Below are positions 1-54,009 of a DNA stretch of 54,009 bases, one piece after another. Source of the DNA: Nitrososphaerota archaeon (lineage in GTDB: Archaea; Thermoproteota; Nitrososphaeria; Nitrososphaerales; Nitrosopumilaceae). The stretch lies in NCBI GenBank assembly GCA_027315065.1, contig DAHUYT010000009.1:1-54009 (forward strand). The letters run 5' to 3'. The translations under genes were made by a program, and so were the position numbers. Within the stretch, counting starts at the first letter, position 1; each line of letters starts with the position of its first letter. The notes below the pieces were generated by a model that was not told the origin of the DNA, made no database searches, and saw nothing but the letters and a program-made list of their open reading frames with translations.

Positions 1-384
1 ATCACCATAGGTGAGACAAAATGTTTCATTATCTAAATATTTTTTTATCTTTTTAAGACGGCCGCCAGTCATTGTATCTAAACCGGTATCAACAAGTGTA
101 ATTTTCCATGATTCAGAAAGTCTATGATGAATTTTTATGTCATTGTTCTTTACATCTATTGTAAAATCAGAAGTGTGCCAAACATAATTGGCAAAATATT
201 CTTTGATCATGTGGCCCTTGTATCCACAACAAATTACAAATTCGTTAATATCGTAAGTAGAATAAATCTTCATTATGTGCCAAAGAATTGGCATTCCTCC
301 AATCTCGATCATTGGTTTTGGTTTTTGACGTGTTTCTTCACTAATGCGAGTGCCAAATCCGCCAGCAAGTATCACTGTTTTCAT
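1..384 (-). CDS. rfbF: Glucose-1-phosphate cytidylyltransferase, C-terminus cut off by window edge
   Basis: The minus strand reads open from an ATG at 384 to the window edge, 128 codons with no stop. The N-terminus MKTVILAGGFGTRISEE is the nucleotide-binding signature of sugar-phosphate nucleotidyltransferases, followed by KPKPMIEIGGMPILWHIMK. The family member RfbF makes CDP-glucose from glucose-1-phosphate and CTP. The run GYKGHMIKEYF and the segment with TGLDTMTGGRLKK match RfbF better than the dTTP-using RfbA. The full family is about 255 residues, so roughly half is outside the window. The neighbour on the other strand also looks like a nucleotide-sugar enzyme, which suggests a surface-polysaccharide locus extending to the left. 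CTP specificity is inferred from overall resemblance. Confidence 0.85.
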   Translation of the reverse strand, partial: MKTVILAGGFGTRISEETRQKPKPMIEIGGMPILWHIMKIYSTYDINEFVICCGYKGHMIKEYFANYVWHTSDFTIDVKNNDIKIHHRLSESWKITLVDTGLDTMTGGRLKKIKKYLDNETFCLTYGD

Positions 385-566
385 TAAATTCCTTAAATTA
401 TCGAAATCTTTTAAGCTTTGTATACTTTTCCAACTGTTAATCGTGAAGAGGAGAGTCAGTCTATTAGCGCATCTTTTGTTTTATACTGATTAAAGAGATT
501 TGATCTGAAGTGATTGATAATTCTTAACACTTGGTTAATTTAGGGCATACTCAAAATCTCTGATGT

Positions 567-1343
567 TTGAAAAAGGACATTGTATGCGGTCTTGGAGAAA
601 TTGGTATGCCAATTTTAAAATTAATTTCTAAAAGTGCAGATGTAGTAGGATATGATATTAATCCACGCTTATCTAATGAGAAAAAGCTTGCAGATCTAGA
701 TTCAGTTCATACGGAATTACTACATGTTTGTATTCCTTATTCGGAAAAATTTGAAAGAAATGTTTTGAACCTTGTATCAAAGTTCAAACCTGATGCTATC
801 ATTATCCATAGTACAATAAAACCCGGTACAACAGAAAAATTACAAAAAAAAATCACCATTCCGGTTATTTATAGCGCAACAAGAGGAGTTCACAAACGAA
901 TGATATCTGATCTCAAAAGATATCAAAAGTTTTATTCCGTATATGATTGGGCTCCAAAATCAAATTGGGCAAAAAAAATTTTTGTAAATAGAATGAAAAA
1001 AGTCCATGTGAAAACACAAATAATGTCAAATCCGCTCACTCTTGAACTTGCCAAGATTGTAGTAGATACATCGTACTATGGCTGGCTAATTAATTATGCA
1101 CAGCTTAGTAATATGATTGCAATTAAACATGGAGTAGATTATGATGAAATGTGGTCATATGCAGATGAGATCCACAAATATCTTGGAAACAGGCCAAAAA
1201 TGTTCCCTGGTTTTATAGGTGGTCACTGTGTAATCCCCAATCTTGATCTGATGGATGATGACGCACTCAAGATCATAAGAGAAATTAATTCAGACTATGC
1301 CAAGATCTTAAAGAAAAGGCGATCGCTTGGAAAAAAATACTGA
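567..1343 (+). CDS. Short UDP-glucose/GDP-mannose dehydrogenase-like protein
   Basis: This 258-residue protein starts at TTG 567, the only start that keeps the N-terminal Rossmann fold (VCGLGEIGMPI, then VVGYDINPR). Further on it has IIHSTIKPGTTEKL, typical of UDP-sugar dehydrogenases, and near the end GGHCVIP, where C221 sits at the place of the family's catalytic cysteine. UDP-glucose, UDP-GlcNAc and GDP-mannose dehydrogenases are usually 400 residues or more, so the C-terminal UDP-binding domain is missing and the middle is compressed. It may act on a different substrate or be a reduced paralogue. It is divergent from the cytidylyltransferase gene, with a 182-base gap that holds no other recognisable gene. 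Confidence 0.7.
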   Translation: MKKDIVCGLGEIGMPILKLISKSADVVGYDINPRLSNEKKLADLDSVHTELLHVCIPYSEKFERNVLNLVSKFKPDAIIIHSTIKPGTTEKLQKKITIPVIYSATRGVHKRMISDLKRYQKFYSVYDWAPKSNWAKKIFVNRMKKVHVKTQIMSNPLTLELAKIVVDTSYYGWLINYAQLSNMIAIKHGVDYDEMWSYADEIHKYLGNRPKMFPGFIGGHCVIPNLDLMDDDALKIIREINSDYAKILKKRRSLGKKY

Positions 1344-1392
1344 ATAACTTACTATCTCTTTATCTGAATAGTATATAGTATAGTCAGGAGAG

Positions 1393-2457
1393 ATGGAAAC
1401 CATGGAAACCAGAATTCATTCTATCCTAAGAACCGTAGAATGGAAAGATAACATGGTTGTAATGATTGATCAAACTAAACTGCCAAATGAATTGGTCTAC
1501 GTAAAATATGCCGATTACAAAGATGTTGCTGATGCTATAAGAAATCTTGTAGTGAGAGGTGCTCCAGCCATAGGAGTTTCAGGTGCTTTTGGACTGGCAT
1601 TGGCTGCATTACAAAGCAAGGCAACAGACAAAGACAGTCTTATCCAAGATCTAGAACAAGCAAAAAAAATTCTTTTTGAAACAAGACCTACTGCAATTAA
1701 CCTGTCATGGGGACTAGAAAAGATAATGAATGTTGCAAGATCAGGAAACAATTTCTCAGAAATCAGAAATAATATTATTGAAGAAGCAAAAAAAATGGCA
1801 GAAGAAGACATAGCAATAAACATGCAAATGGGAAAAAATGGGGCTTCATTATTTAATGAAAATGATACTATCATGACACACTGTAACGCTGGTGCTCTAG
1901 CTACAGTTGCATACGGAACAGCACTTGGTGTAATACGGGCCACAAAAGAGAGTGGAAAGAAGATCAAAGTGATTGCAACAGAAACTAGACCTGTAATGCA
2001 AGGCTCAAGACTTACCGTATTTGAGCTAAAACATGACGGAATAGACGTGAGTTTGATTCCTGATACAGCGGTAGGATATTCAATGGCAAATGGTCTTGTC
2101 TCAAAAGTAATTGTAGGAGCTGATCGAGTACTACGTACTGGTCATGTATACAATAAGATTGGGACATATCAGGTAGCCATGATGGCAAAGCAACACAACA
2201 TACCATTCTATGTTGCAGCGCCTCTTTCCACATTTGATATGAAGAGCGCTCCAAGTGATGTGGTCATAGAACAGCGAAAAGCAAGCGAGGTTACTGGAAT
2301 CGCAGGCAAAAAGACCGCACCTGACGACATTAATGTAATAAACCCAGCCTTTGACATGACACCGCCAGAACTCATAACCGGAATAATAACCGAAGCCGGT
2401 GTGGCAAAACCTCCTTTTGAGGAATCAATCAAAAAATTGTTTGAATCAAAGCTGTAA
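1393..2457 (+). CDS. mtnA: S-methyl-5-thioribose-1-phosphate isomerase (aIF-2B family)
   Basis: The 354-residue protein belongs to the eIF2B-alpha/MtnA family. It shows RGAPAIGVSGAFGLALA near residue 55, THCNAGALATVAYGTALG with C164, TETRPVMQGSRLT, GADRV with D244, and NKIGTYQVA. The cysteine and aspartate correspond to the catalytic pair of MtnA, which isomerises methylthioribose-1-phosphate to methylthioribulose-1-phosphate in methionine salvage. Archaeal relatives can instead be ribose-1,5-bisphosphate isomerase, but the RGAPAIG and ETRP motifs favour MtnA. Two in-frame ATGs lie at 1393 and 1402. An AGGAG at 1386-1390 is only two bases from the first and eleven from the second, so 1402 may be the real start. 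Confidence 0.85.
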   Translation: METMETRIHSILRTVEWKDNMVVMIDQTKLPNELVYVKYADYKDVADAIRNLVVRGAPAIGVSGAFGLALAALQSKATDKDSLIQDLEQAKKILFETRPTAINLSWGLEKIMNVARSGNNFSEIRNNIIEEAKKMAEEDIAINMQMGKNGASLFNENDTIMTHCNAGALATVAYGTALGVIRATKESGKKIKVIATETRPVMQGSRLTVFELKHDGIDVSLIPDTAVGYSMANGLVSKVIVGADRVLRTGHVYNKIGTYQVAMMAKQHNIPFYVAAPLSTFDMKSAPSDVVIEQRKASEVTGIAGKKTAPDDINVINPAFDMTPPELITGIITEAGVAKPPFEESIKKLFESKL

Positions 2458-2490
2458 GGTATTTATTTCAAGGCTTGTTCATGTCAATTC

Positions 2491-3120
2491 ATGACATCTG
2501 TTACTGCCCAACAAGTCTTAGAATCATTAAAACAATGTATGGATCCAGAAATTCCAATCAATGTTGTGGATATGGGGCTCATTTATGGAGTAGATGTATC
2601 TGATGATAACAAAGTAGATGTTAAAATGACAATGACCACACGTGGTTGCCCCTTGCATGACACACTTGTAAATGATGTAAAAAGATACGTAAACAAAGTT
2701 TCAGGGGTATCATCTGTTAACGTAGAAATAGTCTGGGATCCGCCTTGGACGCCGGAGAAAATGTCAGAGGAGGGCAAGAAACTGATCAACTATGGCAAAC
2801 AGAAGACAATAACTCCAATAAACTATGAAACGGCCATGCCGCAGGGAATAGGGTCAGTTGTAAAGCAAGAGGATGGCTCATTACTCTTGATGGACGAAAA
2901 CCAACAGGGATTCATGGTTAATCAGGCAATAGTTGAGTTCTGGCAAATGTGTAATGGTAAAAGGAAAATAACAGAACTGGTAGACATGTTTTCCCAAAAA
3001 ATTGGTTTACAAAGAAATCAGGTAGAAAAAGAGGTACTTCAACTAGTGCAACAACTAAGAGACGGTGGATTGTTAATAATACACGAACCTGAAGTCTCAA
3101 ACGTTCAATTCAGAAAGTAG
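2491..3120 (+). CDS. MIP18/DUF59 domain fused to a PqqD-like domain
   Basis: Residues 1-95 form a MIP18 (DUF59, SufT-like) domain: MDPEIPINVVDMGLIYGV, then TMTTRGCPLHD with the conserved cysteine, and VNVEIVWDPPWTPEKMSEEG. Proteins of this family help assemble or deliver iron-sulfur clusters. Residues about 120-200 resemble PqqD peptide-binding domains: a hydrophobic strand LLLMDENQQGFMVN, then IVEFWQMCNGKRKITELVDMF, then a helix ending LRDGGLLII. PqqD domains normally present a peptide to a radical SAM enzyme. It lies 33 bases after mtnA on the same strand and may be co-transcribed with it. The domain calls are by motif; the fused function is unknown. Confidence 0.7.
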   Translation: MTSVTAQQVLESLKQCMDPEIPINVVDMGLIYGVDVSDDNKVDVKMTMTTRGCPLHDTLVNDVKRYVNKVSGVSSVNVEIVWDPPWTPEKMSEEGKKLINYGKQKTITPINYETAMPQGIGSVVKQEDGSLLLMDENQQGFMVNQAIVEFWQMCNGKRKITELVDMFSQKIGLQRNQVEKEVLQLVQQLRDGGLLIIHEPEVSNVQFRK

Positions 3121-3123
3121 ATA

Positions 3124-3363
3124 TTAAATTTCTTTAATCTCTGTTATCGTACCTTGTACAGAATCCATCTTTACAATGGCTCTTTTCTCGCCAAATCCTA
3201 AAGCAACATACCAATCTCCACCGTCATCGTCATATTTGGTTTCAAGAGTCTTGACCGAATCTGCATTTACACCATATTTTTGAATTATTCTAGATATTGC
3301 TAATGGTACTGCCTCTTTCTCAGTGGGAAGCCTTCTTTTCATCAAGCCAATTCCAGGACTCAT
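3124..3363 (-). CDS. Small conserved-looking protein of unknown function
   Basis: A 79-residue soluble protein that converges on the previous gene with a three-base gap. It has an amphipathic helix (KEAVPLAISRIIQKYG) followed by strands (VKTLETKYDDDG, WYVALGFGEKRAIVKMD, GTITEIKEI), a helix-then-beta pattern that recalls PepSY-like folds, though I see no decisive motif. M8 (MKRRLPTEKE) is an alternative start. I cannot name a function. Confidence 0.6.
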   Translation of the reverse strand: MSPGIGLMKRRLPTEKEAVPLAISRIIQKYGVNADSVKTLETKYDDDGGDWYVALGFGEKRAIVKMDSVQGTITEIKEI

Positions 3364-3570
3364 GAACTAACTAGGTTTTAGAAGTATAATATTGTTAGTG
3401 TCACAGAAATCAATTTTTAATAACAAGAATTTTGTAAGATACATGAAGAATCCAGATTATTTATCTAATACAAGCATCAAAGTTACTGAAAACGCGTAAT
3501 CTGATATTTGTGAGAGTAAAAGATGTTACACCCGTTCAAAAACCAGAATCTAAAGATTAACAAACAAAAT

Positions 3571-3579
3571 TCTATATAG
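3571..3579 (+). promoter_or_regulatory. Box A (TATA) for the membrane protein at 3603
   Basis: TCTATATAG is centred about 27 bases before the ATG at 3603, the distance expected when archaeal transcription starts at or next to the start codon. No ribosome binding site precedes that ATG, so the mRNA is probably leaderless. The rest of the gap from 3364 holds only very short open frames. Confidence 0.5.
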
Positions 3580-3602
3580 AACAGCTAAAGGTATTTTTCA
3601 AC

Positions 3603-4193
3603 ATGCATCTATCAACCAGATTCTATGCATCTATCATATCAAGAACCAAGAAGATTACGGAAATCTCTTCTTTTCTTGCTATATGCGGTACAATGATAGT
3701 GTTGCTAGGTGGAATCTGGGACTCGGCATCGCATGAACTCAAAATTCCAGAGACATTCTGGACGATTCAACATATGACTATCTATGCTGGTGCATCTCTG
3801 ATAGCTTGTTCCGCTATTGCTGCAATGCTGGTTTTGAATCGCTGTGAAGATAAATCCATAAAAAAAGGAATAATGATGATCTTAGTGGGCTCTATGTTAC
3901 AAATAGTAGGTGGTTATGCAGATTACAATTTTCATGAGATTTATGGAATAGACGGTCTTGTCACACCATCTCATCTTACTGTGGAAACTGGCTTGTTGCT
4001 TAGTGCAATTGGAGGTTTTATTGCGCTGTCCAAGTCTCAAAATCACATCCTTTTAAAAATAACACCAATATCCATAATGTCCATACTTTTATCTGCATCG
4101 TGGATAGGATTCAATCTAGTTCTGCTGTTTAGCGCTGTTATACTGTGTGTTCCTGTGTTTCAATTATTTTATTCCGGCTGTGCAGTTATGTAG
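3603..4193 (+). CDS. Polytopic membrane protein with histidine motifs
   Basis: The 196-residue protein has five or six hydrophobic helices, roughly at 22-42, 55-79, 88-106, 124-142, 150-168 and 170-190. The loops carry ordered polar residues: WDSASHELKIPETFWTIQHM before the second helix and DYNFHEIYGIDGLVTPSHL before the fourth. Both copies follow the pattern D, four or five residues, H, then an F/L-x-T-x-x-H stretch, so the protein looks like an internal duplication of a helix pair with a possible metal site. It overlaps the convergent gene at 4169-4663 by 25 bases. I do not recognise a named family. Confidence 0.65.
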   Translation: MHLSTRFYASIISRTKKITEISSFLAICGTMIVLLGGIWDSASHELKIPETFWTIQHMTIYAGASLIACSAIAAMLVLNRCEDKSIKKGIMMILVGSMLQIVGGYADYNFHEIYGIDGLVTPSHLTVETGLLLSAIGGFIALSKSQNHILLKITPISIMSILLSASWIGFNLVLLFSAVILCVPVFQLFYSGCAVM

Positions 4194-4663
4194 CCTCTTA
4201 ATCTCCTGTATCCTGCAAATATCAATACGCAAACTCCAATGAAAATCATCAGAGACGGAATGAAGAGTTCTTGGTATTTGGTATCTCCAAACTCAACTGT
4301 TAACTGTACCGGGTTGGTAGAAAGATTCGTCAGCTCAAGAGTAAATCTGTCCGTATGCTCAAAGACAAAGTAATTGACGGTCTCCTTGTTGGTTATGGTT
4401 CTCATGTCAAGATAATTACCATTTGAATCCAGTATCTTTGCAAGAATAGAATTATCGTATTGATTGGAATATATCTCATAGAAACCTATTCCATTTCCAT
4501 AAAGTACAAGAGGCATACTAACTGAATCCAGTCTGTCCACATTGAATTTTTCATGGTCCTTTATAGCATGTGAAAAAACTATGCCTATCCAAATTGAACC
4601 GATTGCCACAACAATCATGGCAACTCTGAACACTGTTAATCCCTTATACACGATTATTGTCAA
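4169..4663 (-). CDS. Membrane-anchored protein with extracytoplasmic domain
   Basis: 164 residues with a hydrophobic helix at about 12-32 (VAMIVVAIGSIWIGIVF) and another at about 137-155 (FIPSLMIFIGVCVLIFAGY). Between them is a domain of about 100 residues rich in beta-strand patterns, with LVLYGNGIGFYEIYS and FTLELTNLSTNPVQLTVEFG. The topology is an outside domain held by two helices with a short basic tail (RRLRG). It overlaps the convergent membrane gene. No catalytic motif is visible and I do not recognise a family. Confidence 0.6.
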   Translation of the reverse strand: MTIIVYKGLTVFRVAMIVVAIGSIWIGIVFSHAIKDHEKFNVDRLDSVSMPLVLYGNGIGFYEIYSNQYDNSILAKILDSNGNYLDMRTITNKETVNYFVFEHTDRFTLELTNLSTNPVQLTVEFGDTKYQELFIPSLMIFIGVCVLIFAGYRRLRGYITAQPE

Positions 4664-4691
4664 TATTCAACATACTATCTATTTATTTCCA

Positions 4692-4766
4692 AGGGCCCGG
4701 AGGGATTCGAACCCTCGACCTGGTGGTCCGAAGCCACCCGCACTATCCTGGCTATGCAACGGGTCC
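4692..4766 (-). tRNA. tRNA-Arg (anticodon TCG)
   Basis: The minus strand folds as a tRNA: acceptor GGACCCG with CGGGCCC, D stem GCAT/GTGC, anticodon stem GGTGG/CCACC with loop CTTCGGA (anticodon TCG, arginine CGA), and T arm GAGGG-TTCGAAT-CCCTC. No intron is present and CCA is not encoded. Two oddities are visible: A3 faces C70 in the acceptor stem, and the base in the discriminator position is T. Confidence 0.93.
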
Positions 4767-4809
4767 AATCAATTAAGAATTTATCGGGGCTAAATATCTG
4801 TCTAGGTAA

Positions 4810-5982
4810 TTGAAAATATCCAAAAGAGTAGCAGGTGTTGAGTATGCCATTAGGGATATTGCACTTGAGGCACGAAAGCTGGAAAAACAGGGTAAACAGA
4901 TTACATATCTTAACATTGGAGATCCGCTCCAGTATGGTTTTCAGCCTCCTGAAAACGTCAAGGAAGCGTTAATGAAAGCAGTAAAAGATGGCCAAAATTA
5001 TTATGCTGTTTCAGAGGGCCTGCCAGAGTTACGTGAAGAAATAGCAAAAAAAGAGAAAAAAAAAGGCCTTAAAGTTTCTGAAGATGATATTCTTGTAACA
5101 AATGGTGTTTCAGAAGGTCTTGAAATGATTACTGCATCAATAGTAGAATCAGGTGACGAAGTTCTCATACCAGGGCCATATTATCCACCATATGCCTCCT
5201 ATGTGAGATTATTTGGGGGAAAACCAATTGAATTTGCAGTTGATTTACATAATTCCACACCAGACTTGGATGATATCAGGAAAAAAATTTCCTCAAAGAC
5301 AGTGGCGATATGTCTGATAAGCCCAAATAATCCTACAGGTGCAGTATTCAGTGAAAAATCATTAAAAGATTTGATTGATATTGCTAATGAACACAATCTC
5401 TACATAATATGTGATGAGATATACGATCAGATAGTATTTGATGAAAAATTTGTTGGAATAGGAAAAGTTAGTGCCGATTCCCCGGTGATATTACTAAATG
5501 GATTTTCCAAAGTCCATCTCATGTCAGGATGGAGGTCAGGTTACATTGCTTTTAATCAATCAAAAAAATTAGAATCTTTGAGGGAAAACGTACCTAAACT
5601 TGCCCGAGTTCGAATTGCCACAAACTTACCTGTTCAATATGCTGCACTAGAATCTCTTAAAGGACCACAAAGCTATATACAAAAATTTGTCTCAGATCTG
5701 AAAAAAAGAAGAGATTATACAATTAAGAGATTGAACGGAATGCGCAATCTTAGCTGTTCAAACCCAAAAGGTGCCTTCTATGCATTCCCAAAGATTGAGA
5801 ATAACAAGTATGGTTCAGATAAAGAGTTTGTCCTAGATCTCCTCAAATCAAAAGGAGTTCTCACAGTACACGGCTCAGGTTTTGGAACTCAATATGGCAG
5901 CGGACATTTTAGGATGGTGTTTCTTCCAGACATTCAAGTTCTAGAAAAAGCACTTGACAAAATAGAAGAGTTTGTTGGTTAA
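4810..5982 (+). CDS. Class I/II PLP-dependent aminotransferase
   Basis: The 390-residue protein is a full-length fold-type I aminotransferase. It has YLNIGDP near the N-terminus, YYAVSEGLPELREEIA, VTNGVSEGLEMI in the PLP phosphate-binding region, SPNNPTGAVFS, and NGFSKVHLMSGWRSGY, where K234 should carry PLP, ending with GSGFGTQYGSGHFRM. The SK-x4-SGWR pattern fits the alanine/aspartate aminotransferase branch (AlaA-like); the exact amino acid cannot be read from sequence. Translation starts at TTG 4810 directly after an AGGT. It is divergent from tRNA-Arg(TCG) and overlaps the next convergent gene by four bases. Confidence 0.85.
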   Translation: MKISKRVAGVEYAIRDIALEARKLEKQGKQITYLNIGDPLQYGFQPPENVKEALMKAVKDGQNYYAVSEGLPELREEIAKKEKKKGLKVSEDDILVTNGVSEGLEMITASIVESGDEVLIPGPYYPPYASYVRLFGGKPIEFAVDLHNSTPDLDDIRKKISSKTVAICLISPNNPTGAVFSEKSLKDLIDIANEHNLYIICDEIYDQIVFDEKFVGIGKVSADSPVILLNGFSKVHLMSGWRSGYIAFNQSKKLESLRENVPKLARVRIATNLPVQYAALESLKGPQSYIQKFVSDLKKRRDYTIKRLNGMRNLSCSNPKGAFYAFPKIENNKYGSDKEFVLDLLKSKGVLTVHGSGFGTQYGSGHFRMVFLPDIQVLEKALDKIEEFVG

Positions 5983-6377
5983 AATTTCCAAGTTGTAATC
6001 TTTTTTGGCACTATTTCAATAATGCAATTGGTATCTTTTAAGAGCTGCTGGGCAGATTTGTTTTTCAAGCTTTTAAAATATCTCAGGAGAATTTTTTTGG
6101 CAACTGACTTTACATGTCTATTTTCCAAAACCAATTTGGCCTTTCCTATACCCATCACGCCAAAAATCTCGGGCGAATTAATTCCTATATCTATACAGAA
6201 AGAAACTTTTGGATTCTGTTTGACATTTCTTGCTTTTATTGTTCTGGTATTAGTACCGATGTAGAATTTATCGCTCTCATACTTGTACCACACAGGAACT
6301 ATGTGTGGATTACCTTTGGCATCTATTGTGGCAATTCTCAAAATTTTCTGTGTTCTCATAAAGTCCCTAGTCCTCAT
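5979..6377 (-). CDS. Pyridoxamine 5'-phosphate oxidase-like flavin/F420 protein
   Basis: A 132-residue split-barrel protein. The core reads LRIATIDAKGNPHIVPVWYKYE, then FYIGTNTRTIKARNVKQNPKVSFCID, the hallmark of PPOX-like FMN or F420 binding proteins, ending CIIEIVPKKITTWKF. Such proteins oxidise or reduce small substrates; which cofactor is used cannot be told here. The frame is open upstream to 6398, but the ATG at 6377 overlaps the end of the preceding gene by 11 bases (ATGAGGACTAG), a typical coupled start, so I chose it. An ATG at about 6359 (MRTQK) is the other option. Confidence 0.75.
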   Translation of the reverse strand: MRTRDFMRTQKILRIATIDAKGNPHIVPVWYKYESDKFYIGTNTRTIKARNVKQNPKVSFCIDIGINSPEIFGVMGIGKAKLVLENRHVKSVAKKILLRYFKSLKNKSAQQLLKDTNCIIEIVPKKITTWKF

Positions 6378-6591
6378 GATTTCCACCACTGAGACCAAGA
6401 ATGATCAAAAATCCACCAATTCCAAACATTGCAGTAGACACCTTCTCACTTGTCAGCTCCGGGGAAGTGAAAAAATCAGATACAAAGTCAGGCCCGAATA
6501 TCAACAAATCTCTGATAATGGGAATTACTGCCACAACTATGAATAAAATACCCATTGCAGTAAACCAATTTTTTCTTGGACTGTTTCCCAT
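6367..6591 (-). CDS. Small two-helix membrane protein
   Basis: 74 residues with hydrophobic helices at about 10-30 (FTAMGILFIVVAVIPIIRDLL) and 53-68 (TAMFGIGGFLIILGLSGG), joined by an acidic loop. It sits between the F420-NADP reductase-like gene and the flavin-type gene on the same strand, and its stop codon lies inside the start of the latter, so these are probably one transcript. No function can be named. Confidence 0.6.
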   Translation of the reverse strand: MGNSPRKNWFTAMGILFIVVAVIPIIRDLLIFGPDFVSDFFTSPELTSEKVSTAMFGIGGFLIILGLSGGNHED

Positions 6592-6613
6592 CTTTTATTT
6601 CTGTAAATACCGA

Positions 6614-7285
6614 TTAAATTATCTTTATGCCTGGATTTTTCATTTTATTCTTTATCATGGCATTAATAAGAATAGGTGTTGCAGTTTCGGCAAGATATGA
6701 GAGAGCTCCCGGTCCTAGCAAAATGGGTCTTAGGTTAGCTATTTCCTTGATTAAACCATTTACAACATTTATTGCATCATCATTATCCCCGCATACAAAT
6801 ATGTCTGAATCTAAGACAAGTTTTGTGTCGATAAGCTTTTTCTCTGAAATAGTGTGAAATGCTGCTACTAGGCAAGACTTGTTTTTCATATATTTCCGTA
6901 CCAACTCAAAAGCAGAGGGCTTGTTCTCCTTAAACGAAATTAATTCAAAACCTGCATCGGTTTTAATGAGAGGCACTATGGGAGATATGACAATACAGTT
7001 ATCCTTAACCTCCGGCAGAATCTGGGAGCATATTGCATCTGTATTCTCATACGGGATGGAAAGTACCAGTACATCGCTTTCTTTTGCAACAGAAATATTG
7101 TCCATGCCTGTTATCTTGCCCTTTGGAGATCCATGTTCTTTAACTGCGCTTGTAAAATACTCGTGCGCTGCTTCACTAGCTCTTGAAGAATCTCTTGAAC
7201 CTATCAAAATATCGTGATTGACACACCATCGTAAAGCAAAACCTTTTCCCATTCCACCTGTACCACCAATTATTCCGATCTTCAT
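6614..7285 (-). CDS. npdG: F420-dependent NADP reductase-like protein (NpdG family)
   Basis: From ATG 7285 the protein is 223 residues and begins MKIGIIGGTGGMGKGFALRW, the dinucleotide-binding loop of F420:NADP oxidoreductases. It continues with ILIGSRDSSRASEAA, where S and R residues suit NADP phosphate, and SDVLVLSIPYENT. The family moves hydride between F420H2 and NADP+. The frame is open to 7330, but the extra 15 residues (with NRDNNKITRG) precede the beta-strand that normally starts these proteins, so the internal ATG is better. The C-terminus contains LGPGALSYLAETATPIL. The neighbouring PPOX-like protein could use the same cofactor. Confidence 0.8.
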   Translation of the reverse strand: MKIGIIGGTGGMGKGFALRWCVNHDILIGSRDSSRASEAAHEYFTSAVKEHGSPKGKITGMDNISVAKESDVLVLSIPYENTDAICSQILPEVKDNCIVISPIVPLIKTDAGFELISFKENKPSAFELVRKYMKNKSCLVAAFHTISEKKLIDTKLVLDSDIFVCGDNDDAINVVNGLIKEIANLRPILLGPGALSYLAETATPILINAMIKNKMKNPGIKII

Positions 7286-7348
7286 TACATGTGTGCCTCT
7301 GGTAATCTTATTATTATCTCTATTTGACAAGTCGTCTCAGAATAAACA

Positions 7349-7963
7349 TTGTTTCTTTTTCTACGTCACGGCCAAGCTAAAAACAATGTGGAACAAATTC
7401 TTGCAGGACGTAAAACAGGATATCCTCTAACAGATCAAGGTATTGAACAAGCTGAAAAGATAGCCGATTTTCTCAAACCATTTAACATATCTACTATCTA
7501 TTCAAGTCCAATAGAAAGAGCAGAACAAACTACAAGTATAGTGGCAAAAAAATTGGGGCTAGACTACCGCATAGATGAAAGACTAACAGAAATCGATATG
7601 GGTCCTCTGTCTGGAATGACTTTTAATGACATGTTTGCAAGACACGGAAATATTTTTCTCAAGTTTTATGAAGGACATCCAGTAATAGAGAAAAATGGAA
7701 TAGAGTCATTTTCCAGTATCAAGAAAAGAGTTCTTGACTTGGTTGGATATTGCTCTGAAAGATATCACGATGAAGATATACTGTTCGTAACTCATATGGA
7801 TCCAATCAAATCAATGCTTTCTACTGTCATGCAATTAAAGCCAGAATCTTTGTATGAATTAATAATTAGAAATGCATCTTTAACCATGTTTAAAAAAGAG
7901 AAATCCAGTCTTTCTATAATATCGATTAACTCAATGTATCCAGAACGTTATCAGAAAGAATGA
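7349..7963 (+). CDS. Histidine phosphatase / phosphoglycerate mutase-like protein
   Basis: 204 residues starting at TTG 7349. The N-terminal LFLRHGQAKNN is the RHG motif carrying the phosphorylated histidine. It is followed by YPLTDQGIEQAEKIADFL, IYSSPIERAEQTTSIV and RLTEIDMGPLSGM, all standard in the family, and the second catalytic histidine in LFVTHMDPIKSML. Substrate is unclear: homologues include phosphoglycerate mutase, adenosylcobalamin phosphatase and sugar phosphatases. It is divergent from the NpdG-like gene with about 60 bases between starts. Confidence 0.85.
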   Translation: MFLFLRHGQAKNNVEQILAGRKTGYPLTDQGIEQAEKIADFLKPFNISTIYSSPIERAEQTTSIVAKKLGLDYRIDERLTEIDMGPLSGMTFNDMFARHGNIFLKFYEGHPVIEKNGIESFSSIKKRVLDLVGYCSERYHDEDILFVTHMDPIKSMLSTVMQLKPESLYELIIRNASLTMFKKEKSSLSIISINSMYPERYQKE

Positions 7964-8053
7964 ATGAAGCAAAGAATTATTTTTCAAAACTGATCATATC
8001 TAAGATGTTTTAACAAACTAACATATTCTTTCTAACAGAACCAATATCTATGG

Positions 8054-9073
8054 GTGATGGTCATCATGATTAGATTGAAACTACTGGTGGCAGGGCTCAT
8101 GCTTTTTGTTATCATGGGCGGCTTTCTAACTCAAGCTCATGCCGCATTAGAACCATTAGAGCTATACACTGATTCCCAAGTGTATTCCGAAGGTCAACCA
8201 CTTCTTGTATATGGCAAGGCCTTGCCAAACGAGACTGTAATTCTCAGACTATCTGCCCCAGATGGAACCATAAAACAATTCAATCAGATTACGGCTGATA
8301 GCAGCGGAAACTTTAATCAAATATTGATCAAATGGCCTAACGCAACAACAAATTATCCATACGGAACATATTCTGTAGAAGCAATTGCCACCAAAGAACA
8401 GGGATTCTCACAAAAAGTTGATGTAGCATTTGCGTCATCTTCATCATTGATACATGCTCAAATAAAAAGAACGGTACTAGTGTCAGTTTTTGCTCCACAA
8501 ACTGCAGCCGTTAACCAAACATTTCGCGTTTTTGTTCAAGTAACCAGTGATGGTCTGTTGGTAGATGGGGATCCCTCAAAACTGCTTGCTAATTCACATG
8601 TTCACCTGCCAAACGGCGATGTAACTGATCTCACTAATTCTTTTACAACCCTTCATCAGGGACTCTACTATGTTGACTTTACACCTATCCAAGAAGGCAC
8701 CTATGTATTTCATATCATTGCTCTCAGTCAAGGTACTGAATCCAATGGAGTAGCTGTTACAGATGTACTCAAACAAAGCATAGAAGGAATATCAAACCAG
8801 ATAATAAGACTAAACTCTGTACTAGATACGACATCAAAAGAACTTGATAAGATGAAAACTGAAGTTCGAGGTTTTGGATATGTATTGAACACAAGCCAGA
8901 ATTCAATATCCCAGGCAAACGAAAACATGAACAAGAGTGTAACTTCAATGTCGCAATCTGTACAAAACCTTGAGGCGGCATCAGGCCAATTCAACTCGCT
9001 TTTTCTACCAGTTGTTGCTTTGATTGCTATAATCATTGCATTACAGATAACTATTCTTGCTAGGCGAAGATAA
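8054..9073 (+). CDS. Secreted coiled-coil protein with C-terminal membrane anchor
   Basis: 339 residues. A signal peptide (VAGLMLFVIMGGFLTQAHA, cleavage after about residue 30) is followed by beta-rich segments: YTDSQVYSEGQPLLVYGKA with TVILRLSAPDGT, and a second unit with HVHLPNGDVTDL and YYVDFTPIQEGTYVFHI. They resemble MG2/Big-type extracellular domains. Residues about 240-312 are a coiled coil with heptads (IIRLNSVLDTTSKELDKM), then a helix LFLPVVALIAIIIALQITIL and a basic end RRR. GTG 8054, ATG 8057 and ATG 8066 are possible starts. The subtilase begins five bases after the stop, so the two are surely co-transcribed and may form a surface pair. Confidence 0.75.
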   Translation: MMVIMIRLKLLVAGLMLFVIMGGFLTQAHAALEPLELYTDSQVYSEGQPLLVYGKALPNETVILRLSAPDGTIKQFNQITADSSGNFNQILIKWPNATTNYPYGTYSVEAIATKEQGFSQKVDVAFASSSSLIHAQIKRTVLVSVFAPQTAAVNQTFRVFVQVTSDGLLVDGDPSKLLANSHVHLPNGDVTDLTNSFTTLHQGLYYVDFTPIQEGTYVFHIIALSQGTESNGVAVTDVLKQSIEGISNQIIRLNSVLDTTSKELDKMKTEVRGFGYVLNTSQNSISQANENMNKSVTSMSQSVQNLEAASGQFNSLFLPVVALIAIIIALQITILARRR

Positions 9074-9078
9074 CAGTA

Positions 9079-12000
9079 ATGGTAATTAACAAATCACATA
9101 CCATGTCAAAACTTGGATTTTTTTTGATATGTCTTCTTTTGATATCTATCATTCCAAAACAGATTAACGCATACTATGATGTGGATATTCCAAACCAAAC
9201 ACAAATTTCTGTTCCGGAACAAACATCTGGCCTTATCTCTTTTCAGCATGTTCCAGTAGAAAATTCTGAAAAGAGATACATAGTTTTTGGTTCAGGACCA
9301 ATTTCAGAGATAACACAGAGTGCAGACAATATGATTTATGGATTAAATTCAGGTCATGGCTCCTTTGCAGTAGGCATATTCAACCCAAATGAAATCTCAA
9401 ATCTTAAACTTGACGGTTATAATGTAATTGAAGATCTTCCATTGGAATTTGATTCTGTGCAAACCAATTCTCCTATGCCTAGTGACATCTCTAGGGTGGA
9501 CGATATACTTGGTTCCTATAATGTAATTCAACAATATAACTACACGGGAAATGGCATCAAGATAGGAATAGTTGATACCGGCACAGATTTTTCAAATCCT
9601 GACGTGAGAGATTCTCTTGCAAGAGATAAAAACAACATTCCTGTTATGATTGATGCAGACGGTCAAGGACTTGTGTTGACAAATGCAACATTTATTGCAA
9701 ATATTGGTAATAATGGTGTAATCCAAAACTGTACTCAGCCAATTCCAAAAAATATGACCTCTTCTGTTTATGTAAACTCAAATGGAGTTTTTCTTGATCT
9801 AAACAGGGAAGGAAAAGGGACTACCATACCGGTATATAATTCGCAATACCCTAAAGGTGGTACACCGGTAATAAATGGAACAGTTTCTGATGATTACAAA
9901 ATAGGTAAAGACGCAAGACACTTTATTGTGTCAAAAAGCGGGGTGTATCATTTTGGGATGATATATGAAAGTGTCTCACAAGGAAAACTTTCCATACTGC
10001 AACTAGTCCCCGTTCTTGTAGTTGATTCAAAGATAGCTGGTGTATACGATACCATTATTCCAGACATGTATGATTCGTACCAAGATTTCCTCAGACTTGA
10101 GAACACATCATTTCCAAAATATGATTTTGATTTCACTACACAAACACCAATTACATTAGGAGGAGGAAATGAGTTTCTAGTATATGATAAAAATCATGAT
10201 GGAACCCCACTGTATAGTGCAGGCACGGTTGGTGCGCGGGTTCTTGATTTATACGGCGTAATTGCAAAGTCATCTAAAATCAATAACAAAATTGGAGCAA
10301 TAAACGGTACGCTGCTTCCACCTCTTGATCCACACGGTAATTTTTTTGGCGTAATGTATGATTATGAAGGACATGGAACTGCCACTGCGGCATCTATTAC
10401 ATCTCAAGGAAAACAGCAATATGACATCTATGGAAATTCCACAAAGTATGTGATTCGAGGTATCGCCCCCGGCGCTAAGATAGTTCCCATAAAGGCACTG
10501 TGGGTTGGTGATGCAATATATGGATGGTTATGGGCAGCGGGATTTGATGATAACGCTAACCACTGGAAATTCTCAGGAAACACTAGGGTGGATATCTTAT
10601 CTAACAGCTGGGGAGTTTCTACTTTTCCTGCACTAGGGTCGGTACCTGGTCTTGATATCCAGTCGCTTTTGCTTAGTGCACTCAACGTTCCAGGCTCGCT
10701 GGATAAAAAATATCCTGGAATCTTGACTGTAAGTAGTTCAGGTAATGCAGGACCTGGATATGGAACAATAGGAAGCCCTGATGCTGCGCCATTTGGCCTT
10801 ACAGTGGGGGCTGTAACTAATAACGTCTTTGTGGGTTATGGTCCATTTAAGAATCAGCCAAGATTTGGAAATAGTACTGCTTACTATGGTGACATATCAG
10901 GTTTCTCAAGTAAGGGACCGTCATTGATAGGAGACCCAAAACCTGACATAATGGCAATAGGTGAATATAGTTTTACCCCAACCTCTGTTACAAAGTACAA
11001 CAAAAACTCGACAGGTTCGTTTTCCCTATTTGGAGGTACAAGCCTTGCATCTCCTCTTGTAGCAGGCTCAGCAGCAATCGTAATGCAAGCTTTACACGAC
11101 AAGGGAATTCCTTACAACCCATTTGTGGTACGAAATATACTCATGTCTACTGCAACCGATCTAGGAAATGATCCTTTTACACAAGGATCTGGGCTAGTTA
11201 ACGTAACAAGTGCGATTAATTATGTACTGGGAAATGATAATACTTTTGTAGTCTACAACAACGCTACATATTCTAACGTACAGAAAGTGCTGGGACCGGC
11301 CATTAGTTCAATGAATTCTTCTGCATTTGGATTAAATATATTTCAGTTAGGAAATACATCATCATTTCCGGAAACACCTTGGTTTGCCGGGAGATTATAT
11401 CCAGGAGATAGAACTACTACGACCTTTACCATTGAAAATCCAACCGATAATAATATCAAAGTGGCAATAGAGCCTCAAAAACTTGATATGATGAAAATTT
11501 CTCAATATAACGGAACTACAAAACCTCGTATGCAGGATTCCATAATTAAAAAACAAGGGGTTTACAGGCCTGATTATATACCACTTGCTCAAATAACAAA
11601 CCATACAAACTTACTGTCTTTTTTCCAAAAACAAAATCCAATTCCACATGATTCGTCTCTGATGATACTTGACCTTACATTTCCATTCTCAGAGTTTATG
11701 AATTCTTCTGCTAAAACCTATGCTGGTGACTTGGAACTATCGTCTCTTTATGCCTATGACTGGAACAATAAACGCAATAATACACAACCAACATCGCAAG
11801 AACTTTCACTTGTCAATAGGGGTGGTTCCTGGGGAACAGTTCAGGAGGTAAGAATATCTGATCCGAATTTAAAATTTAGGCATATCCCGCTAGTTGGCGT
11901 ATATCCTGTACCTACAAGATATTCGTATTGGTCTGGAGATACCAAGCAAAACGCTACCTCGATGGATTATACTATTACCGCTAGCTATTACAAAAAAACA

Positions 12001-13335
12001 CAATGGAATGAAGTGTGGCTTGATTCAAACAACGTGGTAGTAAAACCTCATAGCAAAACTACAATATCTGCAACGCTTGTTGTTCCATCTGATAAAAAAG
12101 CAGGAATATATCAAGGATTTATCTCATTTCGAGACAAGTCTCACGTGGTTAACGTGCCTGTCTCATTTGTTGTGTTAAAAAAACTACAACCAAAAGATCT
12201 ACCGACTGTTATTCGGGGATCAACTGGAAACCCACTTTTTGGAAACGGATACGTGGGAGGGGGATTTGACATGTCAAACCGATATAATGCCGGTGACTGG
12301 AGAGAATACTACTTTAACATAGACGACAAAACCATAAACACAGCTACTATGATTTTTTCCTGGAAAGACCCTGACACTAATTTGTCGGTATTTGTCATTG
12401 ACCCACAAGGAAGGATAATTCAAACAAATGTTCCGGCTGGCATATTGGGACAATTTCAGGGATGGCCAAGTGGGGACTGGCTAGGTCCCAGCACACCATT
12501 TAGTGAAGGAGGAGGATTTTATCCAATAAAAAATAAAGATGCAACATCAACCGAAGTTTATGCACCTATTAACCAAACAGGAGTATATTCTGTTCTGATT
12601 CATACTACGCTGTTTGGGGGTGAATCGGTTGCAGAGCCAATAACAATGGCAGCAAAGTTTTCAACTATTTTGCCAGATGAGAATTCTCCACAGATAAACC
12701 TGGAAATTCCACAATTCATCAACAACACCTACAAGATCATGCCAACAATAACTGGCCAAAACATACAATATGAAAAATATTACCTAGATTCCTTGAAACC
12801 AGAGGTGCTTAACGAGACCGTATTTCCAACCATTGTTAAAAATCTTTTAGAGGGATCACACGATCTTAAAATTGTTGTATCAGATACTGTTGGACATGTT
12901 GTTTCAAAGGATTTTAAATTTATTGTAGATAATACTCCACCAGTAATTACATTCGAGTCGCCAGCAAATGATTCTACTGTTTCAGGTATGATCAATGTTA
13001 ATTTAAGTATCAATGAAACTGATCCTCTGGAAAAGAACTGGCTTGCAGTATATCTCCCAAGTCAAACAGTTTTTGATAACAACACGATACCATATGATAC
13101 TAGCACACTTCCGAATGGTCAGTACCATATAGAAGCCGTTGCTAAAGATAAGGCAGGAAACATATCTTACAAAAAGATTACAATTAACATAAATAATTCT
13201 ATCACAAGTAGTTTTGTATCAGGTGAAAGCGATCAGCATTTTATAGTTTTGACTGAAATATTGGTTGGATTTGCAATGGCATCTTTGATATTTGTTATTA
13301 CTTTTAAAAAATTAGGATTTTCAAGAAGAACCTAG
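9079..13335 (+). CDS. Giant cell-surface subtilisin-like protease (S8)
   Basis: 1,418 residues with a signal peptide (LGFFLICLLLISIIPKQINA). The catalytic triad is complete: D166 in IGIVDTGTDFSNPDV, H432 in GHGTATAASI and S655 in GGTSLASPLVAGSAA, with the oxyanion asparagine N556 in SSSGNAGPG. About 265 residues separate D and H, so the catalytic domain carries a large insertion. After it come beta-sandwich regions, among them TIENPTDNNIKVAIEP and an Ig-like domain with DNTPPVITFESPAND near the end, then a membrane helix (LVGFAMASLIFVITF) and basic tail. It is probably anchored on the outside with the protease facing out. It is translated with the upstream coiled-coil gene. Confidence 0.9.
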   Translation: MVINKSHTMSKLGFFLICLLLISIIPKQINAYYDVDIPNQTQISVPEQTSGLISFQHVPVENSEKRYIVFGSGPISEITQSADNMIYGLNSGHGSFAVGIFNPNEISNLKLDGYNVIEDLPLEFDSVQTNSPMPSDISRVDDILGSYNVIQQYNYTGNGIKIGIVDTGTDFSNPDVRDSLARDKNNIPVMIDADGQGLVLTNATFIANIGNNGVIQNCTQPIPKNMTSSVYVNSNGVFLDLNREGKGTTIPVYNSQYPKGGTPVINGTVSDDYKIGKDARHFIVSKSGVYHFGMIYESVSQGKLSILQLVPVLVVDSKIAGVYDTIIPDMYDSYQDFLRLENTSFPKYDFDFTTQTPITLGGGNEFLVYDKNHDGTPLYSAGTVGARVLDLYGVIAKSSKINNKIGAINGTLLPPLDPHGNFFGVMYDYEGHGTATAASITSQGKQQYDIYGNSTKYVIRGIAPGAKIVPIKALWVGDAIYGWLWAAGFDDNANHWKFSGNTRVDILSNSWGVSTFPALGSVPGLDIQSLLLSALNVPGSLDKKYPGILTVSSSGNAGPGYGTIGSPDAAPFGLTVGAVTNNVFVGYGPFKNQPRFGNSTAYYGDISGFSSKGPSLIGDPKPDIMAIGEYSFTPTSVTKYNKNSTGSFSLFGGTSLASPLVAGSAAIVMQALHDKGIPYNPFVVRNILMSTATDLGNDPFTQGSGLVNVTSAINYVLGNDNTFVVYNNATYSNVQKVLGPAISSMNSSAFGLNIFQLGNTSSFPETPWFAGRLYPGDRTTTTFTIENPTDNNIKVAIEPQKLDMMKISQYNGTTKPRMQDSIIKKQGVYRPDYIPLAQITNHTNLLSFFQKQNPIPHDSSLMILDLTFPFSEFMNSSAKTYAGDLELSSLYAYDWNNKRNNTQPTSQELSLVNRGGSWGTVQEVRISDPNLKFRHIPLVGVYPVPTRYSYWSGDTKQNATSMDYTITASYYKKTQWNEVWLDSNNVVVKPHSKTTISATLVVPSDKKAGIYQGFISFRDKSHVVNVPVSFVVLKKLQPKDLPTVIRGSTGNPLFGNGYVGGGFDMSNRYNAGDWREYYFNIDDKTINTATMIFSWKDPDTNLSVFVIDPQGRIIQTNVPAGILGQFQGWPSGDWLGPSTPFSEGGGFYPIKNKDATSTEVYAPINQTGVYSVLIHTTLFGGESVAEPITMAAKFSTILPDENSPQINLEIPQFINNTYKIMPTITGQNIQYEKYYLDSLKPEVLNETVFPTIVKNLLEGSHDLKIVVSDTVGHVVSKDFKFIVDNTPPVITFESPANDSTVSGMINVNLSINETDPLEKNWLAVYLPSQTVFDNNTIPYDTSTLPNGQYHIEAVAKDKAGNISYKKITININNSITSSFVSGESDQHFIVLTEILVGFAMASLIFVITFKKLGFSRRT

Positions 13336-13341
13336 ACAAGA

Positions 13342-13349
13342 TTTATATG
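13342..13349 (+). promoter_or_regulatory. Box A for the Rieske/cytochrome b unit
   Basis: TTTATATG is centred about 30 bases before the Rieske ATG at 13375 in the 39-base gap after the subtilase. This suggests the complex III genes have their own promoter and a leaderless or very short-leader mRNA. Confidence 0.5.
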
Positions 13350-13374
13350 CAATTTTTTAATCACGAAGCTTTGG

Positions 13375-13980
13375 ATGGCTGAACAAGATACTAGGGGTAC
13401 AGTCACTAGGCGAGACTTTCTTAAACTTTTAGGAGCTGCAGGTGTTGCAACTACATTTGCACCTTTTGTTCCATGGGGCCAGTTCATGCCAAATCCTTCA
13501 AACATAGTACCAAAGAAGGTTCAGGCAATATTGCCTGATGGAACAGTAGCCAATGTTAAGACATTCCCAATGAACAGCTCTCAAGTCGTAACATATCCAA
13601 TGAGTGGAGATCCGGTTCTTGACCAAGAGGCATTTAAAAAATGGCAATTTATCAGGCTGCCTTCAGAGTTGGGAGGTAATGTTGATGATGTTAGTGCTTT
13701 TCGTGTTTATAGTATGGTATGTTTGCATTTATGGTGTTTGTGGAAATACTGGCCTCAGGATGGTAGAAAAAGAGGCGAATGTCCATGTCATGGCAGCATG
13801 TATAATGCATTAACTGGAAAAGCATTTGCTGGTCCTGCATCTCTTCAAGCTCCTCCATCAAATGTACTGGCAACACTTTATCTTGAATCTGATAACAGTG
13901 GGGATATATGGATAAAACCAGCAGTATGGAATGTCAACGAAAATGGAATAGTGGGGTATGGTCGTTTCCTTAAAACGTAG
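13375..13980 (+). CDS. Rieske iron-sulfur protein of complex III
   Basis: 201 residues. The N-terminus has a twin-arginine signal-anchor, TRRDFLKLLGAAGVA (R12, R13), as in Rieske proteins exported folded. Box I is C116-L-H118-L-W-C121 and box II is C136-P-C138-H139-G-S; C116, H118, C136 and H139 should bind the 2Fe-2S cluster, with C121 and C138 as the bridging disulfide. Box I differs from the usual C-T-H-L-G-C: the G is W. It takes electrons from quinol with the cytochrome b encoded next, whose start overlaps this gene by 23 bases. Confidence 0.9.
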   Translation: MAEQDTRGTVTRRDFLKLLGAAGVATTFAPFVPWGQFMPNPSNIVPKKVQAILPDGTVANVKTFPMNSSQVVTYPMSGDPVLDQEAFKKWQFIRLPSELGGNVDDVSAFRVYSMVCLHLWCLWKYWPQDGRKRGECPCHGSMYNALTGKAFAGPASLQAPPSNVLATLYLESDNSGDIWIKPAVWNVNENGIVGYGRFLKT

Positions 13981-15517
13981 AAGCGGATTTGCGGATTTCT
14001 GCTACTGGATATGGGATGGATTAGAGAGAACTGTATTCATTGGTACCAAGTTTTCATTTCCAGCTAGATTTGTGAGTCCATTTGGATTCCTTGGAATGTT
14101 GACATTTGTCATGTTCATAATACTGGGAGTCACCGGCGCATTATTGATGTTCTACTATGAACCGATATTGGATAGGGCATGGGATAGTGTAGCTAAAATT
14201 AACAATGTTGTTCCATATGGGTTTATGATCAGGAATATTCACTATCACGCATCAAACGCAATGGTTCTTCTTGCAGTTCTCCACATGTACTATCAATACT
14301 TTAGCGGTAGATACAAGATAAGAAATGAGATTATCTGGGTGACTGGAGTTGTGTTGGGCACAGTAACCATTCTAGAGGCTTTCACTGGTTATGATATCAT
14401 ATTTAGTGAACGCGCAGAACTTGCGATTAGTATCGCAGCTTCGCTTACTAATTCTATACCTGTAATTGGGCCAACTGTTAGAGATGCGATGTTTGGTTCT
14501 GGCTTTGCGGACTTTATATTGAGATTCTATACGCTACACGTCTTCATTTTGCCAGTGGTAATGCTTGGGTTGATGGCAGTGCATCTTCCTAGATTCTTAG
14601 TATTTGACGTACCAATGGTGATGGCAATTTCTGGCGCAGTATTGATAACAGGTGGAGTATTCCCAGTTGACTTGGGCTCAAAGTTCCAACCTACCGTACC
14701 GCCAGGTATAACGGTCCCTGAATGGTATCTTACGGGAATCTATGCTTTCCTTAGAACTGAATATGATAAATTTGTAACTGGAGTCCTGTGGCCTGGTGTA
14801 TTCATTGTAGCGATAGCTATGACTCCATTTATTGATAGGTATAAAAAATTCTCTTGGAAAGATAGACCAATAATTACAGCCTTTGGAATAACTGGTATAA
14901 CCCAAGTCATGGTAACCACTTATTGGGGATTTTACATCTCGCCAGATGTAGCAAAGCCGCTAGTTGCAAGGCTTGTGATAGATCCGGTGTTTTTCTATAC
15001 GATAATGCTACTTCTTATACCGATTGGCTTTGGATTTTCATACATGATGATATCACTTGCCAAAGAAGCGGAGAGAAAAGCAAAATTAGCCGCTTCAAAA
15101 GGACCTCATAAAACGGCCCAGATAAATTTCTCAGGCAAATGGATAAACTGGCTCATCATTGCACTCTTGATATTTCAAGTATACATAAACATAGCCGCAT
15201 ACAATGCAGTACTGGCTGGAATGAAGAACTTTTCTTTATTCTTAGTAGGACTAGGGCTAATGGTATTTGCTGGTCTATTCCATCTCTATAGGCATGGTCT
15301 AAGTGAGGCAAAGAAGGTCCCTGTGCCTCCTCCACAACCACAGACTGAAACCAAATCATTGGGAGGACCTGAACTGTCAGGGCAAATTCCGCCAAAGGAA
15401 GCGTCTGTAAAACCGCCGCCATCTCAACCGTCTGTTGTTACGCCTGAAATAAAAGCAGCAAACTTGGAGAATTTGAAAGATCCTGTAATCGGCAAGTCCG
15501 ACCTCAAGAATCTCTAG
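13958..15517 (+). CDS. Cytochrome b of complex III, b6 and subunit IV fused
   Basis: 519 residues. The cytochrome b6 part has heme-ligand pairs H95/H109 (IHYHASNAMVLLAVLHMYY) and H194/H209 (LHVFILPVVMLGLMAVHLP). The spacing of 14 residues between the second pair is the b6 type rather than the mitochondrial type with 13. The quinol-site motif VPEWYL follows at about residue 254 and starts the subunit IV-like part. The C-terminus adds two more hydrophobic helices (WLIIALLIFQVYINIAA and LFLVGLGLMVFAGLF) and a proline-rich cytoplasmic tail (VPVPPPQPQTE). It overlaps the Rieske gene, so the two are translationally coupled. Confidence 0.92.
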   Translation: MVVSLKRRSGFADFCYWIWDGLERTVFIGTKFSFPARFVSPFGFLGMLTFVMFIILGVTGALLMFYYEPILDRAWDSVAKINNVVPYGFMIRNIHYHASNAMVLLAVLHMYYQYFSGRYKIRNEIIWVTGVVLGTVTILEAFTGYDIIFSERAELAISIAASLTNSIPVIGPTVRDAMFGSGFADFILRFYTLHVFILPVVMLGLMAVHLPRFLVFDVPMVMAISGAVLITGGVFPVDLGSKFQPTVPPGITVPEWYLTGIYAFLRTEYDKFVTGVLWPGVFIVAIAMTPFIDRYKKFSWKDRPIITAFGITGITQVMVTTYWGFYISPDVAKPLVARLVIDPVFFYTIMLLLIPIGFGFSYMMISLAKEAERKAKLAASKGPHKTAQINFSGKWINWLIIALLIFQVYINIAAYNAVLAGMKNFSLFLVGLGLMVFAGLFHLYRHGLSEAKKVPVPPPQPQTETKSLGGPELSGQIPPKEASVKPPPSQPSVVTPEIKAANLENLKDPVIGKSDLKNL

Positions 15518-15539
15518 ACATCAAAGTATGGCGTATAAA

Positions 15540-15547
15540 TTTATAAG
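15540..15547 (+). promoter_or_regulatory. Box A for the cupredoxin gene
   Basis: TTTATAAG is centred about 27 bases before TTG 15571, giving a leaderless mRNA. The cupredoxin therefore has its own promoter although it follows cytochrome b. Confidence 0.5.
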
Positions 15548-15570
15548 ACTAAAAAAAGATCAACGATTAG

Positions 15571-16038
15571 TTGAGCGTTCCAACATCGAGTCACGCATAT
15601 GGAATAGCATTGATTGCAGTCATAGTGGGGGCAGCGATTGGTATTTCATACTATCAACAATATTATATCCCAGAATATAACGCCAAACCAATAATTCCAG
15701 AGAAAATTCTAAAACCTGGTCAAACCACGCAAATAACGATTGTTACTGGTTCCTTAAATCAGGACCAACAACAAAACTTTGTTCCAAAGAAGCAAGATGT
15801 TCAGCTCGGTGTAGACAATCTTGTAGTATGGACAAATCAAGATTCTGCCGCACATTATGTTACTCCTGCTAAACCATACAAGGATGCATATAGTGGCGAT
15901 TTTGGTTCTGAGGCAATAATGCCTGGAAAATCCTATAAATTCTTGTTTACGCATGAAGTCAATCTTCCGTATTATTGTAAGGTTCATCCATGGATGAAAG
16001 GAGAGGTTGACATAGTTCCAGGTGCGTTAACATCCTAA
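15571..16038 (+). CDS. Membrane-anchored plastocyanin-like blue copper protein
   Basis: 155 residues from TTG 15571. An N-terminal helix (GIALIAVIVGAAIGISYY) is uncleaved or a signal anchor, followed by a cupredoxin domain. The four type 1 copper ligands are in place: H95 (DSAAHYVTP), C136, H139 and M142 (YYCKVHPWMKGEV). Position right after the Rieske and cytochrome b genes makes it the likely electron acceptor of complex III, carrying electrons toward the terminal oxidase, in line with the copper-based electron transport of ammonia-oxidising archaea. The coupling is inferred from gene order. Confidence 0.88.
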   Translation: MSVPTSSHAYGIALIAVIVGAAIGISYYQQYYIPEYNAKPIIPEKILKPGQTTQITIVTGSLNQDQQQNFVPKKQDVQLGVDNLVVWTNQDSAAHYVTPAKPYKDAYSGDFGSEAIMPGKSYKFLFTHEVNLPYYCKVHPWMKGEVDIVPGALTS

Positions 16039-16060
16039 GTCGTAAAAACCTGATCTATCG

Positions 16061-16423
16061 TTAGAAAGTTAATTTTGCAAACAAAATATCACTTTCTATT
16101 TCCTTGTGCTCCTGTATTATTGAAACTCTAAACTTTACATCATGAGGTTCTTTTGGTTCAAACTCAATTGAAGCTGTAAATTCAGCAGAATTTTGTAGCA
16201 TGTCATTTCTGTTGATAAATAATCGTGATACATTCTGTGAGATTGTTTTATTATTATATGACTTGTACACTATGAGTTGATTGGAATTTAATATCTGAGT
16301 GTTTACTACTATGCCATCATACCTGCCGCGATAATTTACTTGGACTTTGCCTTTGATTACTTCATAAGGCTTTATGTTCAAATTTTCCAATTTTAGCTCA
16401 ACATCCTTCATAATGTAATTCAA
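16061..16423 (-). CDS. Beta-sandwich protein of unknown function
   Basis: 120 residues, no signal peptide or membrane helix. Alternating hydrophobic patterns (VELKLENLNIKPYEVIKGKVQV, seen as LKLENLNI then IKGKVQVNYRGRYDG, then SAEFTASIEF and HDVKFRVSIIQEHKE) suggest an arrestin- or Ig-like beta-sandwich. M5 (MKDVELK) may be the true start. It converges on the cupredoxin gene with a 22-base gap. No function can be named. Confidence 0.55.
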   Translation of the reverse strand: MNYIMKDVELKLENLNIKPYEVIKGKVQVNYRGRYDGIVVNTQILNSNQLIVYKSYNNKTISQNVSRLFINRNDMLQNSAEFTASIEFEPKEPHDVKFRVSIIQEHKEIESDILFAKLTF

Positions 16424-16611
16424 AAGCTGATGATAATAAATTGTGGTGATATTGTATTTTCTAAAAATAATATTAGACTCGGCAAGTCAGAAGGTTTACA
16501 CACATCATGGTCTTAGCGTATCACCATAGTTTTTTGATTTTTTATTAAATCATTGAATAATTGTTAATAGGCATACTTTTTACCGACAAAGAATAAAATT
16601 GGAATCATAAT

Positions 16612-16938
16612 ATGATGATTGTAGACTGTGCATGTGATGTTGAAATAGCAACAGATCTAGCAAATTATTTAAGAAATCATGGATTTGATGCCAAATCCGA
16701 AGAAGCCTCAGTCATAATAAATGAGGAAAATGTGTGGCAAATCCTGAAATTATTTCTAAAAGAAACAAACCGATCGGGGTACAACATACGTAGAATAGAT
16801 TCCACAAACCTCTTACTAGCCAGGGAGGTACCAATTGAAGACTTTGGATTTCTTAGGTGTGAGATGTGCGGATATGTTGTATCAAACGAGGAAGAATTGT
16901 TGACTCATAGGAGAGCACATGGCATTCAGCTCTTGTAA
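16612..16938 (+). CDS. Small protein with C-terminal C2H2 zinc finger
   Basis: 108 residues. The first 70 form an alpha/beta unit (MIVDCACDVEIATDLANYL, then VIINEENVWQILKLFLKE). The C-terminus LRCEMCGYVVSNEEELLTHRRAHGI is a classic C2H2 finger, with cysteines two residues apart and histidines four residues apart. It may bind nucleic acid or protein; single-finger archaeal proteins of this size are mostly uncharacterised. It is flanked by about 190 bases of upstream DNA with no other gene. Confidence 0.7.
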   Translation: MMIVDCACDVEIATDLANYLRNHGFDAKSEEASVIINEENVWQILKLFLKETNRSGYNIRRIDSTNLLLAREVPIEDFGFLRCEMCGYVVSNEEELLTHRRAHGIQLL

Positions 16939-17075
16939 TGGGTTGTATAGTCATTGTCAAGTTGTTGGTTGTTTACACTTAATTCTTGAGCGTCAGCAAC
17001 TGAAGACTTTACACAGAATTAGATTCAGGCATCTGTAAGACCAAAACTATTGTTCTAGGTTATTAGTTTCTGTAC

Positions 17076-17231
17076 ATGTCATACATATTGGTGTATGATG
17101 AGTGCAGGACTATGAAAGATATGATTTGCATATGTGACTGTGTAAATCTGAATGCTGATGGAAAATACACTTGCTGTACTGACTGCAGACACGGTGATGA
17201 GTTGAGCACATTTACAAACAAACTGATATGA
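17076..17231 (+). CDS. Possible cysteine-rich small protein (51 residues)
   Basis: An ATG-to-TGA frame with eight cysteines. The second part, from M13 at 17112, reads MKDMICICDCVNLNADGKYT and then CCTDCRHGDEL, so the cysteines occur as C-x-C-x-C and CC-x2-C, which could bind zinc or iron-sulfur or form disulfides. It ends five bases before the small broken gene at 17236, on the same strand. I see no ribosome binding site and cannot name a family, so translation is uncertain. Confidence 0.35.
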   Translation: MSYILVYDECRTMKDMICICDCVNLNADGKYTCCTDCRHGDELSTFTNKLI

Positions 17232-17235
17232 ATGC

Positions 17236-17371
17236 ATGCAAATCCTAATTCAGAAAGTAGTGACAAGTGACGAGGCAGAAAAATTGATTGCAGAAAACTG
17301 GAGATTCGTTGGGACTGCCAAACGGAAAAGTCGTTCTGGAAAATGGCATACAACGAGTACTCGCTCCGTAA
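17236..17371 (+). pseudogene. Small gene with a single frameshift, next to tRNA-Arg(TCT)
   Basis: From ATG 17236 the frame reads MQILIQKVVTSDEAEKLIAE and then NWRFVG. At about 17314 the sense continues one base later as LPNGKVVLENGIQRVLAP and stops at TAA 17369. The joined product (about 44 residues) has the pattern D-E-A-x2-L-I-x3-W-R-F-V-x-x-L-P-N-G-K-V-V, a short helix-strand unit that I have the impression of seeing at the end of archaeal integrases and in small stand-alone proteins. The uncorrected frame gives basic nonsense. Either a base was gained (or two lost) or this is a sequencing error. It lies eight bases from the tRNA 3' end. Confidence 0.6.
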
Positions 17372-17378
17372 GTTAAAA

Positions 17379-17453
17379 CGGGTCCGAAGGGCTTCGATCC
17401 CTTGACCACTGGATTAGAAGTCCAGCACTCTATCCATGCTGAGCTACGGGCCC
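17379..17453 (-). tRNA. tRNA-Arg (anticodon TCT)
   Basis: Minus-strand cloverleaf: acceptor GGGCCCG with CGGACCC, D stem GCTC/GAGT, anticodon stem CTGGA/TCCAG with loop CTTCTAA (anticodon TCT, arginine AGA), T stem AAGGG/CCCTT, discriminator G. No intron and no encoded CCA. Two departures are visible: C4 faces A69 in the acceptor stem, and the T loop reads ATCGAAG, with A instead of T at position 54. Confidence 0.92.
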
Positions 17454-17488
17454 AAATATCGGGCAATTAGTATCCATATTAAGGGTTT

Positions 17489-18334
17489 TTACAACCATTT
17501 CTTTTTGTTGAGATCCCTTTCCATTTTGAAAAGGAATTGTTGTGAATATCCTGCATAGGGACCAAAATGTTCTACAATTTTTTCGTGTAGGCTACTGTAT
17601 TTTTTTTCTGTTAGAGATTTTCCATGCATACCGTCAAATATTCCCGGATAATATTTTTGTAAAATTCTCTGTGTCCATCTATCTATGGGAAAAGATTCCA
17701 TCTTGTCAAGTGAAAACAAAAGTATACAGTCAGCAATTTTGTTACCAATACCTCGTACCGTCTTTAGGGTCTCAAGCGCAGATTTGTAGTCCATCTTCCT
17801 TATTGATTCAAACTCTATTTTTCCCAAATTTACTGCCTTGACTGCCTCTCTTACATATTTTGCCCTGAATCCAAGACCACATGAAAGTAAGTCTTTTGTA
17901 GTCACATTTGCTAGCCTTTCTGCACTAGGAAAAGTAGAAAACTGCCTGTCTTCGAATTCTACCTTATTGCCAAATTTTTGGCATAGCCTTACTAGCATAT
18001 TCTTGATGTTTTGTATGGACGAGTTGGATGAACATATAAATGAAATATAGCACTGAAAAGGATCTTGTCTAATCAGCCTCAAACCAGAAAACTGTTTTAC
18101 CGCAGTACCAACAAGATTGTCTCTTCTAATGCCTGATAATATCTTATCCAGATTGTCATCATGTCTAAAAAAACGGCGAACACTTTTTGAGGACGCTTCT
18201 ATCTTGAAAGGCTCTTCTATAACTAAAAGATCATCCCCGTTAATACCAAACCATCTATCTTCGATCTTATCCCAAAGAAATACCTGACCACTATTGATTG
18301 TAAAATTTAGATTTATTGTAGGATTAGTCTGCAT
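17489..18334 (-). CDS. ogg: 8-oxoguanine DNA glycosylase, OGG1 type
   Basis: 281 residues of the HhH-GPD superfamily. The helix-hairpin-helix and catalytic loop are VRGIGNKIADCILLFSLDK with K199 as the nucleophile, followed by FPIDRWTQRIL with D218 as the catalytic acid. The N-terminal half (FTINSGQVFLWDKIEDRWFG) matches the OGG1 beta-domain, so this is OGG1 rather than the shorter Ogg2 or AGOG families. It excises 8-oxoguanine from DNA. It follows the beta-CASP gene with one base between, so the two form an operon. Confidence 0.9.
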   Translation of the reverse strand: MQTNPTINLNFTINSGQVFLWDKIEDRWFGINGDDLLVIEEPFKIEASSKSVRRFFRHDDNLDKILSGIRRDNLVGTAVKQFSGLRLIRQDPFQCYISFICSSNSSIQNIKNMLVRLCQKFGNKVEFEDRQFSTFPSAERLANVTTKDLLSCGLGFRAKYVREAVKAVNLGKIEFESIRKMDYKSALETLKTVRGIGNKIADCILLFSLDKMESFPIDRWTQRILQKYYPGIFDGMHGKSLTEKKYSSLHEKIVEHFGPYAGYSQQFLFKMERDLNKKKWL

Positions 18335-18335
18335 G

Positions 18336-19592
18336 TTATATGGTGATTACCTCGCCCGCATTAGGCGCATGGGCATCAAAGTCAAATTTTTGATGTATCT
18401 CTTCAGCAAATTTTGTACATGACTCATTATCACCATGAACCGTGAGAACCTTTGGATTTCCCCTAATTTTTTTTATAAAGTCAAAAAGAGCTGTCCTATC
18501 AGCATGACCGGAAAACTCAAACTGCCTTACTTCTGATTCTGCCTTGGACTCCTTACCTCTAATATTGACGCGACCTGTTTCCAAAAGTTTTCTTCCAGGA
18601 GTTCTTTCTCCCTGATAAGAGACTAGTGCTATGCCATTTTTCTTGTCAAGAGCTAGATTTTGTAAATAGAAAACGGCAGATCCTCCAACTAACATGCCCG
18701 CAGGAGATATGATTACTGCTGGTTCATCTAACATGTTTCTTCTTTCCTTTTCCCCTCTTACCCAAACCGCATGATTCACAGAATCCGCAAAAACTCTTGC
18801 GTCACGTAGATATTCTGGATATCTTAACATTATTTCGTTTACCTTTACCGCCATGCCATCCATGATGACTTTATGTTTAAATTTAGCATTTTTTAACACC
18901 ACGGCTATTTCTTGTGATCTTTCAACAGAAAAGGCAGGTACAAAGAGTATTCCTTTCCTATCCAAAACTTCATACGCAAATTCGATGAATTTCTCTTCTG
19001 CTTCAAGACGTGGCATCTGATTTGTCTGTGAGTAAGTGCTTTCAGTGATTAACAAGTCAATCTCACCTAGGTCAAGATCTGCCTCCCTTAACATGCGTGA
19101 CCCTCTTGGGTTGATATCTCCTGTATAGAATAATCTCTTGTTTTGTGACTCTACCAAAACAGATGCACCACCTAATACATGACCCGATTCTAATAGCTCA
19201 AAGGAGGCATTACCGCGAGTCACTTTTTCTCTATATTTGATTTCTTTTGAATGCATCATCATCTTGGTCACATCCGACAGGTCAAAAGGAAGTTTACTTT
19301 TTTCAAGTCTTACCATGTCCTCTATCAACAATCTTGAAAGGTCAAAAGTTGGCGGGGTTGCATAGACATCAGTGCTACCATGCACAAAAAGTGAAGGCAT
19401 GTTGCCTGAGTGATCTAGGTGGGCATGGGTTATGATGGCAGCATTAATCTCCTGTGGACTTATTTGCAGCGGATAAGATGATTCCTTTCCTAATTCTACT
19501 CCATAATCTAACAAAAAACTTACCCCATCGCAATTAACCTGAAAGGCTGATCTACCTACTTCTTTTGCCGCGCCTAGGACTTTAACCTGCAA
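18336..19592 (-). CDS. Beta-CASP metallo-beta-lactamase ribonuclease (aCPSF2-like)
   Basis: 418 residues. The zinc motif HAHLDHSG (H56, H58, D60, H61) lies in AAIITHAHLDHSGNMPSLF, with further motifs SGHVLGGASVLVE, FYTGDINPRGSRML and DLLITESTYS. The beta-CASP domain has FVPAFSVERSQEIA and SPAGMLVGGSAVFYL, and the end has FSGHADRTALFDFI and VLTVHGD. There is no N-terminal KH domain, so it matches the short archaeal aCPSF2-like group rather than the longer aCPSF1 or RNase J. It should cut or trim RNA. OGG1 is encoded immediately downstream. Confidence 0.88.
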   Translation of the reverse strand: MQVKVLGAAKEVGRSAFQVNCDGVSFLLDYGVELGKESSYPLQISPQEINAAIITHAHLDHSGNMPSLFVHGSTDVYATPPTFDLSRLLIEDMVRLEKSKLPFDLSDVTKMMMHSKEIKYREKVTRGNASFELLESGHVLGGASVLVESQNKRLFYTGDINPRGSRMLREADLDLGEIDLLITESTYSQTNQMPRLEAEEKFIEFAYEVLDRKGILFVPAFSVERSQEIAVVLKNAKFKHKVIMDGMAVKVNEIMLRYPEYLRDARVFADSVNHAVWVRGEKERRNMLDEPAVIISPAGMLVGGSAVFYLQNLALDKKNGIALVSYQGERTPGRKLLETGRVNIRGKESKAESEVRQFEFSGHADRTALFDFIKKIRGNPKVLTVHGDNESCTKFAEEIHQKFDFDAHAPNAGEVITI

Positions 19593-19680
19593 GAATTGAA
19601 AATCTTTTCAAAGTACCTTTAAACGTTTAGCGCTTAGAACCTCTAACATCATTATATTATCTGTATGATTTACAAAAGAC

Positions 19681-19691
19681 TTAATTATATG
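19681..19691 (+). promoter_or_regulatory. Box A for the small protein at 19711
   Basis: TTAATTATATG is centred about 25 bases before ATG 19711, giving a leaderless start. The gene and the beta-CASP gene are divergent. Confidence 0.45.
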
Positions 19692-19710
19692 AATCAAAAT
19701 TGATCTGAAC

Positions 19711-19932
19711 ATGGGTAGAACCTTTGAACAATGGTGGAGTACCATCCCAAAAGATCTTCGAAGTAAAGTTCGAAAAGGCGATGAGGAAAACAAACCATTA
19801 TTAAACCAGATAAATTGGATTTGGGTTCACAATATGATGAATCAAAAAGGAGATCTAAATCCTACATCTGCAGAATTGCTCGACTGGGTAACATCAGGCC
19901 AGATTGAGGCAATGCGCCAAATAAAGAAATAA
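19711..19932 (+). CDS. Small tryptophan-rich protein of unknown function
   Basis: 73 residues, soluble, with MGRTFEQWWSTIPKDLRSKV at the N-terminus, INWIWVHNMMNQKG in the middle and LLDWVTSGQIEAMRQIKK at the end. It is all helical in appearance. The box A upstream, a clean ATG and conservative composition argue that it is real. I do not recognise a family and the context (divergent from the beta-CASP nuclease, upstream of ferredoxin) gives no function. Confidence 0.65.
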   Translation: MGRTFEQWWSTIPKDLRSKVRKGDEENKPLLNQINWIWVHNMMNQKGDLNPTSAELLDWVTSGQIEAMRQIKK

Positions 19933-20019
19933 AAATTTCAATTATACTTTCTTTTTGTTTTTCTTTTATTCTGTGATTGTAGAATAATTCTATAACTCCG
20001 TTATGAATTTTGCAGATGG

Positions 20020-20027
20020 TTTAAATA
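20020..20027 (+). promoter_or_regulatory. Box A that decides the ferredoxin start
   Basis: TTTAAATA sits inside the longest open frame of the ferredoxin (which could start at 20003) and 26-30 bases before the ATG at 20054. Transcription from it would begin at about 20050, after the upstream ATG, so the shorter protein is the likely product. Confidence 0.5.
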
Positions 20028-20053
20028 GCAAACGGTGGATGATCAAAATCAGA

Positions 20054-20356
20054 ATGCCAATAGCAATCATTCCAGACATCGATGAACAGAGGTGTATAGG
20101 CTGTGCGCTTTGCGTAGAGATCTGTACTTCTCTTGGCCCGGACGTTCTTCGTGTAAAGCCTGTTGAAGGCTGGAAGAGAGGTAAAGCATTTGTATTTTAT
20201 CCAGAAAGATGCATCTCAGACGGTGCATGCATAGGAGTTTGCCCAACAAAGGCAATTTTCTGGATGAGACCAATGACTTACACACCTGGTCAACCAGTTC
20301 CTCTCCACAAGAATGGTATCTTCGTAAAAGGCTGGGCAGAAGACGCTGCACTTTAA
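20054..20356 (+). CDS. Ferredoxin with two 4Fe-4S clusters
   Basis: 100 residues from ATG 20054 (MPIAIIPDIDEQRCIGC). The first cluster motif is CIGCALCVEIC (C-x2-C-x2-C-x3-C) and the second is CISDGACIGVCPTKAI, where the spacing C-x5-C-x3-C-P departs from the standard. A C-terminal extension of about 35 residues (TYTPGQPVPLHKNGIFVKG) is unlike simple bacterial ferredoxins. It is a soluble electron carrier; partners are unknown. It overlaps the convergent TgtA gene by four bases. Confidence 0.8.
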   Translation: MPIAIIPDIDEQRCIGCALCVEICTSLGPDVLRVKPVEGWKRGKAFVFYPERCISDGACIGVCPTKAIFWMRPMTYTPGQPVPLHKNGIFVKGWAEDAAL

Positions 20357-21894
20357 GCGAAGCCGTTCTTCCATTTTTTATTATTTTTTAAATTGAAAAA
20401 CTTGATCTTCTTTTTTGTTAATTTTGCATGATATCTTAGAAAGTCATCATTTGCAGCATGAACTGTCTTGAATTTGTTTTGTTTAAGGAATATGCTCCAA
20501 GTCTTGGCAAATTCAGGAAACTCATCTTTGATATGTTGCGAATCAGACATTACGTAATGTGCTGCAGGATAAACATCTGAAAGTTCCAAGGGTATTATTC
20601 CTAGATATGGATTGTACTGACAGAATTGAGTGTAATCTGCTATACTTGCAAATTTTTTTTTCAGTTTGTTATATTCTCTTGATAGGTAAAATGGTTTCAT
20701 GGTGCCATCTGGGACAATCACGAGATTTTTCTTACTAGTCCTGAATTTCCTTACCATGCTATGAAATCTGGATATCTCGGGCCTGAATTGGTCTTCCCTT
20801 GAAAATAAGAATATCGCGTTTTCCTTGAATCTGGGGGTGTTTCCGATAAGAAATGAAGTGTTCGAAGTAAGAACAGATATGACTTCAAAGAGTTTTGGAT
20901 GTGCACGCGCTTTCTTTAGTACATATTCCCACAGTCTCCCCTCGTGGATGTGTTCCTTTACTCTGTCAACCTCAGCCTTTATGGAATAAAGATTGTGCAA
21001 AGCTACGCTGTTTATTTTTTCGTCTCTAGGAAGTGATTGGATCTCCTTTGGCTTGTATTTGCTACATATCTCGCAAGTACACGAGAAATATGTTATCTCG
21101 TTAAGATGAGCTGTACCGTCTTCCATGATATATCTATCATGTTTTGCATAAAGCATGTAGGAGGCAGAATCAAAGGTGTCGCATCCTAGAGCCACGGCTA
21201 GAGGGATTGTAAGTGGATGGCCTGCACCAAAGAGATGAAGCGGAATGGAATCAGGCATCTCTTTTTTTGCAGTAATTATCATCCTTGCCAAAAGTTTGTA
21301 CTCGTATGATTCCATGAATTCGACTGGACTTCCCAATGCTAACATCTGAAAACCATACTTTACCAAAGCTCTAGTTGATTCTTTAACTAGATCTGAATAC
21401 TCGCTTCCCTGTATTGGCCCAATCCATATCTGTCCATTATCATCTCGTGTCTCTAGGGTTTCCTTTGATACCTTTAATGTGTGATTGACATAGTCTCTTG
21501 CCTTCTTCTTTGATAAACCAAAACCCGTTGGTTTGTCTAGCGGAATGGCAAAATCTGTTGCAATTCCTTTTTCAAACGCTGCCATGGTCTTGTAGTTTGT
21601 ATCTATGTTACCATATTCGAGAACTTGGTAACCACCTGAATCTGTCATCACTGCACCATCATAGTCGATTATTTTGTGGATTCCTTTTCTTATGGCATCA
21701 TCGCCATGTTGTTTTAGTGTGATAAACGCATTTGTTATAACAAGATCAAAACCCATCTCTCGTATTTTTTTTGTAGGTATTGACTGTCGTACGGGATGAA
21801 TTACTGGCACATATGCCGGGGTCTCAATCTTACCGTGGTTAGTGTGCAGTATTCCTATTCTTCCCGCTAGATCAGATTTCTTTATCTCAAACAT
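20353..21894 (-). CDS. tgtA: tRNA-guanine(15) transglycosylase (archaeosine pathway)
   Basis: 513 residues. The TIM-barrel domain has MTDSGGYQVLEYGNI, ALGSPVEFMESYEYKLLARM, HLFGAGHPLTIPLAVALGCD, and the zinc site CTCEICSKYKPKE. It replaces guanine-15 of archaeal tRNAs with preQ0. After about residue 330 a second domain carries PRFKENAIFLFSREDQFRPE and YNPYLGIIPLELSDVYPAAHY, similar to the core of ArcS/TgtA2-type proteins, but I see no clear C-terminal PUA domain. The gene follows the AK6-like gene on the same strand, 34 bases on. Confidence 0.9.
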   Translation of the reverse strand: MFEIKKSDLAGRIGILHTNHGKIETPAYVPVIHPVRQSIPTKKIREMGFDLVITNAFITLKQHGDDAIRKGIHKIIDYDGAVMTDSGGYQVLEYGNIDTNYKTMAAFEKGIATDFAIPLDKPTGFGLSKKKARDYVNHTLKVSKETLETRDDNGQIWIGPIQGSEYSDLVKESTRALVKYGFQMLALGSPVEFMESYEYKLLARMIITAKKEMPDSIPLHLFGAGHPLTIPLAVALGCDTFDSASYMLYAKHDRYIMEDGTAHLNEITYFSCTCEICSKYKPKEIQSLPRDEKINSVALHNLYSIKAEVDRVKEHIHEGRLWEYVLKKARAHPKLFEVISVLTSNTSFLIGNTPRFKENAIFLFSREDQFRPEISRFHSMVRKFRTSKKNLVIVPDGTMKPFYLSREYNKLKKKFASIADYTQFCQYNPYLGIIPLELSDVYPAAHYVMSDSQHIKDEFPEFAKTWSIFLKQNKFKTVHAANDDFLRYHAKLTKKKIKFFNLKNNKKWKNGFA

Positions 21895-21928
21895 TTCACA
21901 ATTTAATTCAGTGTAACGTAATTTGAAT

Positions 21929-22480
21929 CTAGTACGGAAAAAATCTCTTCAAGTCTCCCTTTTCAGAAATTATTTTCAACCAATCAGTATTATCTTCCTC
22001 TGCTTCACCTTGTACAAAAAGGGATTCAATTTTCTTTACTGTATTATACACCGATTTGTTAGTAGTGTCAAATTGGAAAGTTTTCCTACGCCCTATATTT
22101 TTTATAGTGTCATAATATGTAATCCCTATTATCTCACTACCCAAGTTTTCAAGTGCTTTTTTCTTGTCATAACCTCTTTTCTTATAAACGCCCTCCAAGC
22201 TGTATGGGCTGCGTCTCAACACGACTGCAATCTCTATCTTGCTTTTTGAGATAATGTAGGGAGCTAAATGCCCAACAAGTAATGCATTATCTGGTATCTC
22301 TTTATCTAAAACCCTCTTTAGTTTTCTGACATCTACCTCTAATACACGACCATTCTTTTCAGTTGCGCCTTTACTTATTGACATTTTATTTACATCAATT
22401 AGTTCTAATTTTAGCTTCCTTGCAAGTATCCTTGCCACGGTATGCTTTCCGGTTCCAGGATTTCCTGTTATTATTTTCAA
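21929..22480 (-). CDS. AK6/Fap7-like adenylate kinase
   Basis: From TTG 22480 the protein is 183 residues and begins LKIITGNPGTGKHTVARILA, a Walker A loop directly after the first strand as in AK6/Fap7. Later it has ALLVGHLAPYII and VVLRRSPYSLEGVYKKRGY, the pattern of the nucleoside-monophosphate kinase lid and LID arginines in this family. AK6 works in ATP homeostasis and in late maturation of the small ribosomal subunit. The frame is open to 22585, but the added 35 residues (WECLIEFHALDN and similar) do not look like the family. TTG 22483 is a possible alternative. Confidence 0.75.
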   Translation of the reverse strand: MKIITGNPGTGKHTVARILARKLKLELIDVNKMSISKGATEKNGRVLEVDVRKLKRVLDKEIPDNALLVGHLAPYIISKSKIEIAVVLRRSPYSLEGVYKKRGYDKKKALENLGSEIIGITYYDTIKNIGRRKTFQFDTTNKSVYNTVKKIESLFVQGEAEEDNTDWLKIISEKGDLKRFFPY

Positions 22481-22738
22481 CAAATTATCTAAAGCGTGAA
22501 ACTCAATTAAACACTCCCATGTTCTGTTATATCTTCGGGTGGCAATCATAACCTGAGACTTTAGTCTGGAATGATTGACCATCATGCGTTACCAATGTTC
22601 AGACCCTGTTTAATTGGAAAAGTTCTGGCTGAAAGACATAATGTCTTATTTTTGATAAATGATATTTCACATGATTATCTAAAAAAGTGAAGAATAATGT
22701 TATGTCATTATTACGATCTATCAATCAAAGATTTTTAT

Positions 22739-23296
22739 CTAATGTCTAGACTTTACTCTTTTTTTTGTAATTATTATCCATCCCAGCAAAACAAAACACG
22801 CCAAGCCTCCTGCTGATATGATATACACAAACACTGGACCAAATATGTCAAGCACGCTGATATTGAAGATAAAGGTCAAGGGCTGTCCACCTGGTCCTAC
22901 ATCGTAGAGATCAACGAACATGACATGATTGCCTGACTCGTGAAATACGTAATTAGTAGACCACTGCCCTCCCCTAAAATCTTGTACTGGGATTGTTGAT
23001 ACTAGCTTGTCATTGTAGTAAATTCTAACTCCCATCCTAAAGTGATTAACCTCACTTAGTCTAGTATCGAATGAATCAAGTATGTTAGAAGCTGATTGGT
23101 AATTTAGAACCCTGAAACTTAATTTGAAAGGCTGGTTTGCAGCTGGGATCTCAGGATCCGTTGCTACCTGCACTTCATAATTTCCTATTGACTCATCACC
23201 AGAATTTAGAGGTGAATGAGCACTTGCATAGTGTATCATGGGTGAGAGAACCAACCCTAAAGCGAATATAACAACCGGAAATCGAAAACTACCCAT
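22739..23296 (-). CDS. Secreted, C-terminally anchored protein of unknown function
   Basis: 185 residues. A signal peptide (FPVVIFALGLVLSPMIHYASA) is followed by a beta-sandwich domain (YEVQVATDPEIPAANQPFKLS, VRIYYNDKLVSTIPVQDF, GNHVMFVDLYDVGPGG), and a final membrane helix (VFVYIISAGGLACFVLLGWIII) with a basic tail. The layout, with histidines H27, H84, H119 and H124 in the outside part, recalls CopC- or YtkA-like copper proteins, but no defining motif is present. TATA-like sequence near 23320-23328 suggests a leaderless start at 23296. Confidence 0.65.
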   Translation of the reverse strand: MGSFRFPVVIFALGLVLSPMIHYASAHSPLNSGDESIGNYEVQVATDPEIPAANQPFKLSFRVLNYQSASNILDSFDTRLSEVNHFRMGVRIYYNDKLVSTIPVQDFRGGQWSTNYVFHESGNHVMFVDLYDVGPGGQPLTFIFNISVLDIFGPVFVYIISAGGLACFVLLGWIIITKKRVKSRH

Positions 23297-23420
23297 TATT
23301 TTCTATTCTTTTTTCTTTAATATATTGTTAGATCCTAAATACAATGTACAGCTGCAGTATCAGCAAAAAATACCTCGGTTATTATTGTGAGTCTGACGAT
23401 CATTGAAAATTAACAAAAGC

Positions 23421-23426
23421 TTTAAA
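23421..23426 (+). promoter_or_regulatory. Box A for the SRPBCC protein
   Basis: TTTAAA is centred about 25 bases before ATG 23449; the mRNA is likely leaderless. Confidence 0.4.
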
Positions 23427-23448
23427 TCAAGTTCGAAGAAAATGGCCA

Positions 23449-24048
23449 ATGATGACCACTGTTAGCAAGACAATTGACATCAAAGAAAAGACCCTCAATG
23501 TTTTCACATATTTTGCAAGACCAGAGCACATTTCTGACCAGTTCGAAGAACGAGTAGGCATGACCGTAGTTCCTATGGATGTAAAAGCAGGAATGGGTGT
23601 GGGGACAACCTTTAGAGTAATAGGGGATTTTGATGGCAAGAGACTAGAGTGGGACTGTGAGACAACTGAATATATTCCAGAGAGGAAAGTTGCTGCTAAA
23701 ATGATCAAGGGCCCATTTAAGAAATGGGGAATCGCAGTTGATTTTGAGGAACTCGGCGAGAAAGAAACCCGGGTTACCATGACAGTAAACTATGACATGC
23801 CGTTTGGCCCTCTTGGTGCAATTATGGACAAGGCAAAGTTTGCAAAAGTAGCAGAAAAGGGGATGGAGACTGCCCTGTACAGAGTAAGAGGCCTGTTGGA
23901 AGGAAACGGTTCGATTCCTGTGTATATCACACTTGATGCATACAGAAAGCTCTTGGCAGAGAAAGAAAAGATGAACAACGCTCCAGTCTCTACCGTACTG
24001 ACAAAAATACTCGAGAAATACTCTCAAGTAGAATCAGTAAAAAACTAA
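23449..24048 (+). CDS. SRPBCC (START/Bet v1-like) domain protein
   Basis: 199 residues. The N-terminal 145 residues follow the SRPBCC pattern: SKTIDIKEKTLNVFTYFARPEH, VGTTFRVIGDFDG, WDCETTEYIPERKVAAKM, VDFEELGEKETRVTMTVNY and the long final helix AKFAKVAEKGMETALYRV. This fold binds hydrophobic ligands (polyketide cyclase or CoxG-like proteins). The last 45 residues (VYITLDAYRKLLAEKEKMN, VSTVLTKILEKYSQ) look like a ribbon-helix-helix or helical tail, so there may be two functions in one chain. It sits just upstream of the tRNA-Lys gene. Confidence 0.7.
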   Translation: MMTTVSKTIDIKEKTLNVFTYFARPEHISDQFEERVGMTVVPMDVKAGMGVGTTFRVIGDFDGKRLEWDCETTEYIPERKVAAKMIKGPFKKWGIAVDFEELGEKETRVTMTVNYDMPFGPLGAIMDKAKFAKVAEKGMETALYRVRGLLEGNGSIPVYITLDAYRKLLAEKEKMNNAPVSTVLTKILEKYSQVESVKN

Positions 24049-24104
24049 AATCATTTTCTTTTTGACTCAGTTTAAATAACGAACTTAGCGTGAGTTTTCT
24101 TACC

Positions 24105-24194
24105 GGGTCTATGGCTCAGCCAGGTAGAGCGAGGGACTCTTATGATCTTTTCAGAGATATCCCTATGCCGTGGGTTCAAATCCCACTAGACCCG
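24105..24194 (+). tRNA. tRNA-Lys (anticodon CTT) with intron
   Basis: Plus-strand cloverleaf with acceptor GGGTCTA/TAGACCC, D stem GCTC/GAGC, anticodon stem AGGGA/TCCCT, T arm GTGGG-TTCAAAT-CCCAC and discriminator G. The mature anticodon loop is CTCTTAA (anticodon CTT) once the 16-base intron at 24143-24158 is removed. A TTTAAATA box A lies at 24071-24078. The 3' half of the gene is also the start of a decayed integrase frame. Confidence 0.93.
24143..24158 (+). other. tRNA-Lys intron at position 37/38
   Basis: The unspliced loop forms a full bulge-helix-bulge: helix CTCT (24137-24140) with AGAG (24153-24156), a three-base bulge TAT on the 5' side and ATA on the 3' side, closed by the anticodon stem. 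Cutting after the second base of each bulge removes exactly 16 bases and leaves a seven-base anticodon loop, as expected for archaeal splicing endonuclease. Confidence 0.85.
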
Positions 24195-24862
24195 CTGATT
24201 CTAAAACAAGGGTCTTAGAGAAAAATTCCCAAAAGCTCGAAAATCCCTTCACAAGGAAATACTATCCTGACAGCCGTAAGGATGTCATGGATGGAAAAAT
24301 AGCAGTAAGACCCGCTCTTTCGATTACAAACATTCAGGTAGAAACCGAACAGGATCCACTGAAATCCTTCTACAATGGAATCAAATCCAAGGAAACAAAA
24401 GAAGCGTATACAAAAACCGTGAGAGAATTTCTTTTTTCAATTGTGGAATTACAAGGAACATTTGAGAAAAAGGCAATTCAGTTTGTGGAATATGCACGAA
24501 AAAATCAATCTGAAACAAAGCAACTTCTCAAAAACTATGCAACTTATCTAAAACAGAGAACAGAAAAACCGAGAACCATTCCTGAATATCTGAATCCAAA
24601 TACCGTCCCCAACAAGTTCAAGGGAATCAAAAAGTTCCTCAAAATGAACGAAATTCCTATGTAATGGGCCAACATTGAAGCCAATTCCCAGAGAGAAACA
24701 ATGTACAACAGACTAGGGGATATACCACAGAGGAGATACGAAATTCTAGATTATTCTACCAGCATATATGTGGATTTTGTAATTTTGGCAGAATCCTCAT
24801 CAGGTGTACAGTAGGTGCTTGGGAAAACCAATCTGATATTTTGTGACATTCTTGAGGTATAG
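24170..24862 (+). pseudogene. Decayed tyrosine recombinase (integrase) starting inside tRNA-Lys
   Basis: One frame runs from inside the tRNA T arm (GTG 24170) and reads through three in-frame stops at 24662, 24812 and 24860. A likely own start is ATG 24287. The middle (SKETKEAYTKTVREFLFSIV, FVEYARKN, LKNYATYLKQRTEK, KFKGIKKFLKMNEIPM) matches the SAM-like DNA-binding domain of archaeal phage-type integrases. After the first stop the remains EILDYSTSIYVDFVILAESSSGV resemble the start of the catalytic domain, but the catalytic R-H-R-Y set is gone. From 24863 to 25147 I see only short frames that could be further debris. Confidence 0.7.
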
Positions 24863-25147
24863 TACTTTTTATGGATTGATTAAACATATGGAATTTATTC
24901 CAAATGATCTAGAGGCAAGAAAGATGTCAATAAAGAAAATAGTAATTATGAATTTGCCAATCTTATCAACCATCAAAACAAAGAGAACTAATCTTATTCT
25001 TACAACAAATTCCAATAGTCACAACTTGAAACTTTTGTGTTGTGTAGTGAAATTTCAGTATGAAGATTTCAAGCTATAATTTTCAATTTCAGACGAATCG
25101 GAATAACATTGCAGGAAACCATATGATAAGTTTTATGTCCTGAAATG

Positions 25148-25420
25148 TTATCCGTATTCTCTCAGAATGGCAATCTGTTCAAGATTTCTAAACATTTCAT
25201 CACTTTCTTTTAAAATGATGCATAGTTCAAGCACTTGCTCATAATTCATGGTAGTTTTGTCAGGCATATTAGGGTGAAATAATAGCAATTCATCGATGAT
25301 TTCCCACAATTTTTCAATAGGTAACTTTCTTAATTGTTTTTCAAAATACTCATGATGTAATTTCAAATAGAAACAATCCTTCGTGCTGGGGGATGAATCA
25401 AAGATATTACCATCGATCAT
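25148..25420 (-). CDS. Small helical protein of unknown function
   Basis: 90 residues, mostly helical and acidic: YLKLHHEYFEKQLRKLPIEK, LWEIIDELLLFHPNMPDKTT and EQVLELCIILKESDEMFRNL. No membrane helix or motif. It lies between the integrase relic and a histidine kinase relic, in DNA that may have come with the integrated element. Not recognised. Confidence 0.5.
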   Translation of the reverse strand: MIDGNIFDSSPSTKDCFYLKLHHEYFEKQLRKLPIEKLWEIIDELLLFHPNMPDKTTMNYEQVLELCIILKESDEMFRNLEQIAILREYG

Positions 25421-25576
25421 TATTTGGTGTTATAGCATATACATGATATGGAATATTTTACATTCATTGCATTCCAATTTGGTAAAATTTCCAAACGGAA
25501 GATCAAAATTATAACAAACCATAAATTTTATACAAATATGACAAGTGTAGAATTGATCTAAAAAATAGCAACTCTC

Positions 25577-25738
25577 TCATTGATTTTTTGGCAGATTAAC
25601 ATGTAAAGTGGTTCCTTTTCCAACTTCACTTTCAAGCCAAATTTTTCCTCCTAATGCTTCTACTATGCCTTTGCAGATTGCTAATCCAAGACCAGTTCCA
25701 CCCTGACTTCTTTTAAATGAGATGTCTACCTGATAAAA
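25577..25738 (-). pseudogene. Relic of a histidine kinase ATPase domain
   Basis: Reading leftward the frame gives [20 protein letters not shown], then [18 protein letters not shown] and [14 protein letters not shown] followed by TGA at 25577. This is the G1 (here GGTGLGLAI) and G2 end of a HATPase domain, the last 50 or so residues of a sensor kinase. No matching N-terminal kinase part or sensor domain follows; upstream (25740-25880) only disjointed frames are seen. It is a 5'-deleted relic. The nearby receiver protein at 26905 may once have been its partner. Confidence 0.75.
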
Positions 25739-25884
25739 TTTCTTGGAGTTGTTCTTGTTATTTCGTTTACCTGGGTTTCAATCATAATATTTGTAAGATA
25801 TGTGCGGTTCCAATGGTAAGTATTCAGCCAGAACATAATATTACGATTAATTTCAGCAGTGACTTGTCCAAATTATAAAACCTG

Positions 25885-26901
25885 CTATTGACACACCACC
25901 TGACTCCTTTCATTACCCTCGTACAGTCCCTTGATGGCCGCAATATCGCAGCCTGAAATGTATGGATAATCTGTTTGTATTGTAGCATGCATTAAATCTG
26001 CAGGATCAGTAGAGTGTGCAAGACCCAATGCATGACCAAATTCATGCCTTGTAATGGCTCCAAGTCCTAGAGCGGAAAGTTGATTTGCATCAAATATTGT
26101 TATTTCGCTCTTTAGAATCTGGTTTCCATCTACAACAGATTTTGTATATCCAGATAGGCCATCGGGATTTTCGTCATTTGTGAGCGTTATTATGATATTT
26201 CCTGCACCATTACTGTTCTCTGTTATGTCAAAGTTTTGAGGTATGTAAGATTTGGCGGCGGGATCATTTTTTAAGTTAGCTAGTGCGCCATCCCACCCTT
26301 TGTAACGTATTGAGGAAGTTCCTTGAGGTCCCTCATTCAGTAACGAATCATCCACTGTTACTGTTCCATTAGACAATATGGCCTCTTTTATTGCGTTTAT
26401 CTTGTAATCTGGAAGATTGATATCATTTACAATGTTAACGTGTAAGACCTGGCCTTGTACTAGATTCCACGATACCCATGTATTGACAACAGAGCCCTGC
26501 AAGTTCTTGATAACATAGTTAGAATGATAATTTCCAACCACATGTGATGCAGTGTTAGCTAGAATTTGATTCTCATAGTATGAATATGCTACAAACGCTG
26601 AAGATGCACAGACTGCAATGATAGTAATAAGAACAAACATCCTCTTGTAATTTTTCGTTGCTCTTATCTCATTTGATTCTGAAATTTTGTCAAGAATTAT
26701 TTTTTCTTGTTCTAGCTCTTTTGATTTTTTCGTTTCATCTTGAAATTTCTTTTCAAGATCCTCTTTTGATTTAGATAGATCTTCCGCATTTTTTGATAGT
26801 ATTTTGTTTGTTTCGCCCAGTATTATTTTTTCTTGTTCGAGTTCTCTGATTTTCTGCTCGTCAGTTGAAGATGATTTTTTTTCTTCATTGTTTATTGCCA
26901 A
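25885..26901 (-). CDS. Membrane-anchored matrixin-like zinc metalloprotease with coiled coil
   Basis: 338 residues. Residues 1-85 are a charged coiled coil with a repeat of the phrase ELEQEKIIL (in IRELEQEKIILGETNK and KELEQEKIILDKISES). A membrane helix follows (FVLITIIAVCASSAFVAYSYY). The outside part ends in a metzincin site HEFGHALGLAHS (H286, E287, H290, H296 bind or act on zinc) with a Met-turn candidate at M304 (DPADLMHATI), a matrixin/astacin-like arrangement. The gene ends just before the decayed kinase, and the receiver protein is encoded three bases upstream of its start codon, so the two are one unit. Confidence 0.8.
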   Translation of the reverse strand: MAINNEEKKSSSTDEQKIRELEQEKIILGETNKILSKNAEDLSKSKEDLEKKFQDETKKSKELEQEKIILDKISESNEIRATKNYKRMFVLITIIAVCASSAFVAYSYYENQILANTASHVVGNYHSNYVIKNLQGSVVNTWVSWNLVQGQVLHVNIVNDINLPDYKINAIKEAILSNGTVTVDDSLLNEGPQGTSSIRYKGWDGALANLKNDPAAKSYIPQNFDITENSNGAGNIIITLTNDENPDGLSGYTKSVVDGNQILKSEITIFDANQLSALGLGAITRHEFGHALGLAHSTDPADLMHATIQTDYPYISGCDIAAIKGLYEGNERSQVVCQ

Positions 26902-26904
26902 AGT

Positions 26905-27258
26905 TTAACCCCTGATAGCTTTTACCAGCACATCTGATTTCATTGGTTTCTTAAGGCAGGAATGTACTCCTTTTTTCATAAGATCTCTTATTTCATCATC
27001 CTTGACACTTGAGGCAGTAGATAGAACTATTTTTCTGCTGTTTATCTCTCCTGAATCATGAAGGCTATCCATAATATCAATACCAGTAAATTCCGGCATT
27101 GCCAAATCCAATAAAATGACATCAAACTTCTGCTGCTCGATGAGAGTAAGACCATTTCTTCTATCATTTGAAACTGTACATTCATGTCCTTTGATAGTTG
27201 GATACTCGTGAATCGTGATTGTAATGTCTTGATTGTCATCAATTGGCAAAATTTTCAC
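26905..27258 (-). CDS. Receiver-only response regulator
   Basis: 117 residues of CheY fold: DDNQ at residues 7-10, phosphorylation site D51 in VILLDLAMPEFTGIDI, then IVLSTASSVKDDEI with the conserved S/T switch, and K in CLKKPM. No output domain is present. Three bases separate it from the matrixin-like protease, so regulation by phosphorylation of that unit is possible but not shown. Kinase partner is unknown; a kinase relic sits 1.2 kb away. Confidence 0.85.
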   Translation of the reverse strand: MKILPIDDNQDITITIHEYPTIKGHECTVSNDRRNGLTLIEQQKFDVILLDLAMPEFTGIDIMDSLHDSGEINSRKIVLSTASSVKDDEIRDLMKKGVHSCLKKPMKSDVLVKAIRG

Positions 27259-27433
27259 ATTGTTCTCCTAATTTGAAGAATGCATCGTATAATATTTAAA
27301 AACATGGGTGATTTTAAAATAATCTTTTATGTACTGGATTGTACAGTACATTGTCCGTGATAGTTAGGTATTCAATATTCTTATGTATTGCAACAATATA
27401 GACTGGTTTTTCTCTCTTCTGAACAAGGCTTGT

Positions 27434-27871
27434 CTATCTCCGAGAGTATTTCCCTATCAAATGTGCTTCGGCTAGAATATGGCCTATCATCGCTTTTTCA
27501 AGATCAGCCTTTGATGAACCAGCTTTGAGATTCAAAACAAGATCTAGTGCATAAAGCTTGAAAAAATACCTATGCGTTCCACCAGGTGGACACGGTCCAC
27601 CGTAGGACTGGGCACCAAAGCTTGTCTTTCCTTGGAGAAACGGTATCTTCTCCCCTTTTGCAAACTGTGTTTTTTGCGGCGGTATATTCCAGACAAGCCA
27701 GTGTGTAAAAGTTCCCATCGGAGCATCAGGATCATCCATGATAATTGCCAGAATTTGCGTCTTCTGTGGTACTTCTGATATTACTAACGGAGGTGAAAAA
27801 TCAGAACCATCACAGGTATATTCTGACGGTATCATGTCATTATTTTCAAAGGCGGGGCTTGTAATCTTCAT
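27434..27871 (-). CDS. YbhB/YbcL-family PEBP protein
   Basis: 145 residues. The phosphatidylethanolamine-binding-like signature is complete: SEYTCDGSDFSPPLVIS, IIMDDPDAPMGTFTHWLVWNI, YGGPCPPGGTHRYFFKLYALD. In bacteria and archaea the family is a small soluble protein of poorly known ligand. There is no signal peptide. The single-gene context gives no further clue. Confidence 0.88.
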   Translation of the reverse strand: MKITSPAFENNDMIPSEYTCDGSDFSPPLVISEVPQKTQILAIIMDDPDAPMGTFTHWLVWNIPPQKTQFAKGEKIPFLQGKTSFGAQSYGGPCPPGGTHRYFFKLYALDLVLNLKAGSSKADLEKAMIGHILAEAHLIGKYSRR

Positions 27872-27981
27872 AATAGTATCTGGTATGACTTGATCAATTA
27901 AATAATTTAACTTTACCCTTCACGACACTGTACATCTTCAATTGATAACACGCGGGTTTACTATAACCATTGACTTGGGAT

Positions 27982-28512
27982 TTATTTTATCGAGATATCA
28001 ACTGGTATGACATGTGACATACTGTACATTGCAGGACAGCGTTCTTGGGCTAATTTTGCAATTTCCTGTAGTTCTTTCTTGCCTGTACTTTCGCTTTGTG
28101 CATCTATCTCAAAGCTTATACCTTCTGTTATCGGTGCATCAGATATATCAAATGTTTTTGCAAAGTTCACGCTACATTCAACAGTAACACTTAGCTTGGA
28201 TAATCTGATCCCTTTGGATGACGCTATTCCAACAAATGTCCCTATGAAGCAGGAAGCTATTCCAGCTATACAGTAATTCATTGGACCCAATCTGTTACCT
28301 GAACCTCCCATGAAGCTTGGTGAGTCTATCTCGATTACTTCCTTGCCTTTTTCAAATGATAGCTCTGTTCTGAATTGGTAACCTTTTGAGTTATCGAGGT
28401 TCCATTCCCCATGGAGTCTTACTGGTTTTTTAAGAGTTGACTTGTCTTGTTTCCCACTCTCGATAGTTTTGGATATCTTGTCAAGGTCTACATTGTTTAT
28501 TACGCCTGCCAT
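27982..28512 (-). CDS. OsmC-family protein
   Basis: 176 residues with the OsmC/Ohr fold: NYCIAGIASCFIGTFVGIASSKG carries the first conserved cysteine, and later ERCPAMYSMSHVIPVDISI has the second. Family members reduce organic hydroperoxides with two cysteines, or bind ligands without activity. The spacing fits the OsmC branch. No signal peptide or membrane segment is present. The following 250 bases up to 28762 hold no convincing gene. Confidence 0.82.
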   Translation of the reverse strand: MAGVINNVDLDKISKTIESGKQDKSTLKKPVRLHGEWNLDNSKGYQFRTELSFEKGKEVIEIDSPSFMGGSGNRLGPMNYCIAGIASCFIGTFVGIASSKGIRLSKLSVTVECSVNFAKTFDISDAPITEGISFEIDAQSESTGKKELQEIAKLAQERCPAMYSMSHVIPVDISIK

Positions 28513-28762
28513 AACATTGCATCGATCTGGATACTAATAGAAGTTCTGCTGAAAATTCAATTTAAGACTTTAGGTTGTCGAAAATTACTGGATTGTATTA
28601 TTACCAAAAGATTGATCGTATAGATACATCATGTATAGGAAAATTGCATATGCATTATGAAATGAGATACAACGAATCAGCATCAAGCATCCTGATCAGA
28701 TGTAGATTGAAGTCGTAGGAAAAAACAAGTTATATCATAAACACATTTGATCGAGTCGTCAA

Positions 28763-29245
28763 TTACACTTGCATGTAACTACCTGTATCGCTATTTTCTG
28801 ATGTGACAGTTATGATCGTTTTCATCGTATTTGTTAGTGGAACCTGTGGTACCAAGCTTGAACTTACAAATGCTTGCACTGTATAAGTTCCAGCCTCCTT
28901 TGGAATCCATACCTGTGTTGCGTTAAATGACTGGCCTGGAAGCATTGATGCAGAAAACCCTTCTAGATATTCAGTAGTGCCCCTGTTATTTATCACCTGC
29001 ACAAGATATGTAAATTTTTTATCTTTTTGATCATGGTTTACGAGTGTAGCCTCTATGCCTATCTGCTGGCCAACATGAAAGTCTGATATTTCATGTGCCA
29101 TGGTGTTGACCATTTGGGGTTGCGAGATAGTAATGCCACTATCTGTTGCATGAGCATTTGGACTGGCAAAAATTATTGTAAAAAGTATTGCGGAAATTAT
29201 TACAGAAAACGCCCAAAAACATTTTGGCATTACTGGCAAGTTCAT
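28763..29245 (-). CDS. Secreted beta-sandwich protein
   Basis: 160 residues. A signal peptide (FWAFSVIISAILFTIIFASPNAHA) precedes a single domain (IGIEATLVNHDQKDKKFTYLV, NRGTTEYLEGFSASMLPGQS, YTVQAFVSSSLVPQVPLTNT). It resembles CARDB- or Ig-like surface domains. There is no C-terminal anchor, so it is probably released or bound to another surface protein. Several secreted small proteins lie around it. Confidence 0.65.
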   Translation of the reverse strand: MNLPVMPKCFWAFSVIISAILFTIIFASPNAHATDSGITISQPQMVNTMAHEISDFHVGQQIGIEATLVNHDQKDKKFTYLVQVINNRGTTEYLEGFSASMLPGQSFNATQVWIPKEAGTYTVQAFVSSSLVPQVPLTNTMKTIITVTSENSDTGSYMQV

Positions 29246-29383
29246 ATTTTAAAAAATATTTCATTATTTAATAATTTTACTATCATCCTCATCTGTAAAA
29301 ATGTGATATACCATAAACAATTAGGTAACGCATAGTCAGTTGGATGAAAATCTACGTTCTTTTATTAACTGAGAAACATGATT

Positions 29384-29401
29384 AAACGTAAATATACGTT
29401 T
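29384..29401. promoter_or_regulatory. Palindrome over the box A of the 29422 gene
   Basis: AAACGTA (29384-29390) and TACGTTT (29395-29401) are exact inverted repeats around AATA. The centre overlaps the TATA-like region ending about 21 bases before ATG 29422, a place where a bound repressor would block transcription factor B or TBP. No regulator is known for it. Confidence 0.4.
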
Positions 29402-29421
29402 TTACAAATACATTTTAGCAA

Positions 29422-30102
29422 ATGATTCGCAAAGCAATTTTGGTTATACTGTTTGTTACCATGTTTGCTGTAGGACCATCAACTGCAAGAACAGCACATG
29501 CAGATTCCCAATACCAAGTTAACGCACATGTAGAAAATCTCCTAACTGGCTCTCCCGAGTCTGGCGCTACATGTACCTTTACCTTCAATCCATCTGGAAA
29601 TATTGTCATCAATACCACGGATTTTAGCGGTGTAACACAAGCTGCAGACTCTGCCACGTACAATACCACAGTAGATGTTGACTGTATTGGTACTGATGGT
29701 AACGTCGGAACTGTAACAGATTCAATGTTGAGTGCACACCAGGAAGATACAATACAGATGATGTTATCCAAATTAATTACGCCATCTCCGGTACGAAACC
29801 TTCAGGCAAGTGTAGCATCGTTTGGAACAGGTCCTGTCACATTGACTTGGCAGGAACCGTCTTCTAATGGCGGCTCTCCTGTGAGAGATTATTACATTTA
29901 CAGAGGAACGTCACAGGGAACAGAGACGTTTTTTGCTTTAGTACCTGGCAATACTCTGACATACATGGATGATTCGACAAGCCCGGGCAGTTCCTATTAT
30001 TATTATGCTATTGCCGCAAATGCAGCTGGATCATCACAGGCCTCAAATGAGGTTTTAACAGGGATAAGCTGCTTTGGAGACGATGGCGCCTTTTGTAATT
30101 GA
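29422..30102 (+). CDS. Secreted fibronectin type III-like protein
   Basis: 226 residues. A signal peptide (AILVILFVTMFAVGPSTARTAHA) is followed by a beta domain (YQVNAHVENLLTGSPESGAT) with a cysteine pair, and from about residue 115 a fibronectin III repeat (SPVRNLQASVASFGTGPVTL, VRDYYIYRGTSQGTETFFAL, SSYYYYAIAANAAGSSQASN). The end ISCFGDDGAFCN holds two more cysteines. It is exported, with no anchor visible. The 18-base palindrome upstream may control it. Confidence 0.72.
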   Translation: MIRKAILVILFVTMFAVGPSTARTAHADSQYQVNAHVENLLTGSPESGATCTFTFNPSGNIVINTTDFSGVTQAADSATYNTTVDVDCIGTDGNVGTVTDSMLSAHQEDTIQMMLSKLITPSPVRNLQASVASFGTGPVTLTWQEPSSNGGSPVRDYYIYRGTSQGTETFFALVPGNTLTYMDDSTSPGSSYYYYAIAANAAGSSQASNEVLTGISCFGDDGAFCN

Positions 30103-30179
30103 ATATTCAACATGACGGGATAGACATACAAGATTGTGATACAAAAAACATTATACAACCATTGTAAATATTTACAGTA

Positions 30180-30548
30180 ATGAAAGTGTTTAATGGAAAA
30201 TTGGCAGCAGAAGATTACATGTCAAACCACACTCTGACCTTTTCTACGCCGGAGTTGACCCTGATGAGATTTGCATCTTGGCTAGGCGACATGGTTCCAG
30301 ACCTCAAGAATCCAGGCCAACAGGTGCCACGAATCATGGTTTTTGTAGAAGAGAAGGACTTTGCACCAGTTTCTATAATTGATGATGACAAGTTTGTTCC
30401 AACAGGAGCTGTGAAGACAATCAGTGGCGATCTATATGGAAGTGTAAATACGGAGACAGGTTCAAGTTCAAAATTCTGTTCTGAATGCGGTACAAAACTC
30501 TCTGTAAATGCAAGATTTTGTACGGAATGTGGCACAAATCAGGACTAG
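30180..30548 (+). CDS. Zinc-ribbon protein of unknown function
   Basis: 122 residues. The C-terminus is a double zinc ribbon, FCSECGTKLSVNARFCTECGTN (C-x2-C twice). The N-terminal 80 residues (YMSNHTLTFSTPELTLMRFA) are not recognised. A TTATAC box lies about 27 bases upstream of ATG 30180 and a short palindrome, GTAAATATTTAC, sits just before the start. The next gene, convergent on the minus strand, ends in a similar ribbon. Confidence 0.65.
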   Translation: MKVFNGKLAAEDYMSNHTLTFSTPELTLMRFASWLGDMVPDLKNPGQQVPRIMVFVEEKDFAPVSIIDDDKFVPTGAVKTISGDLYGSVNTETGSSSKFCSECGTKLSVNARFCTECGTNQD

Positions 30549-30560
30549 TTTTTTGTTTTA

Positions 30561-31082
30561 CTAAATTTTATTGCCACATTTGATGCAAAATTTTGCTGTT
30601 GCTTTTACTCTGGAACCGCAAGAACCGCATGTTGATCCAACCCATGTCTCTTTTGGTAAAAGAGATGGATCTGGTGGAGGTAGTACTCCAGGCGTTGAAA
30701 AAGCAGTCGCTGCAGAGATTATAGACGGCGGACGACCAGATCCTGGCAAGGTGGCAGCTGTCACGTGAGATGCCTGCTGGCCTCCAACGCTCATCCCACT
30801 TGGCATTGTGCCACCGCTTTGTCCCCCTAAGGTTTGTCCGCCAGCCATTTTATCAAGTGCCTTTTTTAGTTCAAAAATTACTTTGATGGAGAGAAATTCC
30901 AGAGCAGAGTATGCTACAACATAATCACCCAATTTTTGGAAAAATTCCTTTTCAGATAATTTTCCTTGTTTATACAGGCCGTTGGTATCAAGAAATGATT
31001 CATAGTAGCCTTGAGTATCGTTGAGTAGGTTTTGCAGTTTATCAAATAATAGAGTAAGAGTATCTACTTCTCCAAATGACAT
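30561..31082 (-). CDS. Helical protein with C-terminal zinc ribbon
   Basis: 173 residues. The first 80 form helices (VDTLTLLFDKLQNLLNDTQG, VVAYSALEFLSIKVIFELKK), then a flexible Gly/Ser/Pro linker from about 85 to 145, and a C-terminal ribbon CGSCGSRVKATAKFCIKCGN. It converges with the other ribbon protein at 30180-30548. Such ribbon-ended proteins are often partners of larger complexes; nothing more can be claimed. Confidence 0.65.
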   Translation of the reverse strand: MSFGEVDTLTLLFDKLQNLLNDTQGYYESFLDTNGLYKQGKLSEKEFFQKLGDYVVAYSALEFLSIKVIFELKKALDKMAGGQTLGGQSGGTMPSGMSVGGQQASHVTAATLPGSGRPPSIISAATAFSTPGVLPPPDPSLLPKETWVGSTCGSCGSRVKATAKFCIKCGNKI

Positions 31083-31149
31083 GCGAACTATTCACTCTAA
31101 CCGGTATTAATTATTTTAGATTAAAAAGATGGGTAAGATTTTTGTCTCT

Positions 31150-31491
31150 CTATGCTTTTTCGAGAGCCTTGTCTATCATGTTCTTATAAGACGACTTTGA
31201 TGCTGCGCCCACCTGTTGTGCAATAATCTGACCTTTGTTGAAAAGAGCTAGTGTCGGAATGCTAAACACGTTATACTTTGATGCAAGTTCGTTGCTTTCG
31301 TCAACATTTACCTTCACAAAGCTAACCTTTCCAGCATATTCACCTGCAAGTTCCTCAACAACAGGACCCACCATTCTGCATGGACCGCACCATTCAGCCC
31401 AAAAATCTACAAATACAGGAACCTGAGAATGCATTACCTCAGATTCCCAGTTTTTTTCGTTAACAGGTTTTGCTTTATCCATGCTTGTCAA
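31150..31491 (-). CDS. trxA: Thioredoxin
   Basis: 113 residues with the active site FWAEWCGPCRMVGP (C35, C38), the following cis-proline segment in VFSIPTLALFNKGQ and the usual GAASKSSYKNMIDKALEK end. It reduces protein disulfides, likely together with a thioredoxin reductase not in this window. ArsC at 43.8 kb belongs to the thioredoxin-dependent group and could be a client. The DEAD-box helicase upstream runs in the same direction with a 32-base gap. Confidence 0.92.
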   Translation of the reverse strand: MTSMDKAKPVNEKNWESEVMHSQVPVFVDFWAEWCGPCRMVGPVVEELAGEYAGKVSFVKVNVDESNELASKYNVFSIPTLALFNKGQIIAQQVGAASKSSYKNMIDKALEKA

Positions 31492-31523
31492 TATATGATA
31501 TCCCTAAATATATTGAACGATTT

Positions 31524-32807
31524 TTACCAGCGGCTTCTTAAACCGTAATAGTTCCTATCGCCATGCCTTCGCCTGTCGTCATTTCTTCCCTCATGTCTTC
31601 CTTCATATTTTCTTCCCCTGTTTTCATATCTGCCAAAACTTCGCCTGTGACTTACTTCTCGCTTTAATGGATCTGGTATCCTTACCTCGATTCCAAGCTC
31701 TTTGTTTAGATCTCGCATGGTTACCTTGGTTTGACTAGATATTGCCTTAAAATCACCAATTGAAGAGTATGATACCAAAGTAATGGCCCTACCCTTTGCT
31801 CCAGCCCTTGCAGTTCTTCCTATCCTGTGGAAATAGACCAAATTATGGCTTGGTACATCGTAATTTACAACCAGAGCTACCTCTGGAACATCGATTCCTC
31901 TTGCCGCAACATCAGTTGCAACAAGAATGTCTGCCTTTCCTTTTCTGAACATGTACATGGCCTTGTCTCGCCTAAACTGGGACATGTCACCCTGAATTGA
32001 TACTACATTAAATCTCTCTTTTTCAAGATCGTGTGCAACTCTTCTCGTTCTTTCCTTTGTAGAACAAAAGACAATAGCTTGACCCGACGTATTCTCTTTG
32101 ATAAACTTTAGGAGGAAATCCATTTTTTCCCTGTCACGTATCACCAGGAACGCTTGTTCTATCCCCTCTCCACTGAGGTCGTCAGAATCAATAAATATTT
32201 TCTGCGGGTTTCGCATGTATTTTTCTGCCAACATGAGTATTTCTGGCGGCATTGTTGCAGAGAATAATGCTGTCAGGTGGTCTTTTGGTACAAGATCCAA
32301 AATGAATCTGATATCATCAATAAATCCCATGTCAAGCATTGTGTCAGCTTCGTCCAATACCACATACTTGACATTTTTTAGTTTGACTGAACCACGTTTT
32401 ATGTGATCTATGAGTCTTCCAGGGGTTGCAACGACAATTTCAACCCCTCGTTCGAGTTCATTGAACTGCACGTTGATGCTTTGACCGCCATAGATAGTCA
32501 CATATCTGATATGAGAATGCTTTGAGAATCTTTGAATTTCTCCTGTTATTTGTACTGCAAGTTCTCTTGTTGGTGCAAGTATAAGCGCCTGTATTCCACC
32601 TTTTGGGACGATGGTTTGAATAATTGGTAGTGAAAATGCAGCAGTCTTTCCTGTTCCAGTATGTGCCTGCCCTATAACATCTTGGCCTGATAGTAATACA
32701 GGTATAGAAGCAGCCTGAATTGGAAATGCTTCATTAAATTGTATCTCGCTTAGCGCTGTCAGTATTGGATTCTTTATCCCTAATTCTTCAAATTTTGTCA
32801 ACTTCAT
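31524..32807 (-). CDS. DEAD-box ATP-dependent RNA helicase
   Basis: 427 residues with all family motifs: Q-motif (FNEAFPIQAASIP), AHTGTGKTAAF, PTRELAVQ, TPGRLIDH, VLDEADTMLD, SATMP, then the second domain (IVFCSTKERTRRVAH, LVATDVAARGIDVPE, YFHRIGRTARAGAKG). The C-terminal tail after about 380 is rich in R, G, Y and N (RRSFGRYENRGRKYEGRHEG), typical of RNA-binding tails. It probably unwinds RNA during ribosome assembly or cold adaptation. Confidence 0.95.
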   Translation of the reverse strand: MKLTKFEELGIKNPILTALSEIQFNEAFPIQAASIPVLLSGQDVIGQAHTGTGKTAAFSLPIIQTIVPKGGIQALILAPTRELAVQITGEIQRFSKHSHIRYVTIYGGQSINVQFNELERGVEIVVATPGRLIDHIKRGSVKLKNVKYVVLDEADTMLDMGFIDDIRFILDLVPKDHLTALFSATMPPEILMLAEKYMRNPQKIFIDSDDLSGEGIEQAFLVIRDREKMDFLLKFIKENTSGQAIVFCSTKERTRRVAHDLEKERFNVVSIQGDMSQFRRDKAMYMFRKGKADILVATDVAARGIDVPEVALVVNYDVPSHNLVYFHRIGRTARAGAKGRAITLVSYSSIGDFKAISSQTKVTMRDLNKELGIEVRIPDPLKREVSHRRSFGRYENRGRKYEGRHEGRNDDRRRHGDRNYYGLRSRW

Positions 32808-33066
32808 TCATCATCTTTTTTATGGAAATGACAGAGAAATATTGTTGTTAATTTCTGTCATTATTTTTGTTTAACTTTCTAATCCGGCTCTATTAACTCT
32901 TTCCAAATTATTGAAAAAAAATGCAAAATTTTTTAAAATTGTATAATCTGTTATGCCTATGCGTATTAGAGATTTGACCAATAAATGTGATATACATACT
33001 TAAATGACTTTTTGGTAGACTAGAGCCATGAGTAGTGAATTACGCTTGAAAAAACTCAGAGGGTCA

Positions 33067-33072
33067 GGAGGG
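33067..33072 (+). promoter_or_regulatory. Strong ribosome binding site for the 33079 start
   Basis: AGGAGG lies six bases before ATG 33079, an unusually strong Shine-Dalgarno for this genome. A box A (ACTTAAAT, near 32998-33005) would instead make a leaderless start at the in-frame ATG 33028, so two products differing by 17 residues are possible. Confidence 0.5.
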
Positions 33073-33078
33073 TACATA

Positions 33079-33750
33079 ATGGCAAATGTCAATGATGACC
33101 AACAAAGAAAAGGGAGTCTTGGTGGGCCGGATCTATTCTTGGCACCTGTGGGTCGCTTGGATTCTGAAAAGATCACAAAATATTATTGTAACACTTGCGA
33201 GAAAGAATACGAAGGCAGTCCCAAGATTGACTATGAAACACCAAACGAAGTGGTGGCAGAAAACCTAATTCTTTTGGAGAAGGGGCAATACATATGCACC
33301 ACTTGCGGGTCTATTCTTGCAGAATACAGAAACTTTAGCAAGCCGGACGAAAAAGCGGAGGTCGGAGCTGCCAAACCAGAAGTTGCCGCTCAAGACACAT
33401 ACATGCCTCCAATGAATTCTGCACCACAACAATCATTTCAAACAACTACTGATCCTGTAGTGAAGACATTTAATTCAATTACAGGACTTGTGGTATATGA
33501 TTCAGAGGCAAGGAGAGTGGGCGTCGTAAAAGAAATTGGCATCCAACCAGGACAATCTGGTATAGTTCTTGTTGTAACAAGAAATGATAATAAAAATATA
33601 ACAATAAAGTGGGACGATGTTAAAAAAATTGGCGACGTTGTTCTTCTTGGCGGACAGACAACGAACAATGATTTCAAGTGCAGCAAATGTGGCAATCCCA
33701 ATATTCCGGGCTCAAAGTTCTGTGAAAGTTGCGGCAACAAAATAAAGTAG
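33079..33750 (+). CDS. Zinc-ribbon and PRC-barrel-like protein
   Basis: 223 residues from ATG 33079. The N-terminal part has a split ribbon (YYCNTCEKEYEG then YICTTCGSILAEY). Residues about 130-195 read FNSITGLVVYDSEARRVGVV then IVLVVTRNDNKNITIKWDDV, a PRC-barrel-like pattern known from RNA-processing RimM and photosynthetic reaction-centre proteins. The C-terminal ribbon is FKCSKCGNPNIPGSKFCESC. It is not named. An alternative ATG at 33028 adds 17 residues. Ribbon-tipped proteins are frequent in this stretch. Confidence 0.65.
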   Translation: MANVNDDQQRKGSLGGPDLFLAPVGRLDSEKITKYYCNTCEKEYEGSPKIDYETPNEVVAENLILLEKGQYICTTCGSILAEYRNFSKPDEKAEVGAAKPEVAAQDTYMPPMNSAPQQSFQTTTDPVVKTFNSITGLVVYDSEARRVGVVKEIGIQPGQSGIVLVVTRNDNKNITIKWDDVKKIGDVVLLGGQTTNNDFKCSKCGNPNIPGSKFCESCGNKIK

Positions 33751-33861
33751 AAATATATTGTTAAGCAAGAGATGACCTTCAAGTCAACATCATGAACATA
33801 TAAAATGAATCTGGTATTGTGAAATAATCTACGATTAATTAAATAATATTAATAGAATGTT

Positions 33862-34152
33862 TTACCTTTTAGCCTTCTCAAATACTGTGTACCATTTTTG
33901 TCCATTGTGCATACCACGCATGTGTTCTTGTCTATGTCATTGTCTATGTACTTCAATCATTCATCTCCTTTCAAGTGTAGCTGGAACAAGCTGCAACCAT
34001 GTGTCAGGGCTCACAGTCCACAAAGACAGTAACTTGATGGTATCCCCCCATTCAAGAGGTAGGTAGTAAGAAACTGCCAATACTGAGTCGATGTATAGAA
34101 GCCAAAACCTATAGCACAATCTACCAATTTGAGAAAACCAGCAAGATTTATC
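33862..34152 (-). other. Open minus-strand frame with two TGA codons, perhaps a decayed gene
   Basis: The gap between 33751 and 34178 has no clean gene. On the minus strand the frame between TAA 34153 and TAA 33862 (97 codons) is interrupted only by two TGA codons. Its parts look protein-like: SVLAVSYYLPLEWGDTIKLL, then DTWLQLVPATLERR, then MRGMHNGQKWYTVFEKAKR. Each TGA could be a mutated tryptophan TGG. The opposite strand also has a 69-codon frame rich in C and H that looks like a shadow. Evidence is weak. Confidence 0.25.
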
Positions 34153-34178
34153 TTACGAGTTTAAAGGACAAAATATAA

Positions 34179-34826
34179 TTGAAGAAAAACTCTGCCGCAT
34201 CAGGCTTTGTAAAAGATATTATAATTGTAATTATAGGAATTGCGATAATATGGATAGGATTAAGGGTTGCATTTGGCACTGAAAATCCGTTTTATGTAGT
34301 ATCTAGTGGAAGCATGATTCCAACCCTAAACGTATTTGACGTGATTGTTGTTAATGGAAATATTCCTTTTGATCACCTAAAGGTAGGAAACATTATTGTT
34401 TTCCACGCGCCAGCTGAGGACTTGGTCATAGTTCATCGAGTTGCCGATATACTAAGTCAGAATCCACTCACAATTAGAACAAAAGGTGATGCTAATCCAG
34501 GCTCCATACCTGGAATTGACTTTCCAATAACACAGAAAGATTACATTGGAAAGGTAGTGTATGTAATACCTCAGATAGGCTATGTAACCAGAATTCTTAC
34601 TCCTCCCATCAATTACATCATAATAGCTGTAATAGTAGGTGTCATGATTGTAAAGCAATTTGGAAAAGCCAAAACCAACACCGCAGGTATTCTTTCTAGT
34701 AAAGACCTTCCTTCAAACTCTGACAATTCAAATGTCGCAAATGCAGAGAGCAGCTTGGCTGACAAAGAATATGCCAAATTTGACAAACCAGATAAAGACC
34801 AAGAACCAGAAGAAAAGAAAGAGTAA
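34179..34826 (+). CDS. Signal peptidase I, archaeal/ER type
   Basis: 215 residues from TTG 34179. An N-terminal membrane helix (DIIIVIIGIAIIWIGLRVA) precedes the serine motif SSGSMIPTLNVFDVIVVNG, then VFHAPAEDLVIVHRVADIL, where histidine replaces the lysine of bacterial enzymes. RTKGDANPGSIPG follows, and a second helix lies at about 148-165. The tail after 170 is charged and disordered (PDKDQEPEEKKE). It removes signal peptides from exported proteins such as the many surface proteins in this window. Confidence 0.88.
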   Translation: MKKNSAASGFVKDIIIVIIGIAIIWIGLRVAFGTENPFYVVSSGSMIPTLNVFDVIVVNGNIPFDHLKVGNIIVFHAPAEDLVIVHRVADILSQNPLTIRTKGDANPGSIPGIDFPITQKDYIGKVVYVIPQIGYVTRILTPPINYIIIAVIVGVMIVKQFGKAKTNTAGILSSKDLPSNSDNSNVANAESSLADKEYAKFDKPDKDQEPEEKKE

Positions 34827-34832
34827 ATTTTA

Positions 34833-36341
34833 TTATTTTTTAGTGTTTATCTTAAACACTCTTTGGAAATAGTCAGACTGTTCTGGCGCAGGTCCTGCAT
34901 CCTCTTTCACATTTGCCAAGCTCTTGGCAAGTTGTTTTTTGTATTCCAGTTGCATCTGTCTTGCAATCTGAATTCTTTGTGCCTGTGGAGAACCTGCTCC
35001 GTGCATGGACTCTGTAAGGTAGCCAACTGCATTTCTTCCCAGAGTCATGTTCTCTATCAACCGCAAGATCCGCATTCTATTTTCGACGTCAACGCCTTTG
35101 CGACCCTTTAGATATTTTTTCAGCATGGGTCCTGTTTCTGGACTTCTAAAGTCTTTTTCAGATGGGAGAGTAACCAAGAGTCCTCCAGCAATATCCTGTG
35201 CAAGTCTTCCTATCTCATATGGAAACCTAGTAACATTGTGCTTGCACACGTTTGCAAGCATGTCGTCATTTATCCAATTGCCAGATTTTGTACGATGAGC
35301 TTGATATGAAGAAGCTACGCCTGCAGCATAAATTGTCTCGTTTAGATGAGTCATCTCTACCAGTTTGTCTTTAATATGAGATACATTTGGCACTCCATTA
35401 TAGTCAGCAATTGCCGCAGATGCTCCAATCAGTACATCTCCAAGTCCTGTCTTGCATACATAGCTTCTTCTATGATAACAAGTGAATCGTTCTACCAGCA
35501 TTGATGCAAATTCATACTCCCCGTTCATGAATACATGTTCCCATGGAACAAAAACATTATCAAAAATTATCATTGCCTCCTGGCCTGAAAACTTGGAGTT
35601 ACCTGAATCAAGGTCCCCTCCTTCCATACTTCGTGTGTCACATGACTGCCGACCATAAATGTATGTTATGCCTGGGGCATCTGCTGGTATGGCGCCAACT
35701 ACTGCATAGTCACGATCACTTTCCTGTAATCGCATTGTTGGCATGAATATGATCCAGTGTGAGTTAATGCAGCCCGTTTGATGGGCCTTGGCGCCTTTGA
35801 CAATAATTCCTTTATCATTTTTTTCAACTATGTGTAAAAAGACATCAGGATCCTCTTGTTCATATGGTGCCTTGCTCCTGTCACCTTTAGGATCCGTCAT
35901 GGCGCCCCCTATTACAAAGTTTTCTTTTTGAACCATCTTGATAAATTCTACCAGTCTCTTGTGATAATCCGTCTTATGTTTTTCATCAATTTCAAAAGTA
36001 ACAGAATATAACGAATTAATTGCATCCATTCCTACACACCTCTGGAAACATGTACCTGTAAGTTGGCCCAATTTTCTTTGCATCTTGTTTTGGTGTACTA
36101 GATCATCTGAACTCTCTACAATATGCAGAAACCTGTTTACTTGCTGACCGCTAAGTGATGATTTTACACTTGCGATCTCGCTTTCCTGTACTGCCAGATC
36201 AAAAGTCTCCGCCACTGCATTAATCGATGGACGAATCATTGGATGATCTACAGGTTCTTTTACAAGTTCGCCAAAAAGATATACCTTCATCTTTCTGCCC
36301 CTGAGACTTTGTATGTATTCTGCACCAGTCTTAATTGGCAT
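34833..36341 (-). CDS. 4-hydroxybutyryl-CoA dehydratase
   Basis: 502 residues of the AbfD/4-hydroxyphenylacetate 3-hydroxylase family. It carries TGTCFQRCVGMD, with C98 and C102 matching the two N-terminal cluster cysteines, and later YHRRSYVCKTGLGDVLIGA with H290 and C296 for the remaining ligands; the H-to-C spacing is one residue shorter than in the Clostridium enzyme numbering I recall. Uses FAD and a 4Fe-4S cluster to make crotonyl-CoA from 4-hydroxybutyryl-CoA. In Nitrosopumilus this gene neighbours an ADP-forming ligase, as here. Key step in the thaumarchaeal 3HP/4HB cycle. Confidence 0.92.
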   Translation of the reverse strand: MPIKTGAEYIQSLRGRKMKVYLFGELVKEPVDHPMIRPSINAVAETFDLAVQESEIASVKSSLSGQQVNRFLHIVESSDDLVHQNKMQRKLGQLTGTCFQRCVGMDAINSLYSVTFEIDEKHKTDYHKRLVEFIKMVQKENFVIGGAMTDPKGDRSKAPYEQEDPDVFLHIVEKNDKGIIVKGAKAHQTGCINSHWIIFMPTMRLQESDRDYAVVGAIPADAPGITYIYGRQSCDTRSMEGGDLDSGNSKFSGQEAMIIFDNVFVPWEHVFMNGEYEFASMLVERFTCYHRRSYVCKTGLGDVLIGASAAIADYNGVPNVSHIKDKLVEMTHLNETIYAAGVASSYQAHRTKSGNWINDDMLANVCKHNVTRFPYEIGRLAQDIAGGLLVTLPSEKDFRSPETGPMLKKYLKGRKGVDVENRMRILRLIENMTLGRNAVGYLTESMHGAGSPQAQRIQIARQMQLEYKKQLAKSLANVKEDAGPAPEQSDYFQRVFKINTKK

Positions 36342-36363
36342 GTCTGCTCTTCTCTCTTAAAGT

Positions 36364-36371
36364 AATATAAA
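36364..36371 (-). promoter_or_regulatory. Box A for the 4-hydroxybutyryl-CoA dehydratase gene
   Basis: On the minus strand TTTATATT is centred about 26 bases before ATG 36341, so the mRNA begins at or just before the start codon. It lies in the 53-base gap to the ligase gene, so the dehydratase can be expressed on its own. Confidence 0.45.
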
Positions 36372-36394
36372 TATTATAACCAGTATGGCTAGGC

Positions 36395-38494
36395 TTATGA
36401 GAGACCAATTCTTACATCAACCACTTTACAGCCCTTGCCCTTTTCAAATACAAGTACTGGGTTTAGGTCAAGCTCTTTTATCTCCTCAAAATCAGTCACA
36501 AGCTGAGAAATTTTCTGTATGCATTCTGATAATTTTTGCACATCCGATGGTTTTTCCCCTCTTACGCCCTGTAACAACTTGTTTGTTTTGATAGATGATA
36601 TCATCTCATCTGCTTCAAAACTAGTAGGTGCTATTCTAAAAGTAACATCTTTGAGAACTTCAACATATATTCCTCCCATTCCAAACATCATGACAGGTCC
36701 AAATCCAGGTTCTTGTTTTGAGCCAACGATTGTTTCTCTTCCTCCCTTTATCATTTCTTGAACTAAGACACCTTTGATTATTGCCTTCTTGTCATATTTC
36801 CTCGCGTTCTTGATTATATCCTTAAATGCCGCCTTTACTTCTTTTGGGGTTTTCACTCCCACCTTTACTCCCCCTGCATCAGACTTGTGAATGATTTGCG
36901 GAGATGCAATCTTCATTACCACAGGATATCCAATTTTCTTTGCAGCAAAGAGTGATTCTTTTTCTTTTGTAGCAAGAATACTTTTTGGTAGAGGTATGCC
37001 ATATGCTTTTAGGACTTCTTGTCCTTCTTCTTCTAGTAGGTTTTTTCTTCCGTCTGATCTTACCTTGGAAAAAATCTGTCCTGCTTTTTTCTTGTTTACC
37101 TTGAATTGCTGCACCTTATCCTCAGAGGCCTGGGTCCACTGGGTAAACCTCAACATGGCCTTCAATGACCTGATTGCATTTTCTGCATATTTGTAATGAG
37201 GAATACCTCCTTCTGCTAGTATCTCCTTGTTTTTTATTCCTTCATCAGATCCCATCAGGCTTGCCAAAATGGTTTTGTTGTATTTCTTTGAAACGTTTAC
37301 TATGACCTCAGCTAGCTTGTTGTAATCCAGCGTCGCCGAAGGAGTACACATCACAATGACAGAACCGACGTTTTTGTGGGCCAGAACTAGATTTAAGACA
37401 TGATCAAACCTGTTGTAATCTGCATCGCCTACAATGTCAACAGGATTTCGTGATGTACCCCATGGAGGAATGACTGCATTAATCTGAGGTCTGATGTCTT
37501 CTATGTTTGCCATCTTTATGCCAAGTTTTGAGCATGCATCTGTTGAGATAATCGCAGGACCTCCTGCGTTTGACACGATCACTAGATCTCCTGTTGGAAG
37601 CGGTTGCTTTGAAAATGCCGCGGCATAGTCAAACAATTCCTCCATGGTGTCAACCCTAATTGCACCAGCTTGTGCGAGCAAAGCTTCATAGATCTCATCA
37701 GAGCCCATAAGGGCTCCAGTGTGAGACATTGCAGCCTTTGCGCCCTCTGGACTTCGTCCTGACTTTAGTACGAGAACTGGTTTTTTAGTTTGGCCTAGTC
37801 TTGTAATTTGCTTACAAACCTTGAGAAACTCCCTTCCATTTGACATGTCTTCAAGATACATGACAATTACCTTGGTTTGATCATGTTCTGCTAGCATTTT
37901 GAGCATATCAACCTCGTTTAGGTCTACTTTGTTTCCCATGCTGATTACAGCAGAAAATCCTATTCCTTGTGCACTGGCGTCTTCCACCAATGCTGCGCAG
38001 ATGGCACCGCTTTGTGAAACTAGTGCAATCCCGCCAGATTTTGGAGTTACCTTTAGAAAAGTAGAATTCATCATTGTTTGAGGAGCCAGATTCATAACGC
38101 CAAGACAATTTGGCCCTATTATCCTAATGTTGTATTGTTTTGAAATCGCTGCCAGTTTCTGTTCAAGCTTTGCTCCCTCTTCGTCTACTTCTTTGAATCC
38201 TGCAGTGATTACGATAGCGCCCTTTATTCCCTTTTTCCCGCATTCCTCAAGGACCAAAGGAACTATATCGTTTTTTGTAACCACTACTGCAAGATCTATT
38301 TCCTCTGGAACATCCAGAACGCTCTTGTAGGCTTTTTTATCAAAGACTGTTTCTCGAGTTGGGCTTATTGGAAAAATTTTACCAGTGTAACCCTTTAGAA
38401 TGTTTGACGTGATTGCTCTGCCCACGCTACCTTCTTTGTCTGATGCGCCAACTATGGCAATTGATTTTGGAGAAAGAAAAAGAGAATCAGCCAT
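36395..38494 (-). CDS. ADP-forming acyl-CoA ligase, likely 4-hydroxybutyrate-CoA ligase
   Basis: 699 residues. Order of domains: CoA-binding (KSIAIVGASDKEGSVGRAI), two succinyl-CoA-ligase-like domains with the phospho-histidine H258 in AAMSHTGALMGSDE, and a C-terminal ATP-grasp domain (EVLKAYGIPLPKSILATKEK, KSDAGGVKVGVKTPKEV, LVQEMIKGGRETIVG). It makes an acyl-CoA from acid, CoA and ATP, releasing ADP, an energy-saving reaction. The adjacent dehydratase suggests 4-hydroxybutyrate as substrate, matching the arrangement of Nitrosopumilus; 3-hydroxypropionate or acetate cannot be excluded by sequence. Confidence 0.88.
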   Translation of the reverse strand: MADSLFLSPKSIAIVGASDKEGSVGRAITSNILKGYTGKIFPISPTRETVFDKKAYKSVLDVPEEIDLAVVVTKNDIVPLVLEECGKKGIKGAIVITAGFKEVDEEGAKLEQKLAAISKQYNIRIIGPNCLGVMNLAPQTMMNSTFLKVTPKSGGIALVSQSGAICAALVEDASAQGIGFSAVISMGNKVDLNEVDMLKMLAEHDQTKVIVMYLEDMSNGREFLKVCKQITRLGQTKKPVLVLKSGRSPEGAKAAMSHTGALMGSDEIYEALLAQAGAIRVDTMEELFDYAAAFSKQPLPTGDLVIVSNAGGPAIISTDACSKLGIKMANIEDIRPQINAVIPPWGTSRNPVDIVGDADYNRFDHVLNLVLAHKNVGSVIVMCTPSATLDYNKLAEVIVNVSKKYNKTILASLMGSDEGIKNKEILAEGGIPHYKYAENAIRSLKAMLRFTQWTQASEDKVQQFKVNKKKAGQIFSKVRSDGRKNLLEEEGQEVLKAYGIPLPKSILATKEKESLFAAKKIGYPVVMKIASPQIIHKSDAGGVKVGVKTPKEVKAAFKDIIKNARKYDKKAIIKGVLVQEMIKGGRETIVGSKQEPGFGPVMMFGMGGIYVEVLKDVTFRIAPTSFEADEMISSIKTNKLLQGVRGEKPSDVQKLSECIQKISQLVTDFEEIKELDLNPVLVFEKGKGCKVVDVRIGLS

Positions 38495-38565
38495 TTTAAC
38501 GAGTTGGTTTCAAATTGTTATGTATAATAAGTTTATCTTAGATCCGTCTCCAAGGCAACCTCAGT

Positions 38566-38922
38566 TTAGCTTCCAAGCATCTTTCCTGCCATGTTTTTCT
38601 CTCTTGGAATCCATATTATCCTCAGGTTTTTACATTTTGCAACGAGTTCCCAAGCCTCCATTGCAAGGACTCGCAGTTGGCTGTTGTTTATTGCAAACTC
38701 GTGATTTAACTGAGATACTGTATTTTTGGAATCGCTGTATATTACAATCTCGTCTTGCGAGTTGAGGTATTTTTTCAGTGCGGCAACTATTGCCATGTAT
38801 TCGGCTTGGTTGTTTGTTATGCCAGGCTCTTTTTTGTAAAACGACTCACCAGTCTCCTTGACAAAAAATCCAAAGCCTGAATCCAGCCCACCAGAGCCAT
38901 CGACAAATATACTAAGCGGCAT
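38566..38922 (-). CDS. RNase HI-like protein
   Basis: 118 residues with RNase H fold: FVDGSGG (D8), TNNQAEYMAIVAALK (E41) and IYSDSKNTV (D64) are the first three carboxylates. The fourth is expected in the C-terminal N-x2-A-D motif, but here the sequence is REKNMAGKMLGS, with G in place of D. The protein may cut RNA-DNA hybrids with reduced activity or have another role. It overlaps the membrane gene 38912-39364 by 11 bases. Confidence 0.75.
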   Translation of the reverse strand: MPLSIFVDGSGGLDSGFGFFVKETGESFYKKEPGITNNQAEYMAIVAALKKYLNSQDEIVIYSDSKNTVSQLNHEFAINNSQLRVLAMEAWELVAKCKNLRIIWIPREKNMAGKMLGS

Positions 38923-39364
38923 CCCTGTATAACCTCATTAGTTTTACACTCAAATTTACTGTTATCATGTAGATACAAGTCGAGATGGATTGTGACACAA
39001 GAGATGCAAGATATGCTTCATAGGAATATGTAAGCAAGTAATATTGCAGAAACCATCTTGAAATCGTATATATGACTTCTCCCACTCCAAGAGACGAGAT
39101 TATTTTTATTAGATCTCTTTTCAGATGGGCTCTGTTAATCTCGCCTGACTCTAGCATATACTTTTTTTTGTTGTCAAGATAGAACAGGGCACCAAAAGTT
39201 GTGAAATATACTATATAGTCAACAACAAGGGTGATTGTTGTATCCACATAGCTTTGCTGGTTTGACAGGTACTGGGCCACTATGGCGGAGATTACAATCG
39301 ATGCAGAAAATCCAAGCAGAATATTTTTGTTAAGCCTCAGATATTCTTTGTATTGTTGTTTCAC
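38912..39364 (-). CDS. Four-helix membrane protein of unknown function
   Basis: 150 residues with hydrophobic helices at about 15-35 (LLGFSASIVISAIVAQYL), 42-62 (TITLVVDYIVYFTTFGALFY), 84-106 and 118-138 (LVSQSISTCIYMITVNL). Loops are charged, and R/K after each helix suggests N-in topology. The stop overlaps the RNase H gene. No family recognised. Confidence 0.6.
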   Translation of the reverse strand: MKQQYKEYLRLNKNILLGFSASIVISAIVAQYLSNQQSYVDTTITLVVDYIVYFTTFGALFYLDNKKKYMLESGEINRAHLKRDLIKIISSLGVGEVIYTISRWFLQYYLLTYSYEAYLASLVSQSISTCIYMITVNLSVKLMRLYRDAA

Positions 39365-39399
39365 ATGTTGGTTTTGCCCTAGTTACAAATAAACTAAAT

Positions 39400-39690
39400 C
39401 TATTGCAGCGTTATTTTCAAAAGTACCAATATTCCCGCAAGCTCTGCTACATGCACTGCCAAAAGATACGGTAGAAGGGCCACTGCATAAAGATCCATCA
39501 TTGAGAAATATGCGTAAACCGTGATTACATTGTGCAAGAAGAGTAAACCTGAGAAAAATATCATCCCAAGAGGGAGCTGTGCCTTTGTTTTTGAATACAT
39601 TTTGCCAAAGACTGCCATCAGTATTCCTAACACTGCCATGTTGGAAAGTGAGACAATTGTACTTACGGTCATTATGACCTCCATTTGCAA
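39400..39690 (-). CDS. Small three-helix membrane protein
   Basis: 96 residues, with helices at about 6-27 (IMTVSTIVSLSNMAVLGILM), 39-60 (LPLGMIFFSGLLFLHNVITV) and 68-92 (YAVALLPYLLAVHVAELAGI). A longer overlapping frame on the same strand lacks membrane-like order and is a shadow. It lies 20 bases after the winged-helix gene at 39711-40013 and is probably its partner in an operon. Confidence 0.6.
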   Translation of the reverse strand: MQMEVIMTVSTIVSLSNMAVLGILMAVFGKMYSKTKAQLPLGMIFFSGLLFLHNVITVYAYFSMMDLYAVALLPYLLAVHVAELAGILVLLKITLQ

Positions 39691-39710
39691 AAAACTTCAA
39701 CCCCGCAAGC

Positions 39711-40013
39711 TTATTTACTTTTTTCCAATTTGGCTATAATTTCATCAAATGCTTCCAAGTTGACCTCCAAAAATGTAGATATGAAGTAAGTTGCTCCATA
39801 CTTTTCTCCTACACGTGTTATGAGGTTATTTTTTTCAAGTACGCCTATGTGATGCTGTATTGCCTTGTAGTCCAGACCCAACTCTTTTGCCAGTTGGTTT
39901 GCGTTAAGCGGTCTTTCACGTATAACAGAGATTAGTCTCATCCGATTTAATCCGCCTTTTGAGCCCATGAACACAAACCAGAGAAGGCGCCTTGCGTGGG
40001 GGTCTACAGGCAT
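39711..40013 (-). CDS. Winged-helix (ArsR-like) transcription regulator
   Basis: 100 residues. The helix-turn-helix reads MRLISVIRERPLNANQLAKE, LGLDYKAIQHHIGVLEKNNL, then a wing ITRVGEKYGATYFIS. It has no clear effector domain. The pattern fits archaeal ArsR-type regulators acting on neighbouring genes. The first gene of its unit, it is followed by a small membrane protein. The upstream gap 40014-40329 would carry its promoter on one side and that of the radical SAM gene on the other. Confidence 0.8.
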   Translation of the reverse strand: MPVDPHARRLLWFVFMGSKGGLNRMRLISVIRERPLNANQLAKELGLDYKAIQHHIGVLEKNNLITRVGEKYGATYFISTFLEVNLEAFDEIIAKLEKSK

Positions 40014-40329
40014 TGTATGCCTTCCTGTATCAGCATCTAATTAAAACATCTTTGTGGTTTTTTAACAATTGCAAGGTTTAGGTGTTATTATATCCGGTTA
40101 ATGATAATGTGGGAAAAATAGGACATCTGAAAAAACAATACTGAAGATAGACAGATGCACTGTACAGGCTGTACCAGTGCAATACAAAAACTGTATCAAA
40201 TATCATGCCTGACTATGTATTAAAGAGACATATCATACCAAGATAGCACCGATATCTCTTGTCACCCAATTGATGTAACAATACTAGGTCAAAAGAATAA
40301 CTGATAAATTGGATATGTCATAACTTATC
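40014..40329. other. 316-base divergent intergenic region
   Basis: Separates the divergent regulator and radical SAM genes. I see no gene or tRNA. A GATAAATTGG sequence near 40302-40311 could serve as box A for the radical SAM gene. No clear inverted repeat stands out. Confidence 0.3.
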
Positions 40330-41211
40330 GTGATGATAAACTATGACTATCCTTTATACAGGCCCCCATCAGAGGGCAAGTCACTTATTTTTCAGGTAAC
40401 ACTTGGATGTTCGTTTAACAAATGTTCATACTGTGACATGTATAGAACAAAAGAATACCGGGAGAGGCCATGGGATGAGATCAAGATGGAGATTGATCTT
40501 GCTTCAAAACACATGCCTGAAACAACAAGAATATTTCTTGCAGATGGTGATGCACTGAATCTGTCGACACACAAAATGCTGCAGATTTTAGACTATATAC
40601 AAGGCAAGTTTACAAATCTTGAAAGAATTTCATGCTATGCCATGCCAAAAAATATTTTGGAAAAATCTGTAGACGATCTGAAAAAACTCTACGACGCAGG
40701 ACTTACCATGTTCTATATTGGTATAGAGACAGGCTCTGATATCATACTAAAGAAAATTACAAAGGGTGCAACTAGTCAGACGATCATCAAGGCATGCCAA
40801 AAGGCAAAGGATTCGGGTTATATCATATCATGCATGGTGATTCTAGGCCTTGGCGGAAAAAATTACTCAAAACAACACATTGAAGACACCGCAAAGATCC
40901 TCAGTATAACCTCTCCTCATTACGTGGGAGCCCTGACTTTACATCTGGACAAAGGAATACGCGAAGAATTCCTTACCAAGTTCAACGAGTCTTTTCTGGC
41001 AATTGACGACTCGGATGCTCTCGATGAGCTAGAGTCTCTTGTGAGTAAAATGGAGCCCGGGACTCCAGTAATTTTTCGAGCCAATCATGGTTCCAATGCA
41101 TATCCAATAGGCGGAACATTTCCACAAGAGAAGCAACAGATGCTGGAAAAAATTACATATCTCAGAGAACACCCGGAATTGTGTAGGCCTGTAGGTTTTA
41201 GAGGATTCTAG
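40330..41211 (+). CDS. Radical SAM protein
   Basis: 293 residues. LGCSFNKCSYCDMYR is the C-x3-C-x2-C cluster motif for the SAM-binding 4Fe-4S. Next come FLADGDALNL, ERISCYAMPKNIL and MFYIGIETGSDIILKKI, followed by SGYIISCMVILGLGGK, a pattern found in Elp3-like and HemN-like halves. No accessory cluster or B12 domain is visible. Substrate unknown. GTG 40330 is followed by ATG 40333, either of which can be the start. It is divergent from the winged-helix regulator. Confidence 0.85.
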   Translation: MMINYDYPLYRPPSEGKSLIFQVTLGCSFNKCSYCDMYRTKEYRERPWDEIKMEIDLASKHMPETTRIFLADGDALNLSTHKMLQILDYIQGKFTNLERISCYAMPKNILEKSVDDLKKLYDAGLTMFYIGIETGSDIILKKITKGATSQTIIKACQKAKDSGYIISCMVILGLGGKNYSKQHIEDTAKILSITSPHYVGALTLHLDKGIREEFLTKFNESFLAIDDSDALDELESLVSKMEPGTPVIFRANHGSNAYPIGGTFPQEKQQMLEKITYLREHPELCRPVGFRGF

Positions 41212-41463
41212 AATTGTTTTAACTAGCAACCAATACAATCATGAAATGCAGTTTACCAGAAATGTCAACACCCAAGTCAGTAACTCCATCATATGCGATA
41301 TCAATCCATCAAGCACGTATAAAAAAACCAGTGTAAATTTTCTTGGTACAATAACAATTACATCTTGTCTAACTGATTGCCATGAAATGCTTAATGGAAG
41401 TGTTATCCCATCTGTTTATCCTGTCATTGTATATGCTGCTGTAATGATGAAAAGAGCGGGGTT

Positions 41464-41979
41464 TCATTTTTGCGCGCCAAATTTTTGCCTTGTACCAAAC
41501 CCCAATCTAGACACAATTCCATAAAATGCCAAAAGAGACGCAACCCCTACAGCTAGCACAAGACCTGATGCAGGAAATTCTGGCACCGTTGTGGTAGCTT
41601 TACTTTGTGTGATGACAAATCCGTTGATTCTTGAACTAGCTGTTATGTTCAGGTTACCGGGGGAGGCTGTAAGCGGTACCTTGAACTGGAGGTGAAAGTT
41701 TCCGTTTTGGTCAGCCTGTACAGTGCGAATCAGGATCAGGTTTCCGTTTGAGTCCTTTACCTGAATGGCAACGAGCTGCCCAGCAGTTCCCCCATTAACT
41801 GAACCATTAAGATTTACCGTGTCCCCTGGCCCATAGGAACTCTTGGATGTGTCAATAGTGATTGATTCGTTGTCTAGCTGTGCATGTGAACTAGGCATGC
41901 TAAGGATTACCAGAAACAAGGCAAACAGCGCAACTAGTGATCCTGATTTCAATTTATCACACCTACAAGAGTCCAACAA
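41464..41979 (-). CDS. Secreted protein with C-terminal PEFP sorting-type tail
   Basis: 171 residues. A signal peptide (LVALFALFLVILSMPSSHA) precedes a beta domain (YGPGDTVNLNGSVNGGTAGQ, IQVKDSNGNLILIRTVQA) and then VPEFPASGLVLAVGVASLLAF with a basic end. This is the layout of archaeal sorting tails (PEFG-CTERM-like: PEF motif, hydrophobic helix, basic end), so it is probably processed and fixed on the surface. It overlaps the end of the upstream frameshifted gene by 17 bases, so they were one transcript. Confidence 0.72.
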   Translation of the reverse strand: MLDSCRCDKLKSGSLVALFALFLVILSMPSSHAQLDNESITIDTSKSSYGPGDTVNLNGSVNGGTAGQLVAIQVKDSNGNLILIRTVQADQNGNFHLQFKVPLTASPGNLNITASSRINGFVITQSKATTTVPEFPASGLVLAVGVASLLAFYGIVSRLGFGTRQKFGAQK

Positions 41980-42884
41980 AATATGACTGTTCGTGTGATT
42001 CTGATGTGCCTCCTTTATTTGGCCAGTTCGTCAATACGTTGGCGTATATGCTAGCCAGACCTATTTTAGACTGGGTTGGTACATAATATGGAAGTACCAC
42101 CTTCGAAGTGCCTGGGGTTAGCGTGTATTTTATCGATCTGGTTCCCAAAGTGTTTAGGTTAGAGTCAAAAAGATTTATTGTTACAAGAGAGGGAGTAGAA
42201 TATCCAGAATAGATGCTTACTTTGACATATCCGCTCTGTCCTCTGGTAAACGTTGAGATGACATTTCCGTTTTGATCAGTAGGTTGCACTGATGTTATGC
42301 TGATGATATCAGAATTGGTAGAGTTGTTTTCCAAGTTTGCAATGCATGGATTTATCCCATTAACAACTGTCAGATCTCCATTGCTGTTAAAACATGATTG
42401 TACATTACTGTTTGCAAGACCATACTCGACGTTGAGATTGTTGTTTATTTGTACTACTTGTACGTGGTTTACTGCGGCATAGCTGTCAAAGGTTTGCATT
42501 GCTTGGCCCAAGCTTCCGCCATTGGCAAGTACATTCTGCATGGCAGCATCTGCTGCAGCTACTCTTTGTTGCATGACTGTTGGTTCAGGTACTGGCTTGG
42601 TCATGGCTATCAAAAGGTAGTCATATATCTGAAATAAAAATGCCGAGATCTTTTCTCTTTGTAGAATCAAGCCCTTGACTTTACCAAGTTCGTTGTCATA
42701 TTCTCCATTCATTGAGGCTTGGAGTACAAACTCCATAAACAATATCTCTCTTGTGTGGTGTTAGATATTTGTTTACTCTGTCATATCTGGCAGTCATTTC
42801 TATAACCCTGCCCTTTCGATTTAAGATTACCACCAGCTCAATATGATCATCAATGCCTGAAACTTGTTTGCAGAGAATATCCAA
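41963..42884 (-). pseudogene. Roadblock-like plus surface domain gene with a frameshift
   Basis: From TTG 42884 the frame reads MDILCKQVSGIDDHIELVVI and continues to KYLTPHKRDI. At about 42752 sense moves to another frame as FMEFVLQASMNGEYDNELGK, then VKGLILQREKISAFLF, and runs to the stop at 41963. The joined N-terminus is a roadblock/profilin-like domain also seen in the protein at 45049. The C-terminal 190 residues (YVKVSIYSGYSTPSLVTINL and others) look like an extracytoplasmic beta domain, though no signal or membrane helix joins the halves. Total length is 922 bases, one more than a multiple of three. Confidence 0.65.
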
Positions 42885-43030
42885 TGGTTATTGACGTTCA
42901 AGAGTTTCTGTCGTCACAGCTATAGAATTTATTTTGGTAATGAAAAAGATTCACCATATAAAAGTGTCTATCTATAGTGGTTACATGGTTCTATGAAGTA
43001 TACAAAAAACTATAGTTTCTGCTTAGATAG

Positions 43031-43165
43031 TCATGATACGCGATAGTTGTATGGTCTACCGAGATCCCTTTCCATTTTATGATCAGGTAGACCTACTCCC
43101 CAATAATTAGCAAGGCTTCTAATATAGTAATTGTCAAATTCTATAGAATAAAATTCCGATTTTTT
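43031..43165 (-). other. Possible N-terminal relic of a transposase
   Basis: Between the frameshifted gene and the aquaporin the minus strand reads SEFYSIEFDNYYIRSLANYW, GVGLPDHKMERD and LGRPYNYRVS then TGA at 43031, without a start codon. The G-R-P-Y-x-Y pattern after charged residues occurs near the N-terminus of DDE transposases with a GRP-x-x-Y-P-D-S motif. A similar HGRPLTYR remnant lies at about 46201-46222. Weak evidence. Confidence 0.25.
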
Positions 43166-43170
43166 GATTG

Positions 43171-43857
43171 CTATTTTACAAACTTTCTTCTATAGATGTT
43201 AGACACTATACCAGATCCTATGAAAGTTGCAGTCCAGTATAACCATAGATCATGTAGATGGTCAGACAATAAAGCTGGTGCTAAAGATCTGGCTGGATTC
43301 ATTGAGGCGCCAGAGATAAATGCCAAAAAGAAGATATCCAGTCCTATCATCCCACCTATTGCAATTCCGCCAAAACCACCCAATCCCTTTGTATGAACAA
43401 CTACCAGAATCACTGCCATCAATAGTGCGGTAGCCAGAACTTCAACACCAACTATGAGTAGAATTGGAAAATGATAGTTGGGTGTATTTGCTCCGAGATT
43501 TGCTTCTGTACCTACTACATACTTTACAAAGACACTTGCTAACAGGGCACCAATTATTTCTGCGGCAAAATACAGCAGTAAGAGATTTTTTGGCATATGT
43601 TTTGTAATTAAAAATCCAATGGTTACGGCAGGATTGAAGTGTGCCATTGATATTTTTCCAAACGCATAAACCACAAGAGCTACTGCAATAGCAGGCGCCA
43701 ACGCTACAAACCACAAGCCGAATGTTCCTGCATATTTTGTGTCAAGAACTACCGAACCTGTTGCAAATACAACTATTACAAACGTACCAATGAGTTCAGC
43801 AAAAAACCTCTTTTGGTTAGAGGTTAATTTGTTAGTTAGATTCGAGGTTCGTGACAA
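43171..43857 (-). CDS. Aquaporin/MIP family channel
   Basis: 228 residues with six membrane helices and the two half-helix motifs: NPA at 75-77 (MAHFNPAVTIGFL) and NPA at 187-189 (GASMNPARSLAPAL). Selectivity for water, glycerol or metalloids is not readable. The start overlaps ArsC by 26 bases. In several bacteria an aquaglyceroporin (AqpS) in an ars operon lets arsenite leave the cell, and this gene order suggests the same role. Confidence 0.88.
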   Translation of the reverse strand: MSRTSNLTNKLTSNQKRFFAELIGTFVIVVFATGSVVLDTKYAGTFGLWFVALAPAIAVALVVYAFGKISMAHFNPAVTIGFLITKHMPKNLLLLYFAAEIIGALLASVFVKYVVGTEANLGANTPNYHFPILLIVGVEVLATALLMAVILVVVHTKGLGGFGGIAIGGMIGLDIFFLAFISGASMNPARSLAPALLSDHLHDLWLYWTATFIGSGIVSNIYRRKFVK

Positions 43858-44260
43858 GTTCCTTTACTTTTGCCTCTATTCTGTCTCTGATTTCACGTAC
43901 TTTCTCTAGTGGTTCATCCTTAGGGTCTTCAATACCCCAATCTTGGGAGTTACCTAGAAAGACCGCTGGACATTCTGTCTGGTCCATACAGCCCATGCTT
44001 ATCTTAAGAGAAGATGTCCGTATTAGTTCCTCAGATAATTTCTTTGGTTCCTGTCTAGTAATGTCTATTCCTATTTCTTTCATGGCTTGCACCGCAAGAG
44101 GATTTATTTCTGGCACCGGTCTTGTTCCCGCACTAACTGAGACCCATCCCTTTGGAGAATATTTTCTAAAGAACCCTTCAGCCATCTGGCTTCTTCCAGT
44201 ATTTTCTATGCAAACAAACAATACTTTTTTCTCATCTTTTTGTTTTCCAAAGAATTTCAT
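43832..44260 (-). CDS. arsC: Arsenate reductase, thioredoxin-coupled (LMW phosphatase fold)
   Basis: 142 residues. The phosphate-binding loop CIENTGRSQ is C-x5-R with C17 and R23. The further redox cysteines lie in ISMGCMDQTECPAVF and the acid in WGIEDPKDEPLEKV, matching the pI258-type arsenate reductases that use thioredoxin. It reduces arsenate to arsenite. Its start codon overlaps the stop of the damaged arsM (ATGA), and its end overlaps the aquaporin start, so all three were one operon. Confidence 0.9.
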   Translation of the reverse strand: MKFFGKQKDEKKVLFVCIENTGRSQMAEGFFRKYSPKGWVSVSAGTRPVPEINPLAVQAMKEIGIDITRQEPKKLSEELIRTSSLKISMGCMDQTECPAVFLGNSQDWGIEDPKDEPLEKVREIRDRIEAKVKELVTNLESN

Positions 44261-44580
44261 GCAATCACTTTATTGCCTTGATGACAAGACTGGAAATTTT
44301 TCTGCCATTTACTTTCTCTTCTTCCATGTAAATCATGATCTGTCACCGTTTCGCCTTCTTTTAGGTCGGCAAATTTTATTGGTGCACCACACCCCACGCC
44401 CAAGATTGCTGATTGTGGAATTGTCTCCAGTTCTTTTGTATCATAACTTGTTATTTTTGCAGCATCAACAGACAAGTCATTTGTACTGCATTTTTCAGGC
44501 ATACCGCAATAGTCAGAATTTCCCGTTAATGCTATCTTTCCGTATCTTTCTTTTACTTTTTCTTTAATCATTTCACTCAT
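44257..44580 (-). pseudogene. arsM: Arsenite methyltransferase with an internal deletion
   Basis: The N-terminal 75 residues match ArsM: VKERYGKIALTGNSDYCGMP, ITSYDTKELETIPQSA, ILGVGCGAPIKFADLKEGET. Normal ArsM continues with a SAM-binding motif after GETVLDLGSG. Here it stops making sense after GETVTD. A second frame, 44265-44337, reads MIYMEEEKVNGRKISSLVIK and AIK then TGA, the C-terminal end of the same protein. So the central and SAM-binding part (about 170 residues in the family) has been deleted out of frame. The remaining 107-residue frame is non-functional. Confidence 0.75.
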
Positions 44581-44772
44581 GTCATAGGTTTACAAAGTAA
44601 ACCATTTAAGTTGTCAAGGAGAAACAATTACAGTTGGTGTAAAGATGGAAACTAAAAGAAAAACAATCCGATTATTCAAGACGAAATGCGGTTTTGAAGG
44701 ATATGACACCTCATCTCTCATGTCAGAGACGTCCAAGCTAAGAAAGATAATATTAAAAGAGGCACCCTTCAG

Positions 44773-45001
44773 ATTCTAATTCCTTATGTTGTACCACAAA
44801 ACCCGTGAGACATAAGCAATTCAAGGATATGCCTTGAAAGGAATAAGCAGCAGGACTTTGTCCACCCGATTAAAGGAATTGGAGAAAAGCGGAGTATTGG
44901 AAAGATTATCGTACAATGAAATTCCGCCTAGAGTAGAATACAGGCTGACTAGCAAAGGACAAGAACTTGTAAATCTATGGCAAGTCTTTTGCAATGGATA
45001 A
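44773..45001 (+). pseudogene. Relic of an HxlR-type regulator with frameshifts
   Basis: The last 55 codons from TTG 44834 read LKGISSRTLSTRLKELEKSG, VLERLSYNEIPPRVEYRLTS and KGQELVNLWQVF, the winged-helix end of HxlR regulators. Immediately upstream another frame gives TKPVRHKQFKDMP, and a third ILIPYVV, fitting the earlier helix (K-W-x-L-x-I-L) of the same family, so at least two frameshifts divide it. Normal HxlR proteins are about 110 residues. It lies next to the damaged arsenic operon. The gap from 44581 also has a 44-codon frame at 44646 that I do not support. Confidence 0.6.
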
Positions 45002-45048
45002 AAATGGTCTAAATCCAGGTAAAACAAGAAAAATTAACAGATTGTCAC

Positions 45049-45495
45049 ATGTCACATGATACGATCATTCTTTTTAGAGAGCAAAATAATGGAAATATCA
45101 CAATGCATTCTACCACAAAACCATTTAGTTTAAGCAAACTATGCAGATCAATAATCAATTCCAACAATAACATCCAGTCAGTAGAAATAGTCAACAAGCA
45201 GGGTTTGACGCTTGAAAAACTAGGTTCCGACAGAATCATAATGATAAGCAGGGAGAAAAGAAGCGGGAGGAATTTAAGTCGATGTCTTTTTGATATATCA
45301 TTAGGTGAAGAATTAGATGACCTCTATGGTCCCATACAATATCATTTTTCAAAAGATAATTTTGTTATGTTTAGCTTTCCTCTTAGTGAAAATCTTGTCG
45401 TTGTCACAGCAACGAAAAATATTAGTCCCATATCACTGGCCACAAAAATTGCTCACATCATAATAAAATTTAACCTGTCAACCTATAGAAAATAA
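45049..45495 (+). CDS. Roadblock-like small protein
   Basis: 148 residues. The core VEIVNKQGLTLEKLGSDRII then FSFPLSENLVVVTATKNISP has the strand-turn-helix order of the roadblock/profilin-like domain seen in the frameshifted gene at 42884. No membrane helix. In Nitrososphaerota such proteins occur in many copies and are mostly of unknown role, perhaps sensors partnered with regulators. Starts at ATG 45049. Confidence 0.55.
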   Translation: MSHDTIILFREQNNGNITMHSTTKPFSLSKLCRSIINSNNNIQSVEIVNKQGLTLEKLGSDRIIMISREKRSGRNLSRCLFDISLGEELDDLYGPIQYHFSKDNFVMFSFPLSENLVVVTATKNISPISLATKIAHIIIKFNLSTYRK

Positions 45496-45683
45496 GGTTC
45501 TCTTTTTGCACTTATACTAGCGTTGCAGAATTTACAAATTTAATGTAAAGATCGTCGTATACTCACATGTCTGTTACCAGTCCAAGAAAAGTAGATCTGT
45601 CATAGAATTTTTTATTCCGTTGGTTTTTTGATCTTTTTTCATTTTATCCCCCACAATCACACCTAGCGATTTTCTCGTGCACA

Positions 45684-46222
45684 TCATGTACACAAACACA
45701 CAAAGCAACACATACGATGATACATTCTCAAATCTGCCACATATGTGATAGGCCTTACAATGTATTCTGTTAAAATGCTATATCTGTGTGGATCAAACAC
45801 ATTTGCAGTTGTGATGCCAGCAGACAATGGTACTGCTAGTTTTCCTGTACTACATGACATGTGCAGCTTGTATTCGAGCATCCATCCTTTTACCTTTGAG
45901 AATCCCCCTCTTGCGCCAGTGTCAATGCCTGATATTGGAATGTGGTTTTTTCCATATCGGATTTGTGCCAAACCTTTTTGCATTCAAGTATTGTAGAATC
46001 TACAGCTGCCTGACCTATCAGATGCAAAATTCCAATAAGGAGGGATTCTGATTGTGTCTTGCTGAGTATTTCTCCTCTGATATGCATTTGGCGATGATTT
46101 ATCAGGAAGAGATCCAAAGCATTTTTCATTAAATCATTTTCAGAAACAGGTAAAATCAGACTAGGGAATATACCCTGCCCTCAGATAATTATATCGCAAC
46201 GGTAAGTCAGTGGCCTACCGTG
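45684..46222 (-). mobile_element. Relic of an IS element with DDE transposase
   Basis: A frame from ATG 46129 (MHIRGEILSKTQSESLLIGI, VDSTILECKKVWHKSDMEK) passes near an A6 run to a second frame with HIPISGIDTGARGGFSKVKG, YKLHMSCSTGKLAVPLSAGI and TTANVFDPHRYSILTE, ending at 45684. Together they match a DDE_Tnp_1-type transposase with the catalytic D at VDST and at GIDTGARGGF, but the C-terminal third is missing. Upstream, HGRPLTYR at about 46201-46222 resembles its N-terminus. No clear terminal inverted repeats or target duplication are visible by eye. Confidence 0.65.
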
Positions 46223-46430
46223 GTCGCTTTATTACTATCTTTGGTCAAATAGACTCATTCCCCTACATGTAATCATCTGATTCTAGGCAGTACAAGTCAA
46301 AAAGCTACGAGTCTTTTGTGGAATGGTTGTAAGTTGCAACAGAAATTGTACAAATGCTTGATCTGTATACAATTCCACATTTTATAACACTGTAAAAGGC
46401 AGCAGCAAGACTGAGTACCATCAGTTCTTC

Positions 46431-47432
46431 TTAAGAATAGCTTTCAGAAACTATATCCTGTACTGTCTCGTTAATCACTGACTCTGCTATGTCGCTTGAA
46501 TATTCTGCAGTTCTACGTATATTCTCCAAGACAAACTTGATTACACTTGTATACTTTTTAGATTCTTCTAGGATATCAGTAAACTCTTGTTCTTTTTGTA
46601 TTATTCTACATGCATTTGATGCAACCACATCTGCCAACGCATAGTTTCTTTTGTTTAGTGCTAAAATAGAATCCTCGAAAACCTTGAGCGATTCCTCGCT
46701 GAGTTTTGTAACCTTTTGTAAAAGTGCTGGTTCTAATATGGATTTAAGGAACTTTGCCCTGCTTGCTATTGAGACTGCATTGTCTGCAATTCTTTCTACC
46801 GACCTTACTACTATTCCGTAACTGATACAATCAGAGGGTTTTTTTAACCCAATATAGCGTAATACGCTTTCATGATCTACTGCCAACGTAAGATTTCGTA
46901 GTATATACAAACTAAAACGATCGACTTCATCATCCAAATGAACAATCTCCTCTCCTAATTCGATATCCATCTCCTTCAATGCATCGATAGCTTGTTTGTG
47001 CATCATGATTACAAGACTAAGCATTCTCTTTAGTGCGTCATTTACAGAAAGTTCTGCTAAACTTGTTAGGATTTGAATTTTTATAGACACTGATGTTGAT
47101 TCTACAATTTCTGTTCCTACCATGTTTCTTCTTACGAGATCTCTTATTGCCTCTTTGTGTTCAAGTTGAATTTTTCCCTCTTTGGATTGGATCTCAATTA
47201 GCTGATAACCAGCCAGATACATTGCTATCACTTTGCGTTGTATGGATTCCGCCGTCTCTTTTTGACTTATGACAGCCTTTGATTTTGCTATCTTTGATTG
47301 AGATATTTCTGCTGATAAAATAGAAAGGGACTTGTTAGCATTCTTTATAATGGAAACCAGATCACCTGTTTTGAGATTTAGCTCATCAACCCATTTCTTT
47401 GGAAGCGAAAGCGCATAAGTAGCTCCACCCAC
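46431..47432 (-). CDS. phoU: AbrB-PhoU phosphate regulator
   Basis: 333 residues from GTG 47432. The N-terminus GGATYALSLPKKWVDELNLK then TGDLVSIIKN is an AbrB/SpoVT-like DNA-binding unit, followed by two PhoU three-helix bundles (VSIKIQILTSLAELSVNDAL, LDDEVDRFSLYILRNLTLAV, VVASNACRIIQKEQEFTDIL). Such fusions occur in archaea beside Pst transporters. The coding sense continues upstream as KIDEKAIRKIQFV, in line with family members, but no ATG, GTG or TTG is found before the stop near 47484, only ATT and ATA. The gene is divergent from pstS across two palindromes. Confidence 0.78.
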   Translation of the reverse strand: MGGATYALSLPKKWVDELNLKTGDLVSIIKNANKSLSILSAEISQSKIAKSKAVISQKETAESIQRKVIAMYLAGYQLIEIQSKEGKIQLEHKEAIRDLVRRNMVGTEIVESTSVSIKIQILTSLAELSVNDALKRMLSLVIMMHKQAIDALKEMDIELGEEIVHLDDEVDRFSLYILRNLTLAVDHESVLRYIGLKKPSDCISYGIVVRSVERIADNAVSIASRAKFLKSILEPALLQKVTKLSEESLKVFEDSILALNKRNYALADVVASNACRIIQKEQEFTDILEESKKYTSVIKFVLENIRRTAEYSSDIAESVINETVQDIVSESYS

Positions 47433-47520
47433 AAACTGTATCTTTCGTATTGCCTTTTCATCTATTTTGTCAATGCAATTTTTTTATCCTGATACGATTA
47501 AAATAATATGACTACATCTT

Positions 47521-47554
47521 ACATAGTACTATGTAGTACTACATAGTATTATGT
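47521..47554. promoter_or_regulatory. Tandem palindromic operator between phoU and pstS
   Basis: ACATAGTACTATGT (47521-47534) is a perfect 14-base palindrome. ACATAGTATTATGT (47541-47554) is a near copy with one base changed. Their centres are 20 bases apart, two helical turns, so bound dimers would lie on the same DNA face. They sit 67 bases upstream of the pstS start and 89 bases from the phoU start. The AbrB-PhoU protein or another regulator might bind. Confidence 0.6.
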
Positions 47555-47592
47555 CAGTTTATGCGTACCATGTAATTCACTTGAAATATTCA

Positions 47593-47600
47593 TTTATACT
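47593..47600 (+). promoter_or_regulatory. Box A of the pst operon
   Basis: TTTATACT is centred about 25 bases before ATG 47621, giving a leaderless pstS. The palindromic sites end about 39 bases upstream of it, so they would act as activator sites or as distal operators. Confidence 0.5.
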
Positions 47601-47620
47601 CTTTTTACAGTACGCTTTTC

Positions 47621-48769
47621 ATGGCTTTAAACAAAATTATAATAATTGGTGTAATAGCTGCTGCCGTTATAATCGGGGTAGGCAGTGCGATATTCTTTAC
47701 TAATGGAAACAACAGTGGAAACACCAACCCGGCTTCATCAATAACCGCCACCAATCCTGCTGGTACCTCCACTCTCTCTGCTGTGACACTCTCAGAGACT
47801 GGGTCCACTCTACTCTATCCACTCTTCAACCTCTGGGTTCCGGCATACACAGCAGCATCCCCTAACGTGCACATAACTACGGCAGGTACAGGAAGCGGAA
47901 CAGGTATTAGTCAGGCTTCTACTGGGACGGTACAGATAGGTGCATCTGATGCATATATGCTAGATTCGCAGATGTCTCAAACTCCAGATATGCTCAACAT
48001 CCCATTGGCAATCTCTGCGCAGCAGATCAACTACAACGTACCTGAAATTCCTGCATCGACACATCTTAATTTATCCGGTCCGGTGCTTGCGGGAATTTAT
48101 AATGGATCAATAACATACTGGGATGATCCACAGATTAAAGATATCAACCAAGCAGTTGCAAACCTGCTACCTCATAAAGTGATAATTCCTATTCACCGTT
48201 CTGATGGTAGTGGCGACACATTCATCTTTACACAATACCTCACAAAGTCAACTCCATCTTGGAGCAACGCGATAGGATTTGGTACCACCGTAAATTGGCC
48301 GTCAGTATCTAGCTCACAAGCAGCATTAGGAAATGGCGGGATGGTTCAGGCATCAGCACAGAACAAGTATTCAATAGCATACATAGGTGTGAGCTTCTTT
48401 GACGACGCAGAAAAGGCTGGCCTAGGATACGCATTCCTCCAGAATAAGGATGGTAATTTCGTTGATATAACAAAAGATAACATAAATTCGGCTGCAAGTG
48501 CACTGGTATCTCAGACTCCTACAGATGAACGAATCTCACTTGTATATGCTCCAGGGCCGAACTCTTATCCGATTATAAACTATGAATATGCAATAGTAAA
48601 GAAGACACAGTCAAACCCTGACACAGCAACAGCGTTGAGCACATTTCTCAATTGGGCACTAGACCCCAACAACGGAAATTCGCCCCAATTCTTGGATAAG
48701 GTACACTTCATTCCACTACCTCCATCGATTGTGCAACTAAGTAAGGCACAAATAGCACAGATTCAGTAA
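47621..48769 (+). CDS. pstS: Phosphate ABC transporter substrate-binding protein
   Basis: 382 residues. A signal anchor (IIIIGVIAAAVIIGVGSAIFF) and a Ser/Thr/Asn linker lead into the phosphate-binding protein: LSETGSTLLYPLFNLWVPAY, TAGTGSGTGISQASTGTVQI, PIHRSDGSGDTFIFTQYLTK and INYEYAIVKKTQ. These are the phosphate-contact loops of PstS. It captures phosphate outside the membrane for PstCA. The pstC start is one base after the stop, so the whole set is one operon. Confidence 0.93.
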   Translation: MALNKIIIIGVIAAAVIIGVGSAIFFTNGNNSGNTNPASSITATNPAGTSTLSAVTLSETGSTLLYPLFNLWVPAYTAASPNVHITTAGTGSGTGISQASTGTVQIGASDAYMLDSQMSQTPDMLNIPLAISAQQINYNVPEIPASTHLNLSGPVLAGIYNGSITYWDDPQIKDINQAVANLLPHKVIIPIHRSDGSGDTFIFTQYLTKSTPSWSNAIGFGTTVNWPSVSSSQAALGNGGMVQASAQNKYSIAYIGVSFFDDAEKAGLGYAFLQNKDGNFVDITKDNINSAASALVSQTPTDERISLVYAPGPNSYPIINYEYAIVKKTQSNPDTATALSTFLNWALDPNNGNSPQFLDKVHFIPLPPSIVQLSKAQIAQIQ

Positions 48770-48770
48770 T

Positions 48771-49766
48771 GTGAAACCAAAAATGCAACATAGATCGGCT
48801 GACAAGATATACAAGTATGTAACAGCAATGGGAGGAGGTAATGCACTGCTCTTTATTTTTGTAATAGGCGCAATACTTGTCATATTCAGCTACCCCTCTC
48901 TTGTAGTAAATGGCCTTCATTTCTTCTCTTCAATCACATGGAATCCTCATCTGAGTGGTGAGATGATAACTATGAACGGAATTAAGACAATATCTGGGGC
49001 CTCCTATGGAATGGTGGTATTTGCAGTTGGTACATTAATATCATCAGCACTTGCCCTTTTGTTTGGTGTTCCAATAGGTCTGGGGGTTGCAATATTTCTT
49101 TCGCAGACAGCTCCTAAAAAAGTCACGGCACCAATATCTTTCTTAGTTGAGATGATGGCAGGGATTCCAAGCGTTATCTATGGCTTTTGGGGCTTTATAG
49201 TACTTGGCCCATTTCTCTTAAATGTTGTAGAGCCAGGACTTGCGGCTCATCTGTCTTTTATCCCATTCTTCAACCCTCCAGTGTATGGCTACGGTCTACT
49301 GGCTTCTGGAATGATACTTGCCCTAATGATAGTACCTATAATTGCTTCAATAAGCCGTGATGCCATGCTTCAAACACCAAAAGAGCTCAAGGAAGGGGCA
49401 GTGGCACTTGGTCTAACAAAGTGGGAGTTCATCAGGAGCATGGTACTTCCATTTGCAAAAACCAGTATCATAGGCTCGATCATTTTGGGGCTAGGCAGAT
49501 CTCTTGGTGAAACGATGGCAGTAGCAATGGTTGCAGGCGGTGCTGTAAACTACTTGCCACATACATTCTTTTATTCAACTAATACGATGGCTGCATTTAT
49601 GGCACTCTCAATGGATAGTGCCTTCACAGATCCAAGTGGCATGTTTATTTCAGCACTTGTAGAGTTAGCACTTGTCCTTATGATAATTACTACGACAGTA
49701 AATGTAATAGCTAGAGCCTTAGTCAAGCGGGGTTTCATAAGCTCTGAAACGGTGATAAAAATTTAA
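48771..49766 (+). CDS. pstC: Phosphate ABC transporter permease PstC
   Basis: 331 residues, starting at GTG 48771. Six membrane helices are visible, starting with ALLFIFVIGAILVIFSYPSL. The permease motif is LKEGAVALGLTKWEFIRSMVLP, the EAA loop that contacts the ATPase, and SLGETMAVAMVAGG follows. The protein forms the channel with PstA. Translation is coupled to pstS (one-base gap). Confidence 0.92.
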   Translation: MKPKMQHRSADKIYKYVTAMGGGNALLFIFVIGAILVIFSYPSLVVNGLHFFSSITWNPHLSGEMITMNGIKTISGASYGMVVFAVGTLISSALALLFGVPIGLGVAIFLSQTAPKKVTAPISFLVEMMAGIPSVIYGFWGFIVLGPFLLNVVEPGLAAHLSFIPFFNPPVYGYGLLASGMILALMIVPIIASISRDAMLQTPKELKEGAVALGLTKWEFIRSMVLPFAKTSIIGSIILGLGRSLGETMAVAMVAGGAVNYLPHTFFYSTNTMAAFMALSMDSAFTDPSGMFISALVELALVLMIITTTVNVIARALVKRGFISSETVIKI

Positions 49767-49769
49767 GAT

Positions 49770-50735
49770 GTGCATCGAAATGAATCTAGGATTCTTAGGA
49801 GTGACAAATTGAAAAAATACAAAGAGAATACATTCAATGTTATAGACCAGCAACAATCTATTCTGCAACCGTGGCAGGATCCTAGAGTACTGTCTAGGTA
49901 CAGAACACGAAAATTAAAGAATAGTTTGTTCAAAATTTTTCCAATCGTTTCCCTATTAGCTATTCTTTATCCGTTACTTGACATACTGTATATGTTTGCA
50001 TACAAGGGAGTTCAAGTAATCTCGTTTACACGGTTGACAGGACTAACCTCTGGATATGTGGGGCTGGCAAACGAAATTGTTGGCACCTTCTTTTTAATAG
50101 CGTTATCATCTGCCATAGTCATTCCAATGGGAGTCTCTGGTGGGATATACATGGCAGAGTTTTCTAGGAAGAGCAAATATACTGAAATGGTTCATTTTGT
50201 TATAGATATTCTTGCTGGTGTGCCTTCTATAGTTCTTGGCTATGCTGGATATCTCTTGCTTGTACTGTACCTTGGCTGTGGCTTTTCTGCTCTTGCAGGT
50301 GCCATTACTCTTTCAGTATTAATGCTTCCTTATATAATCAGGACAACAGAACTCTCTTTGAATAGGGTACCAACGAGTATAAGAGAGGCTGCAACTGCAT
50401 TGGGGTGCACAAAAACTACCATGATAAACCGACTTACTTTAAGATTTGCCCTGCCAGGAATTCTTACCGGAATTTTATTAGCGATAAGTATAGCTTTTGG
50501 GGAAACAGCAGCCCTTCTTTTTACTACAGGTGCTTCAGATTACATGCCTACTGGTGCTCTATGCAACTCTCAAGTAGGTTATCTTACATATGCAATATTC
50601 CAATTCTCCCCATTCCAGTCTCCATTTGCCAGCGCCAATAATTTGGCATATTTAGCTGCCTTTCTTTTAATTATAATAGTACTTTCTATAAACATCATAG
50701 CAAGAATAGGTCTGCGTCGCCTATCCAAGATATAG
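49770..50735 (+). CDS. pstA: Phosphate ABC transporter permease PstA
   Basis: 321 residues. GTG 49770 is the given start; TTG at 49809 (LKKYKENTFN) is another option. Helices include IFPIVSLLAILYPLLDILYM, and the EAA motif is IREAATALGCTKTTMINRLT, followed by AISIAFGETAALLFTTGA. It pairs with PstC. The start follows pstC by three bases. Confidence 0.9.
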   Translation: MHRNESRILRSDKLKKYKENTFNVIDQQQSILQPWQDPRVLSRYRTRKLKNSLFKIFPIVSLLAILYPLLDILYMFAYKGVQVISFTRLTGLTSGYVGLANEIVGTFFLIALSSAIVIPMGVSGGIYMAEFSRKSKYTEMVHFVIDILAGVPSIVLGYAGYLLLVLYLGCGFSALAGAITLSVLMLPYIIRTTELSLNRVPTSIREAATALGCTKTTMINRLTLRFALPGILTGILLAISIAFGETAALLFTTGASDYMPTGALCNSQVGYLTYAIFQFSPFQSPFASANNLAYLAAFLLIIIVLSINIIARIGLRRLSKI

Positions 50736-50750
50736 TGTGGTGATGTACAA

Positions 50751-51605
50751 ATGATGAGAGAATTTACAAAAAATGAATTGCAGTCAACCCTGAAAAAAAG
50801 AAAGCAAGAAACAACTCAAAAGGATGACCTTGAAACCTCATATGAGAATAAACCTATAATCCAAACCTTGAACTTGGACGCATTCTATGGAGGCAGGCAA
50901 GTTCTCAAAGATATCAACTTATCAATTGAGGCAAAGAAGATAACAGCTATAGTGGGACCATCAGGATGCGGCAAAACCACCCTTGTTAGGATAATGAACA
51001 GAATGAATGATGAGATAGATGCCTTTAGAATCAGTGGCAAGGTATCCTTGCATGGGTATGATATGTACACTCAGATGGATCCAATCCTTCTAAAACTACA
51101 TGTAGGTATGGTCTTCCAAAAACTTAATCCATTTCCAGTCTCGATATATGAAAACGTAGCCTTTGGACCAAAGGTGCACAAACTTGTTCGTAGCAAAGGC
51201 GAGTTGGACTCTGTTGTTAAAAAAAGCCTTGAGCAGGCAGCGTTATGGGATGAGGTAAAAGATAGGTTAAATGAAAATGCTATGACACTTTCAGGGGGAC
51301 AACAGCAAAGGCTGTGCATTGCTAGGGCTCTTGCAATTAGGCCAGAGGTACTATTATTAGACGAACCGACAACTTCACTAGATCCAATTTCCACCTCGCA
51401 GATCGAAAAGACGATGAAAAAGTTGGTGGAAAACTACACTATAGTTCTAGTGACGCATGACATGCAGCAGGCAGCAAGAGTTTCAGATTATACTGCATTC
51501 ATGGATCTTGGTAATCTTGTAGAATTCGGAGAAACAAATCAGATCTTTGAAAACCCTCGTTATGAAGCTACGGCAAGATACATCCAAGGACAGTTTGATG
51601 AATGA
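50751..51605 (+). CDS. pstB: Phosphate ABC transporter ATPase PstB
   Basis: 284 residues. Walker A is VGPSGCGKTTLVRIMNRMND, the signature LSGGQQQRLCIARALA and Walker B VLLLDEPTTSLDP, with the switch histidine in VLVTHDMQQAARVSD. The N-terminal 40 residues (NELQSTLKKRKQETTQKDDL) are an extra charged helix compared with bacterial PstB. It powers uptake by PstCA. It is the last gene of the operon. Confidence 0.95.
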   Translation: MMREFTKNELQSTLKKRKQETTQKDDLETSYENKPIIQTLNLDAFYGGRQVLKDINLSIEAKKITAIVGPSGCGKTTLVRIMNRMNDEIDAFRISGKVSLHGYDMYTQMDPILLKLHVGMVFQKLNPFPVSIYENVAFGPKVHKLVRSKGELDSVVKKSLEQAALWDEVKDRLNENAMTLSGGQQQRLCIARALAIRPEVLLLDEPTTSLDPISTSQIEKTMKKLVENYTIVLVTHDMQQAARVSDYTAFMDLGNLVEFGETNQIFENPRYEATARYIQGQFDE

Positions 51606-51780
51606 AGAGGCACGTCGATCCGTCAAAATATTATTCGAAATTAGGTGCCTAGAATAATTCGTACTCATAGTTATCAGTACTAGAAAGCAGTTAAAATTAC
51701 GATTTACTTATGCAAAAGAGATTTCTTAGGTCTATTGTACTTGCATAAACTATAGGCCAAGTGCTTTAATGGAATAATGT

Positions 51781-51906
51781 TCACAGCGTAATGTGTGGAT
51801 ATATTTCCCCCTTGAACGCAAGAAGTGCGCTCTCCGTACCAACTTTATCTCCTAGCGTGATGAGAGGGATTATTTTTCTTTTTTTTGACCATAAAAGGAC
51901 TTGCAT
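51781..51906 (-). CDS. Possible 41-residue protein
   Basis: From ATG 51906 the minus strand reads MQVLLWSKKRKIIPLITLGD, then KVGTESALLAFKGEIYPHIT and L before TGA at 51781. The composition is protein-like, but it has no clear ribosome binding site or box A and no family I know. The rest of 51606-52048 holds no other gene. Confidence 0.35.
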   Translation of the reverse strand: MQVLLWSKKRKIIPLITLGDKVGTESALLAFKGEIYPHITL

Positions 51907-52048
51907 TTCTGAAGCCTAAACAAAGTATGCTAATCTCCAATAAACCACTCGATTGGATTTTTGTGCACGATCATATGTGATTCGATTGTACTTTTTTTCT
52001 TGATACCAACAGAAAACCGTCGTTTTATTTAGCAGTATAGTCCATTAA

Positions 52049-52234
52049 TTATGCAGTAACAGAAACTCGAGCATTTTTATAGGATTCCATGAAATGAAAA
52101 CATTGCATATGGGTTTGTTCCATAGATTTTTTTCCGCATTCTGTACAAATTTTCTGTATCGATTTTTTACACACTGAGCACTGTGAGTATGCTACCAGTT
52201 CCGTCCCACAGGATCTGCAACTTTGATCAGGCAT
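52049..52234 (-). CDS. Small zinc-ribbon protein
   Basis: 61 residues. It has CRSCGTELVAYSQCSVCKKS and ICTECGKKSMEQTHMQCFH: three C-x2-C pairs plus histidines, enough for two zinc sites. The C-terminus is MESYKNARVSVTA. It probably binds zinc and a partner; no family name is offered. An alternative is a fragment of a larger ribbon protein. The 448 bases on to 52682 hold a hairpin but no clear gene. Confidence 0.55.
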   Translation of the reverse strand: MPDQSCRSCGTELVAYSQCSVCKKSIQKICTECGKKSMEQTHMQCFHFMESYKNARVSVTA

Positions 52235-52541
52235 TCGTTGACACCATTCTAAATTTATTCTAGGCTTTTCTTAAACCATATCCAAATAGTTGTTATATTC
52301 TCTGTGGCATAAGTGATATTCTTTAAAAATAGCAGCTGAATCATAGCAACAAAAATATCATCCAAAGGGGACATAGATTACAATGAATTGATTCTATATG
52401 TAGATACCAATTGAGTATGCTTTTAAAATAGCTTTATGGCACAGTTCTAGAAACCAAAAGCTTCTTTACACAAACAAAAAATTTCTTACATTCAGAGGAA
52501 TGTCCCTCAAATCTAATATTCTAGGATTGAAAAAATACATT

Positions 52542-52594
52542 AGGAGGAGATAACGTAGTTGTTGTACATAGTTATACTACGATCATCTCTTCCT
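52542..52594. other. Strong imperfect hairpin
   Basis: AGGAGGAGAT (52542-52551) pairs with ATCTCTTCCT (52585-52594) as ten pairs with one G-U; after an internal loop of two against three bases, CGTAGT (52554-52559) pairs with ACTACG (52576-52581), with a 16-base loop. It lies 89 bases before the gene at 52683. The 5' arm holds a Shine-Dalgarno-like stretch. Could be a transcribed structured RNA or a mobile element scar. Confidence 0.4.
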
Positions 52595-52682
52595 GTTAAA
52601 ATTAATCAAGGAAGGGTAATTCAAATCACACAGAAAAAAATAATGCAAAAATTCCATGATTAATGTTTGAATCTGATGATAC

Positions 52683-53069
52683 ATGAAAATCCTAATAGAA
52701 AAGATTCTGTCAAATATAAACAAGATTCTAAATTGCTACGAAAAACTACATGATTACGAAGAGCAAGGGTGTACATACGAAGAAATAAAAAAAGAACTAA
52801 TTCTGCTAAAAAACGCAAACGAGGAACTGACTCCACTAATGAAAAGCCTATTCAAGGATAACCCCACCAAAATCAAGGGAATATCTACGTTATCTAACAT
52901 CTTCAAAATTACTTTTCTACCGACATTAAAGGTGCACCTACTTTATCTGAAGCAAACTAAAGACCAAAACAAGAGCCTTCTCAAGATTCAGGCACGGCTG
53001 GCAATAACATATCTAAACGTAGATGACTGCATTGACAACCTGAGAATAATCCGCTCATATTTGAAATAA
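52683..53069 (+). CDS. Helical protein of unknown function
   Basis: 128 residues, almost all helical: LIEKILSNINKILNCYEKLH, EEIKKELILLKNANEELTPL, TLKVHLLYLKQTKDQNKSLL and LNVDDCIDNLRIIRSYLK. It looks like a small antiparallel helical bundle. No motif. It converges with the regulator at 53083-53643 (13-base gap). Confidence 0.55.
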   Translation: MKILIEKILSNINKILNCYEKLHDYEEQGCTYEEIKKELILLKNANEELTPLMKSLFKDNPTKIKGISTLSNIFKITFLPTLKVHLLYLKQTKDQNKSLLKIQARLAITYLNVDDCIDNLRIIRSYLK

Positions 53070-53082
53070 TAGGATTTCAAAT

Positions 53083-53643
53083 CTATACTTCACTTGAAAG
53101 TGACAGGTACCTACTCACAAGCTTGTTAGACCATGTATTCCATTCGTCGGAATAGTAATCTTTGAGGAATCTCACAACAATGTCTACATTGGTGGATACC
53201 TGATATCTTCTGTATCTACCGTCTCTGAACTCAAATATCACTCCAAGATTAGAGAGGCGGTCACCATGCCATCTAACTGATGCATATGATATCTCAATGC
53301 TTTTTACTATGTCTTTTAGAGTGGGGTTCTTTCGCTCCATTATGAACATCAATATCTTGCGCGTATTCTTGTGATATAATGCCTTTAGCACACTCTTCTC
53401 ATAATCGCTGTATTTTGAAACTAGAAAGAAATACCTAAAGGACTCGTTTTTCTCAGATGATATCTTGCCATGTTTTTCTAAAGAATGCAGGTGATATCTC
53501 AATGTACCTAACGCCAATCCTAAATCAGTTTTCATCTTGCGTAGATGACTACTTGGGTTTCTCTCCAGATATTGCAAAATTTTTGTTTGATTCACTTTCA
53601 AATCTGTTTTCTGTAGTACTGACACACTCTCACCTAAAATCAT
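53083..53643 (-). CDS. Tandem winged-helix transcription regulator
   Basis: 186 residues with two HTH units: residues 16-72 (VNQTKILQYLERNPSSHLRK, LGTLRYHLHSLEKHGKISSE, FRYFFLVS) and residues 80-150 (EKSVLKALYHKNTRKILMFI, ISYASVRWHGDRLSNLGVIF, RDGRYRRYQVS). Such two-unit proteins are seen in archaea as activators or repressors of unknown targets. The gene is preceded by about 280 bases (53644-53923) without a gene and with several A/T tracts. DNA targets are not known. Confidence 0.75.
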   Translation of the reverse strand: MILGESVSVLQKTDLKVNQTKILQYLERNPSSHLRKMKTDLGLALGTLRYHLHSLEKHGKISSEKNESFRYFFLVSKYSDYEKSVLKALYHKNTRKILMFIMERKNPTLKDIVKSIEISYASVRWHGDRLSNLGVIFEFRDGRYRRYQVSTNVDIVVRFLKDYYSDEWNTWSNKLVSRYLSLSSEV

Positions 53644-53923
53644 CTAAATTCCATGCCAATTTCTGAAATCATGTACAACTACATTATCATAATGAATCAT
53701 GCGCTTTCATAATCATGATCTATATTGATCCAATAACCTACAGCTCATGGAATTGTATTTACAATACCAACGCATAAATCTAACAAATTACTAGCACAAT
53801 TCTATTAATTACAGTCACAGGAAAAGCATAAACTCAACATAAAAAATACACACAAATTTTTTTTATTTTGAAAAATGTGTCATATCTCTTATTAACAAAA
53901 AAAATGGCCTGCATTATAATAAC

Positions 53924-54009
53924 ATGAGCAACAATCTATTACGTAAAATAACTAGTCTATCACTATTAACGATACTACTCATGAGCAGCGCTGCATTTGC
54001 ATTGCCAAA
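53924..54009 (+). CDS. Start of a secreted protein, cut off by window end
   Basis: From ATG 53924 the frame is open to the window edge with 28 codons. The sequence MSNNLLRKITSLSLLTILLM then SSAAFALP is a signal peptide with a likely cleavage site after AFA. The rest of the protein is outside the window. Confidence 0.55.
   Translation, partial: MSNNLLRKITSLSLLTILLMSSAAFALP

Follow-up and report, generated by a model that had tools for sequence, protein, structure and literature searches.

A probable Pho operator of ammonia-oxidising archaea, with the AbrB domain of AbrB-PhoU as its likeliest binder

Two short palindromes lie between a phoU gene and a pst operon that point away from each other in a Nitrosotalea genome, which raises the question of what element they belong to, which genes it marks and which protein might bind it. 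Nitrosotalea are acid-tolerant ammonia-oxidising archaea, and the stretch analysed here (the window; 54,009 nucleotides) is contig 86 of a 1.74-Mb genome of this genus. The divergent setting described in an earlier note on this DNA is as we find it. The minus strand carries, at 46431–47471, a gene for a protein in which an AbrB part of the MazE_antitoxin fold (PF04014) is joined to PhoU (PF01895); its frame is open to 47471 without a standard start, and the first GTG is at 47432. On the plus strand are pstS, encoding the phosphate-binding protein (47621–48769; closest relatives, at 67%, in other families of the order), and pstC, pstA and pstB (48771–51605).

Both 14-bp palindromes reported earlier are present, ACATAGTACTATGT at 47521–47534 and ACATAGTATTATGT at 47541–47554, with a distance of 20 bp from centre to centre. 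They are the two ends of one near-perfect, strandless palindrome of 34 bp, ACATAGTACTATGTAGTACTACATAGTATTATGT (47521–47554), with its axis at 47537/47538 and 16 of 17 positions paired. In its middle is a perfect 18-bp palindrome, CTATGTAGTACTACATAG (47529–47546), and this centre, between the two 14-mers, proves to be the best conserved part of the element. When the whole window was scanned for 34-mers with at least 14 of 17 pairs, this element was the only one found; order-1 Markov simulations predict 0.12 sites per window at that threshold, and 60 simulations produced none with at least 15 pairs. Matches to the 14-mer with at most one mismatch lie nearly all at this locus, with a single other one-mismatch match in 1.74 Mb. 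The 14-mer was rejected as the motif unit, as its two-mismatch matches were no more frequent than those of a reversed control. The locus matched no RNA family in an Rfam scan, and it is implausible that a terminator would sit between divergent genes.

The earlier parse into two separate 14-bp palindromes gives way to a different one, in which the conserved element consists of CTATATAG units in 10-bp steps. The phoU promoters of about 25 Nitrosotalea relatives share the pattern ATAG-nn-CTATATAG-nn-nnACATAG, three units in 10-bp steps, and the window element is likewise built of 8-bp units of the type CTATRTAG at this interval. Unit 1, TTACATAG (47519–47526), has two mismatches to CTATATAG and matches the first 10-bp-phased unit of the Nitrosotalea phoU operators; by sequence comparison, unit 2, CTATGTAG (47529–47536), and unit 3, CTACATAG (47539–47546; −82 from the pstS ATG), have one mismatch each, and all three are without strand. 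The two 14-mers correspond to the unit 1–2 and unit 3–4 pairs. A weight matrix built from the phoU operators of 25 distinct Nitrosotalea relatives gave the window element 22.5 bits; with both strands of the window scored, the best unrelated site reached −4.5 and the mean was −59, and on this score we take it to be the same operator as that of the genus phoU genes, with the variant units TTACATAG-CTATGTAG-CTACATAG. The full three-unit window pattern occurs once in 37 genomes of the genus, in the window itself, because the relatives carry CTATATAG and not CTATGTAG. Absence of the motif upstream of pstS in close relatives had been named as evidence against an operator; the exact 14-mer is indeed absent there, and the underlying CTATATAG element is present. 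Units of CTATATAG stand singly or in tandem, at 9–10 bp (about one helical turn) or 18–21 bp (about two turns).

The phoU and pstS promoters served as the discovery set, and the remaining promoters were held out. Counting CTATATAG within 180 bp before a gene, in relatives that are not independent inside the genus, we found it in the Nitrosotalea phoU-pstC divergon before phoU at 28/28 loci and before pstC at 27/27, upstream of pstS1 in 23 of 25 loci, before sixA in the tmk/sixA-ppx divergon at all 19 loci, and upstream of DUF47-pit in 9/9, at −41, with a second site at −23 in 8 of them. Across the genus its position before phoU-pstC, pstS, sixA-ppx and DUF47-pit is constant, and it also precedes a second AbrB-PhoU gene, phoU-b. 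No site was found in Nitrosotalea before pstA, pstB, phoU2, chad or pit itself. The site precedes pstS in 28/29 cases in the genus and in 13/16 from other genera of the family together with family f8, and it precedes phoU in 10/19 promoters across the order; control 8-bp palindromes of equal GC content average at most 0.14 loci in each of these sets. In genomes of the Nitrosopumilus and Nitrososphaera types, too, the 8-mer is a mark of the promoters of pstS, pit and phoU, and in two complete marine Nitrosopumilus-type genomes a site lies before phoU-pstC, pstS and phoU-b in both and before DUF47-pit in one. AbrB-PhoU genes with no CTATATAG upstream occur in some families of the order.

Clustering near phosphate genes, which had been proposed as a check, is evident in N. 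devanaterra. Its genome holds eight copies of WCTATATAGW, four of them inside the Pho cluster, which spans 10 kb, and a fifth upstream of phoU-b, so that five of eight fall in phosphate promoters, within 1 kb of promoter DNA (binomial 3e-15); with the phoU and pstS discovery sites removed, three of six do so (binomial 7e-10). Two of the other three copies overlap open reading frames and one is near ilvE. The site thus stands before several independent phosphate genes and is rare elsewhere, and promoters and genera outside the discovery set lend strong support to reading the locus as an archaeal phosphate operator. Leaving its binder aside, we have little doubt that the site is an operator.

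Some further sites were noted in passing. WCTATATAGATCA lies between ilvE, about 290–470 bp away, and a neighbouring thermosome-like gene, and is conserved in Nitrosotalea and Nitrosopumilus (L139:1492, L149:1542, L158:1561, L210:650, L217:589, L218:573); an Rfam scan of two of these loci gave no match. In the window, a gene for a small membrane protein that starts near 3603 has TCTATATAGA (3571–3580) 22 bp upstream and is possibly a further member of the regulon. Secreted proteins adjoin pstS in Nitrosopumilus, with a Pho site upstream (L206:7577–8224, L207:7172–8773), and these may be new phosphate-regulated surface proteins.

The position of the site relative to the core promoter is also conserved, with start codons and TATA boxes placed by position. 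At pstS, 36 or 44–45 bp separate the end of the unit from a TAAATA box, which in relatives is itself 24–29 bp before the start codon. The two spacings differ by about one helical turn, which fits a bound protein that has to be turned towards the transcription machinery. In the window, the probable pstS TATA box is TTTATA (47593–47598, plus strand; placed by position, 28 bp before the ATG), and unit 3 ends 46 bp before it, close to the 44–45 bp of one group of relatives. The probable phoU TATA box region, ATTATTTTAAT (47497–47508, minus strand), was placed by position and by comparison with other phoU promoters, and adjoins the operator. Two other arrangements lie over the likely core promoter: a pair of units with 18-bp spacing at DUF47-pit, and at phoU-b one unit or, in Nitrosotalea, two units 21 bp apart. 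Because at pst the site lies 36 or 45 bp upstream of the TATA box, and because sites overlap the core promoter at pit and phoU-b, this placement suggests that one protein may activate pst at low phosphate and repress pit and phoU-b.

The genome that holds the window has three more AbrB-PhoU genes: a close copy on C22 (79% identical to the window PhoU) that belongs to the main Pho cluster and is orthologous to the gene of the genus; phoU-b on C1 (34%); and paralogue c (28%). The window PhoU groups among Nitrosotalea sequences on a long branch, in a placement without strong support. The window PstS and PstC have their closest relatives in families f9 and f10 (57–67% and 59–62% identical, respectively) and are only 35–37% identical to the native copies on C22. 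The simplest account is that this second, foreign-type pst operon was joined to a duplicate of the Nitrosotalea phoU, which carried its operator along. CTATATAG is present in 0/9 foreign-type pstS promoters (one has a single CTACATAG), and for this reason the operator probably arrived with phoU. Between 47432 and 47490 (minus strand) there is no ATG, GTG or TTG for phoU upstream of 47432, and an apparent one-base frameshift just past the TTG start of close relatives would cut AbrB strand 1; the anomaly seems to be a real change, a rare start codon or an assembly error. Downstream of the pst operon, at 53083–53643 (minus strand), is a gene for a two-part winged-helix regulator with an HVO_0163-type N-terminal HTH.

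With the site family taken as real, its copy in the window might still be a decayed, non-functional leftover of the duplicated phoU promoter. The units CTATGTAG and CTACATAG are variants of the consensus, a departure that counts against reading the window copy as an operator, and phoU has no standard start codon and a long branch. Against decay, the element has grown more symmetric, with the 10-bp phase kept in all its units and the distance to the TATA-like box of pstS maintained; for phoU, moreover, a dN/dS of about 0.12 relative to the C22 copy indicates purifying selection. We consider decay unlikely. A broader objection is that CTATATAG is a core-promoter element, in effect a strong TATA box, or a chance palindrome of A+T-rich DNA. 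It does contain TATATA, and in phoU-b and some families of the order it lies at about TATA distance from the start, where it could be the TATA box itself. As an explanation of the site in general this is very improbable: WCTATATAGW has only 1–15 copies per Nitrosopumilaceae genome examined, other A+T-rich palindromes are without comparable enrichment, CTATATAG marks mainly phosphate genes among promoters, and pstS promoters have their separate, position-fixed TAAATA 36 or 45 bp downstream.

The earlier note had proposed AbrB-PhoU as the binder; autoregulatory placement, co-occurrence and its standing as sole dedicated DNA-binding protein of the N. devanaterra Pho cluster favour this proposal indirectly, and direct binding is probable. 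The AbrB fold is recognised by PF04014 in the window PhoU (E 5e-8) and in N. devanaterra PhoU-a and PhoU-b (E 1e-7 and 7e-9). The phoU-a and phoU-b promoters carry the site more consistently than any others; a palindrome lies in the candidate regulator's own promoter, as in autoregulated operators of the AbrB/MazE type. Nearly all AbrB-PhoU-b promoters examined have it, including those of genomes that lost pst, and the sole WCTATATAGW of a complete 1.2-Mb genome is 16 bp before AbrB-PhoU-b. No site lies upstream of paralogue c, whose AbrB segment has IGSSILVSLP in place of TGxSSYIVSLP. Several families without CTATATAG before phoU have ALPK instead of SLPK in this segment, a hint of protein-DNA co-variation that is confounded by descent. 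Families without CTATATAG share another pattern upstream of AbrB-PhoU, TATATATgg...CAAG...AtATAT (L120, L123, L126, L128, L129), and four of these five loci have ALPK. A PDB search gave no structure of AbrB-PhoU, only bacterial-type PhoU (1t72).

That the operator is real and is bound by some other transcription factor, for example a winged-helix protein encoded elsewhere, with AbrB-PhoU as a target and co-sensor, is a rival reading. The distribution of the site shows regulation of the phoU genes, which differs from binding by their products, and winged-helix proteins are frequent, the one at 53083–53643 included. This is nonetheless a rather unlikely explanation, given that the N. devanaterra Pho cluster has no other dedicated regulator (a general TFB lies downstream), that the site is kept before AbrB-PhoU-b in pst-less genomes, as is typical of autoregulation, and that paralogue c, whose AbrB segment has diverged, is without it. 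We favour, with reasonable though limited confidence, the combined reading of CTATATAG as the Pho operator of ammonia-oxidising archaea and the AbrB domain of AbrB-PhoU as its likeliest binder.

The sequences show that the site exists, is conserved, keeps its position and has a regulon-specific distribution; binder, signal and sign of regulation we infer. On this reading CTATATAG is an 8-bp palindromic cis-regulatory unit common to the phosphate genes of ammonia-oxidising archaea, and the AbrB domain would bind it while the PhoU part relays phosphate status, with pst activated at low phosphate and pit and phoU-b repressed where sites overlap the core promoter. The three window units between phoU and pstS could serve both promoters. 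Because the window phoU has no standard start before AbrB strand 1, another PhoU copy may bind there. A complete one-component switch, in which AbrB-PhoU senses phosphate, binds CTATATAG, activates pst and represses pit and its own gene, and which the acquired window pst joined, is a tentative scheme that we would not yet back.

In the bacterial PhoB box a sequence is repeated directly every 11 bp. This box resembles the present site as an operator before pst whose units, as in the PhoB/PhoP Pho box generally, recur about every helical turn; the archaeal unit differs in being self-complementary, CTATATAG or variants at 9–10 or 18–21 bp. Identity with the PhoB box was rejected, the units being palindromic without 11-bp direct repeats, in agreement with the distinction drawn earlier, and the Pho cluster showed no gene for PhoB/PhoR. 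At its N-terminus PhoU matches the MazE_antitoxin family and so resembles the SpoVT-AbrB/MazE fold (AbrB, MazE, VapB, Sso7c4), whose dimeric members bind DNA and in many cases autoregulate; the difference is its fusion here to a PhoU sensor, with phosphate genes as targets. The nearest known kind, likened by description and not by box sequence, is the haloarchaeal pho box (P-box) of Halobacterium salinarum pst1/pst2, also an archaeal cis element before pst ascribed to PhoU-type regulators; the summary in PMC6560208, citing Furtwangler et al. 2010, describes the boxes as PhoU-regulator binding motifs essential for induction of the pst promoters. The present site differs in its occurrence in ammonia-oxidising archaea and in a regulon that adds pit, sixA-ppx and phoU. 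We found no description of the motif or of an AbrB-PhoU regulator in ammonia oxidisers in the open-licence papers searched, a negative of little weight. An archaeal pho box as such is no new idea; its sequence, its order-wide reach and the ammonia-oxidiser regulon may be new.

Phosphate supply shapes the habitats of ammonia-oxidising archaea (PMC7490402). With a short operator, a small regulon and a specific protein proposed as binder, the control of their phosphate genes becomes directly testable, and the operator can serve as a marker of phosphate-regulated genes in uncultured lineages. If the proposed reading is true, PhoU, which in bacteria has an accessory role in signalling, can act as a transcription factor itself.
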